Below are positions 1 through 64,000 of a stretch of DNA of 64,000 nucleotides, one piece after another. Under the pieces are notes generated by a model that saw only the letters and a list, made by a program, of their open reading frames with translations, made no database searches and was not told the origin of the DNA. The position numbers and the translations under genes were made by a program. Position 1 is the first letter of the stretch. Each line of letters begins with the position of its first letter. Source of the stretch: Opitutales bacterium (lineage in GTDB: Bacteria; Verrucomicrobiota; Verrucomicrobiia; Opitutales; JABSRG01); contig JANQKZ010000030.1 in assembly GCA_028280845.1 (NCBI GenBank), forward strand, positions 1-64,000, written 5' to 3'.

Positions 1-204
1 GGGCGTGAAAGAGGGGGGCGTCATATTGGGGGGCAGGGTGGGCGGCGTAATATTTGGCGGGGGCGGGGGAATCATATCGGGAGGGCCACCAGAGGGAGCC
101 GCCATACCGGGATCTGTGGGCGTGCTTTGCCCAAAGAGAGAACCGCCCACCAGACCTAAACTGGCCAAGCCAAGAAGAATAAACCGTTTTCTATGTCGAG
201 GCAT
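1..204 (-). CDS. Secreted proline-rich protein, partial (3' end beyond window)
   Basis: Only the first 68 codons are present; the frame stays open to base 1. The product starts MPRHRKR, followed by a hydrophobic stretch and a likely cleavage site around SLFGQ, so it should be exported. After that it is almost entirely Pro, Gly, Thr, Asn and Met (PPPPPN, TLPPN). It lies 20 bases after the anti-sigma-like gene on the same strand and is probably the third gene of the sigma-factor unit. Function is not recognisable; a periplasmic sensor or structural protein under control of the sigma factor is an inference. Confidence 0.65.
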   Translation of the reverse strand, partial: MPRHRKRFILLGLASLGLVGGSLFGQSTPTDPGMAAPSGGPPDMIPPPPPNITPPTLPPNMTPPSFTP

Positions 205-224
205 CGTGTGTTTTGCCAAAGGGA

Positions 225-674
225 TTAGGAGTTAAACGAATCAGACAGTAAGGCGAGTACTTCCAGATTGTCTTCTTCGAAAAGAATTTCCAGGTCTTGT
301 AGCGTATCTTCCAGGGCGAGCAATTCGTCCTCCGTCAACTCCGCCTTCGCCATCAGCGGCGTATCTTCCAGGGGCTGCGTCTGGGTGAGGGTAGGGTTTT
401 CCAGGGTGGTGGAATCTACCGGGACCGAGCTCGGGGTTTTCAGAAAAATGCCAACGGTGAGGGCAGCGGCGGCGGCCAGGCCCAATCCTCCGATCACGGT
501 GGGGAAGGAGATCACCTTCCTGGAGGGGAGAGGGGCGGCTTCCGGCTCTGGGTCAGCATCCGGTGCATCCAAGTCGGTCTTCAGGATTTCCGTGAGGACG
601 CGGTCCTTGAAGGCCGCATCGGGTTGAATGGGCTGGCTGCTCAGCAATTGATCCAGTTTATCGTCAGGATTCAT
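225..674 (-). CDS. Putative membrane-anchored anti-sigma factor
   Basis: The 149-residue product has an acidic cytoplasmic N-terminus (MNPDDKLDQLLSSQ), one transmembrane segment at about residues 58-79 (VIGGLGLAAAAALTVGIFL) and an acidic Glu/Leu-rich extracytoplasmic tail rich in predicted helix. There is no HxxxCxxC zinc motif. It begins 16 bases after the stop of the ECF sigma gene, which is the usual place for a cognate anti-sigma factor. The assignment rests on position and topology, not on a recognised domain. The hydrophilic tail could be the sensing part. Confidence 0.6.
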   Translation of the reverse strand: MNPDDKLDQLLSSQPIQPDAAFKDRVLTEILKTDLDAPDADPEPEAAPLPSRKVISFPTVIGGLGLAAAAALTVGIFLKTPSSVPVDSTTLENPTLTQTQPLEDTPLMAKAELTEDELLALEDTLQDLEILFEEDNLEVLALLSDSFNS

Positions 675-690
675 GGTGATAAGGTCTCTA

Positions 691-1254
691 TCATTTGAGA
701 AGCTGCTCTTTCAGAGAAGCTTTTAATTTCTGGCGTGCCCGGAAGATCCAGGTCTTCACGGAGCTTTCGGTGGTGTCCAGGATATCCGCGATTTCCTGGT
801 AGCTTAATTCCTGCTGTTTAAAGAGAAGAATGGCCGAGCGTTGATTCTCGGGGAGGTCCTGGATAGCGTGTTGGAAGGCCTCCTCAATTTCCATCTGCTC
901 GAGGTCGATCCGGCCCGATACACTGCCGGTCAGTTCAGCGGGGTCGGTCACATCCACGGGTTTGCGTTGGGCGCGACGGTATTCGTTGATGAGGAGCCGG
1001 CGCGCGATCGAAAAGAGAAAGGTCGAGAACTTGGCGGTGGGCTGATAGCGGGGGGCGGCTTTATACAGTTTGACGAAAAGGATCTGGGCGAGATCCTCTG
1101 CTTCCTGGTGGGACTGCAAAGACCGGTAGAAGAAATTGATCAGCGGGGACTGCCAGCGTTCGACGAGCTGCCCCATGGCCTGGTGGTTTCCAGCAGCGAG
1201 TCGTCGCATGAGTTCGACATCCAGGTCCTGGGTTGAAATTTCGGGGTCGACCAT
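691..1254 (-). CDS. RNA polymerase ECF-type sigma-70 factor
   Basis: The frame is open back to 1563, but the sigma-like part begins at the ATG at 1254 (MVDPEIS), giving 187 residues, the usual ECF length. Sigma region 2 covers about residues 12-100 (AEDLAQILFVKLYKA; FSTFLFSIARRLLINEYRR). Region 4 covers about 125-180 (LPENQRSAILLFKQQELSYQEIADIL, ending with the recognition helix TESSVKTWIFRARQKLK). It heads a unit with a membrane anti-sigma candidate and a secreted protein, so it probably answers an envelope signal. The start is not certain because no Shine-Dalgarno is visible. Confidence 0.85.
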   Translation of the reverse strand: MVDPEISTQDLDVELMRRLAAGNHQAMGQLVERWQSPLINFFYRSLQSHQEAEDLAQILFVKLYKAAPRYQPTAKFSTFLFSIARRLLINEYRRAQRKPVDVTDPAELTGSVSGRIDLEQMEIEEAFQHAIQDLPENQRSAILLFKQQELSYQEIADILDTTESSVKTWIFRARQKLKASLKEQLLK

Positions 1255-1797
1255 AGTGTTGGGAGCAGATGTATCTGATTCCTGTTCCGGGGCAGATGTC
1301 AACCCGGTCAAGGTCCAAGAAATAGGATAGAATATGGCGTTGGTTGCGCTCACGTATAAGGTATATCCCTTCCTGTCCCCTAAAGTTGCATGCCCATCGG
1401 CTTTTTCGACAAAAGTTTTGAGACCCGGGGGGCGGAGCTGACTGGCTTGAAACGAGGAGATGGGGCCACCCGGTTTCGGCCCCATGTGAATAAATGTGAA
1501 CACTGGGAGCAATTTGAATAACTTCAACTTGCCCCGAGGGAGCGGGAAAGTTCTGATTTCCACAGAAACGACACCTAATCGTTGTCATTCTGTTACTTGT
1601 TAAGCCAGCCTGTCGTCACCCAATATATTGGGGTTCTTATGTTAATTTTTTCCATATCTAGTATCTTTTTTTTGACAAAGTGAAAACAAGAACCCATCTT
1701 CCCCATACTCTTTTTTAGAATCCCTTCCAGCGAAACCCCTCAGCCACGAACCTATTACTCGATAACATCTTCCTAAACCCTCCCCTGCCACGAACTA
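1255..1797. other. Intergenic region between divergent sigma factor and nrdB
   Basis: The sigma-factor frame continues without a stop to 1563, but the extra sequence has no sigma character, so it is probably untranslated leader. The right half carries the tandem NrdR-type sites at 1618-1664, then a TTGACA hexamer at 1672-1677. No good -10 hexamer stands at the expected distance (1695-1700 reads CATCTT). No RNA gene was recognised. Confidence 0.5.
1618..1664 (+). promoter_or_regulatory. Tandem NrdR boxes upstream of nrdB
   Basis: Two sites match the NrdR box core C-W-A-T-A-T-A-T-W-G: CAATATATTG at 1621-1630 (all ten positions) and CCATATCTAG at 1652-1661 (two mismatches). Their starts are 31 bp apart, the roughly three-turn spacing known for NrdR operators. 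They lie 134-177 bp before the nrdB start codon. NrdR is a Zn-finger/ATP-cone repressor of ribonucleotide reductase genes; its gene is not in this window. The second site is weaker and its role is inferred from the spacing. Confidence 0.7.
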
Positions 1798-2883
1798 ATG
1801 GAAAAAACCTACACAATTGGAAATCGTAAATTTGTATTGGATGAGGCAAAAGCCGAAGCCGCTTATGCCGCCAAGCAGGTAATCAATGGTCGTGAGACTA
1901 TGACCTTCAACCTGCTCCCTCTCAAGTATCAGTGGGCCTATGATCTCTACAAGACCATGAAGGCAAACCATTGGGAGCCTGAAGATATTCCGATGCAGAA
2001 AGACGTAGAGCAGTGGCGTGACCCCCAGGCTCTGTCCGATGTTGAGCGGTGGATCATCATGATGGGGATCGGCTATTTCTCAGCGGCAGAAGGAATTGTA
2101 GGCGACAATATTCTGCATGTGGTTCGAGAGTTAGTCACCGCTCCTGAGTTGAAGTTGGTTTTGGGCCGCCATGCTCACGAAGAGAATATCCACGCGGATA
2201 GCCTGCTCTACATGGTCAGTTCCCTGGGGATCAATCCCCACGAGTGCGAGGCTATGTTTGAACAGATTCCTACCATCGTGAAGAAAAACGAGTTTGTCAC
2301 GCGGACCAGTCACGATCTGCGTCGCGATATCGACCTCACGGACACGGCAACGAAGCAGATGCTGGCCAAGAATATGTTTGTCTTCGGCCAGGTGATGGAG
2401 GGCACCCAATTCTATGGGCTCTTCGGTATGGTTCTCAGTCTTTATCGCCAAAATAAATTTCCCGGCATTGGACAGATGTTCCGCTACACCCTGCGGGACG
2501 AATCCAATCACATCGAGCTGTTCCGCCATCTCTTCATGGACCTCATTGACGAGAATCCCGATGTATGGACCGAATCTTTCCGACAAGAGTTAACTGAAAC
2601 TATGAAGGAAGGCGTAGATCTGGAGAAAGAATTCATCGCCGACTGTTTGCCTGTAAACAGCGTCGGTCTGAGTAAGGACGAATTCTGCCAGTATATTGAT
2701 TACATCGCCGACCGCCGCCTGGAAGGGTGTGGCTTGAGCCCGATTCATTCTGGGGTCGCCAATCCCTTCCCCTGGTTAGCAGAGATGATGGACATCAAGA
2801 AAGAGCAGAACTTCTTCGAAGGGCGTGTAACGGAATATCAAAAAGCCTCTGCCCTGGAATCTGTTGATGACGACGATCTCTAA
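1798..2883 (+). CDS. nrdB: Ribonucleotide reductase class I small subunit, chlamydial (Ic-like) type
   Basis: Radical-generating beta subunit that works with NrdA to make deoxyribonucleotides. The 361-residue product aligns along its length with chlamydial R2 (LPLKYQWAYDLY near 40, IADRRLE near 303, NPFPW near 322). Metal ligands are visible as E98, E129, H132, E201, E235 and H238; the first ligand is Glu, as in class Ic, not Asp as in class Ia. The position four residues after H132, which carries the radical Tyr in class Ia and Phe in Chlamydia, is Leu136. Tyr347 in the C-terminal tail fits the residue of the radical-transfer path. The ATG start lacks a clear Shine-Dalgarno. A terminator follows, so nrdA is not simply co-transcribed. 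Confidence 0.95.
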   Translation: MEKTYTIGNRKFVLDEAKAEAAYAAKQVINGRETMTFNLLPLKYQWAYDLYKTMKANHWEPEDIPMQKDVEQWRDPQALSDVERWIIMMGIGYFSAAEGIVGDNILHVVRELVTAPELKLVLGRHAHEENIHADSLLYMVSSLGINPHECEAMFEQIPTIVKKNEFVTRTSHDLRRDIDLTDTATKQMLAKNMFVFGQVMEGTQFYGLFGMVLSLYRQNKFPGIGQMFRYTLRDESNHIELFRHLFMDLIDENPDVWTESFRQELTETMKEGVDLEKEFIADCLPVNSVGLSKDEFCQYIDYIADRRLEGCGLSPIHSGVANPFPWLAEMMDIKKEQNFFEGRVTEYQKASALESVDDDDL

Positions 2884-2912
2884 GATTTGCGAACGTGCTG
2901 AACGCTAGGCTA

Positions 2913-2945
2913 AAAGCGCGGGGTGTGGTGGCCCCGCGCTTTTTC
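2913..2945 (+). terminator. Rho-independent terminator after nrdB
   Basis: An 11-bp stem (AAAGCGCGGGG pairing with CCCCGCGCTTT) with an 8-base loop is followed by T residues. It begins 30 bases after the nrdB stop. Confidence 0.9.
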
Positions 2946-3066
2946 CTCCCTCTGTCTGTTTTTGTGTGACATTCCCGTGTTGGAAGCCGGCTGGAAACAG
3001 CCTTGCGAATAACCCTCGCCCCCCTGTTCTTTTCCTTACGATCTTATGTTATTGTTTTCGCTAGCA

Positions 3067-3114
3067 CTCCAATATCTTGGGTTAGGTTTCCTAATAAAAA
3101 CCTATATGTTGTGT
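3067..3114 (+). promoter_or_regulatory. Tandem NrdR boxes upstream of nrdA
   Basis: Core CAATATCTTG at 3070-3079 and core CTATATGTTG at 3102-3111 each differ from the NrdR core at one position. The full 16-mer at 3099-3114 (AACCTATATGTTGTGT) matches the NrdR consensus at 13 of 16 positions. The starts are 32 bp apart. Together with the pair before nrdB this makes a two-promoter NrdR regulon in this window. Confidence 0.75.
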
Positions 3115-3361
3115 GAGTAGCATCGATTAGCGTTGACTGTTAGTAAAAAACAATAACCCTTTATTTCAATTCTGTTACCAAACTGTAATCTCTTCTCCTG
3201 AAACGCTTGCTCTTTGGTTTCAACCTTATTGATCCGACTTCCCGCGATAGCTGCCGCTGTCTCTGCATTTCCCGATCCTCCATGATTTTCGTCTATTATT
3301 GCCGCTATACAACCGGCCCCTCTCATCGGGGTTAACCTTTGATTTTTCCATTCAACTTCGC

Positions 3362-3383
3362 GGAGAGGGCCCTCTCCTTTTCC
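3362..3383 (+). promoter_or_regulatory. Leader palindrome before nrdA, possible attenuator hairpin
   Basis: GGAGAGGGCCCTCTCC is a perfect palindrome able to fold as a 6-bp stem with a 4-base loop, followed by TTTTCC. It ends 57 bases before the nrdA ATG. The T tract is short, so a terminator or attenuator role is only a possibility. Confidence 0.3.
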
Positions 3384-3434
3384 TTTCAGAACCTTAAATC
3401 GAACCCAGCTAACATCCCGACCTAATCCTTATCC

Positions 3435-6400
3435 ATGATCCGAAAAGTAACCGTTGAAGAGGACCTTGCCCTCAAACATTTTGCCTCCACGCCAGCCGAT
3501 CAGAAACCTCGTTTTAATTGGCAGGAAGTCTTCGGGGAGGACGCAGTCTCTCCGGAAATCCAAATCAGTTTAAACGGAACCGATCGTTCCCTCGACCTTG
3601 CAGAAATCGCCAGTACTATCGGCAACGCATTAACCGACCTGCTCCTGGCCCGTCATGAGGAAGAAATTTACACGGAAGAAAACCGTAAGTTTGTGGCGGC
3701 GGTGGCCAAGGAAGTCGGGGACCGTCTGGTCAGGGAAATTAACGAAGGCAAGGGGCTTCGTCTGTCGGAAAACGATCTCTATCTTTTAATTGAAAAAGCG
3801 CTCATTGAAAACGATGCCTACGATGTGGCCAAGAGCCTCGTCTTTAACCGGGCTATCCTGCAGGGGGATAAACATGCCGAAGAACTTACCGACATGCTTG
3901 AAACCCAGGTGACTCCCGTCCGTTTGATTCGACGTAATCGGCAAGTGGTGCCCTGGAACGAAGGCAAGATCGAGATTGCCGTCCGCAAAGCGTTCCTTTC
4001 CCTGGAACTGGATAGTGAGCCGGCTGTGGATGTGGCTCGAGCCGTGACGCTTCGGGTGAGTGATAAAGGCCAGGCCTTCATCAACATCGAGGATGTTCAA
4101 GACATTGTTCAGGAGGAGTTGATGCGTCAGGGGCATTTCAAAGTGGCCGAGGCTTATATTCTCTACCGGGCTCATCAGTCGCGTCGGCGGGATGAAGACG
4201 GCATCCAGGAGGAGATGGAATCTCGCCAGGATTCCATGATTGTGATCCGTCGACCCGACGGAGAATCCTTCTTCTGGGATGGGGTCGATCTGAAACGACG
4301 GATCGAATATGCCATGATCGGGCTGGAACTTCGCTTTACGGCCGATGAGATTGAGGCCGAGCTGCGTCGGTCTCTCTATCCGGAAATGACGGTGGCTGAC
4401 TTGCAAAAGACAATCCTGCTCAATGCGAAAACCCTGATTGAAAAAGACGCGGACTTTGCCAAATTTGCCGGTCGCATCCTGCTCACTTATATCTATGAAG
4501 AAGTCCTCGACTGGGACATCGCCAGAGATGGCATTCATGGGCTTCGTGATGCGCATAAAAAGGCCTTCAAGGAAAACCTGAAACGGGGACGGGATATCGA
4601 GCGAATCAATCCGCGCCTCCTGGATTACAAGCTGGATCAGTTGGCCGATGCGATCGATCCGTCCGCCGATATGGACTTCGACTACCTCGGCATTCAAACC
4701 CTGTATGACCGCTATCTGATTATCGACAAGCAGCGCCAGCCGCACCGCCGCCTGGAAGTTCCCCAATTATTCTGGATGCGCGTGTCCATGGGGCTCTTCC
4801 TCGATTACGAGGAAAACCGTGAAGATTTCGTTATCCAGCTCTACAACCTGTATAAGAGCCGTCGGTTCTGCTCCTCCACCCCGACCCTCTTCAATAGCGG
4901 CACGCTGCACAGCCAGCTCTCCAGCTGTTATCTCTACAAAGTGGACGACAACATCGAATCTATTATGGTGCGGGGTATCGCGGAAAACGCCTTTCTATCC
5001 AAGTGGGCCGGAGGCTTAGGCGGCTCCTGGACGAGCGTGCGTGGTACCGGCAGCTACATCAAGGGTACCAACGGGGAGAGTCAGGGAGTCATTCCTTTCC
5101 TCAAGTTGCACAATGACCAACTCGTAGCCGTAAACCAGGGCGGCAAGCGCCGTGGTTCCGGATGCGCTTATCTGGAATCCTGGCACAATGACATCCTCGA
5201 TTTCCTTGAGCTTCGTAAGAACGTAGGGGACGACCGCCGCCGTACCCACGATATGAATACAGCAAACTGGATTCCCGACCTGTTCATGAAGCGAATGGAA
5301 GCCCGGGAAGAGTGGACGCTGTTCCGTTCCAGCGAAGTGCCGGAGTTGCACGAGCTCTATGGAAAAGCCTTTGAGGACAAGTATACCGAATATGAAGCCA
5401 AGGCAGAGCGGGGGGAAATCATCGGGAAGAAGATCCCGGCCCTCGACCTGTGGAAAGGTATGTTGAAGATGCTGTTCGAAACCGGGCACCCTTGGATCAC
5501 TTTTAAAGATCCCTGTAACGTCCGGAGCCCGCAGGACCACGCCGGAGTGATCCACAGTTCGAATCTCTGCACGGAAATTACGCTGAATACCGGCGCAGAT
5601 GAAACCGCGGTCTGCAACCTGGGGTCGGTCATCCTCGATAACCATCTGGATAAGGATGGGAATATCGACCATGAAAAGCTGCGCAACACGATTCAAATCG
5701 CAGTTCGTGCCCTCGACAATGTCATCGATATCAATTTTTATCCGACTGAAGCCGCGCAGAATTCGAACCGCCGCCACCGCCCCATTGGCATGGGGGTGAT
5801 GGGTCTCCAAAATGCCCTCTACCGCAAGGGGCTGCGATTCGATTCGGAAGAAGCCGTGGAATTCAATGACGAATTCATGGAAGCCATCTGCTACTATGCC
5901 TATGAAGCCTCCAGTGACCTGGCGGATGAGAAAGGTGCCTATAGCAGCTTTAAGGGATCCAAGTGGGACCGTGGCCTCATGCCGTCTGACACGCTGGAGC
6001 TGCTGGAGCAGGAGCGCGGTGAGAAAATCGAGGTGTCCCGGGTTTCCAGGATGGATTGGGATGCCCTGCGGACTAAAATCCAAAAGCAGGGCATGCGGAA
6101 TTCCAATGTGATTGCGATCGCCCCGACCGCGACGATTTCCAACATCATGGGCACTACTCCTTGTATTGAGCCGACTTATAAAAATCTCTTTGTGAAGAGT
6201 AATCTGTCCGGTGACTTCATTGTCCTGAATGTGCACTTGGTGAAGGATCTCAAAAGCCGTGGCCTGTGGAATGATGAGATGGTTGACCAGTTGAAGTATT
6301 TTGATGGTGAACTGACCGACATCGCGGAAATCCCTGAAGACTTGAAAGAGAAATACAAAACGGCCTTTGGTATCTCCCCTGAGTGGATTATTGATTGTGC

Positions 6401-6692
6401 CGCCCGACGTCAGAAATGGATAGATCAGGCCCAAAGTGTGAATCTCTGGTTGGGCGAACCCAGCCTGAAGACCTTGTCCCACATGTATCGCCGCGCCTGG
6501 CGAACCGGCTTGAAGACGACCTATTACCTGCGCACGCTCCAAGCTTCCAATATTGAGAAGGCGACTGTGAAGGTGAAAAAGGAAATGATCGGCACCATGG
6601 CAGGTGAGCAGCGTCAATACACCGAAGCGGAAGTGAAGGCATGTTCGATCGAAGCCATGCGCAACGGCGAAGAATGTGAGGCGTGCCAATGA
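3435..6692 (+). CDS. nrdA: Ribonucleotide reductase class I large subunit with repeated ATP-cones
   Basis: Catalytic alpha subunit reducing ribonucleoside diphosphates. At 1085 residues it is far longer than the E. coli protein because of its N-terminus: ATP-cone-like domains lie at about 160-250 (VTPVRLIRRNRQVVPWNEGK) and 268-360, and residues about 45-145 look like a third, degenerate cone. Active-site residues are visible: C498 (QLSSCYL) and C727 (AVCNLGS) as the redox pair, and N710, C712 and E714 (NLCTE). The C-terminal shuttle pair is C1081 and C1084 (ECEACQ). A YY pair occurs near the end (TTYYLRTLQ). The architecture and length resemble chlamydial NrdA, matching the NrdB type. Long antisense frames inside this gene are shadows. 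Confidence 0.96.
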   Translation: MIRKVTVEEDLALKHFASTPADQKPRFNWQEVFGEDAVSPEIQISLNGTDRSLDLAEIASTIGNALTDLLLARHEEEIYTEENRKFVAAVAKEVGDRLVREINEGKGLRLSENDLYLLIEKALIENDAYDVAKSLVFNRAILQGDKHAEELTDMLETQVTPVRLIRRNRQVVPWNEGKIEIAVRKAFLSLELDSEPAVDVARAVTLRVSDKGQAFINIEDVQDIVQEELMRQGHFKVAEAYILYRAHQSRRRDEDGIQEEMESRQDSMIVIRRPDGESFFWDGVDLKRRIEYAMIGLELRFTADEIEAELRRSLYPEMTVADLQKTILLNAKTLIEKDADFAKFAGRILLTYIYEEVLDWDIARDGIHGLRDAHKKAFKENLKRGRDIERINPRLLDYKLDQLADAIDPSADMDFDYLGIQTLYDRYLIIDKQRQPHRRLEVPQLFWMRVSMGLFLDYEENREDFVIQLYNLYKSRRFCSSTPTLFNSGTLHSQLSSCYLYKVDDNIESIMVRGIAENAFLSKWAGGLGGSWTSVRGTGSYIKGTNGESQGVIPFLKLHNDQLVAVNQGGKRRGSGCAYLESWHNDILDFLELRKNVGDDRRRTHDMNTANWIPDLFMKRMEAREEWTLFRSSEVPELHELYGKAFEDKYTEYEAKAERGEIIGKKIPALDLWKGMLKMLFETGHPWITFKDPCNVRSPQDHAGVIHSSNLCTEITLNTGADETAVCNLGSVILDNHLDKDGNIDHEKLRNTIQIAVRALDNVIDINFYPTEAAQNSNRRHRPIGMGVMGLQNALYRKGLRFDSEEAVEFNDEFMEAICYYAYEASSDLADEKGAYSSFKGSKWDRGLMPSDTLELLEQERGEKIEVSRVSRMDWDALRTKIQKQGMRNSNVIAIAPTATISNIMGTTPCIEPTYKNLFVKSNLSGDFIVLNVHLVKDLKSRGLWNDEMVDQLKYFDGELTDIAEIPEDLKEKYKTAFGISPEWIIDCAARRQKWIDQAQSVNLWLGEPSLKTLSHMYRRAWRTGLKTTYYLRTLQASNIEKATVKVKKEMIGTMAGEQRQYTEAEVKACSIEAMRNGEECEACQ

Positions 6693-6793
6693 TGGCCTGA
6701 ATCCGCATTTTGAAATCCTAACCCGTTTTAAACTTTCGGATAACCACCGATAACGAATCAGAGTAAGAGGAAGTTAGCCCTCGAAAAGAAAGC

Positions 6794-6830
6794 AAAAACC
6801 CTGGCCATTGAATATGGCCGGGGTTTTTTG
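6794..6830 (+). terminator. Rho-independent terminator after nrdA
   Basis: AAAAACCCTGGCC and GGCCGGGGTTTTTT form a strong stem around a short AT-rich loop, ending in six T residues, about 100 bases after the nrdA stop. The following bases to 6980 contain only a fragment resembling a dispersed ACGAAAGACACGAA-type repeat and no gene. Confidence 0.9.
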
Positions 6831-6980
6831 TTTTGAACTACGAAAGACACGAATGCGCACGAAATGAATTCAAGCCATGGGGCCGATCATGGGCGTCTTC
6901 GAATTTCTGCAGGGCCCGCTGTTTGCACGCGGCCGTAGTGCACGGGCACGAGAAAGCGGGAGAAAACCGAGACTCGATGA

Positions 6981-7544
6981 TCAATGAAGGAGAAGGTCTT
7001 TTACATCCCTACTGATGAGTTCGGCCTGAAGTGGATTTTTCGGGTTTATCCAGAGGTCGCAGGTCTGTTCCGGCGAGATGATTTTATTGAGAAAACGTTG
7101 GACGCCTTTGCGGGTGGCGTAGGTGGTCCAATGGGCTGGGGTGACGCGATAGGGGGTCCCCCCGAATTCGAATTCGCAAAGGAGTTGGAGATACCAGGTT
7201 TTGCCGCTTTCGCCGTCGCGCGTATCTCCTTTCCAGTATTCCCAGTCCAGGCAGCGGGCGCGGACTTTTGGCCAGTGGCGGCGGTCATGACGGGCGGACT
7301 TCCAGAGGGAAAAAAGGGTGATGCCCAGGCCAAGGAGACACAAGGTGAGGATCCATTCCGGTTGCTTGGCGACGGCAGGAAGGCCGGGGAGAAAGACCCC
7401 GCTGGCGGCCAGCAGGAATAATCCCATCCCGAGGAAAGTAAGGGGTTGTGGCTTGATGAAACGGGGTTGTTTCGAAAACGGGATCCATTGGATCCGCTGT
7501 TCCCCATCCCTACATTCCCTATCGACATGTGATGTGGTGTTCAT
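6981..7544 (-). CDS. DUF3592-like two-helix membrane protein
   Basis: The 187-residue product has two hydrophobic segments at about 35-55 and 64-82. A soluble domain follows in which short beta-like stretches (TWYLQLLCEFEFGGTPYRVTP) precede a C-terminal DLWINPKNPLQAEL segment, the pattern seen in DUF3592 family proteins (a CxVDWxNPxxP-like end). Function of that family is not established. The ATG is embedded in the 3' arm of a 38-base inverted repeat, which could hide the start in the mRNA. It lies about 100 bases after the SOUL gene on the same strand. Confidence 0.65.
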   Translation of the reverse strand: MNTTSHVDRECRDGEQRIQWIPFSKQPRFIKPQPLTFLGMGLFLLAASGVFLPGLPAVAKQPEWILTLCLLGLGITLFSLWKSARHDRRHWPKVRARCLDWEYWKGDTRDGESGKTWYLQLLCEFEFGGTPYRVTPAHWTTYATRKGVQRFLNKIISPEQTCDLWINPKNPLQAELISRDVKDLLLH

Positions 7545-7579
7545 ATCCCAACGCTACCTGATAGGTACGTTAGGATATG
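7542..7579. repeat. 38-base imperfect inverted repeat over a start codon
   Basis: CATATCCCAACGCTACCT (7542-7559) and AGGTACGTTAGGATATG (7563-7579) are reverse complements apart from one mismatch and one extra base, with a 3-base loop. The start codon at 7544-7542 on the minus strand is the last part of the 3' arm. It may be a transcript hairpin, a weak terminator for the upstream SOUL gene or a small repeat element. Confidence 0.75.
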
Positions 7580-7646
7580 AGAGTGATGGGATCAATCTTA
7601 TTGTCTTAGGCGAATTCGAAGCTGGCTATTGCTAACCACAGATGGA

Positions 7647-8192
7647 TCAGGACTGTTGGCGGAATTGGACTTCGACCTGGACTTCAAATTTCCGCATGAA
7701 CCATGGGGTCATGGGGCCATCCCAATAGACAGCAAAGGGTTCTCCAACGATTTCGAGGTAATCCTGGCTGGCGACCCACTCGAGCAGGGCGGTTTTCACG
7801 GCTTGGTAGTTGGATTCGTTATATCCCCCGCGATGCCCTAGAGCGGCGACCTGGCGTTCGGGTACGTCGATAACTTTTACGCCACCCCAGTCGTCCTTGG
7901 CTTTATCCACCTGTTTCTCGGATACCCAAAAATACATTTTGGCAGGCTCGATGCGGGCCTCAACCGGAGTTGTCATGGCGATGTTGTGGGTGGAGATGTA
8001 GCGAAAGAGCGGCCCAAACAGATTGTTGGAGCGCTCGAAATAACTGCCTGTCCCCTGGCTTTCCAGGAGTCTTCCCGCAGGCAGGGTTTTGATTTCAGCC
8101 TTACCGGGGGGAGTGGGGGGAAATGCAGCTTCTGCAGCCATCAGAGAATGCGGGCTGAGGAAAAGGAGAACGGTTATCCAGAAAAGTCTCAT
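7647..8192 (-). CDS. SOUL-family haem-binding protein, exported
   Basis: The 181-residue protein begins with a signal peptide (MRLFWITVLLFLSPHSLMAAEA) and continues with the SOUL fold signature: SYFERSNNLFGPLFRYISTH, then MTTPVEAR near residue 75, then PFAVYWDGPMTPWFMRKFEV at the C-terminus. SOUL proteins bind haem or porphyrins; exported bacterial members have no settled role. The ATG start fits the signal peptide. No haem-uptake genes are adjacent. Confidence 0.88.
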   Translation of the reverse strand: MRLFWITVLLFLSPHSLMAAEAAFPPTPPGKAEIKTLPAGRLLESQGTGSYFERSNNLFGPLFRYISTHNIAMTTPVEARIEPAKMYFWVSEKQVDKAKDDWGGVKVIDVPERQVAALGHRGGYNESNYQAVKTALLEWVASQDYLEIVGEPFAVYWDGPMTPWFMRKFEVQVEVQFRQQS

Positions 8193-8255
8193 AAAAGACT
8201 CTACATGGAGCTGGTCGAATTTCCATCTTCAGGAACCCTTTTCCGGGGTCAGCAC

Positions 8256-10184
8256 TTATCGCTCAATATATGCGTCGATGGAAAAATCGTAGAGATAGAC
8301 GGGGTCGACCGACCCGGGGACGTAGTAGAACCAGTTTCCGGAGTTAGTGGAAAAGAGGTAGGGGAAGACATCGTGGTTGGTCCACAACCAACCCAGGTTG
8401 AGGTTGCCACTGCCACTTGGGGAGTAGAGCCAGACATCTGACTGATCTTTGCCGGAGACATATAACCAGCCGAGCGTAGTGTGGAAAATCCATGGGTATT
8501 GATTCTCGTTGAAGAGCCCAAGCCAGTTGCTGAAGCGCCAGCCATCACCCAGGTCCATGTCGTCCGCGAAAATGGACTGCGGGTTACTGGTGATGATCAA
8601 TTCGACAAAATCCAGGGTAGTCCCGTATTTATTGGTAACGGTAACTGGAATCTCCGTGTCCGCTGTTTCGATTGGGGTTCCCGAGATGAGGCCTGATTCC
8701 CGATCAATGAAGAGTCCAGGTGGAAGATTAGCCGCGTCGAACTGGAACGTCGAGTTGGACCCGGTGATGGTGCCACAAAACAGTTCGCCGACGGATCCAC
8801 GCAATGGAAAGCGATTGGTCAAAAAGGGAGCCCGAGTTTCCTGAGGGACCACATCGAGTCGCAGGATTTTATATCCGGTGCCCTCGCCGTTGGCCGCATA
8901 GACCCCGATGTAGTAGCGTTCTGTCCGCGTTGGCGTTCCCGTAATGGTGTTGCCTTCCAGAATCAGTCCTTCGGGAAGATCGGATGTTTCGATAGTATCC
9001 GGGTTGCCGGTTGTCCGAATGGTGTAGGTCATGGTTTCTCCCACCTCAGCCACCAGGGTATCCGTGCTCATGATGGCGGGGACGTTGGCTGTGCGTGGGG
9101 CAATATCGAACTGAAAGGCTACGTCGGTGGTTCCGAATTCGTTGGTGATACGAATGGTGGGATTAAAGGTGCCGGCTTGGACCGGAATGCCGGAAATGAG
9201 CCCGGTCTGCGCGTCTAGGGTCAGGCCGGCCGGCAGGTTGATTTCCTGGACCCCCGTCACACCATTCAGGGCGATGGCCTGGTAGGTGAAGGATTCATCC
9301 ACGCGGGCGGCTACCCGGGTGGGGGTGAGCAGGAGGGGGGTGGGTTCGATGATATCCCAGGTTAAGGTGGAGTCGGCACTTCCAAACCCATTTTGAATCG
9401 AGAGGGTAGTCTCGGTGATCCCGACACTGGCCGGGGTTCCGGTAATTTCACCAGTCGAGGAGTTGAGGGAAAAGCCCGCCGGCAGGGGTGAGGCCTGAAT
9501 GGAGGTTGGCTCATTGATTGCCCGGACCTGGAAGCTATAGGGCAAATTTCTTGGGATGCGTATGTAATTGTCACTGGTCACCCGAGCGCGACGGTCAAAA
9601 ATGGTCAGGGCAACGGTTTCGTTAATCGTGCCAAAGGCATTGGTGGCGACGACTCCGATATCGAGTGATCCGGCTCCTACGGGTGTTCCCGTGATCTGTC
9701 CTGTGCCCGGGGTATAAATCAATCCCCCGAGCAGGTTGGTAACGGTGACGTTGTTGGGATTCCGATCGATGAGGATGTCGTAGGAAAAGGGTTTTTGTTC
9801 GTCTCCCTTGACTGAGCGGGAGCTGACGTAGCGCGGGCCGCGGTCGCGGATGATGAGTTCCAGGGTGGTGGAGGCGCTCCCGTTGTTGTTGATCGTGGTC
9901 AAGGTAACATTGAAGGTACCGGTAGAGATGGGTACGCCGCTGATGACCCCGGTCCCGGTATTGATCGTGAGCCCGTTCGGAAGGCCCAAGGCATTGATTA
10001 AAGTCGGATTTCTGTTGGCCTGGACCGTGTAAGAAAAGGTTTCGTTCACGATACCTTCTGCCACCAGCGGGCTTTGGACCTCGGGGGCCAGGAGGAGTTG
10101 CGCGGAGAGGGAGGAGCCGGTAGACAGGCCCAACAGGAGGGTCGAAACCACCGTGAGGTGGCGAACGGTGAGGGCAAATTTCAT
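8256..10184 (-). CDS. Secreted protein with six putative-Ig (He_PIG) repeats
   Basis: The frame is open to 10244, but the ATG at 10184 gives a proper signal peptide (MKFALTVRHLTVVSTLLLG...SLSAQ), so that start was chosen (642 residues). Six repeats of about 85 residues each contain the hallmark GLTxxxxTGxISGxP, for example GLTINTGTGVISGVP, GFSLNSSTGEITGTP, GLTLDAQTGLISGIP and GLFIDRESGLISGTP. The last 100 residues are rich in Trp and Tyr (GWLYVSG, DVWLYSP, NWFYYVPG), a type of C-terminus that recurs in Opitutae surface proteins. Likely a cell-surface or matrix adhesion protein; no enzymatic domain is seen. Confidence 0.85.
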   Translation of the reverse strand: MKFALTVRHLTVVSTLLLGLSTGSSLSAQLLLAPEVQSPLVAEGIVNETFSYTVQANRNPTLINALGLPNGLTINTGTGVISGVPISTGTFNVTLTTINNNGSASTTLELIIRDRGPRYVSSRSVKGDEQKPFSYDILIDRNPNNVTVTNLLGGLIYTPGTGQITGTPVGAGSLDIGVVATNAFGTINETVALTIFDRRARVTSDNYIRIPRNLPYSFQVRAINEPTSIQASPLPAGFSLNSSTGEITGTPASVGITETTLSIQNGFGSADSTLTWDIIEPTPLLLTPTRVAARVDESFTYQAIALNGVTGVQEINLPAGLTLDAQTGLISGIPVQAGTFNPTIRITNEFGTTDVAFQFDIAPRTANVPAIMSTDTLVAEVGETMTYTIRTTGNPDTIETSDLPEGLILEGNTITGTPTRTERYYIGVYAANGEGTGYKILRLDVVPQETRAPFLTNRFPLRGSVGELFCGTITGSNSTFQFDAANLPPGLFIDRESGLISGTPIETADTEIPVTVTNKYGTTLDFVELIITSNPQSIFADDMDLGDGWRFSNWLGLFNENQYPWIFHTTLGWLYVSGKDQSDVWLYSPSGSGNLNLGWLWTNHDVFPYLFSTNSGNWFYYVPGSVDPVYLYDFSIDAYIER

Positions 10185-10371
10185 GGCGCGAAACCCGGAT
10201 AAATAAAGATCAATCGGTAATAGAGGAGGTGGAATCGAATCCAAAGCGAGTGTATCCGAATACCCCTGCTATACTTCGGATCCGGTCTCGGACTCAAGCG
10301 AATAACTGTCTTAATCCCTGTCTCTGAGGTATTAGGGAAATTGCCTCAGATTGGTAAATGAGGAAGGGACT

Positions 10372-11964
10372 TCAGGGTTTAGGCAGGATCCGGTAGGTCG
10401 TCGCATCCTCAAAGACTCGACCGAACCGGTCAGTTACGCGGACTTCTATCAATTGGATTCCGGGCTCCAGGTCGGTGGGGAGCCGTCCGGTCCAGATGTG
10501 ACTGGAGAGTTCCGGGTAGGGCAGTGATTTTTGGGGAGGGGGATTCGAGAGCTGGTCGCGGGCAAACCGGTTGTAGGCGTATTGGGGGTCGACGGTTTCC
10601 TTATGGCGGGCCTGCCACCAGTTGCCTCCATTTACGCGGAACTCGACCTTGGCGTCGGCGCTCCCATTGTAAAAATTGATCGAAAGGAGGGCGTAACTCC
10701 ATTCGGTGTTATAGGGGACGGCGGTGGGTGCGTAGATACTCATGACCTCATCCCGAGGTCCATGGGCGACACGGTAGTCATAGGTGTATTGGTTCCCCTT
10801 GAAGTGGAGAATGGCATAGCCGTTGGGAGTGCCGTCACGCATGGGAGTCGTAGGGATCCCGCGTTCATCCAGGGGGCCGCGCCACCAACTGCCACTGGTC
10901 GTTCCCACATTGTAGTGATGGTGAGGGGCATTGATGTGGGGCCAATGCCCTTCTTCATGGTCGAAGAAGTGGTGATTCTGGGTATGGGTGTGGGCCGATA
11001 ACGAGAGGGTATGTTTATGGTTTTTAAATAATTGGAAAAACGCTTCGCGGTGTGGATCCCAAAACGAGTCGCCCCACCCTTCATCGTAGAGAGGGATATG
11101 CATCATGGTAACGATGAGCTTATCCTCGGGGATATGGGCGAGAAGGTTCTCAATGAACGCCAATTGCTTCTCAGTAAATCCTCCCAGGTAAAATTTGTCG
11201 CTTATGGGATTGGGAAAGAGGACATTGTCCAAGCCGATAAAAACAACATCCCCGATTTGAAAGGCATAGGTAGCCGGGCCATAGACTCGCTCGAAGGTTT
11301 CATCGGCCTCCTCCTGGGTCCGGGCATCCATATTCATGTCATGATTGCCATAGACATGCCACCACGGCCGGTTCATCTGGACGATGACTTCGTTGATAGC
11401 GTCGAACAGATTGAGGTCATCCCCTACGATATCCCCCAAGGTGACCCCGGCGACTGGTTCCAATTCGGTTCGGGCCTGTTCTACAATGTCTTGCCTGAAA
11501 TAATCTACATCCCGCTGGGAGTAGGGTTGGGGATCTCCGAAGGCAAAGAAGGAAAAGGTATTGCCCTGAATGCCCGGAGTGAGGGGAAAATTTACAGAAT
11601 CGGGCAGTGGGCCTGTCGGGGCGACTCCGGGATACTTTAAGTCCGGGCGCGATCCTTTGGGTTTGTGAATGTAATGGAACCGGGGCAGGTTGAATTCATT
11701 GAGTGGCACTTTCCAACCCTTGGGCTGAATGACGAAAAGGATGGTGTCATCGGTGACAGGCAGTTGGTAGCTTCCATCCTTTCTGGTTTTAACGACTTCC
11801 CTGCCGTTGGTGACGAGAACATCCGCAATGCCGGTTTCGCCGGTGTCGAATATTCCGTTCTGGTTGGTATCGTGAAACACTACACCTGTGGCTTCGTCTT
11901 GAGCCAGAAGGGTAGCAGCCATCAATGGCAGGAGCAGGATAGTCAATATCGGATAAATATTCAT
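10372..11964 (-). CDS. Secreted calcineurin-like metallophosphoesterase
   Basis: The start at 11964 gives a signal peptide (MNIYPILTILLLPLMAATLLAQ); the frame continues upstream to 12108 without added meaning. After an SdrD-B-like beta domain (VFHDTNQNGIFDTGETGI) comes a metallophosphoesterase core with FAFGDPQPY, TLGDIVGDD, WHVYGNHDMN, MMHIPLYDEGW and SAHTHTQ. These are the expected ligand motifs for a dinuclear metal site. A C-terminal beta domain follows. Members act on phosphate esters outside the cytoplasm; the substrate cannot be read from sequence. Confidence 0.88.
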   Translation of the reverse strand: MNIYPILTILLLPLMAATLLAQDEATGVVFHDTNQNGIFDTGETGIADVLVTNGREVVKTRKDGSYQLPVTDDTILFVIQPKGWKVPLNEFNLPRFHYIHKPKGSRPDLKYPGVAPTGPLPDSVNFPLTPGIQGNTFSFFAFGDPQPYSQRDVDYFRQDIVEQARTELEPVAGVTLGDIVGDDLNLFDAINEVIVQMNRPWWHVYGNHDMNMDARTQEEADETFERVYGPATYAFQIGDVVFIGLDNVLFPNPISDKFYLGGFTEKQLAFIENLLAHIPEDKLIVTMMHIPLYDEGWGDSFWDPHREAFFQLFKNHKHTLSLSAHTHTQNHHFFDHEEGHWPHINAPHHHYNVGTTSGSWWRGPLDERGIPTTPMRDGTPNGYAILHFKGNQYTYDYRVAHGPRDEVMSIYAPTAVPYNTEWSYALLSINFYNGSADAKVEFRVNGGNWWQARHKETVDPQYAYNRFARDQLSNPPPQKSLPYPELSSHIWTGRLPTDLEPGIQLIEVRVTDRFGRVFEDATTYRILPKP

Positions 11965-12077
11965 AGAGCAGTAGCAGTCATGATTGGGCATGACCTTAGT
12001 ATCAGTCCCAAGTGAATGCAATGCGGGGTATGTATCAAATTGATGACGGTCCGCCTCTACCGGGAAAGGGGTAAAAA

Positions 12078-12107
12078 AAAGCCCCGGCCGATCGGCCGGG
12101 GCTTTCA
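12078..12107 (-). terminator. Rho-independent terminator after the fasciclin gene
   Basis: AAAGCCCCGGCCGATC and its mirror GATCGGCCGGGGCTTT form a perfect 28-base palindrome. Read on the minus strand it ends in eight T residues (bases 12080-12073), directly after the fasciclin stop. It also protects the end of the convergent region. Confidence 0.9.
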
Positions 12108-12126
12108 TGTGATCTTCGAGAGATCG

Positions 12127-12654
12127 TTAGTTTTGAGCGACCTTTTCGGTCATTTCGGGCAGGATGACCGAATCGATGACGTGGATCACGCCATTGGTCG
12201 TTAAAATATCCGTGGCTACGATCTTAGCTCCATTGATCATCACCTTGCCTTTCTTGGTGGTGAACTGAACTTTTTCGCCTTGGACAGTTTTTGTCATCAT
12301 GGGTTTGACGTCTGCTGCCATGACTTTACCAGGGATGACGTGGTAGGTCAGGATGGCGATGAGCTTATCCTTGTTTTCGGGCTTAAGCAGGTCGGCCACG
12401 GTGCCTTCCGGCAGCTTTGCAAAAGCGTCATTGGTGGGCGCAAAGACGGTGAACGGCCCTTCGCTTTGGAGCGTTTCTACCAGTCCGGCGGCCTTTACTG
12501 CGGCCACAAGGGTGGAGAAATCTTCATTGGCAGCTGCAGTTGCAACAATATCTTTCTTGGCCCCGTAGGAGGCGTCCTTCTTTTTGCCGTATCCGGCGGA
12601 AACCCCGAGGGAAGTGATCAGCAGGGCGGTGATGGAAATGAGTAGAGTCTTCAT
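12127..12654 (-). CDS. Secreted fasciclin-domain protein
   Basis: The 175 residues comprise a signal peptide ([21 protein letters not shown]), a Lys-rich linker ([14 protein letters not shown]) and one FAS1 domain. The domain has the two conserved boxes: [15 protein letters not shown] near residue 90 and [14 protein letters not shown] near 155. Single FAS1 proteins are extracellular or periplasmic adhesion-type proteins of small size. It is followed by a strong terminator and appears monocistronic. Confidence 0.93.
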
Positions 12655-12787
12655 AATGATTTAAGATTTAGGTTAAGACTCCTCAACTTAGGCAGATGCA
12701 TAGGAACGCAAGTCCGTCTGCCGTTATTTTTAGCATTTCCAGTAAATATTGAAAATTTCGATCTGACTGGCTTGACAGGAAGTCGAA

Positions 12788-13156
12788 TCAGGCACGGGCC
12801 TTGCGACCGAGCGGCAGGGTCGACTTGGAAGCAGTGGAGGTATCGATGGCACCCTGTGCCTCTTTGAGGACAGCCTCGAGAGATTCGAGATATTGGATAA
12901 AAGCTTTCCGACCGCGGGCGGTTAGCCGGATCTGAGTGCTAATGCGTTCATTGCGGATGGTTTTCTTCTGGCTGATGATAGCGGATTCCTGAAGGACCTT
13001 GAGGTGGCGGTTAAGGTTGCCGTCGGTGAGCCGACAATCGGATTTCAGGTCTTGGAAGCTGAGGCCTTCAGTTCCAGCGGCAAGGGCGGACAGGATAGCG
13101 AGGCGCTTGGGTTCATGGAAGGTGCGCTCCAGAGATTCAAAATTGGAAGGGGTCAT
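12788..13156 (-). CDS. Winged-helix transcriptional regulator (ArsR/MarR-like)
   Basis: The 122-residue protein has a winged helix: PKRLAILSALAAG, then LSFQDLKSDCRLTDGNLNRHLKVLQESAII (recognition helix), then a basic wing (KKTIRNERISTQIRLTARGRKAF). Such small regulators, often associated with CreD-type membrane proteins, respond to unknown signals. Its ATG overlaps the stop of the preceding membrane-protein gene by four bases (ATGA), so it is translationally coupled in an operon headed by creD. Autoregulation through the palindromes before creD is proposed. Confidence 0.88.
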   Translation of the reverse strand: MTPSNFESLERTFHEPKRLAILSALAAGTEGLSFQDLKSDCRLTDGNLNRHLKVLQESAIISQKKTIRNERISTQIRLTARGRKAFIQYLESLEAVLKEAQGAIDTSTASKSTLPLGRKARA

Positions 13157-13800
13157 GGTTGGGTATCCTGTTTGAATTTGGGGAATCCGAAAAAATTGAA
13201 AACATGGGTATGTTCACCCTCATCCAAATGGAGGACAAAGCCAGCCCACCACTCTCCCACGAAGAAGACGAGCCCCATAATCCAGGCGCCTGCCTGGAAG
13301 TCTTGGGGAAACCAGAGGAGCAGGCCTCCACAAAACAGATAGAAGAGGCCCACGCTGGCAATGCCGCGAGGGAGCACGTGCAGGGATAAGAAATAGCCCA
13401 GCCCATAAAGGCTCATCCAGAACCCGTAATGGAGCTGAGGGGCGCCGGCCTGGCTGAGGGCAATGGTGGAGCCGACTCCGGTCCACAAGATCAGGGCAAA
13501 AGGGAGCACCGGCTTTAGATGGACCCACTTGGGAGTTCCGTCGGGGTGCCGAACGAACCAGTAGAAGAGGGCCCCAAAATTGATTAAGCCAGCGATGAAG
13601 GCCACCGTCAGCCAGAGTAAGAGAAGGGCGGGGTCACTTTGAAAATGAGTAAGGCTCGAACCGAGCAATCCCCCGGCCAGGGCTACACTTCCTCCAATGG
13701 CCCGGGCCCGTCCCGAGTAACCCTTAAACTTTTGCTTTTCAAGGATGCGGGATTTTAAAAGCCGGATTTCTTCTAAGGCCTGATGGATACGGGTTGCCAT
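13153..13800 (-). CDS. Multi-spanning membrane protein of the creD operon
   Basis: The chosen ATG at 13800 (MATRIHQALEEIRLLKSRILEKQ) gives 215 residues; an upstream in-frame start at 13836 would add a poor segment. A short cytoplasmic helix is followed by about six transmembrane segments with loops such as FVRHPDGTPKW and a His/Glu-rich end (DEGEHTHVFNFFG). No named domain was recognised. Position between creD and the regulator gene, with overlap to the latter, suggests that the three act together in the inner membrane. Confidence 0.8.
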   Translation of the reverse strand: MATRIHQALEEIRLLKSRILEKQKFKGYSGRARAIGGSVALAGGLLGSSLTHFQSDPALLLLWLTVAFIAGLINFGALFYWFVRHPDGTPKWVHLKPVLPFALILWTGVGSTIALSQAGAPQLHYGFWMSLYGLGYFLSLHVLPRGIASVGLFYLFCGGLLLWFPQDFQAGAWIMGLVFFVGEWWAGFVLHLDEGEHTHVFNFFGFPKFKQDTQP

Positions 13801-13851
13801 AGTAACCAGGAAAATGATGGGAGCTAGGCTGGGCAATCGTAAGCGAAGAAG

Positions 13852-15204
13852 CTACGGCGTTCGGTATTGGATCTGATACCAATCGATCTTGCGAGTGACG
13901 AACATTGTGATTCCCAAGACGGCGAAGACTGCCAGACTCCCCAGAAGCAGCGCGTGATCACTGCTTTGCAGGAGGATATATAGGTAAGCATACATGAGGG
14001 AGAGGATCAGGCTTACCCCCAAACCAAATCGGGCGAGCTGCATGATTTGGCCGGCATACCATCCCAATAGCAGGATGGTGGCCCCACTGGCCAGGAGGAA
14101 GGACAACCCGAATCCCAGGTGCTCTGCCAGGGAAAGCAGCAACAGGTAAAAAACTACTAAGCCGGAGCCGATCATGAGGTACTGCATGGGATGGACCCTG
14201 CTGCAGCTGATGACCTCTGCCAGGAAGAAACCGGAAAAGGTAAAGAGGATGAAGATAATTGCGTATTTGGCGGTGCGGTGGGTTTGCTGGTAGATATCCG
14301 CCGGGATGACCAGTCGGACCCCAAAGCGGGAATCATCCAGGTTTGCCTCCTGATTGATCCAGGTCTGGGGAAAGCTTCGGTTATATGATAACACCTTCCA
14401 GTGGGCCTGAAATCCCTCGCCGTCCACCTCTGAGGACTGGGGAAGAAAAGCTCCATCGAAGCTGGGCGCATTCCAGTCTGAATGCAGGTGGATCTCGGTG
14501 GTCTTGCCAACCGGGGAGAAATAGAGACCCCCGCTGCCATTCAGTTCCAGCCGGATGGAAAAGGACAGCAATTCCCCTGTGTCCGGAAGCTCCACAGGGG
14601 CCTGAAGGCGGCGCGCCTCCTGGATGGTTCCTGGTCCGGCCTGGAGTTCTATTTTCTGATCAGCAAACTCGCCTGTGACCGAGCTGCGGATGCCTTTTAG
14701 GTCCTGGATTCCCATGAGGAGATAGGCTTCCACCCGGACAATCGTTTCCATCGGTTCGTTTCCGAACGGGATGGCGGGTATCCGCAAGGTTCCATTCACG
14801 TTCACCTCAGAGGAGTAAAGGACCGCCTCAAAAATACCCCGTTTCCGTACCTCTGTCTGTAGTTGGCCATCTACAGAATAGGTATCGGGCAGGGTGGTCA
14901 GGGTTCTGGTAACCGTGTAGGGCTTGTTCTCATCGTCGACTCGGGAGAGGGTGCAAACCACCCGTAACATCGGCCCCAGGATGATCTGGTCACCTCCCCA
15001 CTTATCCGATATCTCACGCACGACTTCCCCGCGTCGTGCCCGGCGCTCCTCGATCAAGCCCCTCACCATGAGGGCGGGGATTAATAGGCTCAGCCCCAAG
15101 ATTCCTATAAGAATAAGCTTCAGGCTGATCATATTGCGTTCCGTGAAATCGGGAGTCTTGGACTCCGCTGGGGAGGGGGGCGGTGGCGTGGATGTTGATG
15201 ACAT
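13852..15204 (-). CDS. creD: CreD-family inner membrane protein
   Basis: The 450-residue protein has a Pro/Ser-rich cytoplasmic N-terminus, a first transmembrane segment (LKLILIGILGLSLLIPALMV) and then a large periplasmic domain. The family signature near the start is EERRARRGEVVREISDKWGGDQIILGP. Five to six membrane segments follow at the C-terminus. CreD is controlled by CreBC in E. coli and is linked to envelope stress and beta-lactam or colicin tolerance; the biochemical role is unknown. Here no CreBC is adjacent, and a winged-helix regulator gene ends the operon instead. Two palindromic sites abut the ATG. Confidence 0.92.
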   Translation of the reverse strand: MSSTSTPPPPSPAESKTPDFTERNMISLKLILIGILGLSLLIPALMVRGLIEERRARRGEVVREISDKWGGDQIILGPMLRVVCTLSRVDDENKPYTVTRTLTTLPDTYSVDGQLQTEVRKRGIFEAVLYSSEVNVNGTLRIPAIPFGNEPMETIVRVEAYLLMGIQDLKGIRSSVTGEFADQKIELQAGPGTIQEARRLQAPVELPDTGELLSFSIRLELNGSGGLYFSPVGKTTEIHLHSDWNAPSFDGAFLPQSSEVDGEGFQAHWKVLSYNRSFPQTWINQEANLDDSRFGVRLVIPADIYQQTHRTAKYAIIFILFTFSGFFLAEVISCSRVHPMQYLMIGSGLVVFYLLLLSLAEHLGFGLSFLLASGATILLLGWYAGQIMQLARFGLGVSLILSLMYAYLYILLQSSDHALLLGSLAVFAVLGITMFVTRKIDWYQIQYRTP

Positions 15205-15206
15205 GT

Positions 15207-15243
15207 TTTATTTGTAATACAAATAAACTTTGTTATGCAAAGT
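15207..15243 (-). promoter_or_regulatory. Tandem operator palindromes before creD
   Basis: TTTATTTGTAATACAAATAAA at 15207-15227 is a 21-base palindrome (ten-base arms round one central base) lying two bases from the creD ATG. ACTTTGTTATGCAAAGT at 15227-15243 is a second inverted repeat. Both contain the same 13-mer pattern TTTGTWATRCAAA, starting at 15211 and 15229, 18 bp apart. This is the form expected for a dimeric winged-helix repressor binding twice. Confidence 0.65.
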
Positions 15244-15338
15244 AAATCTGCCGAGCAAACGAACATAGATGCGTTTAATGTGGGGCAGGATAGATCTAGG
15301 ACGCTTCGGGTGTGGCTATGCGTGTTTTTTCCCGCCCA

Positions 15339-15740
15339 CTATTCCATGACATGGGGGTCGATAATGGATCTGCCGGCAACGACATCTCGAATGGCAGTGG
15401 CAAATTCCCTGTACTTCACGCCCTTCAGGAGAAAGCCGTCGCCTTCACTGAGGATGCTTTCCTGAACTATGCGCTCATCGTCCATCCCGGTCAGGAAGAT
15501 GACCTTGGTTTCGGGAAGCACGGTTTTGATCTCGCTGCAGACGGAAAAGCTGGGCCCTTCAGGAAAGTAGACATCCAGAAGCACGACATCGGGTTTAGCG
15601 GCCTTGACGGCGTCCAGAACGCGTGGAAGAGACTCTACCTGTCCCACGACCCTCATATTATCTGCGGAATCGATAAGCAATTGGATTCCTTCCCTGACCA
15701 GATTGTGGTCGTCCGCGATAAAAACTGTGATCTCCGACAT
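15339..15740 (-). CDS. Stand-alone response regulator receiver protein (NarL/FixJ-type receiver)
   Basis: The 133 residues form one receiver domain: DDHNLVREGI at the acidic pocket (D10, D11), phospho-acceptor in VVLLDVYFPEG (about D56), T in IFLTGMDD, and K in FLLKGVKY. The sequence is of the NarL/FixJ class, but it stops after DPHVME, where a LuxR-type helix-turn-helix would begin. None is found in any frame downstream to 15205. It may be a phosphate shuttle or protein-interacting regulator, or a regulator that lost its DNA-binding half. No histidine kinase is adjacent. Confidence 0.85.
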   Translation of the reverse strand: MSEITVFIADDHNLVREGIQLLIDSADNMRVVGQVESLPRVLDAVKAAKPDVVLLDVYFPEGPSFSVCSEIKTVLPETKVIFLTGMDDERIVQESILSEGDGFLLKGVKYREFATAIRDVVAGRSIIDPHVME

Positions 15741-15832
15741 AGTCTCAGGCGTAGAGTAGGACAGGGGAAGTGGGAGAAGTCAATGGCCCTGAAAATGAAG
15801 ATCCGCAAGGGGGATAATTAAGATTTGATCAA

Positions 15833-15861
15833 TTGTTACGATAAGGTTACGGTATAATGAC
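15833..15861 (+). promoter_or_regulatory. Promoter with GTTAC direct repeat
   Basis: A consensus TATAAT (15853-15858) lies just after GTTAC-GATAAG-GTTAC (15835-15850), two identical half-sites with an 11-bp period. A third, weaker copy (ATGAC, 15857-15861) is in register. No good -35 hexamer is present at 16-18 bp, which is typical of promoters that depend on an activator. It points toward the small ORF at 15879. Confidence 0.5.
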
Positions 15862-15878
15862 AGAAAGGAAATATAACA

Positions 15879-16049
15879 ATGAAACAGCCGACTCGATTAA
15901 ACAGGAGGGGCACCATCCGCCGGTGGATAAAGGGTCATCTCTGGGAAAGTCCACTCACCTCTCGGTGGGGTAGACAAAAAATTGGACAAATCCTGCACTT
16001 GGGAGATCGTTCTGAACGAGGCGCCCGAGGAAAGCCGAGGATAAAATAA
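15879..16049 (+). CDS. Small basic protein, 56 residues, unknown
   Basis: ATG with AAAGGAAA eight to ten bases upstream, a TATAAT about 20 bases before it, 56 sense codons, TAA, then a hairpin two bases after the stop: the small ORF has the full set of gene signals. The product starts MKQPTRLNRRGTIRRWIKGH and ends ARGKPRIK; about a quarter of the residues are Arg or Lys, with no signal peptide or membrane helix. It resembles no family I recognise. The strong basic character suggests binding to nucleic acid or ribosome, which is inference. A minus-strand frame over the same bases lacks such signals. Confidence 0.5.
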   Translation: MKQPTRLNRRGTIRRWIKGHLWESPLTSRWGRQKIGQILHLGDRSERGARGKPRIK

Positions 16050-16050
16050 A

Positions 16051-16075
16051 AGCCGCCCAACGAATTGGGCGGCTA
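16051..16075. terminator. Hairpin terminator after the small ORF, possibly bidirectional
   Basis: AGCCGCCCAA and TTGGGCGGCT form a 10-bp stem with a CGAA loop, two bases after the stop of the 56-codon ORF. On the plus strand the tail is ATCTTATC; on the minus strand the tail is TTTATTTTATC, so it could also end a leftward transcript. Bases 16076-16250 hold no gene that I can support. Confidence 0.6.
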
Positions 16076-16183
16076 TCTTATCACAAATAGGGTTTATCAC
16101 GATCATCCCGAAAACCCTACTGTGACGCGATGGGGGCTGGGTTGGGAAATTGATCATTATACCTTAGCGACTTATTGTATTTT

Positions 16184-16210
16184 GTCACCTGTTATTTACG
16201 CTTCCGTAAC
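16184..16210 (-). promoter_or_regulatory. Three 11-bp-spaced GTTAC-like half-sites
   Basis: Read on the minus strand: GTTAC (16210-16206), GTAAA (16199-16195) and GTGAC (16188-16184), each 11 bp from the next. The site lies about 80 bp before the gene at 16292 and belongs to the same motif family as 15835-15850. Confidence 0.35.
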
Positions 16211-16291
16211 CTTTTTCTGAAAATGGGATAGAATGGGAAAGATGACGCTCCGGGCTTGATCGTCTTGGAGAGGGGGCCTAAGGTGCCTGAC

Positions 16292-16858
16292 ATGAAGAAA
16301 ACGCGCGTCCCTCTATCCCCTTATTTCGGTATCCTGGCTACGGTGAGTTTCCTTTTTCTGGGTTTGACAGCAGGAGAAGCCCAGAGCTCAGGAGAACGGG
16401 TCCCTCCCCAACGACCGAACCAGATGGATGTGTCGAGGGCGAATCCGTCCGCGACGGTAGCGCCTCCCAAGGTCAATCCTGCCCCGAAGGCCCAAATGGC
16501 GCAGGCTCCCCAGGAGGAAGGGCCGATGCGGTTTGGTCCCTATGAAGCCCTGGTCTTTGACGCGAACATCTTGCAGGAGGTCGTGGTTAAGGATCCGAAC
16601 AATACGATTTGGCTGCGGCTTGACCCGCAATTTAAGGACAAGGAAATCCGCATAAAAATTTCGACAGAAAAAGGGGCAAACTATCGGCGCTGGTATAGCG
16701 GGCAGAACACCATCGAGGATGGCTATGTGCTGGTGTCTCCGGCCTTTGCCGGGAAAGGTAAGAATCAGTTGTCGGATTGGTTGCGAACCAGCTCTCCCTA
16801 TGTCGAATACTGGATGGATGGAAAGCTGTTCCTTCACCTGAAACGGGTCGGCTCCTAA
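16292..16858 (+). CDS. Secreted protein of unknown function
   Basis: The ATG at 16292 (MKKTRVPLSPYFGILATVSFLFLGLTAGEAQ) gives a classic signal peptide; AAGGTG stands about ten bases upstream. The mature part of roughly 160 residues has a Pro/Ala/Gln-rich linker (about 35-80), then a compact beta-rich domain (WLRLDPQFKDKEIRIKIS; NYRRWYSGQNTIEDGYVLV; YVEYWMDGKLFLHLK). No known family was recognised. The next gene, a Bax-like glucosaminidase, begins 25 bases later on the same strand, so a cell-envelope role is likely. Confidence 0.75.
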   Translation: MKKTRVPLSPYFGILATVSFLFLGLTAGEAQSSGERVPPQRPNQMDVSRANPSATVAPPKVNPAPKAQMAQAPQEEGPMRFGPYEALVFDANILQEVVVKDPNNTIWLRLDPQFKDKEIRIKISTEKGANYRRWYSGQNTIEDGYVLVSPAFAGKGKNQLSDWLRTSSPYVEYWMDGKLFLHLKRVGS

Positions 16859-16883
16859 GCGAAGCCAGCAAACCGCACCGACC

Positions 16884-17690
16884 ATGGCTGGGAAAGGTCC
16901 TTTTCTCTCATACCTGAAAAATCGGGCCAACCGGGGCGAGGTCTATATGTTCGGGGTGGTCCTCGGAATCGTTCTGGCGGCGGGCCTGGTATTGATTCTC
17001 GAGAAAAGTGGAGGGAGTAGAGCAACCAGTATTCCCGATTTTGGAGCGATAGAAAGCGCGGCCGAAAAGAAGGCGGCGTTTTTCGACTACATGATGCCCT
17101 TCGTTAATGAGGAGAATCGCAAGCTCATGGAATTGCGGGGAGAAATCCTGAAGTTGGAAGCCAAAGTCGAGGGCGGGAAGTCTTTATCCGGCAGGGAATC
17201 CAAATGGCTGAGCCGTCTTTACGAGGAATATGGCTTTGACCCACAGGAGCCCGGAAAGGGAGATTTCTTTAAAAACCTGCTTTCCCGCGTGGATGCTATT
17301 CCTCCTTCCCTTGCGCTGGCTCAGGCTGCTATTGAAAGCGGTTGGGGTACATCCCGGTTTGCCAGAGAAGGCTACAATTTTTATGGAATCTGGTGTTACA
17401 CACCCGGTTGTGGCTTGGTTCCCCGGAAGCGTCCGGCTGGGGCGACCTACGAGGTAACGAAGTATAAGAACGTCAGTCATTCTGTGGGGGCTTATTTTAA
17501 GGCCATCAATACCAATCAGGCCTATCTCACGCTACGATTGATTCGCGCCGATCTACGATCCAATGGTAAACCGATCAATGGGATGTCCCTGGCGAGAGGC
17601 TTGGAGAAGTATTCTGAACGCGGCATGGCCTATGTGGGAGATGTTCAGGGTTTAATCCAATCGAACGGGCTGAACCGGTTTGATGCCTGA
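16884..17690 (+). CDS. bax: Bax-like glucosaminidase-domain protein
   Basis: A short cytoplasmic N-terminus and one transmembrane anchor at about residues 22-43 (MFGVVLGIVLAAGLVLILE) precede a glucosaminidase (GH73-like) domain. Its core is LAQAAIESGWGTSRFAREGYNFYGIWCY (catalytic Glu in AAIESGWG), then YKNVSHSVGAYFKAINTNQAY, then GLEKYSERGMAYVGDVQGLI. This is the E. coli Bax pattern, with the GIWCYTPGCGLVP insert. The protein would cut glycan strands of peptidoglycan. It follows the secreted protein at 16292 by 25 bases. Confidence 0.9.
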   Translation: MAGKGPFLSYLKNRANRGEVYMFGVVLGIVLAAGLVLILEKSGGSRATSIPDFGAIESAAEKKAAFFDYMMPFVNEENRKLMELRGEILKLEAKVEGGKSLSGRESKWLSRLYEEYGFDPQEPGKGDFFKNLLSRVDAIPPSLALAQAAIESGWGTSRFAREGYNFYGIWCYTPGCGLVPRKRPAGATYEVTKYKNVSHSVGAYFKAINTNQAYLTLRLIRADLRSNGKPINGMSLARGLEKYSERGMAYVGDVQGLIQSNGLNRFDA

Positions 17691-17850
17691 GCCGTGGGCG
17701 GAGTCAATCACCCATAGTCAGAACCGGCTCTTTTCGGGAACTGATGTGCGGCCCTCCGCTCATCGTACTGCATAATGTTTCATTTTTGTGAATTTATAAA
17801 CAGTTTATTTGTAGGGGTTAATGAGATTTGTATCGTTTTTTAGTGCTTTT

Positions 17851-17866
17851 GTTACGGTGGGGTAAA
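17851..17866 (+). promoter_or_regulatory. GTTAC-N6-GTAAA direct repeat before the receptor gene
   Basis: GTTAC (17851-17855) and GTAAA (17862-17866) have the 11-bp period of the 15835 motif. It lies about 105 bp before the TonB-dependent receptor start. One half-site is degenerate, so the call is tentative. Confidence 0.3.
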
Positions 17867-17971
17867 ATTGCTGAGTTCCTTCGTGCAAACCATTGACTCA
17901 CGAGGGTAACTGATACGCTGTATTGCTTTGAACTTGCGACGTCTTTCTTCAGGAAAGTTAACAATACTACT

Positions 17972-20900
17972 ATGAAACGACTCCCTACTAAGCTGCTCGG
18001 CTTGAGCATATTCGTGCTCGGGTTGATTGGACTCACAGTCTCTTCATATGGACAAGGGGTAACCTCCTCCGCGATGAACGGAACGGTTACTGCGGCATCT
18101 GGTAGCACCCTTGCGGATGTCTCCATTACCGTTGTCCATATTCCGTCAGGTACGGTTTATCGGTCCGTTACTCGCGCTAACGGTGAATTCGGTGTCAATG
18201 GCCTTCGGGTCGGCGGCCCATATTCCGTCACGGCACGCGCCGACGGCTATCGTCCTACCACGGTGAATGAACTCTTCACCGAGCTGGGGCAAACGATCGC
18301 GGTCGACATTGAAATGGCGAGCTCCGACGACATCCAGGAATTGGATGAATTTGTCATATCCGGGCAAGATGTTGGTGGAATTCTGTCGGCCAACACCCTG
18401 GGGGCCAGCACCAGTCTGAACCAGGAATCCGTAAATTCGGTCCCGGTTCTCCGCGGGTCTCTGAATGACTTCGCCCGGTTTAACCCTTACGCTTCGATTA
18501 CAGAAGACGACCGGAACGAGCTGACCGTTGCCGGGCAAAACCCGCGCTTCAACAATATCCAGATCGACGGGGTGCGGACCAACGACCAGTTTGGTCTGAA
18601 CTCTAACGGAGTGCCTTCCTTCAATAACCCGGTATCGACCGAGGCGATTGAGGCGATCACAGTAGATGTCTCCCCTTACCGTGTAACGGAAAGTGGGTTT
18701 ACCGGTGCTTCTATCAACGCTGTGACGAAGAGTGGTGGCAACGAATTCAGTGGGAGCCTCTACACCTTCTACTCAGACGACAAAATGCGCGGAAGCGATG
18801 TCAACAATGGCTCCAATACGCTCTATCGCGAATGGCGCTACGGCTTGGACATTGGCGGCCCGATCATCAAGGACAAGCTATTCTTCTACTTTAACTACGA
18901 AGAATTCGAGCGCACCGAGGCTCCGGGTTCTCCTGGCTTCGAGCCGGACCTGGCTGCTGTTCAACAGGTCATCGACTATGGAAACAACGTGCTGGGTCTG
19001 GACTTCGGTACTTACGCTCCGCCGGATGCCGTAACGGAAACGGATACCAAGTTCCTCGGTAAGATCGACTGGAACATTAATGACAATCACCGCCTGAGCC
19101 TGACCTACCGCAGCACCGAAGGGGAAAACCCCAACTTCGGCAACTTCGACGACTTCGGCGAAACGGCATTGAGTTCCAACTTCTATCTGCAAGCCCGCGA
19201 CGAAAAAGCTTACACCGGCCAGTTGTTTTCTGCCTGGACCCCGGATTTCAGCACGGAAATCCGTGTGTCTTACAGTGAATTCGATCAGCCGACCACCTTC
19301 GATGCGGTATCCCCTCAAATCGAAATTGATGCCTTCCCGGGCGCAGATGGGGATCCCGATGCTGGCGAGCTCTTCTTCGGAACGGAGCGTTTTCGCCATG
19401 CCAACAACCTGGATTGGACCACGCTTCAAATCACGGCAAACGGCACCTGGTATAAGAACGACCACACCGTTACTTTCGGGTTGAATATGGAGCAATCGGA
19501 ATACGGCAACCTCTTCCTGTCTGACTCTTTCGGCAACTTCACCTTCGCTACTCTGGACGACTTCCTGAACGATATGCCGCAGTTTGACGGTTTCCGCAAT
19601 ACCGCCATTAACGGGCAAGACCCGGTTGCTCGTCCTGACCTTACGGTTTGGGGCTTTTATCTGCAGGATGAGTGGAAAGTTACTCCCCGCCTCTCCCTTC
19701 TGGGTGGGGTCCGCTGGGAACTGGTTACCGCCGATGCCCAACCTCCCGAAGCCCAGGGATTCGAGCAAGAGTTCGGTTTCAAGAACAATGGATCTATCGA
19801 TGGAACTTCTCTCTTCCAACCGCGTTTCGGTTTCAATTACGCCCTGGATGAAGACCGCACCATGCAGATTCGTGGCGGTATCGGCCTGTTCATGGGTCGT
19901 AGCCCTGCTGTCTGGTATTCGAATGCCTTCACCAACAATGGCGAAACTTCCGGTAGTATCTCCCTGGAAAACGGTTTGGTCGACTATGTGCAGAATGACT
20001 TCGATCCCAACAATCCGATTATTTCCGTTGATCGGCAAGATTCCACTCCCTTCGTGGATGTTCTGGCTGAAGACCTGAAGCTCCCTTCAGTCTGGCGCTA
20101 CAATGTGGCCTTCGATTACCAACTGCCCTGGCAAGATCTGACCTTCACCGCTGAATTGCTGATCACAGACACAGAAGATGCCCTCTACGTTTACAACGCC
20201 AACCAACCGGTTGTTGGTTTTGGCCCGGATGGCCGGGAGCTCTATGATGACGGGGGACAATCCTCCGAATACGGCGACGTATTTGTTCTGGACAATACCG
20301 ACATCGGTAAAGGGGAAAACTTCTCCCTCCAGCTGTCCAAGCCCTTCCGGGGCGAAGGGGTCTTCGGTAATCTCTCCTACACCTGGGGTAAGGCCAACGA
20401 TGCCAATCCCTTCACCTCCAGCCGGGCGGTTTCCAACTGGCGGAACCGGGCAGGCTTCAACTTCAACCAGGCTGAAGATGGAACCTCCAACTTCCAGAAT
20501 CGCCACCGGATTCTCGGTATCTTCGGATACGGGCATGCCTGGACCGACTCCATTCGCACCACCTTCACGGTTAGCTATGAAGGTCGCACGGGTCGTCCTT
20601 ACAGCTATGCCTTCGATGATGACGTGAATGGGGATGGTGAGTTCGGCAACGATCTGTTCTATGTTCCCACCGGACCGAACGATCCGCTGGTCGCTTTTGA
20701 CCCGTCCTTCCCGGTCGCTGAGTTCTTCGACTATCTGGATGAAGCCGGCTTGAGCAAGTTTGCTGGAGGTCCTGTTGACCGTGCCAGCGAGCACTCCAAG
20801 TTTGTCAATATCTGGGACTTGAAAGTGGTCCAAACCCTACCCATCTGGGATCGGGTTTACACCGAAGTCTTCCTCGACTTCAAAAACTTCGGTAACGCGA

Positions 20901-21082
20901 TCAATCGTGACTGGGGTGTGGTTGAAGAAGCTGGCTTCCCCTTCATCCTTGAAGTGGCTGACGCTGAAATCGTCAACGACCAGTATTTCTTCACCGATTT
21001 TGATCCGGAGTCCGTCCGGGTACAAACGGGTCGCTATCGCTCCCGCTGGAATATCCAGGTTGGCGCGAAGATCAAGTTCTAA
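17972..21082 (+). CDS. Oar-like TonB-dependent outer membrane receptor
   Basis: The 1036-residue protein has a signal peptide (MKRLPTKLLGLSIFVLGLIGLTVSSYGQ). A carboxypeptidase-regulatory-like beta domain covers about 30-115 (GTVTAASGSTLADVSITV, GEFGVNGLRVGGPYSV). A plug domain with the Oar-type signature (LTVAGQNPRFNNIQIDGV; FTGASINAVTKSGGN) comes next, followed by a long beta-barrel ending in aromatic VGAKIKF. A plausible TonB-box segment is IQELDEFVISG near residue 118. It should take up a large substrate using TonB energy; the ligand is unknown. AGGAAAG stands upstream of the ATG. Strongly biased codon use suggests high expression. Confidence 0.93.
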   Translation: MKRLPTKLLGLSIFVLGLIGLTVSSYGQGVTSSAMNGTVTAASGSTLADVSITVVHIPSGTVYRSVTRANGEFGVNGLRVGGPYSVTARADGYRPTTVNELFTELGQTIAVDIEMASSDDIQELDEFVISGQDVGGILSANTLGASTSLNQESVNSVPVLRGSLNDFARFNPYASITEDDRNELTVAGQNPRFNNIQIDGVRTNDQFGLNSNGVPSFNNPVSTEAIEAITVDVSPYRVTESGFTGASINAVTKSGGNEFSGSLYTFYSDDKMRGSDVNNGSNTLYREWRYGLDIGGPIIKDKLFFYFNYEEFERTEAPGSPGFEPDLAAVQQVIDYGNNVLGLDFGTYAPPDAVTETDTKFLGKIDWNINDNHRLSLTYRSTEGENPNFGNFDDFGETALSSNFYLQARDEKAYTGQLFSAWTPDFSTEIRVSYSEFDQPTTFDAVSPQIEIDAFPGADGDPDAGELFFGTERFRHANNLDWTTLQITANGTWYKNDHTVTFGLNMEQSEYGNLFLSDSFGNFTFATLDDFLNDMPQFDGFRNTAINGQDPVARPDLTVWGFYLQDEWKVTPRLSLLGGVRWELVTADAQPPEAQGFEQEFGFKNNGSIDGTSLFQPRFGFNYALDEDRTMQIRGGIGLFMGRSPAVWYSNAFTNNGETSGSISLENGLVDYVQNDFDPNNPIISVDRQDSTPFVDVLAEDLKLPSVWRYNVAFDYQLPWQDLTFTAELLITDTEDALYVYNANQPVVGFGPDGRELYDDGGQSSEYGDVFVLDNTDIGKGENFSLQLSKPFRGEGVFGNLSYTWGKANDANPFTSSRAVSNWRNRAGFNFNQAEDGTSNFQNRHRILGIFGYGHAWTDSIRTTFTVSYEGRTGRPYSYAFDDDVNGDGEFGNDLFYVPTGPNDPLVAFDPSFPVAEFFDYLDEAGLSKFAGGPVDRASEHSKFVNIWDLKVVQTLPIWDRVYTEVFLDFKNFGNAINRDWGVVEEAGFPFILEVADAEIVNDQYFFTDFDPESVRVQTGRYRSRWNIQVGAKIKF

Positions 21083-21110
21083 GCCTCATATTGTTTATCA
21101 ACTTCACACT

Positions 21111-21144
21111 GGCAGGCGGTCCAATCGGGCCGCCTGCTTTTTTT
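21111..21144 (+). terminator. Rho-independent terminator after the receptor gene
   Basis: GCAGGCGG and CCGCCTGC form the stem around TCCAATCGGG, followed by seven T residues, 29 bases after the stop codon. Confidence 0.92.
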
Positions 21145-21252
21145 CGGAGTGTGAGTTGTGGATTGTGAGTGGATGGGTGGACCCTACAGATGAATGGAGA
21201 GCGGATCACCCTGATTCACACTCACAGCTTACAGTCTCCCCGGGGACCAGAC

Positions 21253-21828
21253 TCACTTCTGGGTCTTGAGCCAATCCCGGGTCTGGTGCTTCAGCTTTTT
21301 GATTTTTGTTTCGATTTTTTCCAACTCGGCGGAGGTCATGTGATCGATGAAGAGTCTACCGTTTAAGTGGTCGACTTCGTGTTGAATGACCCGGGCCAGG
21401 ATGCCCCCGCAGCGCAGGTGGTGAGGGTTGCCTTCAAGGTCCTGATATCGGACTTCGATCGTTTCCGGGCGATTCACGATGCCACGGATGTCGGGAAAAG
21501 ACAGGCAGCCCTCTTCATAGTCTTCCTCTTTCTCGGGAATCGGGGTGATCGATGGGTTCACCAGAGCCATCGGCATAATGAGGTCGATCGGAGGGGTTTT
21601 TCCGTCGAGCTGATATAAGTAATCGGGGGGACGATCCTCAAAATTAGCATCCACCACGCAGAGCTGGATGGCCTGTCCAATCTGTTGAGCGGCCAGGCCA
21701 ATGCCTTCCTCGGCATACATTGTGTCGACCATCTGGTCGGCCAGCTCAATCAGGTGATCATCAAAGGTGGTGATGGGTTGGCCTTTCTCACGAAGGATGG
21801 GTTCGCCGTATTGCGTAACGCGGAGCAT
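21253..21828 (-). CDS. def: Peptide deformylase
   Basis: Removes the formyl group from the initiator Met of new proteins. The 191 residues contain all three motifs: GIGLAAQQIG (43-52), EEGCLSFP with the metal-binding Cys (about 108), and QHEVDHLNG with the two His ligands and catalytic Glu (about 150). The C-terminus is an extended charged helix. An in-frame ATG at 21828 gives the canonical start (MLRVTQYGEPILR). The upstream DNA carries the heptamer tandem repeat, so its promoter must lie in or beyond that repeat. Confidence 0.96.
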   Translation of the reverse strand: MLRVTQYGEPILREKGQPITTFDDHLIELADQMVDTMYAEEGIGLAAQQIGQAIQLCVVDANFEDRPPDYLYQLDGKTPPIDLIMPMALVNPSITPIPEKEEDYEEGCLSFPDIRGIVNRPETIEVRYQDLEGNPHHLRCGGILARVIQHEVDHLNGRLFIDHMTSAELEKIETKIKKLKHQTRDWLKTQK

Positions 21829-21862
21829 TTTTTAAAGTCAGAATGATGAATGAGGACGACAG

Positions 21863-21939
21863 AGGTCGGAAGTCGGAAGTCGGAAGTCGGAGGTCGGAGG
21901 TCGGAAGTCGGAAGTCGGAGGTCGGAAGTCGGAGGTCGG
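21863..21939. repeat. Tandem repeat of eleven 7-bp units (ARGTCGG)
   Basis: Eleven uninterrupted heptamers alternate between AAGTCGG and AGGTCGG. The array sits between def and purM, close to the def start codon. The two unit versions differ at one base only, which suggests slippage expansion. No protein on either strand is credible. Confidence 0.95.
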
Positions 21940-22017
21940 ATGGGGGGGCGGCCTTGCGTCGGAATAAATAGCGACAATGGCTGGTCAGGGATCGCGAGGC
22001 AAGGTCACTCCTGCAAT

Positions 22018-23253
22018 TTAGTAAACCAATTTCCGTTTCCCATGGAAGAGGGTGAGGGGATTCTTTCCGTCTTTGGAGGAGACTCCCTTTTCGGTATGGC
22101 CGACGACCTGAGCTTGAATCCCATAGGATTCCGCGATGCGTATTACCCGCTTGGATATCGATGGTTTCACATAGACTTCCATACGGTGGCCCATGTTAAA
22201 GACCTGATACATTTCCTTCCATGTTGTTCCGCTGGCCTTTTGGATTGCCTGAAAGATGGGAGGAGGCTCGAAGAGGTTATTTTTTATGTAGTGGACCCTT
22301 TTACCAAAGCGCCTGCACTTGGTTTGCCCGCCGCCGGAGCAGTGAACCAAGCCACGGATTCGACCCCCCAGGCTATCGACGAGCTCTTTGATCACGGGAG
22401 CGTAAGTTCGAGTGGGGCTGAGGAGGGCTTCGCCGACGGTCATTTCCGAATGGGGTAATGGGTCTTTCATTCGGTAAGGCCCACAATAGACCAGTTCCCG
22501 GGGGACTCCCGGATCAAAGGTTTCTTTAAACTTCCTGCGGTAATAGGGGCTGAGCATATCGTGCCGTGCACTGGTGAGACCATTAGACCCGATCCCGCTA
22601 TTGGGAGCCGTTTCGTAATGGGCCTGCCCAAAGCTTTGCAGTCCAATGATCTCCAGCCCTGGCTCGATACGATCATTATCGATCAATTGCTTGCGGTCTA
22701 CGATAGCAACCGTGCAGCTATCCACCGCTACCGTCCCTGTAATGTCTCCGACGTCCGCGGTTTCGCCTCCTCCGCTGTAAATCTCGAACCCCCATTCCCG
22801 GAGCCGTTTCAAAAAGGTTTCGGATCCTTCGATTAAGGCGGCAAGGGCGTTTCCGTCAAAGTGCCGGGCATTTCGGTTCACGGTGTTAGATACCACGATA
22901 GGGCCGAGGGCTCCGACGCAGAGCAGGTCGTCGATATTCATAACCAAGCTGTCCTGGGCAATGCCATGAAACACCGAGGTATCCCCGGTTTCCTTATACC
23001 ACAAATAGCCAAGAATGGCTTTGGTTCCAGCTCCGTCGGAGTGGATAATATTGGCTTTGCTCGTATTTCCGGTCAGGAAATCCGGCAGTACTTTACAGAA
23101 AGCTCCCGGCAGGACCCCGCGGTCAAGCTGGTCTACCACGGCATGCACTTCATCCTTTGAAGCGGAAACGCCCCGGGCGGCATATCGGCCCTCGGCGGCC
23201 TGGCGTGGAATATCGGGAAGAGGGGCGAATCGACGGCTACTCACGCATTTCAA
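22018..23253 (-). CDS. purM: Phosphoribosylformylglycinamidine cyclo-ligase (AIR synthase)
   Basis: Closes the imidazole ring in purine synthesis. Sequence runs [15 protein letters not shown], then [11 protein letters not shown], then [11 protein letters not shown], then [13 protein letters not shown], then [10 protein letters not shown], which is the Bacteroidetes-type PurM pattern over nearly its whole length. The start is uncertain: TTG at 23253 or GTG at 23244 (MSSRRFAPL) are the only options before the conserved block, and both add about 25 residues compared with relatives. No other pur gene is adjacent; purE and purK lie more than 20 kb away. Confidence 0.92.
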
Positions 23254-23593
23254 TAAGGGCTTCCCAGGGGATTCTGTCTAGCGATTTTCGCTTCGCCGGG
23301 ATTTCCTCTGGGAATATAACTCCAAGGAGGCATTGCAGTGTCACATGTGTGTAACATAAATGTAAATGCGAGAGATCAAATTCGAGCTAATTTTTGACCC
23401 GTTATTTTTGTAAGTTATTGGAAAACAATGCTATTAAATTGTATGTTATGCTACATTCAATAGTCTTATACCTACATAAGAAGAATTATAGTGTTGCTAT
23501 AATATGGCGATAAGGTTACATAATTGTTACACGATAAATCACGAGATATAGAGGCAAGCCATTGTCTCCCGAACCTAAGAAAGGAAACCCCAA
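23254..23593. other. Intergenic region before the TonB-C-like gene
   Basis: No gene was found. The AT-rich stretch holds two candidate regulator sites: GTAAC-N6-GTAAA at 23351-23366, and the exact repeat GTTAC-N6-GTTAC at 23515-23530. A TATAAT at 23498-23503 has no clear -35 partner. AAGGAAA precedes the ATG at 23594. Confidence 0.5.
23515..23530 (+). promoter_or_regulatory. GTTAC-N6-GTTAC direct repeat
   Basis: Two perfect GTTAC half-sites with an 11-bp period stand 64 bp before the start codon at 23594. The flanking 12-mer CGATAAGGTTAC is identical to the one at 15839-15850, so this is a second copy of the same site. Confidence 0.5.
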
Positions 23594-23986
23594 ATGAAAT
23601 CCACCATCCTCGTTACCCTCAGTACGATGCTACTAGCGGGATGGGCAAACGGGGCCACGCAAGATGCTGAAGTCCGTTCCGCTCCACCCGAAGATCAAGG
23701 AGTACAGATCATTGAAACAGTTACCCCGGAAATCCCTGCCGGTGTGATAAAACATGACCGCATGGAGCGGGTGATCGTTGAATTTACCCTTACCAAGGAG
23801 GGTGTCATTACGAAAGAACGGGTCCTTTACACCTTAACTCCGGAGCTGAAAGCACCGGTTCTTGAAGCCATTCGGCAATGGAAACTTGAGCCGAAGGTAG
23901 TCGACGGAAAGGCAGTAGAATCCCGCGTGCGGGTCCCGATTGAGTTGTCGAAAGAAAGTATGACCTTAATCGCTGCGAAGCATTAA
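23594..23986 (+). CDS. Periplasmic TonB C-terminal-domain-like protein
   Basis: The 130 residues comprise a cleavable signal peptide (MKSTILVTLSTMLLAGWANGA) and a TonB-C-like fold: ERVIVEFTLTKEGVITKERVLYT, then PVLEAIRQWKLEPKVVDGKAVESRVRVPIEL. Unlike true TonB it has no membrane anchor and no Pro-rich spanning region, so it is unlikely to energise receptors by itself. AAGGAAACCCCAA gives a good Shine-Dalgarno. It stands alone between purM and a terminator and is preceded by the GTTAC repeat. Confidence 0.8.
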   Translation: MKSTILVTLSTMLLAGWANGATQDAEVRSAPPEDQGVQIIETVTPEIPAGVIKHDRMERVIVEFTLTKEGVITKERVLYTLTPELKAPVLEAIRQWKLEPKVVDGKAVESRVRVPIELSKESMTLIAAKH

Positions 23987-24095
23987 TCCCTTCCCTGGCG
24001 CGGCCTGTGCTGATTTTACCGGATGACCGGTTAGTGGAACCTTTGGCACTGGTCGCGCCGATCTTTTTCATCAAATCCCTGTTACCCCATAAAAA

Positions 24096-24126
24096 AACCG
24101 GGCTTAAAAACAGCCCGGTTTTTTTT
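24096..24126 (+). terminator. Rho-independent terminator
   Basis: AACCGGGCT and AGCCCGGTT pair around TAAAAAC and are followed by T residues. It lies 110 bases after the TonB-C-like gene. The flanking A run also allows function on the minus strand for the small ORF at 24190-24357. Confidence 0.9.
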
Positions 24127-24189
24127 AAAGGGGATAGCGTGTGAGTTGTGCATTAGGGAACGCCCCATCTCACAATATGCATTGGCTAA

Positions 24190-24357
24190 TTAGCCCTTTT
24201 CCGGCATTTCGGGGGCGGGTTCCTCGGCCTGGTCTTTCATCATTTTCTCGGCCCAGACGAGGCCGACCCAGGCGATGAAGACCACTTTAAGTGGACCGAT
24301 CATCAGGAGAGGGCCGAGGAGATCGTTAATGGCGAAGGCGAGGAATGTAGTGTCCAT
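24190..24357 (-). CDS. Small membrane protein, 55 residues, unknown
   Basis: ATG at 24357 to TAA at 24190 encodes MDTTFLAFAINDLLGPLLMI, then a hydrophobic helix (VVFIAWVGLVWAEKMM) and an acidic Pro-rich tail (EEPAPEMPEKG). The composition is that of a one- or two-helix inner-membrane miniprotein with a cytoplasmic tail. It has no clear Shine-Dalgarno and no homologue that I recognise. Codon use (GCC, CTC, GAG-rich) resembles the neighbouring genes. The terminator at 24096-24126 lies 64 bases downstream in its direction. Confidence 0.5.
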   Translation of the reverse strand: MDTTFLAFAINDLLGPLLMIGPLKVVFIAWVGLVWAEKMMKDQAEEPAPEMPEKG

Positions 24358-24589
24358 GGTGAGGTGTGGGATGTGAAATGTGAGCTGGTAGGATTTAAAA
24401 ATTTAGTGAGATTGTTCCAATTCACAATCACAAATCACCGTTTACCAGGGTCACTTCAAATGCTCCGACATCTCGGTGGCCAGCGCGGATCATGCGTATC
24501 ATGGACACAAGATCGAGGCTTGTTCCGTTTCCTAAATAAACGAAAGGGAAGCTCTTAAGCTGACCTGGCTGGCTTAAGGTACGCCGGCG

Positions 24590-25327
24590 TTAAAACAATC
24601 CGAGAAACTTCTTCTTCTTTTCGTCGTCGAGTTTTTTGGCACCCTCATCATCCGGGGTGTCCAATCTTTCGGGTTCAACAAATTCACTGACCTTCAGGGT
24701 GCGAGCGGCAACGATGAGGATATCGTCTTTCGGTAGATGGGTAAATTGCCGGAAGGGAGCCAGCTCGACCGGGGCCATGCGATCTACCACTGCCATGCCC
24801 TTAATGACTCGACCGAAGACGCAGTAGCCAAAGGATTCCACCCCATGGTCGAGCACGCGATTATCATCGAGATTGATGAAGAACTGGGCCGTCGCGGAAT
24901 CCTTCCGTGTAGTCCGTGCCATGGCCAGGGTGCCTCTGCGGTTTTTGAGCCCATTGTTGGCCTCATTGTCAATGGGGTCCCGGGTGGGTTTTTCCACCAG
25001 GCCGCGATCCCCGCGAATATAACCTCCGCCTTGAACAACGAAGCCGTCGACGACGCGATGAAAGATCGTGTTATCGTAGTGACCGTCTTTTACATACTGT
25101 CGGAAATTCTCAACCGTTTCAGGAGCTTCGTTATGGTAAAGCTCAACGACAATCGTCCCAAGATTGGTCACCAGCTCGACCTGGGATCGTTCTACCGGCA
25201 GGTTCCGTTTCAGCAGGTTACGACTGACGGGGCGGTTTTGCGCATTAGAACTGCAGCCGACCACGAAGAGGAGGGCAGCGGTTATGATGGAAAACGCGAC
25301 GATAGTTTTGGAAAGAGGTGGTCTCAT
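24590..25327 (-). CDS. Cyclophilin-type peptidyl-prolyl isomerase, lipoprotein
   Basis: The ATG at 25327 gives a lipoprotein signal (MRPPLSKTIVAFSIITAALLF, lipobox VVGC), so the enzyme should be membrane-tethered and periplasmic. The cyclophilin domain (about 50-215) shows FHRVVDGFVVQGGG with the catalytic Arg, then SATAQFFINL and FGRVIKGMAVVDRM. The C-terminus is Lys/Glu/Asp-rich. It would help fold exported proteins. It follows the methyltransferase gene by 59 bases on the same strand. Confidence 0.93.
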   Translation of the reverse strand: MRPPLSKTIVAFSIITAALLFVVGCSSNAQNRPVSRNLLKRNLPVERSQVELVTNLGTIVVELYHNEAPETVENFRQYVKDGHYDNTIFHRVVDGFVVQGGGYIRGDRGLVEKPTRDPIDNEANNGLKNRRGTLAMARTTRKDSATAQFFINLDDNRVLDHGVESFGYCVFGRVIKGMAVVDRMAPVELAPFRQFTHLPKDDILIVAARTLKVSEFVEPERLDTPDDEGAKKLDDEKKKKFLGLF

Positions 25328-25386
25328 AAACAGGAAATGGGTCCTTAAATCGAATGGGGATATATGGTGACGGCACCGCTTTTGAG

Positions 25387-26061
25387 TCAAGAATCACTTT
25401 CCTTCTCGAGGACCCCACTCCAGACCAAATGTTGCATAAAACTCTTTTTATCTAAGAGGGTGAATCCGGAGGCTTGCAGGGGTGGTAGCGGGTCGTAGAT
25501 CGATTCTCCGGAGATGCGGGCAAAGCTCTGAAAGAAGAGGTAGAGCGTCTTTACGGTGGCCTGGTGAAGCAGGCGCAGGGGCAGTCCTGCGGCATCCAAT
25601 CGATTGTTCGAAGCAAAATCCGATAGGAACCAGAGTGCGCCCGGATTCATGATGGTGGAGACCCGGTTGATGATCGCATCCACTTCATGGGGGAGAAAAC
25701 AATCCAGGAAAAAGTGGGTTGCCACGGCATCTACGGTAATCGTTTCTTCGGGCTCCCATGTAAGGATGTCCGCCTGGAGCCACCTTACGTGTTCCGCGGC
25801 CAGCGACTTGGATATCAAAGCGGCTTTTGCGTGTTCAATCATCTGGGCGCTAGACTCAACGACCGTGATGCGAAGGTTGGGGAAACGCTCCGAGGCAGCG
25901 GTCAGGTATCGTCCTGTCCCCTCGCCGAGGCAGAGTAGGTGGCGTCGACCGATGAGGTAATCGAGGTAGGCCGTACGAGCATGTTGCAAACCCTCTCCAA
26001 ATGCGAACCGCTCCAGTTGGGTGTATTGCCTGGCAAGTTTATCAAAGGGGGAGTCGGGCAT
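25387..26061 (-). CDS. Class I SAM-dependent methyltransferase
   Basis: The ATG at 26061 (MPDSPFDKLARQYTQLERF) overlaps the stop of the upstream gene (TAATG), so this start was preferred to the longer open frame. The 224 residues hold a Rossmann methyltransferase: LLCLGEGTGRYL (motif I), ITVVESS (acidic loop), WLQADILTW, then DAVATHFFLDCFLPHEV and MNPGALWFLSDF. The substrate is unknown. Coupling to the UbiA-like membrane protein suggests both act on the same lipid or quinone-like molecule. Confidence 0.87.
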   Translation of the reverse strand: MPDSPFDKLARQYTQLERFAFGEGLQHARTAYLDYLIGRRHLLCLGEGTGRYLTAASERFPNLRITVVESSAQMIEHAKAALISKSLAAEHVRWLQADILTWEPEETITVDAVATHFFLDCFLPHEVDAIINRVSTIMNPGALWFLSDFASNNRLDAAGLPLRLLHQATVKTLYLFFQSFARISGESIYDPLPPLQASGFTLLDKKSFMQHLVWSGVLEKESDS

Positions 26062-26873
26062 TATACGGCCAGGATGAGGAGAAGTGCGGTGGTGGGTGGG
26101 ATGGCGAGGAAAAGATCTGCTGTGAACCGGTATTGTGACTCCGGCGCGGATTTGCAAAACTGAATCACTGCGGCTTGGGCAAGCAGGCTGAATCCAACAG
26201 TTAACCACCATACCTGGTCGGCTCCAAGCAGGATCAAAAACAATGCGCAACCGGCCGACGGAATTACCAAGTATCGAGTTGAGTATTGGTTTTCCTGATA
26301 CAACACGCCGGTGGCGTTCACGGCACAGGTTGTCATCAGTAGAGCGATGGCAGTCCATTCCTGTGGACTAAGCGGCAAAAACAGAATGCCGACCGATGCT
26401 CCGACCAATCCGCCGACCAATCCGCCCTTGGCCGCCCGCATGTGAGCCAGCCGGCGGGCGAACAGGGTGTAAGCCAACGCGGTCAGGGCAAGGATGGTGC
26501 CCCCTATTAAGACTTCTGCGGAAAAACTGCGGATGGATAGGGTGAGGGAGAGCGCAAACACCACGACCCATCCGCCCAGAATCGGCCAGCGGAAGCGGCG
26601 GGAAAAGGCATGGCGGGGTCCCTGGTTAACAGGGGGAAGGCGTGCGTGCGCATCGATCCACCGGTCCGCGGAGTAGCCCATCCATAATGCTCCAGCGAGA
26701 ACCAGGGAATGAGTCCAGGCCATTGAGCGGTCGAAGCAGAAGGCAAATAACCCCTGCCAGGGAAGCATGGCCAGGATAGGGTCCAGGGAAAGGGAAGTGA
26801 GTCCATCCAACCACTGAAGGCCGAGAGGGCGGGTGCGAGACCTGGCTGAAGCTATAGGGGCGGATCCGTTCAC
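26061..26873 (-). CDS. UbiA-like polytopic membrane protein
   Basis: The 270-residue product starts at GTG (MNGSAPIAS) and has eight or nine hydrophobic segments. The first cytoplasmic loop GYSADRWIDAHARLPP stands where UbiA prenyltransferases have NDxxDxxxD, and the segments are spaced as in that family. A second Asp motif is not obvious, so catalysis is uncertain. It overlaps the methyltransferase by one base and forms the head of a three-gene unit with the cyclophilin. Divergent to the lipoprotein at 26925, only 51 bp away. Confidence 0.6.
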   Translation of the reverse strand: MNGSAPIASARSRTRPLGLQWLDGLTSLSLDPILAMLPWQGLFAFCFDRSMAWTHSLVLAGALWMGYSADRWIDAHARLPPVNQGPRHAFSRRFRWPILGGWVVVFALSLTLSIRSFSAEVLIGGTILALTALAYTLFARRLAHMRAAKGGLVGGLVGASVGILFLPLSPQEWTAIALLMTTCAVNATGVLYQENQYSTRYLVIPSAGCALFLILLGADQVWWLTVGFSLLAQAAVIQFCKSAPESQYRFTADLFLAIPPTTALLLILAV

Positions 26874-26924
26874 GAAAATCGAAGATTGATTTTTAATCTG
26901 GGAAATTCAGGTTCCATTAACAAG

Positions 26925-27386
26925 GTGAACCTGAAGCAGCTACATTGGTTTTGTATCTTTCTCCTCCTCGGCCTTTCCGCTTGTGGTCCTCAAAGTCAGT
27001 TGGGAGAGCGGGCGGCTCGGGAGCGTTTGAGGAAGGATTTTATCTCTGTCCATGAGCATGGGGATCGAGAAGGATTTCTCGGGCTATACTTTCTTGAGGG
27101 CGTCCTTGAACGAGACGTCGCCCTGATTCGTTTGGCGATCGAAAATGAAATCCATCTGCCTATTGCCCAAATCTCGTTTGAGGACCTGGGGGCCGAGGAC
27201 CAGATCGATTTCCAATACCAAGGTCAGCAATACAGCCCGACCCTGCCCCCGAAACTAAAAATGGTCGTTCGATATGCCTCCGAAGACCACCTGACGATTT
27301 CCTATTTAATCGGTTTTCGTGAGGGAGCCTACTATTTGATTACCGCTCGCCCGTTTGGCCCGGTTAAATCCTCAGAAGAGGATTGA
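26925..27386 (+). CDS. Small lipoprotein of unknown function
   Basis: The GTG at 26925 gives a lipoprotein signal (MNLKQLHWFCIFLLLGLSAC with lipobox LSAC); an upstream TTG adds residues that fit poorly. The mature part of about 130 residues contains a charged helix (ERAARERLRKDFISVHEHG) and a beta-rich domain with KLKMVVRYASEDHLTISYLIGFREGAYYLIT. No family was recognised. The fold may be of the NTF2 or SnoaL type, but this is a guess from length and pattern. Confidence 0.7.
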   Translation: MNLKQLHWFCIFLLLGLSACGPQSQLGERAARERLRKDFISVHEHGDREGFLGLYFLEGVLERDVALIRLAIENEIHLPIAQISFEDLGAEDQIDFQYQGQQYSPTLPPKLKMVVRYASEDHLTISYLIGFREGAYYLITARPFGPVKSSEED

Positions 27387-27483
27387 CGTTCAATACAATA
27401 GGGGTTCCTTGTGTCTTGCTTTGTTGCAGTTCTGAAACCTTACTATCTTTGGTAATCTTCTAATAAATAATTCTATTTATCAT

Positions 27484-27819
27484 ATGAACATTAAAGCCTA
27501 TTTAAAGCCTACCTGTGGATGGAGCATGGGCGTCCGTGCTATTTTCAATAAGTATGATCTGGCTTACGAGGATCTGGATATCATCAACAATCCTCATATT
27601 TACGCCGAGATGGTTGAGAAATCAGGTCAACCGCTCTCACCCTGTGTGGAAATCGACGGAATCATGCTTGCCGATGTATCAGGCGAGGAGGTAGAAAATT
27701 ATCTGCTGAGCAACCAGTTGGTGGAGCCCAGTAACTCTCAACCGGAAGTTCCTATCAATGAGCCCTGCTCCGATGAGGAGCATGAGGCCATGCAGTCGAA
27801 GACGATTCGCTTTTTCTAA
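27484..27819 (+). CDS. Glutaredoxin-like protein with C-terminal extension
   Basis: Residues 1-80 form a glutaredoxin fold: MNIKAYLKPTCGWSMGVRA carries a CGWS site (Cys11, Ser14, monothiol type), and the family's cis-Pro site is QPLSPCVEIDG, followed by the glutathione-binding turn region LADVSGEEV. A 30-residue acidic extension with one Cys (INEPCSDEEHEAM) follows. It may handle glutathionylated proteins or Fe-S transfer. It lies just upstream of gltB, an Fe-S enzyme, but with a weak terminator in between. Confidence 0.85.
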   Translation: MNIKAYLKPTCGWSMGVRAIFNKYDLAYEDLDIINNPHIYAEMVEKSGQPLSPCVEIDGIMLADVSGEEVENYLLSNQLVEPSNSQPEVPINEPCSDEEHEAMQSKTIRFF

Positions 27820-27898
27820 GCGGAGGCTTCGTTACGCTTCAAATCTGGGATTCTGCCAGGGTCGACGGCCCACTTTTTCCAAGAGATTTATTGCCAAG

Positions 27899-27921
27899 CG
27901 GGGTCTCGCCCGGTTTTTTTT
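27899..27921 (+). terminator. Weak Rho-independent terminator before gltB
   Basis: CGGG and CCCG can pair around a 6-base loop and are followed by eight T residues at 27914-27921. The short stem makes this modest support. Confidence 0.4.
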
Positions 27922-27989
27922 ACCGTTCGCGCAGAATTGTATGATTCCTGCTGAAGGTATCGCTCCCTTTTGAGGAAAGACCACCACCT

Positions 27990-30900
27990 ATGCAAAACAT
28001 CCAACCATACCCTGTTTCCCTATACAATCCGGACTTGGAACACGACGCCTGTGGTGTCGGATTTGTGGCCAACATTAGAGGCCAACGCTCCTATGATATT
28101 CTTGACCGAGCGATTACAGGGTTGAAAAACCTGGCTCACCGCGGTGCAATTGATGCCGATGCGGTGACCGGTGACGGGGCGGGTATTCTTGCGCAAATTC
28201 CGCATGAACTCTTCCAGGAGTATCTTCAGGATCATGGTTTTTTGCATATCCGAAATGAAGATCTGGCTGTCGGAATGATTTTTCTCCCCCGGGAGAACCT
28301 TAGCGCCCAACGCGAGGGCAAGCGGTTGCTCGAAGAATCCATCCGGCGTGAGGGGTTGGATTTGATCAACTGGCGCACCGTGCCGGTCGACACCTCCTGT
28401 CTGGGCAGGAAGGCAGAAGCTACCCGTCCGCTCATTCTACAGGCGTTTATTACACGAAATGCCGATATGAGCGATGAGGCCTTCGAGCGCTCGCTGCTTC
28501 TGGCCCAGAAGCAGGCCACTCGCAGGGCCCGTCTGGAGCGGATCGAAGGCTTCTACATCGTCAGTCTGTCCAGTAAGACGATTACCTACAAAGGCCTGCT
28601 CAATGCCCCTCAGGTACGCCGCTTCTTCATCGATTTAAAATCTCCCTATTTTAAGACAGCCTACGCGGTATTTCACCAACGTTTTGCGACGAACACCTTT
28701 CCTGACTGGCAGCGCGCCCAGCCCTACCGCATGGCAGCCCACAATGGGGAAATCAATACCATCCGTGGCAACCGCAACAATATGCGGGCCCGGGAATTTT
28801 CCAAAGAGTATGGGGTGTGGGGCGACCGGTATGAAGACCTGCGTCCGATGGTACAGTCCGGGCTGAGCGACTCGGCCAGTCTGGATAATGTGTTGCAGAT
28901 CCTAACCGTAGGAGGCCGCAGCAGCATGCACTCGATGGCCATGATGATGCCCTGGGCCTGGGAAAACGACCATGACCTGCCAGGGTATATCCGTGACTTT
29001 TATAAACACCATGCCGTCGTGATGGAGCCCTGGGATGGCCCGGCAGCTGTCGTTTTTGCGGATGGCCGGTTTGTGGGGGCGGCGTTGGACCGGAATGGCC
29101 TGCGTCCGGCTCGTTATAAAATATTTGACGATGATACGATCATCCTTGCCTCTGAAGTGGGCCTGGTGCCCGGATGGGGGGCCCAAGTGGTCGAAGCTGG
29201 TCGCCTCGGACCCGGCCGGATGATCGCCGTTGACCTCCAGAAGCAACGCATTCTGCGCGACGAGGAGATCAAGGATCAACTGGCGAAGATGGATGATTAC
29301 ACCGGTTGGTGTGAGCGCAGCATCCTCCCTCTGGATAAAGTGACTGAGGGTATAACTGAAACCATGATCCCCACAGTGGGAGACGATACCGCCCATATCT
29401 TAGCTCTCCGGAGGACTTTTGGCTATGACTTGGACGAGGAAGAGGTGCTGCTCCGGCCAATGATGGAAACCGGAAAGGAGCCCATCGGATCGATGGGTGA
29501 GGACACCCCCCTGGCTGTCTTATCTCAGCGACCACGTCTACTGTATACCTATTTCAAGCAACTATTCGCACAGGTGACGAATCCGGCAATCGACTCGCTT
29601 CGGGAAAAGTTGGTCATGTCAACCAAGACCTACCTGGGCGGGCGTCTCGGTGTGTTTGAACCGCTCCTCGAGGACCATCAGTTTGTGGCCTTGGAGTCTC
29701 CTGTCTTGTTGGATTCAGAGTTTAAGACGATTTTTGAGGTGTCCTTCCTGAAGGATCACATCCTGACTCTGCATGCGGTCTTTCCGAGGGAAGACGGTCC
29801 GGAAGGTCTAGAGAAGGCAATCAAGCGCATACGGGATGAGATCCGAAATGGGTTCCAGGATCAGCCGCCCCGCTTGATTCATATTTCGGACCGCCAGACT
29901 GACCAGGACCATGTTCCCATTCCAGCCCTGCTGGCTGTGGGTGCGGTTCATACGGAGCTTGTTCGTTCCGGCAGGCGGATCCGCTGCGATATCATGCTGG
30001 AAAGTGCAGAAGTGCGCGATGTGCACCAGTTGGCTTGTATCCTGGGTTTTGGTGCCAATGCCGTTTATCCTTACATGGCGATGGACTTAATCCGAGGCTG
30101 GTCGCAAGAAGAAGCTACCGCAGGTAAGAAGCGGCTTGAGGTTCTCGATGCGGTCGAGAATTACCGCTCAGCCCTGAATTATGGCATCCTTAAGATCATG
30201 TCCAAGATGGGGATCAGTACAGTATTCAGTTATCAGGGAGCCCAGATTTTTGAAGCGGTTGGGGTGAGCAACAAGGTTGTGGACGAGTGTTTTACCGATA
30301 CTCCCTGTCCAATCGGGGGGTTGGGGTATACCGATATCGCAAAGGAATCGCTTGCGCGGCATGAGGCCGCGTTCCCGGCAGCAGTGTCCGAGGCTGAAGC
30401 ACCGGTCTTGTGGAATGAAGGCTACCTGAAGGTGGCTAAGCGTGGTGGAGAAATCCGCGGATGGACGCCCAAGGTTGTGTCTGGCATGAACAAGCTCAAC
30501 CGGAGAGGTGGAGACTATGAGGCTTTTCAGGCTTTCAAAGCTGCCAGTGATGAGCATCAGCCGATTACGATTAAGGATCTGTTTAAATTCCGCGAAGCCG
30601 ATACCCCGCTTCCATTAGAGGAAGTGGAACCGGTTGAAGACATTCGCAAGCGATTTACTACAGCAGCCATGTCCTTGGGGGCCTTATCCCCTGAAATGCA
30701 TGAAGCTCTGGCTGTTGCGATGAACCATATCGGAGGGAAATCGAATTCCGGAGAGGGTGGCGAAGATCCGGTCCGTTTTCGCCCCCGTGAGGATGGCAGC
30801 AGTGCCAACAGCGCGATCAAACAAGTGGCCAGCGGTCGTTTCGGGGTGACCGCGGAGTACCTCGCCAACGCTCAGGAAATTGAAATCAAGATCGCTCAGG

Positions 30901-32570
30901 GGGCCAAACCCGGGGAGGGTGGACAGCTTCCCGGACACAAGGTATCTCCCCTCATCGCCCGGCTGCGATTCAGTGTGCCTGGTGTGACCTTGATTTCGCC
31001 TCCACCCCACCACGATATTTATTCCATTGAGGATTTGGCCCAGCTGATTTTCGATCTGAAGGAGGTCAATCCCCGGGCAAAGGTCTGCGTTAAGTTGGTG
31101 TCGAGCAGCGGAGTGGGAACGATTGCAGCTGGGGTAGCCAAAGCCTATGCGGACGTCATCCTCATATCGGGACACGACGGTGGAACTGGGGCCTCTCCTA
31201 TTTCTTCCATCAAGCATGCGGGAAGCGCCTGGGAAATCGGATTAGCCGAAGCCCACCAGGTTCTTATGATGAATGATCTCCGTGGGCGGGTCACACTCCG
31301 GACTGACGGAGGGATGAAAACTGGCCGCGATATTGTGATGGCCGCGATCCTCGGAGCAGAAGAATACAATTTCGGGACTGCCGCCCTGATTGCTGGCGGG
31401 TGTGCCATGTTTCGGGTATGCCATTTGAATAGCTGCCCGGTCGGGGTGGCTACCCAGCGGGAAGACCTGCGAGCCAAGTTCAAAGGAAAGCCTGAGAATA
31501 TTGTGAATTATTTTAACGCGGTGGCTGAGGATGTACGTCGCATTATGGCTCGCCTTGGGGTCGCCACCATGGATGAGCTGATTGGACGGACCGACCTGTT
31601 GGAGCAGATCGATGATCCTTCCAACAGTAAGACCAAGACCATTCACCTGTCCCGCCTCCTGCACAACCCGGATCCGAGTGGGGAGTCTCCCCGTATTCAC
31701 ACCCGGAACCGGAATGATCGCTTTGGTAATGAAGGATCGATTGATGACCAGATTCTGCAGGTAGCTAAAGAGACCATCACCCACAAGAACCCGATTTTCC
31801 GAGGAGAGTTCAAGGTGAATAATGTGCATCGAAATATTGGGACTAAGATTTCTGGAGAAATTGGTTACATGCATGGGAATGAGGGATTACCTCCCGGGAC
31901 CCTGAACATTGATTTTCGAGGGAGCGCCGGTCAGAGTTTTGGCACTTTCCTGGTGAATGGTATCCAGCTTAGGATCTTTGGTGATTGTAACGACTATGTG
32001 GGCAAGGGTATGAATGGCGGCGTTATCATTCTGCGCCCCAGAGAATCCGATAGCTTTACCTGGAAGGACAACATCATCATGGGCAATACCTGCCTCTACG
32101 GAGCAACGGGTGGCTTCCTGTTTGGAGCTGGTCAGGCCGGCGAACGATTTGGTGTTCGTAACTCCGGCGCCACCGCGGTGGTGGAAGGGGTAGGCGATCA
32201 TGGATGTGAATACATGACCGGTGGTATTATCGTGAGCCTGGGCGAAACCGGACGCAACTTCGGTGCGGGGATGAGCGGAGGCCTGGCCTTCGTCTATGAT
32301 CCAGACAACACCTTTGAAGGGCGTTATAACCCGGACATGGTCTCCCTGGCCAAGTTAGAAGATTATCCCGAGGAGGCTGAGTCCCTGAAAAAGTTGATCG
32401 GGCTACATTACAAGCTAACACAAAGTCCTCACGCCCAAGATATTCTGACCGATTGGAATACCCAGATAGGGAACTTCCATCGGGTGACTCCCCACACCGC
32501 CGATGACGTCCAAGAGCCCACTTTGGAATATCCAACGCGTTTGCAGGAGCTTGAAAGCACGCTGTCCTGA
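27990..32570 (+). CDS. gltB: Glutamate synthase large subunit
   Basis: Makes glutamate from glutamine and 2-oxoglutarate. The 1526 residues start with a 20-residue propeptide and the nucleophile Cys21 (HDACGVGFVANIRG). Glutaminase (about 21-430), central, FMN/2-oxoglutarate and C-terminal GXGXG domains follow in order. The FMN domain has GEGGEDPVRFRPR and LISGHDGGTGASPISS; the 3Fe-4S cluster motif is CRVC..NSCPVGVATQ; the end carries the Gly-rich beta-helix (GATGGFLFGAGQAGERFGVRNSGA). No gltD is adjacent, so the electron-donor subunit is encoded elsewhere or ferredoxin is used. Confidence 0.97.
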   Translation: MQNIQPYPVSLYNPDLEHDACGVGFVANIRGQRSYDILDRAITGLKNLAHRGAIDADAVTGDGAGILAQIPHELFQEYLQDHGFLHIRNEDLAVGMIFLPRENLSAQREGKRLLEESIRREGLDLINWRTVPVDTSCLGRKAEATRPLILQAFITRNADMSDEAFERSLLLAQKQATRRARLERIEGFYIVSLSSKTITYKGLLNAPQVRRFFIDLKSPYFKTAYAVFHQRFATNTFPDWQRAQPYRMAAHNGEINTIRGNRNNMRAREFSKEYGVWGDRYEDLRPMVQSGLSDSASLDNVLQILTVGGRSSMHSMAMMMPWAWENDHDLPGYIRDFYKHHAVVMEPWDGPAAVVFADGRFVGAALDRNGLRPARYKIFDDDTIILASEVGLVPGWGAQVVEAGRLGPGRMIAVDLQKQRILRDEEIKDQLAKMDDYTGWCERSILPLDKVTEGITETMIPTVGDDTAHILALRRTFGYDLDEEEVLLRPMMETGKEPIGSMGEDTPLAVLSQRPRLLYTYFKQLFAQVTNPAIDSLREKLVMSTKTYLGGRLGVFEPLLEDHQFVALESPVLLDSEFKTIFEVSFLKDHILTLHAVFPREDGPEGLEKAIKRIRDEIRNGFQDQPPRLIHISDRQTDQDHVPIPALLAVGAVHTELVRSGRRIRCDIMLESAEVRDVHQLACILGFGANAVYPYMAMDLIRGWSQEEATAGKKRLEVLDAVENYRSALNYGILKIMSKMGISTVFSYQGAQIFEAVGVSNKVVDECFTDTPCPIGGLGYTDIAKESLARHEAAFPAAVSEAEAPVLWNEGYLKVAKRGGEIRGWTPKVVSGMNKLNRRGGDYEAFQAFKAASDEHQPITIKDLFKFREADTPLPLEEVEPVEDIRKRFTTAAMSLGALSPEMHEALAVAMNHIGGKSNSGEGGEDPVRFRPREDGSSANSAIKQVASGRFGVTAEYLANAQEIEIKIAQGAKPGEGGQLPGHKVSPLIARLRFSVPGVTLISPPPHHDIYSIEDLAQLIFDLKEVNPRAKVCVKLVSSSGVGTIAAGVAKAYADVILISGHDGGTGASPISSIKHAGSAWEIGLAEAHQVLMMNDLRGRVTLRTDGGMKTGRDIVMAAILGAEEYNFGTAALIAGGCAMFRVCHLNSCPVGVATQREDLRAKFKGKPENIVNYFNAVAEDVRRIMARLGVATMDELIGRTDLLEQIDDPSNSKTKTIHLSRLLHNPDPSGESPRIHTRNRNDRFGNEGSIDDQILQVAKETITHKNPIFRGEFKVNNVHRNIGTKISGEIGYMHGNEGLPPGTLNIDFRGSAGQSFGTFLVNGIQLRIFGDCNDYVGKGMNGGVIILRPRESDSFTWKDNIIMGNTCLYGATGGFLFGAGQAGERFGVRNSGATAVVEGVGDHGCEYMTGGIIVSLGETGRNFGAGMSGGLAFVYDPDNTFEGRYNPDMVSLAKLEDYPEEAESLKKLIGLHYKLTQSPHAQDILTDWNTQIGNFHRVTPHTADDVQEPTLEYPTRLQELESTLS

Positions 32571-32626
32571 GCTGATTTGCCGGATTGGCGTTGGATTATC
32601 CGCGTGGCCTGTACCCCGCAAGAACC

Positions 32627-33373
32627 CTAGGGCATGAAACTGGCCGGGAGCTTGTCGAGTTCCTCTTTAAAGACCGTGGTGAGGATCTCCCGGTAGGCTT
32701 GCCTGTAATCTTGTCTGGTGGAAAGTGGTTGCCATCCCAGCCCGTCGAGAAAGAGTTGGCGATTCAGTCGCACCATATTGATTGGCTGATCGATCTTTAA
32801 GTAATCCAGCAAGGGATCTTTTTGATGAATCATGGAAAACAGGCTACCGGCCACTGTAAATAGACCTAGAATCAGCATTTTCGCATTATATCCATCGGGA
32901 AAGGTTAACTCTCCTTTATCCGCAGCGGCATTGATGCTGTTCTGGAGCTGGGTGAGAACATTATGGCTCAGTTGATCCATGCCTTGGCTGACATCGGCGG
33001 GAAGGCTTTCCTTGAGTTGTCTGAAGTTGATGACCTCTAATACACCAAAATCATCAGGGTAGAGAGTGAAAAAGATTTCATATGCGACGGCGGTGCCCAG
33101 AATCTGTATCCGGGGATGTTCATGTTGATAGCTCAACCCCTTCTCCATAAGGCGGCCCAATCGGCTTTCCGCTTGGAGCAATACGGCACCGGTAACCTCT
33201 TGTTTGTTTTTGAAATGTTGGTAAATCGTTCCACGTGAATACTCTATGGCATCGCCGAGGCGATCCATGGTCAGGTTCTGGTAGCCTTCCGCGATTAAAA
33301 TGCTGCGGGCTGCGTCAAGAATAGCTTCGTGGCGGGCCTCCCATTCTCTGCGTTTTCGATCTTTAATACCCAT
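32627..33373 (-). CDS. TetR-family transcriptional regulator
   Basis: The ATG at 33373 (MGIKDRKRREWEARHEAILDAA) is preferred to a TTG three codons earlier. The N-terminal helix-turn-helix is at about 15-60: ILDAARSILIAEGYQNLTMDRLGDAIEYSRGTIYQHFKNK. The C-terminal domain of about 180 residues, with the ligand pocket, is not assignable. It is convergent with gltB. Upstream lie direct repeats CGACAAAATTGA and CGACAAAGATTGA (33432 and 33452), which may be its operator and would overlap the orphan promoter at 33470. Confidence 0.9.
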   Translation of the reverse strand: MGIKDRKRREWEARHEAILDAARSILIAEGYQNLTMDRLGDAIEYSRGTIYQHFKNKQEVTGAVLLQAESRLGRLMEKGLSYQHEHPRIQILGTAVAYEIFFTLYPDDFGVLEVINFRQLKESLPADVSQGMDQLSHNVLTQLQNSINAAADKGELTFPDGYNAKMLILGLFTVAGSLFSMIHQKDPLLDYLKIDQPINMVRLNRQLFLDGLGWQPLSTRQDYRQAYREILTTVFKEELDKLPASFMP

Positions 33374-33481
33374 GGGATGCAATGGAGCACACCCGCAAAG
33401 AATTTACAAGCATGAAAAAAAAAGGGAAAAACGACAAAATTGAAGTTAAAGCGACAAAGATTGAGTCGTTATAATAGGCAC

Positions 33482-33557
33482 AGCGATGAACCATCGCAGT
33501 GAGTAGTAGTTAGGTGAGTAGTGAATAAAGGGCCCTCTGGAGAGAGGGCCTTTTTCT
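33482..33557 (+). ncRNA. Candidate small RNA of about 75 nt
   Basis: TATAAT at 33470-33475 would start transcription near 33482. The transcript begins with a hairpin (GCGATG-AAC-CATCGC, 33483-33497), has a purine-rich single-stranded linker (GTGAGTAGTAGTTAGGTGAG) and ends in a strong terminator. No plus-strand gene follows, because the next gene is on the opposite strand. The -35 region (TTAAAG, 18-bp spacer) is weak. The only ORF inside is six codons. Confidence 0.45.
33527..33557 (+). terminator. Rho-independent terminator of the orphan transcript
   Basis: GGCCCTCT and AGAGGGCC pair around GGAG and are followed by TTTTTCTTT. On the minus strand the hairpin has a poorer T tract and could serve the HAD gene. 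Confidence 0.85.
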
Positions 33558-33673
33558 TTGGCCGGAATGAAATGGAGGTCAACCATTGGCCCACCCTCTG
33601 GAGAGCGGTCCTTTTTCACTGGTTGCCCCGGATGGGCTACTGAAAAGCACAAAATCACGCTCAATGGCGGAAT

Positions 33674-34711
33674 CTATTCTTGGAAGAGCTCGTCCTGCCG
33701 GTGTTCGGTGGACCGACCGGCGTCGATGATGGGCGGTTGGTCATCTTTATGGAGGTGTCGAGGGGGTTTGGCGACTTTGCGAGCCAAGGCCTCTTCATGC
33801 TCTTGGACCATGCGGTCACAAATCTGGCGTACTTTCAGCGTAATCCATTTGGCCGTATCGCTTTTCGTTCGATAATCGGCGCGGCCGTAGTTATCGATAC
33901 GGCCGGTCTCACGCAGCATTTCATTTTGGGCAAATTCACCCATATCGTCGGAATTATAAACGGCGTAGGTGAGTCCTCCGCCCTTTCTGACCACGGAAAA
34001 AACAGGAACATCGCTGGGGCCATCGGCGATATATATCATTTTGTCGAGAGGCACCCGGCGATCCTCGTAGCCCATGGCGGCATTGACATCGATCTCCGGG
34101 TTTTTGTTGGTGCCTTTATTGATCTCGAAAATGAAGCGGGTTTTGACGGTATTATCGACCATGACCCCGATTTGAGAAATTTCGGGTTCCATGGGCAGGG
34201 AGAACTCGGTTTGGCTGATATAATGCGGGGGTAACGGGTTTTCGATGAATTCACATCCAAAAACGCCGTCAATTACAGGGGCGATCTGGCTGCCGCGGAT
34301 CATTTCAGCAAGACCGGTTGAAATAATGTAATGCTCCAGATGGATATTCTTTTTCGAATACTCCGGATCGTTATCGACCATGTCTCGCAAGTCTGTGAAA
34401 AATTGCGGTAAACCCGGATAAAACACCAGTTCTTGTCCCAGTGCGTTCAGCTTGGAATTGGTTAATCCTTTGAGGGGGCCGTTTTTAATATAACTCAGCA
34501 GGTGGTTTAAATAGACGGTGTCGGGGGAAACTTTTAAGCCGCGTGCACTGTAATGCCCCGGGAGGGCGTTGACCTCTTTCCAGAACTGATCTTCATCGAT
34601 GCCAAACGCTTCAAAGAGTGGGGACTGCATATAACCCGGAATCAGGGTTTTATCGAAATCCCAGATACAGGCCATGATATTTTGACGATGCAGGGAGGAT
34701 GGGTAGGACAT
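33674..34711 (-). CDS. HAD-superfamily hydrolase
   Basis: The 345-residue product has the HAD nucleophile motif in [14 protein letters not shown] (Asp18, Asp20). The Ser/Thr motif is at [12 protein letters not shown], and the acidic motif is [18 protein letters not shown] large cap region (25-110) and a basic, proline-rich C-terminal tail surround the core. It should be a cytoplasmic phosphatase or phosphohydrolase of unknown substrate. The C-terminal 40 residues ([25 protein letters not shown]) suggest a helix for interactions. Divergent from prfA with 166 bp between. Confidence 0.88.
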
Positions 34712-34746
34712 GGTTTTGAAGAGTGAAAGAGAGGGTATGAATTTTG

Positions 34747-34767
34747 TGTCTGGTGTCTGGTGTCTGG
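34747..34767. repeat. Three tandem TGTCTGG heptamers
   Basis: TGTCTGG is repeated three times in the gap between the HAD gene and prfA. The unit length is the same as in the array at 21863, but the unit sequence is different. Confidence 0.85.
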
Positions 34768-34877
34768 ATCAAGGAAAAGGCTATCATTCTAATCCCAGAT
34801 ACTTTCAGGTCCAAACCAAAATTCGTGGGAATAACCTTTTCAGGAGGAAGGAGGATCCCTTTTAATGATCTGTTTTT

Positions 34878-35990
34878 ATGGAAGGCATTCCTGATATCAC
34901 CCCGTTTCGTGAGCGTCTGAAAGAGCTCGATACCATGATGGCTGCGCCGGATTTTTTTTCGGACCAGCGGCGTGCGGCCAAATCCTCGAGAGAACATCAG
35001 AAACTGACCCAGTTAGTTGAAACCTATGAGCGATTGGAAGCAGTAACGCGAGACCTGACGGAGTCGCGTGCGCTCCTGGTTGACGATTCGGCCGACCCGG
35101 ACCTGAAGCAATTGGCGGCGGAGGAGCTGAGTGAGCTCGAGGCCGGAGAGCTTGAGTTCCGGGAAAAAGTGCTGGTGTTGATGATCCCTCCGGAGCCGAG
35201 TGACGATCGGAATATTGTCGTGGAAATCCGAGGTGGCGCAGGAGGAGATGAGGCCAATATTTTCGCGGGGGATCTTTATCGAATGTATGTTCGGTGCGCC
35301 GAAAATCGGGGGTGGTCTATTGAAGTCATGAGTGTGAGTGAAAGTGAGGCTGGTGGATTTAAGGAGATCATTTTCCTCATGAAGGGCGAGGAAGTGTATA
35401 AGCAGTTGAAGTATGAAAGCGGGGTGCATCGGGTGCAGCGGGTGCCGGCAACCGAAAGCCAGGGCCGCATCCACACGTCCACAGCAACGGTGGCGGTTCT
35501 CCCCGAAGCGGAAGAGGTGGATATCCACATTGATTCCAGTGAATTGGAAATCACAGTTGCTCGGGCAAGTGGTCCCGGCGGGCAGGGGGTCAACACGACT
35601 GACAGTGCAGTCCAGATTATCCACAAGCCTACCGGAATTATTGTGAAATGCTCGGATGAGCGGTCCCAGTTAAAAAACAAGGCAAAAGCGATGTCGGTAT
35701 TGAGGGCCCGCCTGCTGAGTGCCAAGGAGGAGGAAGAACGGGCGAAATATGCGGAAAACCGGCGTAGCCAGGTGGGTACGGGAGATCGCTCTGAGCGTAT
35801 CCGCACCTATAACTTTCCCCAGAGCCGGATTACCGACCACCGTATTGGTTATACTGCGCACAACCTGGATGCTGTCATGGATGGGGAACTGGCCGAACTC
35901 ATCGAGGCTTTGCAAAAAGCGGATTACGAGGATCGGATCCAGGCCCTTTTAGAGGGCAATGCTCAAGTTGGAGCGACAACCCACTCTTGA
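34878..35990 (+). CDS. prfA: Peptide chain release factor 1
   Basis: Ends translation at UAA and UAG. The 370-residue protein carries the RF1-specific PAT tripeptide in [10 protein letters not shown], where RF2 has SPF, and then [15 protein letters not shown]. The catalytic GGQ is in [18 protein letters not shown], and the C-terminal signature is [21 protein letters not shown]. The start ATG at 34878 gives the usual N-terminus. prmC, whose product methylates the GGQ glutamine, begins seven bases after the stop, forming a classic operon. Confidence 0.97.
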
Positions 35991-35996
35991 GGTGAG

Positions 35997-36866
35997 ATGC
36001 TGACTCTCTTGGAAATTCTGAATCGATCCACGGAATTCCTGGAGAAAAAAGGCGTGCCCAATGCACGCCTGGACGCCGAGGTCCTCTTGGCCAGTGCATT
36101 GAGCTTAAAGCGTCTGGATTTGTATCTCCAGTTTGAGCGACCTGTGGCCGAAGCCGAATTAGAGCGGATCCGCCCCTTGATCAAGCGGCGAAGTCAGCGG
36201 GAGCCTGTCCAGTACATTCTCGGAGAAGTAGAGTTTTATAATATTTATCTCAAGGTGGATCGGCGTGCATTGATCCCTCGCCCGGAAACCGAGGAGCTGG
36301 TGGACCGGCTTATCCGAGCCCTGCGGGGACGCCCGCGTCACATTGTCGACTTGGGGTGTGGATCCGGAGCCATCGGGTTAGCTCTGGCGAAAGCCTACCC
36401 GGAGACTGATGTTACATTGATCGACCTGTCCCCTGAAGCTTTGACCCTGGCCCGGGAAAATGGGGATCGATTGGGCCTTCTCAATCGTATCCAATATTTC
36501 AATACGAGTTGGTTTGAAGGCTTGGGCGAGGTGTATGATGTCATTGTGTCGAACCCCCCCTACCTGAGTTCGGTCGAAATGGATGCGGTTGAGGAAGAGC
36601 TGTCCCGCTATGAGCCGGAGGCGGCCCTCAGCCCCGGACCGGTCGGCTCCGAGGCCCTGGTCGAGATCCTGGGTCATGCTCAAGACTATTTAAGCCCCCA
36701 AGGCGTGCTCGTGATGGAAACCGGAATGGATCAGCACGAGGAATTGGCAGAGACTGCATCTCGCTTGGGCTATTCCTATTTCGCCGGGAAGGTTGATTTG
36801 GACATGCGACCTCGCTTTTTCCTGGCAGGAGGCGAGGGGGCAAAGGGAGTAATCGAAGCCTTTTGA
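35997..36866 (+). CDS. prmC: Release factor glutamine N5-methyltransferase
   Basis: Methylates the Gln of the GGQ motif of release factors. The 289 residues have the helical N-terminal domain (EFLEKKGVPNARLDAEVLLA; QREPVQYILGEVEF), then Rossmann motif I VDLGCGSGAIGLALA, and the diagnostic NPPYLSSVEMD near residue 184 that binds the amide. GAGGTGAG directly before the ATG is a good Shine-Dalgarno. It is coupled to prfA. Confidence 0.96.
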   Translation: MLTLLEILNRSTEFLEKKGVPNARLDAEVLLASALSLKRLDLYLQFERPVAEAELERIRPLIKRRSQREPVQYILGEVEFYNIYLKVDRRALIPRPETEELVDRLIRALRGRPRHIVDLGCGSGAIGLALAKAYPETDVTLIDLSPEALTLARENGDRLGLLNRIQYFNTSWFEGLGEVYDVIVSNPPYLSSVEMDAVEEELSRYEPEAALSPGPVGSEALVEILGHAQDYLSPQGVLVMETGMDQHEELAETASRLGYSYFAGKVDLDMRPRFFLAGGEGAKGVIEAF

Positions 36867-36894
36867 AGGCAAGCCGTGTGCATGGGTGATCGAC

Positions 36895-39351
36895 TTAAAT
36901 ACCGTCCTCAGATTTGTCTTTCTCCAAGGTGTCCGCTTTGACGGTAAGTGTGGATGTGGATGCTTGTTCATATCCACGCTCCCAGGCGATCCAATCGCCC
37001 ATAATGCGAAGGCCTTCTCTTAGATGGATATCAAATTCGGGAGTTTCGTCCTCTATTTCATCGGATTCCTCCGTGTTTTCCTGGGCGAGAACTTCATTAT
37101 TTTCGACTACTTCAGGGAGAGAGGCATCAGCATCCAGGACCATGTCCGGATCGATTTCATAGGGCAGCACGGGTTCGTCTGCGACGATGGATTGAAGCTC
37201 CTCAGATTCCTTTTCCTGCTCGAGGCGCAGGTCCAGTAGGATTTCTTCGAACGAGTAATTTCCCTTGGCGAGGTCCCTGAGCTCGTCGAGCATGGCTTTA
37301 TTAAAGGCCTTCTCTTGCTCTCCCTGATCTTTCCGTTCTGCGAGGTTGAGGGAGATCTCCTTCTGTTCCCGCAAATTGCGGTAGTAATCAATGGAGCGGT
37401 TCAGGTAGTCGAACTCCGGGAGGTTCGCCTGACGAAGCTCGCTTTTGGATTTGAGCTCTTTGATGAGGACAGTATCCAAGGGGATGAAATTAGTGGAATA
37501 CCGATCCTTATAGGGTAAGGGAAGCGGCTCGATGGTATCCCAAACGAGGGCATTATCGAGGTCGGATTCTCCGATGGGAAGGAATTCGTTGATGGAGGGG
37601 ATGACGATGTCCGAACTGACCCCCATCTTTTGGGTGGAGTCCCCGTTGGGAAGATAAAACTTCTGGATCGTGATTTTAGCTGCGCCTGACCGTTCCGTAG
37701 CGAGTTGGGTAAAGAAGGAGTTGTTGTTGGGTTCGAGAATAGCCTGAACGGTTCCTTTCCCATGTGTGGTCGAATCACCAACGATAAGGGCCCGTTGGTG
37801 GTTTTTAAGCGCACCCGCTACAATTTCGGAAGCGGAGGCACTGTAGCGGGAGACCAACACCATGAGGGGACCTTCCCAAGCGACCTTGGGATTTTTGTCA
37901 GACCGGGAGTCCACCCGCCCCAGGGTGTCTCGCACCTGAACCACAGGGCCTTCCGGAATAAAGAGCCCCGTGAGGTCGACAGCTTCATTGAGGAGGCCGC
38001 CGCCGTTGCGCCGGAGATCAAGGACGAGCCCGGCTACTCCAATATCCTCCAGCTTTCCGATGAGTTCTTCCACGTCGTCTGTGGTCGAAGCAACTTCGGA
38101 ACCGTTCCCACCATAAAAGGAGGGAAGGTCTATGACCCCGACGGGGACGGTTTCATTTTCCAAGGGGACTTCAAACACCGAGGCGGTCGCCAGGTTGGCG
38201 GTCAGTTGGATTTCATCCCGAATGAGACTGATGACTTTACGGTTAGAGGGGTCTGCTGAATTGGAAGGGCGGATGAGGAGTCGAACTTCGGACCCCTGCT
38301 TGCCTTTGATCAGCTTGACGATTTTTCGCAAATTCATGTCGACCACATCTTCCATATCACCCGCTCCCTGGGCGACTCCCAGAATCACATCGCCAGAGCG
38401 AAGCAGGCGGCTTTGTTCAGCGGGCCCACCGGGGAGCAATTCCCGAATTGTGCAATATCCGTCATCGTCCTGCAGGATGGCGCCAATCCCCACAAAACTG
38501 TTGCGCATGGCCATGGCAAAGTCGTCCAGGGAATCGGCGGACAGGAAGGTCGAGTGGGGGTCGTAAAGGTTGGTCAGGGTGGTGAGGTAGCGTTCCTGGA
38601 CGTATTCAGGCTCGATTTCGAGCAGATTTTTCCTCCAGCGCTCATAACGTCGAGATACGTTACTGATGGCTTCCTCACGCTTGGGTTGGAAGTCGGCGCG
38701 GTTGAGAATCTGGTAGGGATCCGAGCGGAGTGCCTTTTCCATGGTTTCGCTCAATTCGGTGGTCTCGGCAGTTTCGATCTCTTCCTCGATCACCTTGGCG
38801 ATCATGGGCATGAGCTCATTTAACAACTCATACTCCAGGCGGAGGCTCCACAGCGTATCCGCCTCCGCCTCGTTAGCGGGCCAGTCCAGTTCACTGCGAT
38901 CAAAAGTATAGGCCTCATCATCAGCGAAATTGAAGTCACCTTGGATGCGGTCCATGACCCAATCGATCCGATTCAGAGCACGTTCGCGGTATCGCTTAAA
39001 TATCTGAAAGGCAGGGTACAAGTCACCACGGGTTAGCCAGCCTTTCATATTGGATCCAAAACGGAAGCGGAACGATTCGATATCTTCCTGGAGGAAATAG
39101 ATCCGGTTGTAATCCAGATCGGAGATATAGTTGATGAGGAATTCTTCTAAATCCAGCCGCGAGATGGTCTTTTTACTGTAGTGATATTGCGCTAGACGAT
39201 TAATCACCCACTGGGTTTCCCGTCGCATTGCATCGGTCGTCGTATCAAAATTCGGCTCGTCGGAAGCAATTGCCGACGTAAGCACCATGAGCGGGAGGGT
39301 TACGAACAAGAGGAGGGGACGCGGGAGGGCGGTTTTGGGAAAATCAATCAT
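36895..39351 (-). CDS. prc: Tail-specific protease (Prc/CtpA, S41)
   Basis: The ATG at 39351 gives a signal peptide (MIDFPKTALPRPLLLFVTLPLMVLTSAIA); the frame is open 14 codons further. Length of 818 is near that of E. coli Prc. An N-terminal domain (about 40-250), a PDZ domain (about 255-345, FVGIGAILQDDDGYCTI) and the S41 core (SRYSASASEIVAGAL with nucleophile Ser near 505, HGKGTVQ with Lys near 531) follow. The tail is acidic (EESDEIEDETPEFD). It would trim or degrade periplasmic proteins by C-terminal recognition. The C-terminal DUF3340-like segment is present. Confidence 0.94.
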   Translation of the reverse strand: MIDFPKTALPRPLLLFVTLPLMVLTSAIASDEPNFDTTTDAMRRETQWVINRLAQYHYSKKTISRLDLEEFLINYISDLDYNRIYFLQEDIESFRFRFGSNMKGWLTRGDLYPAFQIFKRYRERALNRIDWVMDRIQGDFNFADDEAYTFDRSELDWPANEAEADTLWSLRLEYELLNELMPMIAKVIEEEIETAETTELSETMEKALRSDPYQILNRADFQPKREEAISNVSRRYERWRKNLLEIEPEYVQERYLTTLTNLYDPHSTFLSADSLDDFAMAMRNSFVGIGAILQDDDGYCTIRELLPGGPAEQSRLLRSGDVILGVAQGAGDMEDVVDMNLRKIVKLIKGKQGSEVRLLIRPSNSADPSNRKVISLIRDEIQLTANLATASVFEVPLENETVPVGVIDLPSFYGGNGSEVASTTDDVEELIGKLEDIGVAGLVLDLRRNGGGLLNEAVDLTGLFIPEGPVVQVRDTLGRVDSRSDKNPKVAWEGPLMVLVSRYSASASEIVAGALKNHQRALIVGDSTTHGKGTVQAILEPNNNSFFTQLATERSGAAKITIQKFYLPNGDSTQKMGVSSDIVIPSINEFLPIGESDLDNALVWDTIEPLPLPYKDRYSTNFIPLDTVLIKELKSKSELRQANLPEFDYLNRSIDYYRNLREQKEISLNLAERKDQGEQEKAFNKAMLDELRDLAKGNYSFEEILLDLRLEQEKESEELQSIVADEPVLPYEIDPDMVLDADASLPEVVENNEVLAQENTEESDEIEDETPEFDIHLREGLRIMGDWIAWERGYEQASTSTLTVKADTLEKDKSEDGI

Positions 39352-39449
39352 GTCAGTCAGGGTAGTCTGAAATTGGCTGGGCGAAGTTCCCAAATTCCTG
39401 AGTCACGGAAATTTGGAGACATCGGCGAGGGGTAACGATAAAAGGGAAT

Positions 39450-40364
39450 TTATTTACTGAGAATATCTTTGGCCCGATCCAGCGTCTTCTTCTCTTCTTC
39501 GGAGAGCGAGCCAAACCCCTGGGCGTTAATCTTGTCGAGAATTCGATCGACTTCAGCTTGTAAGCCTTTCCGATCCAAATTGTTGTCCATCCTTGCCTGG
39601 CGTTGTGGCTTGGCGGTGGTGGTTTTTGGTTTGGTTCGTTTCTTGAACCAATCCGGAATCCGTGTGGAGGAGCCACTGGATCCCCCACTGAAACCTTCCG
39701 GGTTAAATTTGCTGTCCATAAGGAATTTATAAAAGAGAAAGCCTCCCAGTATTCCTCCCAGGTGGGCAGAATAGCTGGTTCCGAAGGCGGGGTTAAAGTC
39801 ACTGGGACCGATATAGATCGCGAGAAAGCCAGCCGCCTGAAAGATGAGGATGACATAGAACAGCCATTTCATCTTAAAGGTAATCTCAAAAAAGAGAAGG
39901 GTGACCGGCATTTCCCAGCGCTCGAAGCAATAGACTGTGATGAGGGCGAGAGCCCCACCCGATGCGCCAATAGTCATGACTCCGGCAAAGGGTTGGAAGA
40001 TAAAAGCCATCAATCCGCCAATGACGACCCCGCCGAAGTATAAATAAAGAAACTGTCTTTCGCCCATCTGTGCTTGGAGGGCGCGTCCTATCCCAAAGAT
40101 AATCAGGCAGTTAATGGCAATGTGCCAGAAATCCCCATGGAGAAAACTATAGGTGAGGACGGTCCAGAACTTGCCAGAACGAAAGTTTTCCCTGGAGAGG
40201 GCCAGCCAATCGAGGAGACCCTCAGCCAGGCCTGAAGCCGGTAAAAACACACCACCCACCCTTTGGAGAATAAAAATGCTGGCGATTGCAATCATCAGCC
40301 AGCCTAGGGCGCTTGGACCTTTCCGGTCAGAGTCTGCCTGCATATAGGGACGGTCGTATAGCAT
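39450..40364 (-). CDS. Rhomboid-family intramembrane serine protease
   Basis: The ATG at 40364 (MLYDRPYMQADSDRKGP) was preferred to a TTG upstream. Six to seven membrane segments hold the family motifs FLHGDFWHIAINC, then TIGASGGALALI with catalytic Ser, then SAHLGGILGG with catalytic His. A Lys/Pro/Thr-rich C-terminal cytoplasmic region (about 230-305) ends in an acidic helical stretch (SLSEEEKKTLDRAKDILSK). Substrates are membrane proteins with unstable helices. Confidence 0.93.
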   Translation of the reverse strand: MLYDRPYMQADSDRKGPSALGWLMIAIASIFILQRVGGVFLPASGLAEGLLDWLALSRENFRSGKFWTVLTYSFLHGDFWHIAINCLIIFGIGRALQAQMGERQFLYLYFGGVVIGGLMAFIFQPFAGVMTIGASGGALALITVYCFERWEMPVTLLFFEITFKMKWLFYVILIFQAAGFLAIYIGPSDFNPAFGTSYSAHLGGILGGFLFYKFLMDSKFNPEGFSGGSSGSSTRIPDWFKKRTKPKTTTAKPQRQARMDNNLDRKGLQAEVDRILDKINAQGFGSLSEEEKKTLDRAKDILSK

Positions 40365-40554
40365 AAGAGCGGAATCTTTGACTATATAGTGTATCGGCAA
40401 TTCGTCTATGCCATAATACGGAAATTAACAGGCCATGGGTGGGGCAGGGTCATCATTAGGAAGGCTAACCTTGCTGGATTTGAGTATTTGCAGATCTAAC
40501 GTCTAAAGAGGGTAGACTGGTGGAAGCCGGGAGCGTTCCCAATCTGCTTTGAGA

Positions 40555-42030
40555 TCAAGAAAAACGCTTCCAGAGCGAAGGAGAAAAGAGGACAAGGATG
40601 GCGAACAGCTCGAGTCTGCCCATGATCATGAGGAGGGAAAGGATGAGTTTCGTGTAGTTGTGGAGAAAGCCGTAGTTCCCGGTTGGCCCAATCTGGTCAA
40701 AACCCGGTCCGATATTCATGAGGGTAGAAAAGACTACGCTGCAGGCTGTCTCCAGGCTGGCGCTTTGTTCAAGAAAGGAAATGGAAACGGTGGCAGTGAC
40801 CAGGATGATCATGGTGAGGATAAGGAAAGCCCCCACCTGGTCTTCAGTTTCCTTTTTAAGGAGTGTACCATTTATCTTTATGGTGCGCACAACATTGGTG
40901 CGGAAGGCTTTCTCGATATTCCGTTTAGATATCCGCAGGGCGATAATGGTCCTTAAAATTTTGATACCACCGGCGGTAGACCCGGTGCACCCTCCGGTCA
41001 GCATAAGGGCTAGCAGAATGACTTCGGAGGAGACGAACCACTGACCGAAATCGGCACTGCTGAAACCGCTGGTGGTAAGAATCGAGACCACTTGAAACAT
41101 GGAGATGCGGATGAGCTCATGGAGGTCATTGGTGGTGCTATGCATTATGCGCTCCAGAAAGATCAGGAGAGTCGCTCCCAGAATGATCATGATGTAGACA
41201 GGAAACTCTGAATTTCGCCGGATATATGGGATATCCCGTTTAATGACCCGCAACATGAGGATGAAACTCGTACCCCCGAGAAACATGAAGAGGATCATGA
41301 CCCACTCCAGAGTCGGATTCTGGAAGGCCTCAATACTGGCTGAGCGGGTTGAATACCCGCCTGTGGAAATCGTGGTAAAGGTGTGGCAGACGGCATCATA
41401 CCAGCCCAATCCGATCATGTTCAGGCTGAGGACACATAAGCCTGATAAGGCCAGGTAGAGGTACATGATCTGGATGACGCCGCTTTGGAAGCGCCCGGAC
41501 TCGATTTCAGTAGAGGTGCCGCTGGACTCGTTGGAAAAGAGGATCTTGCCGCTGGCCCCGAGGGATCCAAGGACAGCGACAAAGAAGACGACTACACCGA
41601 GTCCGCCCATCCACTGGCTGAGGCAACGCCAGAATAAGAGGCTGCGTGGCCAGGCTTCGAAACCAGTAAACACGCTGGCCCCGGTGGTGGTGATCCCTGA
41701 GGTGGATTCAAAAATGGCGTCGGAAACCGAGCATTCTTCTAAAATCAGGACGTAGGGGAGAGCGCCAAGGGTGCAGGCGAGGAGCCAGCCCAGACCAATC
41801 ACCGCCAGGGCTTCTTTACGAAAAATGCGGATCTCGGCCGATCGTCCGAGCAGGTAAAAGACAATTGAGAAACAACTGGTAACTCCAATTGATACAATAA
41901 ACCCCTGGATGGCGTGTGGTGCGGCCTCCCATTCCCCATAGAGCAATCCGATTCCCAGACTCGCGCTGAAGGCGAACACCAGGGCCACGAGGATCAGGCT
42001 GAGAAGTCGAAATAAGAGGGGATAGTTCAC
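40555..42030 (-). CDS. trkH: Trk potassium uptake channel subunit TrkH
   Basis: Integral membrane K+ uptake subunit of 491 residues. The four pore-loop repeats are recognisable: FESTSGITTTGASVFTG, then FTTISTGGYSTRSASI, then TTSGFSSADFG, then STLMNIGPGFDQIG. The GTG start stands 12 bases after the trkA stop, with CCCGGA upstream. TrkA is needed for gating, so the two-gene operon trkA-trkH is complete. Confidence 0.95.
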   Translation of the reverse strand: MNYPLLFRLLSLILVALVFAFSASLGIGLLYGEWEAAPHAIQGFIVSIGVTSCFSIVFYLLGRSAEIRIFRKEALAVIGLGWLLACTLGALPYVLILEECSVSDAIFESTSGITTTGASVFTGFEAWPRSLLFWRCLSQWMGGLGVVVFFVAVLGSLGASGKILFSNESSGTSTEIESGRFQSGVIQIMYLYLALSGLCVLSLNMIGLGWYDAVCHTFTTISTGGYSTRSASIEAFQNPTLEWVMILFMFLGGTSFILMLRVIKRDIPYIRRNSEFPVYIMIILGATLLIFLERIMHSTTNDLHELIRISMFQVVSILTTSGFSSADFGQWFVSSEVILLALMLTGGCTGSTAGGIKILRTIIALRISKRNIEKAFRTNVVRTIKINGTLLKKETEDQVGAFLILTMIILVTATVSISFLEQSASLETACSVVFSTLMNIGPGFDQIGPTGNYGFLHNYTKLILSLLMIMGRLELFAILVLFSPSLWKRFS

Positions 42031-42042
42031 TCCGGGTGGGGC

Positions 42043-43392
42043 TTAAACCAGTTGTTTGACCAAGTCTTTCAAACGGTCTTCCGGAACCACCGTGACTACG
42101 CGGTCACCCGGCAAGAGCCGGTCATCCGCGCCGGGGACCTTGGCTTGGAATTTATGAAGCAGGGCCACGATGACCGCGCCCTTGGGCAGGGTCAGGTCCT
42201 TGATCATGTTCCCCGCCGAGGGGCTATTCTGTGAGACACGGATTTCCAGGAGTTTGGCCCCGGCGGGCATACTCGCGAGCTCGATGTAATCCTGGTTGGA
42301 AATGGAACGGACCACCTCATGAGCGGTAGCCAGTCTGGGAGACACGACCAATTCGACTCCGAGGGTGGTTTTTAAATTTTCCAAGACATCCTGGTAGTCT
42401 GCCTTATTGATGAGGAGTTGAACGTGCTTAGCTCCCAGCTTGGATGCCTGCAGGCAGGTCATGATGTTATCCTCATCCTTTTTCGTACAGGCGACAAAGT
42501 AATCGGCGGCGCCGACTTGTTCCTCTTCCAGAAGGCGAAGGGAGGTGGCATCGCCATGAATGACGGTGATGCTGGGGAAGCGTTCCGCCAGTTCCTGGCA
42601 GACGCGCCGATCCTTTTCGATGATTCGAATTTTGAACCGGGGGTTGCCGAGCAGGCGGACCAGGGCGATGGCCGTCTCGGTTCCGCCGTAGATCACGACC
42701 CGGATGCGCTCAAGCTTCTGGCTGGGATCAAATTTGGGTCGGAATTCATAAAGTGCTTCCGGGTGCCCGAACACGGTAATCTGGTCCCCGCCGAATATGG
42801 CGGTTTCGGCTGTAGGCAACTCCACATTGTCGCCTCGTTGGATAAACCCGATACGCAGCCGGGGATCAAACCGGATCTCCTTCAAGGTCTTCCCTACCAG
42901 TTTGGAATGGTTAGAAACCTTCAGTTGCTGCACCTCGATTTGGCCCCGTGCGAAATTTTCCACGGCGACCCGGCCACTATTACGAATCTCTTTGGCAAGT
43001 TCGACGGCGGTCAAGGCTTCCGGATTTATCAGAATATCAATGCCGAAATGGAGTTGATAATTGATGAGAGAGTTATCCGAGTAGGTCTGGTCGTGGACCC
43101 GGGCTATGGTCGTGAGTCCCTCGCATAGCTTTTTGGCAATGGAGCAGGACAGCAGGTTGACCCGGTCATCGCTGGTAACGGCCAGGAAGAAGGTACAACT
43201 CGTCACATTTGCCTTGAGCAAAATGCCGGCGTTGCTGCCATTTCCCTGGATCACTTTGACATTGAGCTCCTCATCCACACGCATGGCACGTTGCGGGTCA
43301 CACTCGATCGTAGTCACATCGTCACCGCGTGCGCTCAGGAGTTCGCTCAGATAGTATCCGACCTCTCCGGCACCAATAATAATGACTTTCAT
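42043..43392 (-). CDS. trkA: Trk system potassium uptake regulator TrkA
   Basis: Cytoplasmic ring protein that gates TrkH. The 449 residues contain two RCK units, each a Rossmann NAD-binding domain plus a TrkA-C domain: MKVIIIGAGEVGYYLSELL with ECDPQRAM for the first, and RIRVVIYGGTETAIALVRLL for the second, in which the glycine loop is degenerate. The E. coli protein has the same double architecture. It is first of the trkA-trkH operon. Confidence 0.95.
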   Translation of the reverse strand: MKVIIIGAGEVGYYLSELLSARGDDVTTIECDPQRAMRVDEELNVKVIQGNGSNAGILLKANVTSCTFFLAVTSDDRVNLLSCSIAKKLCEGLTTIARVHDQTYSDNSLINYQLHFGIDILINPEALTAVELAKEIRNSGRVAVENFARGQIEVQQLKVSNHSKLVGKTLKEIRFDPRLRIGFIQRGDNVELPTAETAIFGGDQITVFGHPEALYEFRPKFDPSQKLERIRVVIYGGTETAIALVRLLGNPRFKIRIIEKDRRVCQELAERFPSITVIHGDATSLRLLEEEQVGAADYFVACTKKDEDNIMTCLQASKLGAKHVQLLINKADYQDVLENLKTTLGVELVVSPRLATAHEVVRSISNQDYIELASMPAGAKLLEIRVSQNSPSAGNMIKDLTLPKGAVIVALLHKFQAKVPGADDRLLPGDRVVTVVPEDRLKDLVKQLV

Positions 43393-43543
43393 TCAGTAAA
43401 AATATACTTCTCGAGGAGAAAACCGCCGGTATCCCTTAAAGCCCGGGGCATCGTTCTTGAATCTGTTCAAATCGAATATTCCGAAAACAAAGCCCATACG
43501 ATAAAGGGTTTAAGGGCTTTATGGCAATGCTGGAACATGGGGC

Positions 43544-44290
43544 TTAATTCAGGTAAAAGACGGGCTTTCGGATCGCCATCCGTATGCCCTTTTGATCACA
43601 AACCGGAGGGTTGGGCAAGGGCTTGGATTGCAGATGGAAGTGGGCGGCAATGGCGAGGCCAAGGGCGTCGACGATATCATCCACGGCCACTAGTTTTCGT
43701 TGAGTGCTGGCCGCAATTTCATCAGCGACGGAGGGAGCGAGGGGCCAAAGGGCTTCCATTAAGGCGTAGCGGATCCGCTTACCTGCTTCTGTTTTTTTAT
43801 TCTCCACGATCCATCTGTCATGATTTGCCGCGGCAAAGACAACTTCCGGATGGGCTTCAAGGAGTGGAAAAGGAGAGGTCGGGTCGCGGGCCCAGTGATC
43901 CGCCTCTCTGATTTTGGGAATGATGTTGAAGGTCTGGACGGAGAGGCCCAGGCCGAGGACGGTTTTATTTATGGCGTTGGCCTGGTCAAAGCGGAGGCCT
44001 GCTTCGATGGCCTCTCGACAGGGCGGGTTAAAGACGCGTGAACTGCCACGAGGGCGCAGGTGTTGCCGGGCCAGTCGATCTGCCTCCCGGCGGGGACAGC
44101 CCGGGTGGGGTAAACCGATAGGGATGTCGACCCAGGCCTGCTGGGGAGTGGAGGTGAGGGTCTTGAATTCTGCCAGTTCCCGCAAGTGGGTGAACCCCCA
44201 ATTCCCCTGGCTGTCGATAGCGATAGCTATCCAGCCGGAACGGCATCCGTCAATTCCGAGGGAAAAGGTGCTTTTCAGAGTTGGAAACAT
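43544..44290 (-). CDS. DUF429 domain protein (predicted RNase H-like nuclease)
   Basis: The 248 residues match the DUF429 pattern: [16 protein letters not shown] at the N-terminus (Asp14), then [36 protein letters not shown], then [12 protein letters not shown] and [17 protein letters not shown]. An RNase H-like fold is proposed for this family, with no proven activity. The ATG at 44290 lies only 25 bp from the divergent purE start, so the promoter of one gene must lie inside the other. Confidence 0.85.
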
Positions 44291-44315
44291 GAAAGGGGCT
44301 ATCTACGTTTTCGTT

Positions 44316-44822
44316 ATGGAGATATCCAAGCAGAAAGCCGTCGTCGGTTTAATCATGGGAAGTGCTTCGGACTGGAGCACGATGAGCCACGCAGCCGCGG
44401 TTCTTGATACTTTACGCATTTCCTACGAAAAACAAATTGTGAGCGCACACCGTACCCCGGAAAAGTTGTTCACCTATGCCAAGGGTGCGGTCAATCATGG
44501 CTTGAAGGTGATCATTGCCGGTGCGGGTGGAGCGGCGCATCTCCCCGGAATGGTGGCTTCCATGACGACATTACCGGTGCTGGGGGTGCCCGTGCAATCC
44601 AAGGCTTTAAATGGTATGGACTCACTGCTTTCCATTGTTCAAATGCCTGCCGGGATACCGGTCCCCACACTGGCCATTGGTAAGGCCGGGGCGATCAATG
44701 CGGGATTAAGCGCAGCGGCCATTTTATCTCTCAATGATGTTAGCTTGCGCCGGCGTTTAAATAACTATCGGCGCAAGCAGACAGATAAGGTGATGGGGAT
44801 GGAACTCCCGGATAGTCTATGA
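44316..44822 (+). CDS. purE: N5-carboxyaminoimidazole ribonucleotide mutase
   Basis: Purine synthesis; isomerises N5-CAIR to CAIR after PurK. The 168-residue protein has the PurE motifs [14 protein letters not shown], then [14 protein letters not shown], then [19 protein letters not shown] and [27 protein letters not shown]. The ATG at 44316 fits the family; another in-frame ATG at 44289 would prefix nine hydrophobic residues. The stop overlaps the purK ATG (ATGA). Confidence 0.95.
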
Positions 44823-45958
44823 TCGGCCCGGGTAAGACGATAGGGATTTTAGGAGGAGGCCAACTTGGCCGCATGGTGATCCTCGCGGGTCGGCCGATGG
44901 GTTTGCACTTTCATGTGTTTGAGCCGGCGGAAGGCTGTACTGCTGGAAAAGTGGCCGACAAGTGTGTGTCCGCACCGTATACAGATCGCGAAGCTCTGGT
45001 CTCGTTTGCGGAGGGGGTGGATGTCGTAACCCAGGAGTTTGAGAATATCGACGCTGGGGCGCTGGAGTTTCTGCAAGAGCGTATTCCCGTGCATCCGAAT
45101 CCGACCGTGCTGCATATTGCCCAGAACCGGTTTCGGGAAAAGCAATATCTGAAGGCCTCGGGTATCCCGCATGTCCCGTTCGAGGTAGTGGATTCAGCGG
45201 ATTCCCTGGAGCGGGCGGTGGAAGCGCTGGGGTTGCCGGTTGTAGTGAAGACGGCTGATTTCGGGTACGATGGGAAGGGTCAGATTAAGATCGCCAAGGA
45301 TGAGGACTGGAAGGCGGCGGATATCTGGCAACGGATGGGGGCACCACGCCTGGCGGTCGTGGAAAAATGGATACATTTCCAATGCGAGATTTCCGCCATC
45401 TGCGCGAGGGACATCGGTGGCGTGGCGCAGGTCTTCCCCGTGGCGGAGAACATCCATCGAAATCATATTTTGCACCAGTCGATTGTCCCGGCCCGGGTGG
45501 ACCCGGTCATCGCGGAACGGGCTGCCGAGTTAGCGGCGGAGATGGCGGAGAGCCTGGATGTCATCGGGCTCCTGGCGGTTGAGTTTTTTGTAAGCACGGA
45601 TGGAGAAGTCCTGGTCAATGAGATGGCTCCCCGTCCCCACAACAGCGGACATTATTCCATGGACGCCTGTGTGACCGGTCAGTTTGAGCAACATGTCCGA
45701 ATGGTTTGTGGACTCGGAGCGGGATCGACAGCGCTCTTGAAACCGGTGGTGATGACCAACCTGCTGGGAGACCTCTGGGCAGAGGGCGAGCCAGATTGGG
45801 TAAAGATTATGAATACGCCGTCGGCCAAGCTGCACTTATACGACAAGGGAGAAGCGCGGTCGGGAAGGAAAATGGGGCATTTTAATGTATTGGCTGATGA
45901 GGTGGAGACTGCGCTGATGACGGCCAACACAATCTTTGAATCCTTACAAACGCCGTAG
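44819..45958 (+). CDS. purK: N5-carboxyaminoimidazole ribonucleotide synthase
   Basis: ATP-grasp enzyme that carboxylates AIR. The 379-residue product starts [27 protein letters not shown] and continues with the grasp core [16 protein letters not shown], then [18 protein letters not shown], then [20 protein letters not shown]. Translation is coupled with purE by a four-base overlap. PurE and PurK together supply CAIR. Confidence 0.96.
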
Positions 45959-45977
45959 CCGGGCCTGTTGAACTCTC

Positions 45978-46505
45978 ATGAATTTAAACCTTATCGGTCT
46001 CCTCGTCCTTTCCGGGTTGCTCAGCTGCCAAGCTGCCTGGAGTTCTGACGTGGAGGCCAGCACCCTGGTCCATGCCGGGGAGCTGGCGCCGGATTTTGAA
46101 ATGAAGCTCCTATCTGGGGATGTGCTGCAGTTGAGCGAGTTGAGGGGAAAGGTGGTGCTGCTCAATTTCTTTGCCACCTGGTGTCCTCCCTGCCTGGAAG
46201 AAATGTCCCAAATGGAAAAGGTGATTCAGCAGGAGTATGGGGCTGAGCCCAATTTTCTGATGGTAGCTATCGGGCGGGAACACAGTGCCTCCGAGCTTCG
46301 AGCCTTCCAAGCGAAGAACGGATTTTCCTTTCCTATGGCGCCCGACCCCGAGCGCATGATTTACGCTAAGTATGCTGATTCCTACATTCCGCGAAATGTG
46401 TTGATTGGCAAAGACGGGATCGTATTGCTCTCTTCCGCGGGATACACTCCCGAGGAGTTTCAGGTCCTGCTGAACGCGATCCAAAACGCGCTTACCGGCA
46501 GTTAG
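45978..46505 (+). CDS. TlpA-like thioredoxin lipoprotein
   Basis: The 175 residues start with a lipoprotein-type signal (MNLNLIGLLVLSGLLSCQA). A thioredoxin fold of the TlpA/ResA type follows: GELAPDFEMKLLSG, then LLNFFATWCPPCLEEM with the CPPC active site, and cis-Pro SYIPRNVLI. It should reduce disulfides outside the cytoplasm, for instance in cytochrome c maturation or repair. It lies 19 bases after purK, but with no functional link. Confidence 0.9.
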   Translation: MNLNLIGLLVLSGLLSCQAAWSSDVEASTLVHAGELAPDFEMKLLSGDVLQLSELRGKVVLLNFFATWCPPCLEEMSQMEKVIQQEYGAEPNFLMVAIGREHSASELRAFQAKNGFSFPMAPDPERMIYAKYADSYIPRNVLIGKDGIVLLSSAGYTPEEFQVLLNAIQNALTGS

Positions 46506-46511
46506 CGGGAT

Positions 46512-47240
46512 TTAGGACTCCGAAGCCGATGGGGTATCGTCCTTGGAAAATGGCTGAGTCGTGATCGTGCCCGGCACACGGCCTGTCAGAATTATCCCCG
46601 TTACCAGATCGATAACTTCCTGCAGATCCAGCGTGTCCGTATTGATGCGGATAGAGTGATCAGCGGGGACAAAGGGGGCGGTGGTGCGTTTCGCGTCCAA
46701 GGTATCGCGTTGGACTACTAAATCGGTCTGACCTTCCCGCTCCCGGCGTTCTTCGCGAACGCCAGCACTGGCCGAGAGAAAGAACTTAAAATTGGCGTCG
46801 GGAAAGATCACGGTGCCGATGTCGCGCCCTTCCATAATGATCCCTTTGAAATTGTGTTCGCGGGCCACCTCGACCTGGGCTCGCTGGAACTCGAGAAGAA
46901 AACTGCGGATGGGGCGTTTGGCGGCGAAGAGTGAAACGTTGGCGTTGATTTCCGGACTGGTAATGATCTCGCCCGCACAGGCCTCTCCATTGATGTGCAT
47001 AATGGAAGAATTCCCCTCCACCTGAGTGGATAATGTGAGCTTATCCAGCGCCGCCTGAATTTCCTCGTCACTGCGATGGTTTATGCCGGCCTCGAGCATG
47101 AAGTAGGTCATCGTTCGGTAATGTGCACCCGAATTCACGTATAGATAATTGAGTCGTTTAGCGACTCCCCGGGAGGTGGAGGACTTTCCGGAAGCAGCCC
47201 CACCATCGAGGGCAATAATCTTAAAATCCGGGTCAGGCAT
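46512..47240 (-). CDS. cmk: Cytidylate kinase
   Basis: Phosphorylates CMP and dCMP. The 242 residues hold the P-loop ALDGGAASGKSSTSRGVAKRLN, then YVNSGAHYRTMTYFMLEAGI, then IIMEGRDIGTVIFPDANFKFFLSAS and the lid region EERREREGQ. The C-terminus is extended by about 20 residues compared with E. coli. It is third in the run tyrA-aroA-cmk, a frequent arrangement, and begins 12 bases after aroA. Confidence 0.95.
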   Translation of the reverse strand: MPDPDFKIIALDGGAASGKSSTSRGVAKRLNYLYVNSGAHYRTMTYFMLEAGINHRSDEEIQAALDKLTLSTQVEGNSSIMHINGEACAGEIITSPEINANVSLFAAKRPIRSFLLEFQRAQVEVAREHNFKGIIMEGRDIGTVIFPDANFKFFLSASAGVREERREREGQTDLVVQRDTLDAKRTTAPFVPADHSIRINTDTLDLQEVIDLVTGIILTGRVPGTITTQPFSKDDTPSASES

Positions 47241-47252
47241 GAAGCGGTTGGA

Positions 47253-48623
47253 TTATGAGGTGAGGGTAGCTAGTTGTGAGAAAAAGGAGGGGAAGGTTTT
47301 TAAACTGCAAGCGGGGTCTTCGATGACGAGCCATGGTTCAGTGCTATTGAAGGATTTCAATCCTAGAACACCAAAGCTCATGGCAAACCGGTGATCTTCG
47401 TAGGTATGAATATGGACCGCCCTACTCGATTCTGCAAGCCGTTTTACAGCAGTAAGATCCGAATGAATAGTGAGGGCGCCCGGCGCCTCGTCTACCCACT
47501 GACCGAGACGTTGAAGTTCCTGAGCCATGCCAGCTACCCGGTCCGTTTCCTGCCGCCGTGTATGCTCAATCCCGGTGATATGAACCGGGCCGGGCAGGAG
47601 GGGGGCCAGGGCGGCGTAAGTGAGGAAGGTGTCGGAAATTTCGTAAAAGTCGACATCCAGGCCTGCGAGTTCCTGACCGCTCCGCTGAGAGCGAAGGCCC
47701 TCGGAAGTCCAGGTGATGCTTAACCCGGTTCTGCGCAGCACATCGATAAAGCCAAGATCTCCCTGCAGCCCCCCGGAAGCGGGAATTCCCGGGATGCAGA
47801 TGGTTGCCCCCGGAACGGCAATGGGTAAAGCCAGGAAGTAGCTGGCAGCTGAAGCATCAGGCTCCACTGCGTAGGACCCGGGCGCAGCGGGCAGCCCCGT
47901 AGCCGGTCGGCATTCAATTCGACCCGTCTGGGGGTCGAGGATCGCAGAAGGGCAACCGAAGGCTTCCATCATGCTGAGAGTCAGCCGGACGTAGGATTGG
48001 CGATAGTTGGTGTTTCCCGAATCCAGGACGAGCGCGTCGGGCATACTGGGGGAAACCATCAGTAGGGCAGACAGGACCTGGCTTGACTCGGACGGGTCGA
48101 GCCGCACGGCCATGGCGGCGGGTCCCCGGGTTTCCATGGTGAACGGGATGTGTCCGTAGTGGTTGTGAAATGAGAAATTGGCCCATCCGGCAGAATCGAG
48201 GGCCTGGGTGAGGCCCACCATGGGGCGAGCCTCCATCGCTTTATCGCCGATCAGGGTGTAGCGGCCTCCGGCGTCGAGACAGAGGAAGGCTGTGAGAAAA
48301 CGGGCGGAGGTGCCGGAATTGCCAACATGGATTTCGACCTCCTTTCGGGGGATGTGTCCTCCTTCGCCAGTGATCGTGATTTGTTCCCGAGCTTCATCCG
48401 CATCGATTTGAAAGCCCAATTTCCGGAGCGCGTGAATCATGATCCAGGTATCCCGGCTGAATAGAGCTCCAGTAAGCGTTAGGGTCTGGCTGGACTGAGC
48501 AGCCAGGATAAGAGCCCGATTGGTGATGCTTTTTGAGCCTGGGACACGGATGGCAGATTCCAGGGGTCCAGGCACGGGAGTAATAGGCAGACTCGGGGGC
48601 AGAGTTGTGGTTTGCGTAACCAT
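47253..48623 (-). CDS. aroA: 3-phosphoshikimate 1-carboxyvinyltransferase (EPSP synthase)
   Basis: Sixth step of the shikimate pathway. The 456-residue product has VPGSKSITNRALILAA, then VGNSGTSARFLTAFL, then YRQSYVRLTLSMMEAFG, then AASYFLALPIAVPG and HTYEDHRFAMSFGVLGLK. The ATG overlaps the tyrA stop by one base (TAATG), so the genes are translationally coupled. Confidence 0.96.
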   Translation of the reverse strand: MVTQTTTLPPSLPITPVPGPLESAIRVPGSKSITNRALILAAQSSQTLTLTGALFSRDTWIMIHALRKLGFQIDADEAREQITITGEGGHIPRKEVEIHVGNSGTSARFLTAFLCLDAGGRYTLIGDKAMEARPMVGLTQALDSAGWANFSFHNHYGHIPFTMETRGPAAMAVRLDPSESSQVLSALLMVSPSMPDALVLDSGNTNYRQSYVRLTLSMMEAFGCPSAILDPQTGRIECRPATGLPAAPGSYAVEPDASAASYFLALPIAVPGATICIPGIPASGGLQGDLGFIDVLRRTGLSITWTSEGLRSQRSGQELAGLDVDFYEISDTFLTYAALAPLLPGPVHITGIEHTRRQETDRVAGMAQELQRLGQWVDEAPGALTIHSDLTAVKRLAESSRAVHIHTYEDHRFAMSFGVLGLKSFNSTEPWLVIEDPACSLKTFPSFFSQLATLTS

Positions 48624-49507
48624 TATCCTGGAGAATCTCCGGGGGGAAGTCGTTTCCTGAAGTGTTGGCTGCGTTCGAGGAAGGCTTTTACCTCAAAGGG
48701 TTTCCGATTGTGGATGGATCGTTCCAAGGCGTGGAGTTCATCCTGAAAGGCGCGGATCGTGCGGAGGATCTCTTCCTCGTTATGTTGGAGAATCGGAAGC
48801 CACATTTCTGGGGAGCCTCCGGCCACCCGGGTGGTATCTTTTAAACCGTTGCCGGAAAAGCCCATCCACTCTTCCGGTTGATTGGCCAGCAGGCTGCACA
48901 GGGTAGCTGCCACGATATGGGGGAGGTGGCTGATGTTGGCCACAATCTCATCATGCAGGTCCGGGGATACGGTATGGATGTCCATGCCCAGGCGTTTCCA
49001 AAAGCGGGCCACCGGGTCCACGCGTTCAGCGGGGGTGTCCTCAGTCGGGGTTATGAAGCAGGCCCGACCCTCAAAGAACGTGGGGGTGGCGTAGCGCCAG
49101 CCCGATTTCTCTGAGCCAGCCATGGGATGAGCTCCGATAAATGTAGAGGGGGCCGTCACCTGGGTGGCGCCATGTCGGGCAATCATGCCCTTGGTACTCC
49201 CCACATCGGTCACCAGAGTCCCCGGATTCAGATGGGCACCGATCTGTCCGAGAAGGTCTATGATGGAATCGACCGGTGTGGCCAGGACGACCAGGTCTGC
49301 GGCTTCGACGGCGGCCTTCGGGTCGGCAAACACCTGGTCGCACCAGTTCGCCTGTTCACAAGCCAGACGGGTTTCAGCGCGATGCGCCCAGATATGAATC
49401 GCCTTGACCAATGCCCGTTCCCGGACAGCCTGCGCGATGGAAGCCCCCAATAGGCCGGGCCCCAATATGGTGATGCAATCGAACACCCCAATAGACAATT
49501 TTTTCAT
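48623..49507 (-). CDS. tyrA: Prephenate dehydrogenase
   Basis: NAD-dependent tyrosine-pathway enzyme. The 294 residues open with a Rossmann loop (ILGPGLLGASIAQAVRE), followed by VLATPVDSIIDLL, then VTDVGSTKGMIARHG and FIGAHPMAGSEKSGW. These are the prephenate-dehydrogenase signatures. No chorismate mutase or ACT domain is attached. It heads the tyrA-aroA-cmk unit and is divergent from the gene at 49588. Confidence 0.95.
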   Translation of the reverse strand: MKKLSIGVFDCITILGPGLLGASIAQAVRERALVKAIHIWAHRAETRLACEQANWCDQVFADPKAAVEAADLVVLATPVDSIIDLLGQIGAHLNPGTLVTDVGSTKGMIARHGATQVTAPSTFIGAHPMAGSEKSGWRYATPTFFEGRACFITPTEDTPAERVDPVARFWKRLGMDIHTVSPDLHDEIVANISHLPHIVAATLCSLLANQPEEWMGFSGNGLKDTTRVAGGSPEMWLPILQHNEEEILRTIRAFQDELHALERSIHNRKPFEVKAFLERSQHFRKRLPPGDSPG

Positions 49508-49587
49508 AACTGCAAAAGTCCAGAACGAAAAGGCGTGCCTACCGGTTCCCCCCCTCCTAGGCTACCCATCCCTTTTACCTTTATCTC

Positions 49588-51336
49588 ATGAAACCCAGGA
49601 AACCCAGGAAACGATTCATCCCGGTCGTGCTGCTTGGCCTTGCAGCTATTCTGATTCCGGGCGGTTTCTACTTTCTGGCCAAATCCGGCCCGGCCCGGGT
49701 GACGGTTAATCTGGATTCCCCAACCCCTCGGGAAGCGACCCCGGAGGAAGTAAAGCGGTTAGCAACGCTCAGGGCGAAGGAGGAGGCCTATTTTAACATT
49801 GTTAAGATTCGGGAGCCCTCCGAGGCGGATTTAGATCTTCTGGAATTGGTCATCCAGGGGTTCACCGAACTGGTGGATTTTATGCCGGGGAAAGCCTGGG
49901 ACAATCGTGACCATATAGAAGGTTTGCGGGCTGAGCTGAGGGAGCGCCGTGGGCGATTTATCTTCAAGGAAAGCTATGCCCTGGAGCAGCAGGCTGTGGA
50001 GCTGGAGAGCAGGGGAGAGCTGGATGCCGCCAGGTTTTCCTATCGACGAGCCCACAATTTACAGCTGACAATCAATGCGGATTATCGAGATAGCTCGCCC
50101 TACAATCCCGGACGTGCCCTGATCCTGGCGAGGAAAATAACCTTTCTTGAAGCGGAACCCTCTTACCGGGAGAGTATACGGCTGGAACAGGAAGCGCTCT
50201 TTGCGGAGCAGGCTGAGAATTTCCAGCGGGCGCGCCAGCTCATGCAGCAGGCGATTCAGCTCCAGGAAAACTTGAATAGTGAGCATCGCGACGCGCCCCA
50301 GGCCAACTTTGGACGGCTATCCAAGCTTAAGCTGCATTTGATCAACCTGCAGTCGGCTGAAATGCAAAGTAAGGTGGAACTGCTGGTCCAGGAAACGGAT
50401 CAGTTTGAGAAAGCCGGTCTATTTGGGGAGGCGGTCACGGCGATCAAGCAGGCAGCCAGCCAACAACGGGTCCTGAATGATCGGTTTCCGGACAGCCGCT
50501 TTGCATCGACGGAACGATTGATTGAGATGGAACGTAAACTCCAGATGTTGCTGAGCCGCGAACAGGTGGCCCGGGTATTGGAGGAGCGGGAAACAGTCCG
50601 GGCACTGTTGAGGACTCGGCAGGTGTTTGCGGCGGCTGACCGGATTCCTGGATTACTAGAGGAAGTCCGGGAAATACAATCGGTGTTTCCCCGGGCCCGG
50701 GATCAGCTTGAGGCGGTTGAGTTTGAGCTGACCTACCTCGATCTCGTCAAATCGCGATTGGAGATTGTTCAGGATGCGCTCTACGAATCCCTTCGACCGA
50801 TCCCGGGGGACAATGAGTGGTGGATGCTTTGTCATGAAGTTCCACAAGAGTGGTATGTCTTGCTCATGGGAGCCAATGAGAGCCCCCATAAAGGCGATGA
50901 TCTTCCCGTGTATTCGGTTTCCCGGGGAAATGCTCAAAGCTTTTGTCAACGGCTGGGATGGATCCTTGGCCTGGATGTCGACTTACCGACCGAACTTCAA
51001 TTCCGCGCGGCCACCGAACCTGTCCAAACCAACCAGTTGGCGGAGATCGCCAGAAGCGCAGAAGTGTCTGAAAACCGGCCCTGGGAAATCATGAGTATGG
51101 AGCCGAATGGTTCAGGGTTTTATGATTTGATTGGAAATGTGGCGGAGTGGTTGGAGTCTCCCCCGGGCGATGCCATTGGGTTGGTCGGGGGCGGTCACTT
51201 CCGGGATCCCCGGAGCGCGCTGGTGCCCCTACCGATTCTCCGGGTCGAGCTGGACCAGGCTTCGGACCTAGTCGGATTTCGCGTTGTGGTGCGGCGGGCG
51301 GACCAGGAGGAGGAACAGTTTGCGATGCAGGAATAG
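49588..51336 (+). CDS. Membrane-anchored helical protein with degenerate FGE/sulfatase-modifying domain
   Basis: The 582-residue product has a short basic N-terminus, one transmembrane segment (about 10-31), a long charged helical region (about 45-390) of TPR-like or coiled-coil character, and a C-terminal domain related to the FGE-sulfatase (formylglycine-generating enzyme) family. The last part shows MLCHEVPQEWYVLLMGANES, then YSVSRGNAQSFCQRLGW, then LPTELQFRAATE, then GFYDLIGNVAEWLESPP and VGFRVVVR. The catalytic Cys pair of true FGE is missing, so it is probably a structural or ligand-binding variant. Confidence 0.75.
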   Translation: MKPRKPRKRFIPVVLLGLAAILIPGGFYFLAKSGPARVTVNLDSPTPREATPEEVKRLATLRAKEEAYFNIVKIREPSEADLDLLELVIQGFTELVDFMPGKAWDNRDHIEGLRAELRERRGRFIFKESYALEQQAVELESRGELDAARFSYRRAHNLQLTINADYRDSSPYNPGRALILARKITFLEAEPSYRESIRLEQEALFAEQAENFQRARQLMQQAIQLQENLNSEHRDAPQANFGRLSKLKLHLINLQSAEMQSKVELLVQETDQFEKAGLFGEAVTAIKQAASQQRVLNDRFPDSRFASTERLIEMERKLQMLLSREQVARVLEERETVRALLRTRQVFAAADRIPGLLEEVREIQSVFPRARDQLEAVEFELTYLDLVKSRLEIVQDALYESLRPIPGDNEWWMLCHEVPQEWYVLLMGANESPHKGDDLPVYSVSRGNAQSFCQRLGWILGLDVDLPTELQFRAATEPVQTNQLAEIARSAEVSENRPWEIMSMEPNGSGFYDLIGNVAEWLESPPGDAIGLVGGGHFRDPRSALVPLPILRVELDQASDLVGFRVVVRRADQEEEQFAMQE

Positions 51337-51456
51337 GGCGGGTTTTCCGACTCCCCTGGAGTGAATTAATTGTTTACCCCCTTCGTCTGCCAGCTTTAGC
51401 CTGTCAAAACTCGGGCGGCAATGCCTGGCCCGGGCGCGACAAGGTTAATCCTTAAG

Positions 51457-52509
51457 ATGAACAAAACGATTCTTACCATCCGCCTGTTTTACCTCTCCAT
51501 CTGTGTGGGGGGAGCGGCTTTATTGCAATATGCCAATCCGTCATGGAGTCTACCACTCACCCTGTTTGTCGGGACCATGATTGGCTGCCTGACCATTTTG
51601 GTGGACATTTTTTTGAAGGGGTTTTCCCTCCGTGGCTTGACAGCGTTAACCTTTGGAATGGGAGTCGGGGCCTTGATCAGTTGGTTTGTGTCGAATTCTC
51701 CGCTCTTTGAACCTTTGGAATCGGATGAAGAATTTGCCGGCCTGCTTTACCTGGTGCGTCTCGTTTTATTTATCACTCTCATGTATTTGGGGACTGTGAT
51801 AGCACTTCGAGGGCGCGATGAGTTTAACTTGGTTATCCCCTACATTCGGTTTGTCCCCCATGGGGTGGATGTTCCCCTTGTCGTAGTGGATACTTCTGCG
51901 CTGATCGATGGACGAATTGCTCAGATTTGTAAAAGCCGCTGGATGGCCTATGCCTTGGTCATTCCCCGTTTTGTTCTAGATGAACTTCAGAATGTTGCGG
52001 ATTCCTATGATCCCCAGCGACAAGCGCGAGGTCGAAAAGGAATCCAAACCCTGAACGAGCTTAAACAAATGGAGAATCTGGATCTGCGGATCCATGAGAG
52101 TGAAGTTTCCCGAGGTGAGGAGGTGGACGCCAAGTTGGTATTCCTGTCGAAATCCATGCAGGCCAAGATCCTCACGATGGACTATAATTTGGCAAAATTA
52201 GCTGAGTTCCAAGGTGTCGAGTGGTTGAATATCAATAACTTATTAAAATCACTCAATCCTGAGCTGAATCTCGGAGAACGGGTTCAAGTCCAGTTGGTCA
52301 AACCGGGGAAAGAGACTGGTCAGGCGGTGGGGTTTCTCCCCGACGGATCGATGGTGGTGGTCAATGAGGCCCGTGAATTGATGGGCGAGGAGGTAGATGC
52401 CGAAGTGGTCAGTATTATTCCCTCTGGAGCAGGGAAACTTATTTTTGCCAGGTTGAGCAATGAAGACGAGACAAGGGAGGACAACCCAAAGGAGGCTGTA
52501 CGGTCATAG
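51457..52509 (+). CDS. PIN/TRAM-domain membrane protein (YacL-like)
   Basis: The ATG at 51457 starts with a membrane domain of four transmembrane segments (about 1-125). A PIN nuclease-type domain (about 140-265) has VVVDTSALIDGRIAQI and ILTMDYNLAKLAEFQGVEWLNINNL, with acidic residues in place. A TRAM RNA-binding domain (about 275-340) has GQAVGFLPDGSMVVVNEARELMG. This order is that of Bacillus YacL. The function is not settled; RNA cleavage near the membrane is plausible. Confidence 0.92.
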   Translation: MNKTILTIRLFYLSICVGGAALLQYANPSWSLPLTLFVGTMIGCLTILVDIFLKGFSLRGLTALTFGMGVGALISWFVSNSPLFEPLESDEEFAGLLYLVRLVLFITLMYLGTVIALRGRDEFNLVIPYIRFVPHGVDVPLVVVDTSALIDGRIAQICKSRWMAYALVIPRFVLDELQNVADSYDPQRQARGRKGIQTLNELKQMENLDLRIHESEVSRGEEVDAKLVFLSKSMQAKILTMDYNLAKLAEFQGVEWLNINNLLKSLNPELNLGERVQVQLVKPGKETGQAVGFLPDGSMVVVNEARELMGEEVDAEVVSIIPSGAGKLIFARLSNEDETREDNPKEAVRS

Positions 52510-52796
52510 CTTTTATCCAGGGTGGGGTGTTATATTTAGCGTATAAAGCGGGCGAATTATTTCCGTATTTACGATGCGGATTTCTTATATCCTAATTGAT
52601 TATTGCGAATTAGATTCCTCGCTCAAGTGGGATATAGAGGTGAAAATGAACGACTTAGCGTTGGTAAAATTTTTACTAAAAACCCTTGTGTAGGGTGAAA
52701 AATCTTGGCATTTAGAGAGGTCTTACCTCTACTAAACATCCTTCTTATTCGGAAGGCTTTGAATAAAATACCTATCATATCAAAACTCCTCATATA

Positions 52797-53150
52797 ATGA
52801 ACAATAAATCCAAAAAGGGTTTTACCCTCGTTGAAATCATGATCGTGGTCGTGATCATCGGCCTCCTCGCCGCCATGGCTATTCCCGCCTTCAACAAGGT
52901 GCGCCAAAGCTCTCGCGAAAGTGCTGTCACCAACAACCTGCGTCAAATCGCTAATGCTGCTGACCAGTACATGCTGCAAAATGGTGTAACTTCCGTGACC
53001 AGTGCCAACATCGTTGGAACCGGCACCGACAAGTACATCAAGAGCATCAAGACCGTTGCTGGCGAAACCTATCCTGCCACGATTACTCAGACTCAAACCG
53101 CTATCCAAGCTACGGACGTAGCTGGCGAGTCGGTAACTTACGAGCTGTAA
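52797..53150 (+). CDS. Type IV pilin-like protein
   Basis: The prepilin leader is MNNKSKKG, cut before Phe; the mature N-terminus FTLVEIMIVVVIIGLLAAMA has Glu5, the residue needed for assembly. The globular part is only about 80 residues and is rich in Thr, Ser and Ala, with no cysteine (SVTSANIVGTGTDKYIKS; PATITQTQTAIQATDVAG). Strong codon bias suggests a major, highly expressed subunit. The 287-bp upstream region has a small perfect hairpin (AGAGGT-CTT-ACCTCT, 52726-52740) but no clear promoter hexamers. No assembly genes lie in the window. Confidence 0.93.
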   Translation: MNNKSKKGFTLVEIMIVVVIIGLLAAMAIPAFNKVRQSSRESAVTNNLRQIANAADQYMLQNGVTSVTSANIVGTGTDKYIKSIKTVAGETYPATITQTQTAIQATDVAGESVTYEL

Positions 53151-53172
53151 TTCATTGTAGATTCACTTCTTC

Positions 53173-53204
53173 AGCCGCTCTCCTCAGGGAGGGCGGCTTT
53201 TTAA
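53173..53204 (+). terminator. Rho-independent terminator after the pilin gene
   Basis: AGCCGCTCTCC and GGAGGGCGGCT pair with one mismatch around a short loop, followed by TTTTTAA. It separates the pilin from the glycosyltransferase gene at 53227, which begins 22 bases later. Confidence 0.88.
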
Positions 53205-53226
53205 TGTCGGAATACCAGCTTTCCCG

Positions 53227-55056
53227 GTGCGCGTTAAGCTCCTTCTCTTTGGTTTGTCCTGTTTGGTGGTGTTGGCGGTCCCTTTCCGTTTTCTTTCTGG
53301 GGGAGAGGCTACCATCATCATGCGAACCGTGGGCTATTACATCATAGCCTGTACCTTTGCCGGGTTCATTTACTGCCTGGTGCGGACGGTCAACTTTAGA
53401 CCCTTTTTTCGGGGAGGGTGGAGAAAGCACTGGGTTGGCATTTTGGCGGTGCTCCTTTGCGGAACCTTTCTGCAGATGCATGAGCCGCACCGGATGAAGA
53501 TCGAGTACGATGAATCGGTGCTCAGTGTGACCAGTATGCTCATGCATAAGGAGCGTAGGGTGGGTATTCCGGATACCACGCACTACTACAATGGGCGCTT
53601 GAATTACAACAATGTCTTCGTCGATAAGCGACCCATCCTGTTTCCCTTTCTGACCTCGATTGTCCATGACCTGACCGGGATGCGTATGGAGAACAGTTTT
53701 GTAACAAATGCGTTCGCCGGATTTTTATTGTTGGGAAGTGTGTATGGATGGGTCGCCAGGGTTCAAGGGCCACGCTATGGGGTATTAGCGATCATCCTTT
53801 TAACGGGGCTCCCGCTGCTAGCACAAAACGCGACGGGGGGAGGTATGGACCTGCTCAACATCGCGGTCATCGTATTTGTCATGCACCTGGGCTTGTACTT
53901 TTTGAAAAATCCCGATAAGCGAACGATGAATTTATTTATCCTGGGTATGCTGCTCATGGCCCAGGCACGTTATGAGAGTATTCTGTTTCTGATCCCCTGC
54001 GCGTTGCTCATCGCGCTGATCTGGTGGCAAGACCGGAAAATATGGATGAGCTGGTTCGCTGTCTTTTCCCCCTTGCTCCTGATTTCGCCCCTGCTATCTG
54101 CGCGGATCTACACGACCAATGAGGATTTTTTCCAGCTGGATTCCAAAGAGGGGGCCAGTGCTTTTTTCTCGCTGGAGCATATCGCTCATAATCTACCCAG
54201 GGCGATTTACTACTTCTTCCGCATTGACCGAGATCAGACGAATTCGGTCCTCCTTTCCGTATTCGGGTTCATCTGCATCGCATTCAGCATCATGTTGATT
54301 CGAACCTACTGGAAGAAACTGGTGACCCAGCCGGATTGGTATTCTGTGTTTTATGGATTTTTTGTAGTGGTGGGCTTTAATACAGTGTGGGCATTGACTA
54401 ACTTCTGGGGTCAATTTGATGATCCGGTGGTGAGTCGGATCACCCTGCCCATCCATGTTATGATGGGGCTCTGTATCGCGCTTGTCGCGAAGGAGTTTTT
54501 CAAGACGCGTCCGCTCCCGAACTGGATTCCCGGTGTGGCCACGGCATGGTTGATATTCTGGACCTTTCCCAGCACGGCGACGGCATACCTGACCGATGAC
54601 CTGGATACGAGCCGAACGACAACCTGGGCCCGGGAATGGATGCGGGAGAACACCGATATGAAAGATCTCATGATTGGCTATTCCTCCATTCCGTGGGTGA
54701 TCGGTGGCCGGGCCGGCATAACCGCCATTCGGGCAGCCGCTCACCCCGAGGAAGTCATACGCGCGCGCGACCTTGGGTTTTATGACAATATATATTTCGT
54801 CTGCCGCATGTGGCTACAGCCTGACATGACCTTCAAGCCATATGAGAGTGCGGATATGTTTGAGCATTTTGAAATGGAAACCGTGGAGGCGATCAAATAT
54901 CGGCCACACATCGAAGCACGGATATTTCGAATCAAATCGCTGAAGCCGAATACCGAGGCGGCCAAACGGCTGGATGAACTCAGGAGCCAGACCATTCCCG
55001 AGGATGTGGATATTCGCGTTGAAGGAGCGATTTTCCTGCTCAAGCAACTCCCTTGA
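53227..55056 (+). CDS. GT-C fold integral membrane glycosyltransferase
   Basis: The GTG start is used (MRVKLLLFGLSCLVVLAVPF). About 11-13 transmembrane segments are predicted in 609 residues, and a first large periplasmic loop contains EYDESVLSVTSMLMHKE, the acidic motif of ArnT/PMT-like (GT39/GT83) enzymes that use lipid-linked sugars. The soluble C-terminal domain of about 120 residues (LDTSRTTTWAREWMRENTD) is periplasmic. The acceptor could be lipid, polysaccharide or the neighbouring pilin. The next gene overlaps or abuts. Confidence 0.8.
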   Translation: MRVKLLLFGLSCLVVLAVPFRFLSGGEATIIMRTVGYYIIACTFAGFIYCLVRTVNFRPFFRGGWRKHWVGILAVLLCGTFLQMHEPHRMKIEYDESVLSVTSMLMHKERRVGIPDTTHYYNGRLNYNNVFVDKRPILFPFLTSIVHDLTGMRMENSFVTNAFAGFLLLGSVYGWVARVQGPRYGVLAIILLTGLPLLAQNATGGGMDLLNIAVIVFVMHLGLYFLKNPDKRTMNLFILGMLLMAQARYESILFLIPCALLIALIWWQDRKIWMSWFAVFSPLLLISPLLSARIYTTNEDFFQLDSKEGASAFFSLEHIAHNLPRAIYYFFRIDRDQTNSVLLSVFGFICIAFSIMLIRTYWKKLVTQPDWYSVFYGFFVVVGFNTVWALTNFWGQFDDPVVSRITLPIHVMMGLCIALVAKEFFKTRPLPNWIPGVATAWLIFWTFPSTATAYLTDDLDTSRTTTWAREWMRENTDMKDLMIGYSSIPWVIGGRAGITAIRAAAHPEEVIRARDLGFYDNIYFVCRMWLQPDMTFKPYESADMFEHFEMETVEAIKYRPHIEARIFRIKSLKPNTEAAKRLDELRSQTIPEDVDIRVEGAIFLLKQLP

Positions 55057-55070
55057 TTACTCCCGACCGT

Positions 55071-56480
55071 ATGGATTTCAAAGCACACTTTGATTGGGTG
55101 GCGGACCATGATGCAAAGGCCCGCAAGCAACAGCATGCGTTCCATGCCGAAATTGCCCGACTGCTCAAATTCCATATCCCGGAGGGCAGGCGCGTTCTGG
55201 AATGGGGCTGTGGGGCCGGCGATCTCCTGGCGCGGCTGAAACCCTCATATGGAGTAGGGTATGACATCAGTCCCAACATGGTGGAGAAGGCCAGGAAGCG
55301 CTACGGTGAAACAGGGCTCGAATTTCGGGAAGGTGACTTGCATGAGACGACTTTGGATGAGTCCTTCGATGTGATCGTACTCGATTACCTGACCGGGTAT
55401 CTGACGGATATTCAGGTGTGTCTGGAAAACTTGCGTGCGGCTGCGCATCCGCGTACGCGTCTCGTCCTCACCTCGCTGAACACGCTTTGGCGGCCGGCCC
55501 TGGCCACGGCGCAACCGTTAGGCCTGGTAATGAAGCAACCGCTGAGTAACTGGTTGTCGACCAGTGACCTGGTTAACCTGTTGGAGTTGGCGGGTTGGGA
55601 AGTCATTGTGAAATCTACCGAAGTCCTGTTTCCCTTTGGCATTCCGGGTCTGAAGGGCTTCTTTAATCGGTTTCTCGTGCGGCTGCCGCTCTTGAAGCAC
55701 TTTGGAAGCACCCTGCTGATTGTGGCCCGCCCCAAGATGAAGCCGGAACTCAGGAGTGACATCTCTTGCTCCGTCGTGGTCCCAGCCCGCAATGAAGCCG
55801 GCAATATTCGGGCAGCGCTGGACCGGATTCCCACCTTGGGCAAACGGACGGAAGTCGTTTTTGTGGAGGGGAACAGTACGGATGATACCTGGGAGGTCAT
55901 CCAGAAGGAATGCGAAGCCTACGATGGCCCTCATGCCCTGCAGATTTGTCAGCAGCCTGGGAAGGGCAAATGGGACGCGGTGTTTACCGGCTTTGAGCGC
56001 GCCACTGGAGATGTCCTGGTGATTCAGGATGGGGATTTAACCGCCCCTCCCGAAGATCTCCCAAAGTTTTATAATGCGATTGCAGATGGTACGGCAGAAT
56101 TCGCGAACGGATGCCGGTTGGTCTACCCGATGGAATCGGAAGCCATGCGCTTCCTCAATCTCCTGGGCAATAAGTTTTTTGCGATCGCCTTGTCCGCGGT
56201 CATCAAGCAACCGATTAAGGATAGTCTTTGCGGGACGAAGATGATGTTGCGCCGTGATTATGAGGACCTTTTGCGACGCATTGAGATCTTTGGAGATTTT
56301 GATCCCTTCGGGGATTTTAATCTGATCTTCGGGTCTTCGCTCATGGATTTGAAAATTCGTGATGTCCCGGTTCGGTATAAAGACCGGACCTATGGATCGA
56401 CGAATATCTCACGGTTCAAACATGGTTGGATCCTGTTAAAGATGACCTGGTTTGGATTAAGGAAACTTCGCTTTTATTAA
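55071..56480 (+). CDS. Fused methyltransferase - GT2 glycosyltransferase
   Basis: One frame of about 470 residues holds two enzymes. Residues about 1-215 are a class I SAM methyltransferase (RRVLEWGCGAGDLLARL; GVGYDISPNMVEKARKRYG; DVIVLDYLTGYL). Residues about 225-470 are a GT2 glycosyltransferase of the DPM-like kind (SVVVPARNEAGNIRAALDRI; VIQDGDLTAPPEDL; DSLCGTKMMLRRDYEDLL). A TTG at 55053 overlapping the previous stop would add six residues; the ATG at 55071 is given. The GT2 probably charges a polyprenyl phosphate used by the membrane glycosyltransferases alongside. Confidence 0.85.
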   Translation: MDFKAHFDWVADHDAKARKQQHAFHAEIARLLKFHIPEGRRVLEWGCGAGDLLARLKPSYGVGYDISPNMVEKARKRYGETGLEFREGDLHETTLDESFDVIVLDYLTGYLTDIQVCLENLRAAAHPRTRLVLTSLNTLWRPALATAQPLGLVMKQPLSNWLSTSDLVNLLELAGWEVIVKSTEVLFPFGIPGLKGFFNRFLVRLPLLKHFGSTLLIVARPKMKPELRSDISCSVVVPARNEAGNIRAALDRIPTLGKRTEVVFVEGNSTDDTWEVIQKECEAYDGPHALQICQQPGKGKWDAVFTGFERATGDVLVIQDGDLTAPPEDLPKFYNAIADGTAEFANGCRLVYPMESEAMRFLNLLGNKFFAIALSAVIKQPIKDSLCGTKMMLRRDYEDLLRRIEIFGDFDPFGDFNLIFGSSLMDLKIRDVPVRYKDRTYGSTNISRFKHGWILLKMTWFGLRKLRFY

Positions 56481-56484
56481 GGCT

Positions 56485-57801
56485 GTGCTGAAGAATGTGC
56501 TTCCAGCTCCGGGGAAACCTCCCGGACCGTCCTCGAGGGGAAACTCTATCCCCTGGCCGATGGTGCTGTTCGTCTTTCTGTTCCTGATGGTGTACTTCTG
56601 GATCTTCCAGGAGGATACCCGTTGGCATCTGTTTCTGGGACCGCTCCACTTGGGCCATCTGTTTATCGACCTGCAATGCATGCTCGCCTCTTACGAGGCC
56701 TACCTGTTGGGGATCGATGTTCAATCGGGGTTTAATCCGATGGACATGTTTGGCCGGGGGCACGCCTATTCGCCCTTATGGCTCGAGGCCGCAGGTTGCG
56801 GGTTGGGTATTCGCCATACAGGAGAGCTCGGCTACCTGCAGTTTCTCTTTTTTGCCGCAAGTACCATCCTGGTGCTGAAGCCGCGGTCATGGGTGCAGAC
56901 CCTGGTCTGGTTGCTGGTAGCCTTATCCCCTCCGGTCATGCTGGGCGTAGAACGTGGCCAGGTGGATGTTCTGATGTATTCCATTGTGCTGTTGCCCTTT
57001 GTCCTTCCCTCGCGGTATTCATCCGTCAAGGGAGTAGCCCTCTGGATCGGATGCTACCTGGGCGCTGTTCTGAAATACTTCCCCCTGTTCTGCTTTACCC
57101 TTTTCGCCACGCAGGCGCAAAAGACCCGCACGTTTATTCTTGCCGCAGTGTTCGCCATGCTCGGGGTTATCCTCTTTGTGGTGGTCTACTATGAAGACCT
57201 GACCCGGTCGGTCGAAATCTTTGCCCGGCCTTATTCCCTCTGGTCCTTTGGTAACGACCTCATGTTTACGGTCTTTCTAGATGATGCGAAATCGCAATTT
57301 GCGTTTCGGGGGCTCACCCTGCTGATCGTCGGGGCCGCGTTCTTCATCACTTTTAAAACCCGGACCCTGCAGTTTTCCCCCGCCCGGCAGGATGAGGAAA
57401 GCCTGTTCCTGGTCGGAGCTTCGGTCTACGTGCTCTGCTTTCTGGCCAATCCCAATTTTGATTACCGCCTGGTCTTTCTGCTGCCGACCTTGCCCTACAC
57501 CTTCTGGTTATTGAAGGTGCCAGGTTGGCGGGTCCATGGGATTATCATGCTGGTCGCGATGGTCTTGTTCGTGTGGTCGGAAATGGCTTATTATTATCTG
57601 CTGATCGAGATGTATGGCGAGTGGCGGATTTTCCATCTGCGGACCTTTGTCGCGTATAAAGGAGGGCTGTCCTGGATCATTCTGGCTTACCACACTATCC
57701 TGATATCCCTGATATTCAGGAATCAACTGGGATACAAATTTGGATTTATCCCCGTCGATTGGATCCGTAGTCAGTTGTCGGACAAGAGTAAGTCCTCATG
57801 A
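56485..57801 (+). CDS. DUF2029/GT87-like membrane glycosyltransferase
   Basis: The 438-residue protein starts at GTG four bases after the previous stop. It has about 10-11 membrane segments and a loop LGVERGQVDVLMYSIVLLPF, the counterpart of the GN(xx)N-like motif of the DUF2029 family, with SSVKGVALWIGCYLGAVLKYFP next. These enzymes transfer mannose or another sugar from a polyprenyl donor outside the membrane. It is the third gene of a coupled transcript beginning at 53227. The last six bases overlap the stop of the convergent GT2 gene. Confidence 0.75.
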   Translation: MLKNVLPAPGKPPGPSSRGNSIPWPMVLFVFLFLMVYFWIFQEDTRWHLFLGPLHLGHLFIDLQCMLASYEAYLLGIDVQSGFNPMDMFGRGHAYSPLWLEAAGCGLGIRHTGELGYLQFLFFAASTILVLKPRSWVQTLVWLLVALSPPVMLGVERGQVDVLMYSIVLLPFVLPSRYSSVKGVALWIGCYLGAVLKYFPLFCFTLFATQAQKTRTFILAAVFAMLGVILFVVVYYEDLTRSVEIFARPYSLWSFGNDLMFTVFLDDAKSQFAFRGLTLLIVGAAFFITFKTRTLQFSPARQDEESLFLVGASVYVLCFLANPNFDYRLVFLLPTLPYTFWLLKVPGWRVHGIIMLVAMVLFVWSEMAYYYLLIEMYGEWRIFHLRTFVAYKGGLSWIILAYHTILISLIFRNQLGYKFGFIPVDWIRSQLSDKSKSS

Positions 57802-58602
57802 TTTCCAATCGAGGTATTTAAAAAAGACCATCTTCTTGGTGACGGTGAGGACATGGTTGATCCCCATGATGAAGCGGTCCATTCCGCTGAGGGGTAAGCC
57901 ATGGTTGAGGGCCACATTTTCGACATTGCGCTTGGCGTCCCAGAGCATTTTCCGCGTCAGGTTACCCTGGTGATAGCGATTGAAGATCAGGACCTCCGGA
58001 ATGTGGTAGAAATAACTGTCTTTGGTCAGGTAGATGGCGTAGTCGAGGTCGAGGGCGTAGAGGCTATTGGTATTGAACCGATATCCCTCTCCCATGCTGG
58101 AGCGGTTCAGAACTGGAATACTGAAAAAATTCCTCGTATTGAGGATGCTGCGTCGGGCGGTGCTGGCGCCTGGAATCTTTCCAGATCGTTTAAAGGTCCG
58201 GGTGAGCAGGGTTTTATCCTCGGCCGTGATATAGCCCAGGTCACTGAAAACGGCCGGCAGTTCTGGATCAGCTTCCATGGCATCGTAAGCCAGTTGGAGC
58301 GCATCGTCGCGGGCAAAGCGATCATCGGCACAAAGAATCATATGGTACTTTGTGTCCACCACTTCAAGCGCTCGGTTGAAATTCCCGACGATGCCGAGGT
58401 TTTCCTCATTTCGCCGGTAGAAGACTGCTTCATGCTTGTCGGCCAGACCTTTGGCGATGGTAGGAGATGAATCGGTGGAGCAGTTATCCAGGATCACCAC
58501 CTTGACACAGTCGAGGGTCTGGTTCAGGGCGGAGTTGACCGCAATCTCCAGATAGGTCTCCCCGTTATAGACCGGAACAAAGACGGTGACTTCGTATGAC
58601 AT
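57796..58602 (-). CDS. GT2 family glycosyltransferase
   Basis: The 268 residues start VTVFVPVYNGETYLEIAVNSAL, then VVILDNCSTDSSP, then NLGIVGNFNRALEVV and MILCADDRFARDDAL (the DxD-like metal site). The C-terminal part is alpha-helical with LDLDYAIYLTK and FNRYHQGNLTRKM. It is a soluble inverting transferase adding one sugar to the growing repeat unit. It is the last gene of the leftward polysaccharide operon. Confidence 0.9.
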   Translation of the reverse strand: MSYEVTVFVPVYNGETYLEIAVNSALNQTLDCVKVVILDNCSTDSSPTIAKGLADKHEAVFYRRNEENLGIVGNFNRALEVVDTKYHMILCADDRFARDDALQLAYDAMEADPELPAVFSDLGYITAEDKTLLTRTFKRSGKIPGASTARRSILNTRNFFSIPVLNRSSMGEGYRFNTNSLYALDLDYAIYLTKDSYFYHIPEVLIFNRYHQGNLTRKMLWDAKRNVENVALNHGLPLSGMDRFIMGINHVLTVTKKMVFFKYLDWKS

Positions 58603-58629
58603 AGGACCAGGGCACGGGGCGAGGGTGGG

Positions 58630-59370
58630 CTAGCGGACTCGTTTCAAAAACCCACCGGGAGCTACCGTGATGAGGAGCTGGGCATCTTTTTCCAAATCCA
58701 CGACAAATTCCGAGTGCTGCTCCACATAGGTGTTGGCCGCGGTTTTGGGATTGTCTCCCACATCCCACGGCCGGTCGGGATACATGCCCTCAGGCATATC
58801 CTCAATGATGGTATCAAAGACGACACAATAACTCCCCACACTGGTCAGGGGGGCGTACAACTCCAATTCCTTGAGGACATGATCATGGGTGTGATTGCTA
58901 TCGAGTACGACCATTACCTTTTGATCGGGCCGGATCTCTGCCTTAACTGTGTCGACGATGGCTGCGTCCGTGCTGGAGCCCTGAAACATTGTGATGCGCT
59001 TGAACATGGGATGTGCTTCAATCGCCTGGCGGTTGTGGTCGCGAATTTCGATATCCACTCCGATCACGCGGGCGTCGGACGGTCCTCCACAGGCGGCCAC
59101 TAATTCAAGGATGGAGGCGTAGAGGATGAGGGATCCCCCGTGGGCAATACCAGTTTCGACCACGACATCGGGTTGAACCGAAAAGAGCAGCTCCTGCATC
59201 GCGACAATGTCCTGCGGGTATTGGATCACCGGTCTGCCCAGCCAGGTGAAATTGTAGCAGTACTTGGGTTCCGTGGTGGCCACCATAAAGTCGTTGGCCA
59301 GCTTTTTGAGGGACTCGGATTGTCCCTGTTGTTGAATGCGGTCTCGGGTTTCCTGTAGGAAGTCACTCAT
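58630..59370 (-). CDS. CmcI-like (cephalosporin hydroxylase family) methyltransferase
   Basis: The ATG at 59370 (MSDFLQETRDRIQQQG) is used; a TTG lies two codons earlier. The product of 246 residues has WLGRPVIQYPQDIVAMQELL, then VVVETGIAHGGSLILYASIL (SAM-binding loop), then VIGVDIEIRDHN and MVVLDSNHTHDHVLKEL. The CmcI family holds SAM-dependent methyltransferases and recurs in O-antigen loci, where it likely methylates a sugar or glycan. The name cephalosporin hydroxylase is historical. Confidence 0.9.
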   Translation of the reverse strand: MSDFLQETRDRIQQQGQSESLKKLANDFMVATTEPKYCYNFTWLGRPVIQYPQDIVAMQELLFSVQPDVVVETGIAHGGSLILYASILELVAACGGPSDARVIGVDIEIRDHNRQAIEAHPMFKRITMFQGSSTDAAIVDTVKAEIRPDQKVMVVLDSNHTHDHVLKELELYAPLTSVGSYCVVFDTIIEDMPEGMYPDRPWDVGDNPKTAANTYVEQHSEFVVDLEKDAQLLITVAPGGFLKRVR

Positions 59371-59376
59371 GTTCAA

Positions 59377-60231
59377 TCAATTGGTGGAAGGGGTTATGAG
59401 GGAGGTATATCTGGAGGGATCCCCCCAAAAGGCGAAAGGTTCGTAGGTCGGGTAGGGATAGACCCCAAGGTCTAACTCGATGGTCCATCCCTGGTCCTGG
59501 ATCCAGGTTTCGACCTGATTCCGCATGGTTTGGGGCTGACCTGAGCAAATATTATAAACTCCCTCTGCATCTGGATGAAGCGACACTTCAACCAGCATAT
59601 CCGCCGCCTTCTGAATGGGCAGATAATCGCGGATCTGTTCACCGGGTGACATGGGAAAGGTGGCATCTCCGCGGGTGACCGCCGCGCGCAAGGAGGGATA
59701 GATGGAGCGCTTCGGCTGGTGGTCTCCCCATAAGTAAAACAGGCGACTCCAAATCAGGTTGGGCTTTTCTTTCTCGTTCAGGAAAAATGTGAGTTGTTGT
59801 CGCAGCGCATCCTTGGCGAAGGCATAAGGATTGGCGGGGAGGGGGGGCAGATCCTCGGTGAGTCGACCCTCTCGCATACCGTATTCAAAACAGGTGCCGA
59901 CCCCTGCCAGGCGGGGCAGTCCTGTTTCAATCAGGTGCGTTAAGAAGGCGTACTGGGTCGGAAGCTCATCCTCATAATGGTGCCGGGAGAAGTAATTCGG
60001 GAGCCCACCCCAGGCGAGATGGATGAGGTGCTCGGGGCACCCCAATGATGACCAGTCCGGGTAGGGTAGCGATCGATAGTCACAGGATACCACGTGCAGC
60101 CGGGTCTGGAATTCCGCCGATACCTGGCCGGGCGATCGCACCAGAGCGATGACCTCGTGGCCTTGGTCCAGCAGGGCACGGACCACCTGCTTCCCGACGA
60201 ATCCGGTAGCACCTGTCACTGCAACCTTCAT
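59377..60231 (-). CDS. NAD(P)-dependent epimerase/reductase (4-ketoreductase candidate)
   Basis: The 284-residue SDR protein starts MKVAVTGATGFVGKQVVRALLDQGHEVIALVR (the nucleotide loop). It continues with HLIHLAWGG, then FEYGMREGRLTEDLPPLPANPYAFAKDAL (the Tyr-x-x-x-Lys pair in YAFAK) and VYNICSGQP. It overlaps the methyltransferase gene by four bases. In this context the likely role is reduction of C4 of a CDP-sugar intermediate; 4-epimerase is the alternative. Confidence 0.85.
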   Translation of the reverse strand: MKVAVTGATGFVGKQVVRALLDQGHEVIALVRSPGQVSAEFQTRLHVVSCDYRSLPYPDWSSLGCPEHLIHLAWGGLPNYFSRHHYEDELPTQYAFLTHLIETGLPRLAGVGTCFEYGMREGRLTEDLPPLPANPYAFAKDALRQQLTFFLNEKEKPNLIWSRLFYLWGDHQPKRSIYPSLRAAVTRGDATFPMSPGEQIRDYLPIQKAADMLVEVSLHPDAEGVYNICSGQPQTMRNQVETWIQDQGWTIELDLGVYPYPTYEPFAFWGDPSRYTSLITPSTN

Positions 60232-61460
60232 GGAGTGATCAATTTAAATTCAGGAATAAAAGTGGCGAAGCGCCCACCCCATTCTCCTATACAGGCATAT
60301 TGCTCGACGATTTCGTCGATTAGATTCCAGGGAAAGATGATGACCACATCGGGCTTCCGCTCCTGTAACACGGAGACATCCAGGATGGGGATACGGGATC
60401 CCGGCAAGTACTTGCCGACTTTAGCTGGATTCTGGTCGACCACGTAGGGGAGGAGGTCGGGTTTTACCCCGGCATAATTCAAGATGGTATTCCCTTTCGC
60501 AGCTGCTCCATAGCCAGCGACAGACTGGTGAGACGCTTTGGCTTCGAGGAGAAATTGGAGAAAGCGATTTTTTACTGCCTCGGCGTTGCGGGAAAACTCG
60601 AGATACGGTTGCCGGGTATTCAGCCCAGCGCTGATTTCCTCTTCTCTTACGGTGTGGTATCCCGGGCAAACCGGCTGGGTGCCTGAGTCGATGTGTTGCA
60701 CAAAGACGCGCAAGCTCCCTCCGTGAGTGGGAAGGGTTTCGACATCAAAAATAGCCAGGCCGCAACGCTCGAACACCGATTCCAACGCAATAATGGAGAG
60801 GTAGGAAAAGTGTTCATGGTAAATCGTATCAAACTGGTTAAAGCGCAAAAGGTTTAGTAGATGGGGAAACTCGAAGGTAGCGACTCCGGTGGGCTTGAGG
60901 AGGCGGGCGACTCCGGTAACGAAGTCCAGGATGTCAGGGACGTGGGCGAGAACATTGTTGGCGGCGAGGAGATCTGCCTGTTTGCCGTCGGCGACAAGGG
61001 AGTCGGCCAGGCGCACGCCGAGAAAGTCCTGGACCACGGGAATACCTTTTTTCAGACAGGCCTGGGCCGTACTGGCGGTAGGTTCAATCCCCAGGCAGGG
61101 GATGCCTCGCGCCTGAACAAATTGAAGGAGGTAGCCGTCGTTGGAAGCGGCCTCCATGACCAGGCCCTCGGGGGTGAGGGAAAAGCGTTGGACCATTTGC
61201 TCCACGTAGGCCTCGGCATGGGCCAACCATGAGCTGGAGACACTGCTGAAGTAGGCGTAGTCTGGACTGAACAGCTCGGCTTCTTGGACAAAGTCTTCGG
61301 TCTGGACCAGCCAACAGGATTCACAAACGCGCACATGGAGGGGAATCCATTTTTCTGCCTGGTTCAATTGGTCTTTCCGCAGGTACGCATTGGAGGGAGG
61401 AGAGGACCCCAGATCGACGAGGGACAGCTTCAGCTCGGCCTGACAATTTCTACATTTCAT
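60228..61460 (-). CDS. Sugar C-methyltransferase (TylCIII/NovU-type)
   Basis: The 410-residue product has the family order: Cys-rich N-terminal zinc domain (MKCRNCQAELKL; VRVCESCWLVQTEDFV), then a SAM domain with VMEAASNDGYLLQFVQARG and NNVLAHVPDILDFV, then FDTIYHEHFSYLSI, and a C-terminal domain (GYGAAAKGNTILNYAGV). These enzymes add a methyl group to a carbon (mostly C3) of an NDP-4-keto-6-deoxyhexose. The stop overlaps the reductase start, and the start overlaps the rfbC stop by four bases. Confidence 0.92.
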   Translation of the reverse strand: MKCRNCQAELKLSLVDLGSSPPSNAYLRKDQLNQAEKWIPLHVRVCESCWLVQTEDFVQEAELFSPDYAYFSSVSSSWLAHAEAYVEQMVQRFSLTPEGLVMEAASNDGYLLQFVQARGIPCLGIEPTASTAQACLKKGIPVVQDFLGVRLADSLVADGKQADLLAANNVLAHVPDILDFVTGVARLLKPTGVATFEFPHLLNLLRFNQFDTIYHEHFSYLSIIALESVFERCGLAIFDVETLPTHGGSLRVFVQHIDSGTQPVCPGYHTVREEEISAGLNTRQPYLEFSRNAEAVKNRFLQFLLEAKASHQSVAGYGAAAKGNTILNYAGVKPDLLPYVVDQNPAKVGKYLPGSRIPILDVSVLQERKPDVVIIFPWNLIDEIVEQYACIGEWGGRFATFIPEFKLITP

Positions 61461-62023
61461 ACGGTTATTCCTGAGAAAGACGCGTCGACAGCGAGGAGAG
61501 CCTGATCTCTCCCGGAGAGGTTGGTTGGAGGCAGGGGCCAGTCAATCCCGATTTTGGAATCGAGGAGGTGGATTCCTCCCTCCAGGTCAGGTGCGTAGGA
61601 GGCGGTGTGAAAGTATAGCATTTCCACATCCGCGGTCAGGGTCTGAAAGCCATGGGCAAACCCTTCCGGGATGAGCATAGCGTTGTGTTGTTGATCAGAG
61701 AGGACACAGCCAAACCATTGAAGAAAGGTGGGAGAGCCGCGTCGGAGATCGACCGCTACGTCAAAGACCTCGCCCTGCAAACAGCTGACTATTTTGATCT
61801 CAGCAGCGGGTTGCCGCTGGTAATGGAGGCCCCGTGCGGAGCCACGCTCGGTGGTCAGGGAGTGATTGATTTGGGTGATGCGTTTTCCTTCAATCCATGG
61901 CTTCAGTTCGGATTCGCAGAACATGCGCTCAAAGAAACCCCGGTTGTCCTGGTGAACCTGTCGCTCGAGGATGACCAGACCTTCAAGTCCTGTTTCAATG
62001 GCCTGAAATCGATCAGCTGACAT
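61457..62023 (-). CDS. rfbC: RfbC-like NDP-4-keto-6-deoxyhexose epimerase
   Basis: The ATG at 62023 (MSADRFQAIETGLEGLVILERQVHQD) yields 188 residues. It is a cupin of the RmlC family, with RGLHYQRQPAAEIKIVSCLQGEVFDVAVDLRRGSPTF carrying the catalytic His and LIPEGFAHGFQTL downstream; the loop Tyr is in YFHTASYAPDLE. In a dTDP-rhamnose locus it would be the 3,5-epimerase; here, beside rfbF and rfbG, the substrate should be a CDP-sugar. It may act at only one carbon. Confidence 0.9.
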   Translation of the reverse strand: MSADRFQAIETGLEGLVILERQVHQDNRGFFERMFCESELKPWIEGKRITQINHSLTTERGSARGLHYQRQPAAEIKIVSCLQGEVFDVAVDLRRGSPTFLQWFGCVLSDQQHNAMLIPEGFAHGFQTLTADVEMLYFHTASYAPDLEGGIHLLDSKIGIDWPLPPTNLSGRDQALLAVDASFSGITV

Positions 62024-63098
62024 GGGAAAAATAGTGTTCAAGTTGCTGGGAGGAGATGGCCTGCATATCGGAGCCCTGCTTCCAGGCGGAAAACCAGGCA
62101 GCGGTTTCCTGCAGGGCCTGACGGACATCCCAGATGGGGGTCCAATGCAGCTGGTCACGGGCTTTGGAGGGATCCAGACGCAGGAGCGCAGCTTCGTGGA
62201 AGGTCGCTTGTTGATCGTGTTCCCAGGCGGATCCGGGAACGAACTGGCAGAGGGTGTCGATCACCCAGCCTACCGATTTGGAATCTGTTTCGGCCGGGCC
62301 GAAATTCCATGCACTGAGGAAGTGTCTGTCTCTGGGCGGGGGGGATTGGATGATATGCTCGGCCAATAGGGTATAGCCGTAAACCGGCTCGATGACATGC
62401 TGCCAGGGGCGAACTGCCTCCGGGTAGCGGATGACTACGGGTTCGCCGGCCCCAACCGATCGGAAAAAGTCAGGGACGAGGCGATCTTTGGCCCAGTCAC
62501 CCCCTCCGATTACGTTGCCGGCGCGGGCCGTAGCCAGGCGCACGGCTGTGGAGGAGAAAAAGGAGGATTGGTATGCGTGGCTGACAATCTCGGAACAGGC
62601 CTTACTGGCTGAATAGATGTCCTTTCCCCCGAGGGGGTCGGACTCAAGGAAAGCACGTCCGGTTTCATCGTTCCGATAGCATTTATCTGTCGTGACATTG
62701 ATAAGGACTTGGACCGTGGAACAGGCCCGAGCCGCTTCCAGGACATGGGCGGTCCCCATGATATTGGTGGACAGGGTTGTGAGCGGGTCCCGGTAAGAAT
62801 CTCTGACCAGAGGCTGAGCAGCCAAGTGAAAGATGATTTCGGGCTGAGCGGTTTGGATGGCCTGGCTGAGTTGAGTCAAGTCTCGGACATCGGCAATCCA
62901 CTCCTGGTCGAACAGACTGTGAATACGGGCTTCCCGGTATAGGCTTGGATTCGTTGGGGGCTCCAGGGAGTAGCCAAACAGCTTGGCTTCCCACTGCTTT
63001 AAAAGCAGGGCCAGCCATCCTCCCTTAAATCCGGTATGCCCTGTGAGGAAAACCGATTTTCCATTCCAGAATGAAGGGGAAGCTACCATACCTTCCAC
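62013..63098 (-). CDS. rfbG: CDP-glucose 4,6-dehydratase
   Basis: The SDR protein of about 361 residues begins with the diagnostic VFLTGHTGFKGGWLALLLKQ. It continues with IFHLAAQPLVRDSYRDPLTTLSTN, then LINVTTDKCYRN, then YSASKACSEIVSHAYQSSFF (Tyr-Lys pair) and ARAGNVIGGGDWAKDRLVPD. It makes CDP-4-keto-6-deoxyglucose from CDP-glucose. The start may be GTG at 63098 or ATG at 63089 (MVASPSFW); both overlap the preceding rfbF. Confidence 0.94.
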   Translation of the reverse strand: MEGMVASPSFWNGKSVFLTGHTGFKGGWLALLLKQWEAKLFGYSLEPPTNPSLYREARIHSLFDQEWIADVRDLTQLSQAIQTAQPEIIFHLAAQPLVRDSYRDPLTTLSTNIMGTAHVLEAARACSTVQVLINVTTDKCYRNDETGRAFLESDPLGGKDIYSASKACSEIVSHAYQSSFFSSTAVRLATARAGNVIGGGDWAKDRLVPDFFRSVGAGEPVVIRYPEAVRPWQHVIEPVYGYTLLAEHIIQSPPPRDRHFLSAWNFGPAETDSKSVGWVIDTLCQFVPGSAWEHDQQATFHEAALLRLDPSKARDQLHWTPIWDVRQALQETAAWFSAWKQGSDMQAISSQQLEHYFSHVS

Positions 63099-63856
63099 GG
63101 GGCTTCACCAGTCTGCCAAAGCGCTTCCAACTGGTTTTTATCTCTCAGCGTGTCCATGGGTCTCCAAAACCCGTAATGCTTGTAAGCAGATAACTGGTTT
63201 TGTTGGGCCAGTTGCTCGAGGGGAGTCGACTCCCAGCTAGTGGAATCGCCCTCGATCAAATCGATGACCTCAGGTTTAAGAATGAAAAACCCTCCATTGA
63301 TCCAAGCCTGGTCTCCCTTGGGTTTCTCCCGGAACTGGGTTACCATGTCGTCCCGGTCCAGCTCCAGGGCGCCATAACGACCAGGCGGTTGGACTGCGGT
63401 GAGGGTGGCGGATTTCCCACGATTCCGATGGTAGCGAATCAAGTCATCCAGATTCACGTCACTGACGCCATCCCCATAGGTGAAGGCGAATTCACTTTCA
63501 TTCTCGAGGAGGGGCTGAAGGCGTTTTAATCGACCCCCGGTCAGGGTTCGTTCCCCGGTATCGACAACCGTCACTGTCCAATCCTCGGTTCGCTTGCGAA
63601 TGATCTCCATGGAATTGTCCGCCATGTTAAAGGTGACATCTGAGGTATGGAGGAAGTAGTTCGCGAAATACTCTTTGATGGCGTACCCCTTATACCCTGC
63701 ACAAATGATAAAGTCCGTGATCTGGTAATGGGAGTAGAGCTTCATGATGTGCCACAAAATGGGATGTCCACCAATCTCTACCATTGGCTTCGGCTTGATA
63801 TGGGTTTCTTCCGAAAGGCGCGTGCCCAGACCTCCTGCAAGAATAACAACTTTCAT
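63083..63856 (-). CDS. rfbF: Glucose-1-phosphate cytidylyltransferase
   Basis: The ATG at 63856 (MKVVILAGGLGTRLSEETH) is used, giving 257 residues, the usual length. Signature residues are the Gly-rich nucleotide loop AGGLGTRL, then KPKPMVEIGGHPILWHIMKLYSHY, then FTYGDGVSDVNLDDL and GFFILKPEVIDLI. It activates glucose-1-phosphate with CTP, committing sugar to the CDP branch. It is the first gene of the leftward locus; bases 63857-64000 upstream contain no gene and no convincing promoter. Confidence 0.96.
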   Translation of the reverse strand: MKVVILAGGLGTRLSEETHIKPKPMVEIGGHPILWHIMKLYSHYQITDFIICAGYKGYAIKEYFANYFLHTSDVTFNMADNSMEIIRKRTEDWTVTVVDTGERTLTGGRLKRLQPLLENESEFAFTYGDGVSDVNLDDLIRYHRNRGKSATLTAVQPPGRYGALELDRDDMVTQFREKPKGDQAWINGGFFILKPEVIDLIEGDSTSWESTPLEQLAQQNQLSAYKHYGFWRPMDTLRDKNQLEALWQTGEAPWKVW

Positions 63857-64000
63857 AATGGGTGCGGTCGTTGTTGAGAAAGATAACCTAGCTATGTTTA
63901 TGTAAGAATAGGGCTTTGAATACAAAAAAATGGGGGTCCTGCGAGCCAGCACCTGAATTTCATAGATTATTGACGTATTTTGGCAGAACCCGGGGAGCCC

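Follow-up and report, generated by a model that had tools for sequence, protein, structure and literature searches.

Leucine at the radical-tyrosine position of a verrucomicrobial ribonucleotide reductase subunit, very probably of class Ic

The nrdB-nrdA locus and its metal site

Which oxidant serves a class I ribonucleotide reductase (RNR) when leucine stands at the position of the radical tyrosine? The question is raised by an nrdB gene in a stretch of 64,000 nucleotides from an Opitutales bacterium, the whole of which is called the window here. The window is part of contig 39 in an assembly of 62 contigs and 4.79 Mb, and the DNA outside the locus resembles ordinary chromosome. The features of the locus are as follows.

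1618 to 1664, unstranded: tandem NrdR-box-like sites before nrdB (10-base cores 1621-1630 and 1652-1661, 31 bp apart)
1798 to 2883, plus strand: nrdB, radical-generating subunit of class I RNR, leucine type (ATG start, 361 amino acids, intact)
2912 to 2944, plus strand: probable intrinsic terminator after nrdB (AAAAGCGCGGGG-TGTGGTGG-CCCCGCGCTTTTT), read from the sequence
3067 to 3114, unstranded: tandem NrdR-box-like sites before nrdA (cores 3070-3079 and 3102-3111, 32 bp apart)
3435 to 6692, plus strand: nrdA, catalytic subunit (1085 amino acids, complete; 1259.9 bits to NF005544)

In a profile search, the NrdB of the window scored 341.9 bits against the NCBIfam equivalog NF005550 (cut-off 309) and 235.9 bits against Pfam PF00268. 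All six dimetal ligands are present (E98, E129, H132, E201, E235, and H238), the radical-tyrosine position is occupied by L136 (codon CTG), and the residues around the site read EENIH-ADS-L-L-Y. The alignment with Chlamydia trachomatis R2 has no gaps around the metal site, and it equates these ligands with E89, E120, H123, E193, E227, and H230, respectively, L136 with F127, and Y138 with Y129. The electron-transfer residues W51, Y222, D226, and Y338 of the chlamydial protein are also kept, as W59, Y230, D234, and Y347. With six ligands, the R2 ferritin-like fold, and nrdA as the next gene, the protein is a class I RNR beta subunit.

An AlphaFold model was obtained from 47 sequences including viral NrdBs (pLDDT 87.7); an input of 35 close relatives alone reached a pLDDT of 64 and was set aside. 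In the model, a single unbroken helix spans residues 116 to 143. Judged from helix geometry, H132 and L136 would share one face of this helix, one turn apart, and Y138 would lie on another face. The top structural matches are the Mn/Fe NrdB structures of C. trachomatis (4d8f, 4d8g, and 4m1i; Z 43, RMSD 2.3 to 3.0 over about 325 residues, 37% identity), followed by Saccharopolyspora erythraea R2 (6y2n, Z 42.3), the Escherichia coli class Ia protein (Z 37.8), and class Id proteins (Z of about 34); Foldseek concurs with this ranking. The earlier note had described an intact ligand set, a leucine four residues after H132 at the radical site, a first ligand Glu as in chlamydial class Ic, and a nearby Tyr138 that might act as a decoy. 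All four readings hold, the last through both the gap-free alignment and the uninterrupted predicted helix; the alignment with the Chlamydia protein, which the note had proposed as a check, places Leu136 at the radical site and Tyr138 elsewhere.

The partner NrdA is collinear from residue 81 to 1085 with NF009029, a 1046-position model of chlamydial-length NrdA, with a score below the cut-off of that model. Its N-terminal extension contains one ATP cone scored by Pfam (residues 165 to 248) and further sequence like that of chlamydial NrdA. The motif residues expected of a working NrdA are in place, namely cysteines 498, 712, 727, 1081, and 1084 and the pair Tyr1030-Tyr1031, whose roles we take to be those generally assigned in NrdA proteins. 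The probable terminator between nrdB and nrdA, which was missing from the output of a terminator pattern scan, suggests that the two form separate units. Of 79 relatives, 33 have similar pairs of NrdR-like boxes upstream of nrdB, vs 1 of 79 shuffled controls, and the genome carries an NrdR gene. Divergent from nrdB lies a gene for an ECF sigma factor (691 to 1563, minus strand); beside it, a small protein without a family match (225 to 674, minus strand) has a position like that of an anti-sigma partner.

The genome encodes one NrdB, a single class I/II large subunit (the NrdA of the window), and NrdD. A search of the genome for a class II large subunit found none, nor was NrdI found there, though three control genomes gave matches. 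From this gene content, the sole class I RNR, accompanied by NrdD and by no detected class II large subunit, is probably functional and the aerobic RNR of the organism.

Conservation, distribution, and phylogeny of the leucine type

L136, all six ligands, and Y138 are invariant in 110 of 110 close relatives (77 to 100% identity), and leucine occupies the site in all 125 distinct Leu-type NrdBs. Among these proteins, Leu136 is encoded by CTC (46), CTG (43), TTG (15), CTT (13), TTA (7), and CTA (3). All six leucine codons are thus used without a change to Phe or Tyr, which indicates purifying selection on residue 136; invariance through six codons also rules out chance or a sequencing error at this codon.

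The nature of the first ligand follows that of the site residue. Among 187 distinct NrdBs, 125 combine Glu98 with Leu136, 15 combine Glu with Phe, and 47 combine Asp with Tyr; 80 viral NrdBs comprise 61 with Asp and Tyr, 12 with Glu and Val, and 7 with Glu and Ile. The association of Glu with a residue other than Tyr (L, F, V, or I), and of Asp with Tyr, has no exception in the 267 NrdBs. Mapped on the tree, however, it reflects only three independent transitions (sign test, p = 0.25), so that the sequence count overstates the link. The Leu clade also has second-shell residues of its own (D134, T203-Q204, M227, and T231). Because it is about 42% identical to the Phe-type Ic proteins, branches apart from them, and has its own second shell, its metal preference could differ.

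The nearest relatives of the window NrdB are found in Opitutia and other Verrucomicrobiota, and the 125 distinct Leu-type proteins belong mainly to Verrucomicrobiota, with some from Armatimonadota. Across the window's phylum, 289 genomes gave about 60 matches (71 to 100% identity), and every sequence that was read has leucine at the site; this phylum also contains Phe-type and Tyr-type NrdBs. A Fimbriimonadaceae MAG, assigned to Armatimonadota by its title (G289), carries the Leu type, and 201 genomes of its phylum gave 15 further full-length matches (75 to 81%) and one fragment (83%). G290 is a MAG titled Rubrivivax; when 299 genomes of its phylum were searched, the only close match was a 3,058-base contig in G290 itself (L055), which is probably a misbinned verrucomicrobial contig. 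Viral contigs searched with the window protein alone gave no match, and a distant search of them recovered Val/Ile and Tyr types and no Leu type. Matches in phages and plasmids are all below 60% identity, and those read are of the Tyr or Phe types.

Several variants were noted during this survey. Two genomes of one genus in the window's order carry tandem nrdB1-nrdB2 genes (L111:2218-4532 in G116 and L112:3396-5716 in G208), with nrdA next in L111. The second copies are 51 to 53% identical to the window NrdB and keep the six ligands, the site leucine, and the C-terminal Tyr; they have Y138H and Y230N changes and lack the NFFEGR motif. They are 83% identical to each other, with dN of 0.11 and dS of 0.97, which shows purifying selection, and the nrdB2 product may possibly serve a metal-only RNR as a beta' helper. 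A Leu-type NrdB that branches deeply and alone (L113 in G047, 53% identity) has His at position 138 and keeps Tyr at 230. In addition, a Phe-type NrdB gene (L118, G258:C10:102536-103531) contains one in-frame TGA.

For phylogenetic analysis, the two diagnostic columns were taken out of the alignment. A branch with a support of 99/93 (93/69 and 93/82 in other samplings) separates the Leu proteins from all others, and the viral Val/Ile NrdBs form a branch of their own (100/99), apart from the Leu clade. The Leu clade also branches apart from the Chlamydia-type Phe proteins, in a tree limited by long branches and rooting. A single clade of all NrdBs with Glu as the first ligand was rejected at p-AU values of 0.009 and 0.027 on trees that contain long branches, and a single origin of these proteins is accordingly disfavored, within the limits that long branches and rooting set to the test. 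Two histories would account for this, repeated loss of the tyrosine or its recovery in the proteobacterial group; that R2c is polyphyletic had been noted earlier (PMC3824934, citing Lundin 2010). It is possible, though we hold it only tentatively and think it rather less probable than its converse, that the Leu lineage lost Tyr and switched from Asp to Glu independently of the Phe proteins and may have its own route of metal selection or assembly.

The probable oxidant and its alternatives

We assign the window NrdB, with a probability of about 0.85, to class Ic as a leucine-type RNR beta subunit, Mn(IV)/Fe(III) being its most likely metal oxidant. Subclass Ic is recognized by Phe, Leu, or Val in place of the radical tyrosine (Harrison 2019, PMC6370689), and L136 is such a replacement; the Glu first metal ligand (E98) and the C-terminal Tyr with the Trp and Asp of the electron path (Y347, W59, and D234) are further class Ic features of this protein. 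The protein is best read as having a metal-based oxidant, because the Glu first ligand accompanies the loss of Tyr without exception in the 267 sequences, a pattern that also strengthens the earlier note's proposal of a probable metal-based oxidant instead of a tyrosyl radical. By analogy with the Chlamydia enzyme, the window enzyme very probably uses its metals directly.

Other classes fit the protein poorly. In class Id (NrdBi), Glu is the first ligand and the hole is stored on metal (PMC6754362); its markers are a Trp 7 residues after Glu and, in a subgroup, a Lys 4 residues after it (E239, K243, and W246 in F. ignava; PMC6754362). In the window NrdB, the tyrosine is replaced by L136 and this signature is absent, the residue at E98+4 being Gly (G102) in 125 of 125 Leu-type proteins and that at E98+7 (position 105) Ile or Val. 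Class Ib (NrdF) is rejected by Leu at the site, by NrdI not being found in the genome, and by a TIGR04171 score of 69.7 bits vs a cut-off of 355. Class Ie, with several carboxylate ligands lost and DOPA on the tyrosine, disagrees with the six ligands kept and with a site that has no Tyr. R2lox proteins have neither a C-terminal radical-path Tyr nor an NrdA, whereas Y347 is present and NrdA adjacent here; the best R2lox model gives 55.1 bits vs a cut-off of 194.

Within a tyrosine-less site, the metals themselves could differ from those of Chlamydia. A dimanganese oxidant of the class Id kind, Mn(III)/Mn(IV), would agree with the Glu first ligand and the hole on metal that class Id has (PMC6754362), but it is unlikely: the Lys/Trp markers are replaced by Gly at +4 (125 of 125) and Ile or Val at +7, class Id keeps a tyrosine where the window NrdB has Leu, and the Id structures match the model less well (Z of about 34 vs 43). 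Mn/Fe is therefore favored over Mn/Mn, since the class Id signature is absent and the nearest solved structures are those of the Chlamydia Mn/Fe NrdB. An iron-only or other metal-based oxidant at the same site is improbable to a like degree. The ligand set alone does not dictate the metal, the second-shell residues of the Leu clade are its own, and class Ic scaffolds are known to become mis-metallated (PMC8463856); against this, the closest characterized relative is the Mn/Fe-dependent C. trachomatis R2, and no positive sign points to an iron-only oxidant.

Readings that depart from a metal-based oxidant altogether fare worse. That a tyrosyl radical forms on another tyrosine such as Tyr138 might seem to draw on the invariance of Y138 in the main Leu group (110 of 110), yet in Chlamydia the equivalent Y129 is present alongside a metal-based oxidant, the residue at +6 is predicted to lie on another face of the uninterrupted helix (116 to 143) than H132 and L136, and position 138 is His in the second copies of L111 and L112, in L113, and in some viral Val/Ile types; we regard such a radical as very improbable. 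Hardly credible at all is a degenerate, non-catalytic scaffold subunit, for which the tandem second NrdB with an altered second shell in two related genomes offers a precedent: the window NrdB is the sole NrdB of its genome, its ligands and transfer residues are all invariant, and the search of this genome gave no class II large subunit.

For the favored Mn/Fe oxidant, a reaction scheme can be proposed by homology to C. trachomatis R2, in which Mn occupies site 1 of a Mn(IV)/Fe(III) cofactor (PMC8463856). A Mn(II)/Fe(II) pair held by the six ligands (E98, E129, H132, E201, E235, and H238) would react with O2, and the oxidized state left would most likely be Mn(IV)/Fe(III), the Mn sitting in site 1 beside the usual place of the tyrosine. 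Since there is no tyrosine at 136 to accept the oxidizing equivalent, the one-electron hole would stay on the metals. Binding of NrdA would then draw the hole via W59/D234 and Y347 to Y1031/Y1030 of NrdA and on to Cys712. The extra electron during activation may be supplied by Y230, like Y222 of the Chlamydia R2.

Relation to known NrdB groups and significance

The leucine at the radical site is a correct observation of an already known variant. It is not new, since RNRdb in 2009 denoted Mn/Fe NrdBs as NrdB-Phe or NrdB-Leu (PMC2795772); Leu, Ile, and Val in R2c have been credited to Hogbom 2010 (PMC3824934), and a preprint of 2026 names Phe or Leu as the Ic residue (PMC12918982). The window protein comes from an Opitutia-like verrucomicrobial genome and belongs to NrdB-Leu (subclass Ic, NrdBzc), a group that takes its name from this very replacement; no difference from that group was seen. 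No metal analysis, EPR, or activity data on any Leu-type NrdB were found in the open-licence literature.

Among characterized proteins, the class Ic R2 of C. trachomatis (1syy, 4d8f, 4d8g, and 4m1i) shares with the window NrdB the six ligands including the first Glu, the missing radical tyrosine, the equivalents of Y129, Y222, W51, Y338, and D226, the fold (Z 43), and an NrdA with a long N-terminal extension. It differs in having Phe where the window NrdB has Leu, in another second shell, in an identity of about 37 to 42%, and in its separate branch. S. erythraea R2 (6y2n) likewise has the Glu first ligand and the same fold (Z 42.3, RMSD 1.5), but it has Phe at the radical site and groups with the proteobacterial NrdBz in the tree. 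The marine viral "Ic-like" NrdBs with Ile or Val (PMC12918982), to which the viral loci L199 to L215, L217, and L218 probably belong, have no tyrosine and have Glu as the first ligand in 19 of 19, whereas their clade (100/99) is separate from the Leu clade. The class Id proteins of L. blandensis, F. ignava, and F. johnsoniae have the Glu first ligand and a metal-based oxidant in common with the reading favored here, but they keep the Tyr and have the Lys/Trp signature and a Mn2 cofactor.

The remaining interest thus lies in the Leu lineage as a branch of its own, apart from the Chlamydia-type Phe proteins. With it, class Ic (metal-only) ribonucleotide reduction would reach a large lineage of free-living bacteria, the Verrucomicrobiota with some Armatimonadota, and in at least the genome of the window the RNR with the Leu-type NrdB is the sole class I RNR. 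If the loss of Tyr in the Leu lineage was independent, class I RNRs acquired metal-only radical initiation on more than one occasion. Because Leu-type proteins carry generic NrdB names, they can be mistaken for di-iron/tyrosyl enzymes, a label that would mislead on iron and manganese needs or on hydroxyurea sensitivity. The set includes the harmless and cultivable sources Pelagicoccus mobilis and Geminisphaera colitermitum, which would allow one to ask whether the site residue (Phe, Leu, Val, or Ile) matters once the hole is on the metals.
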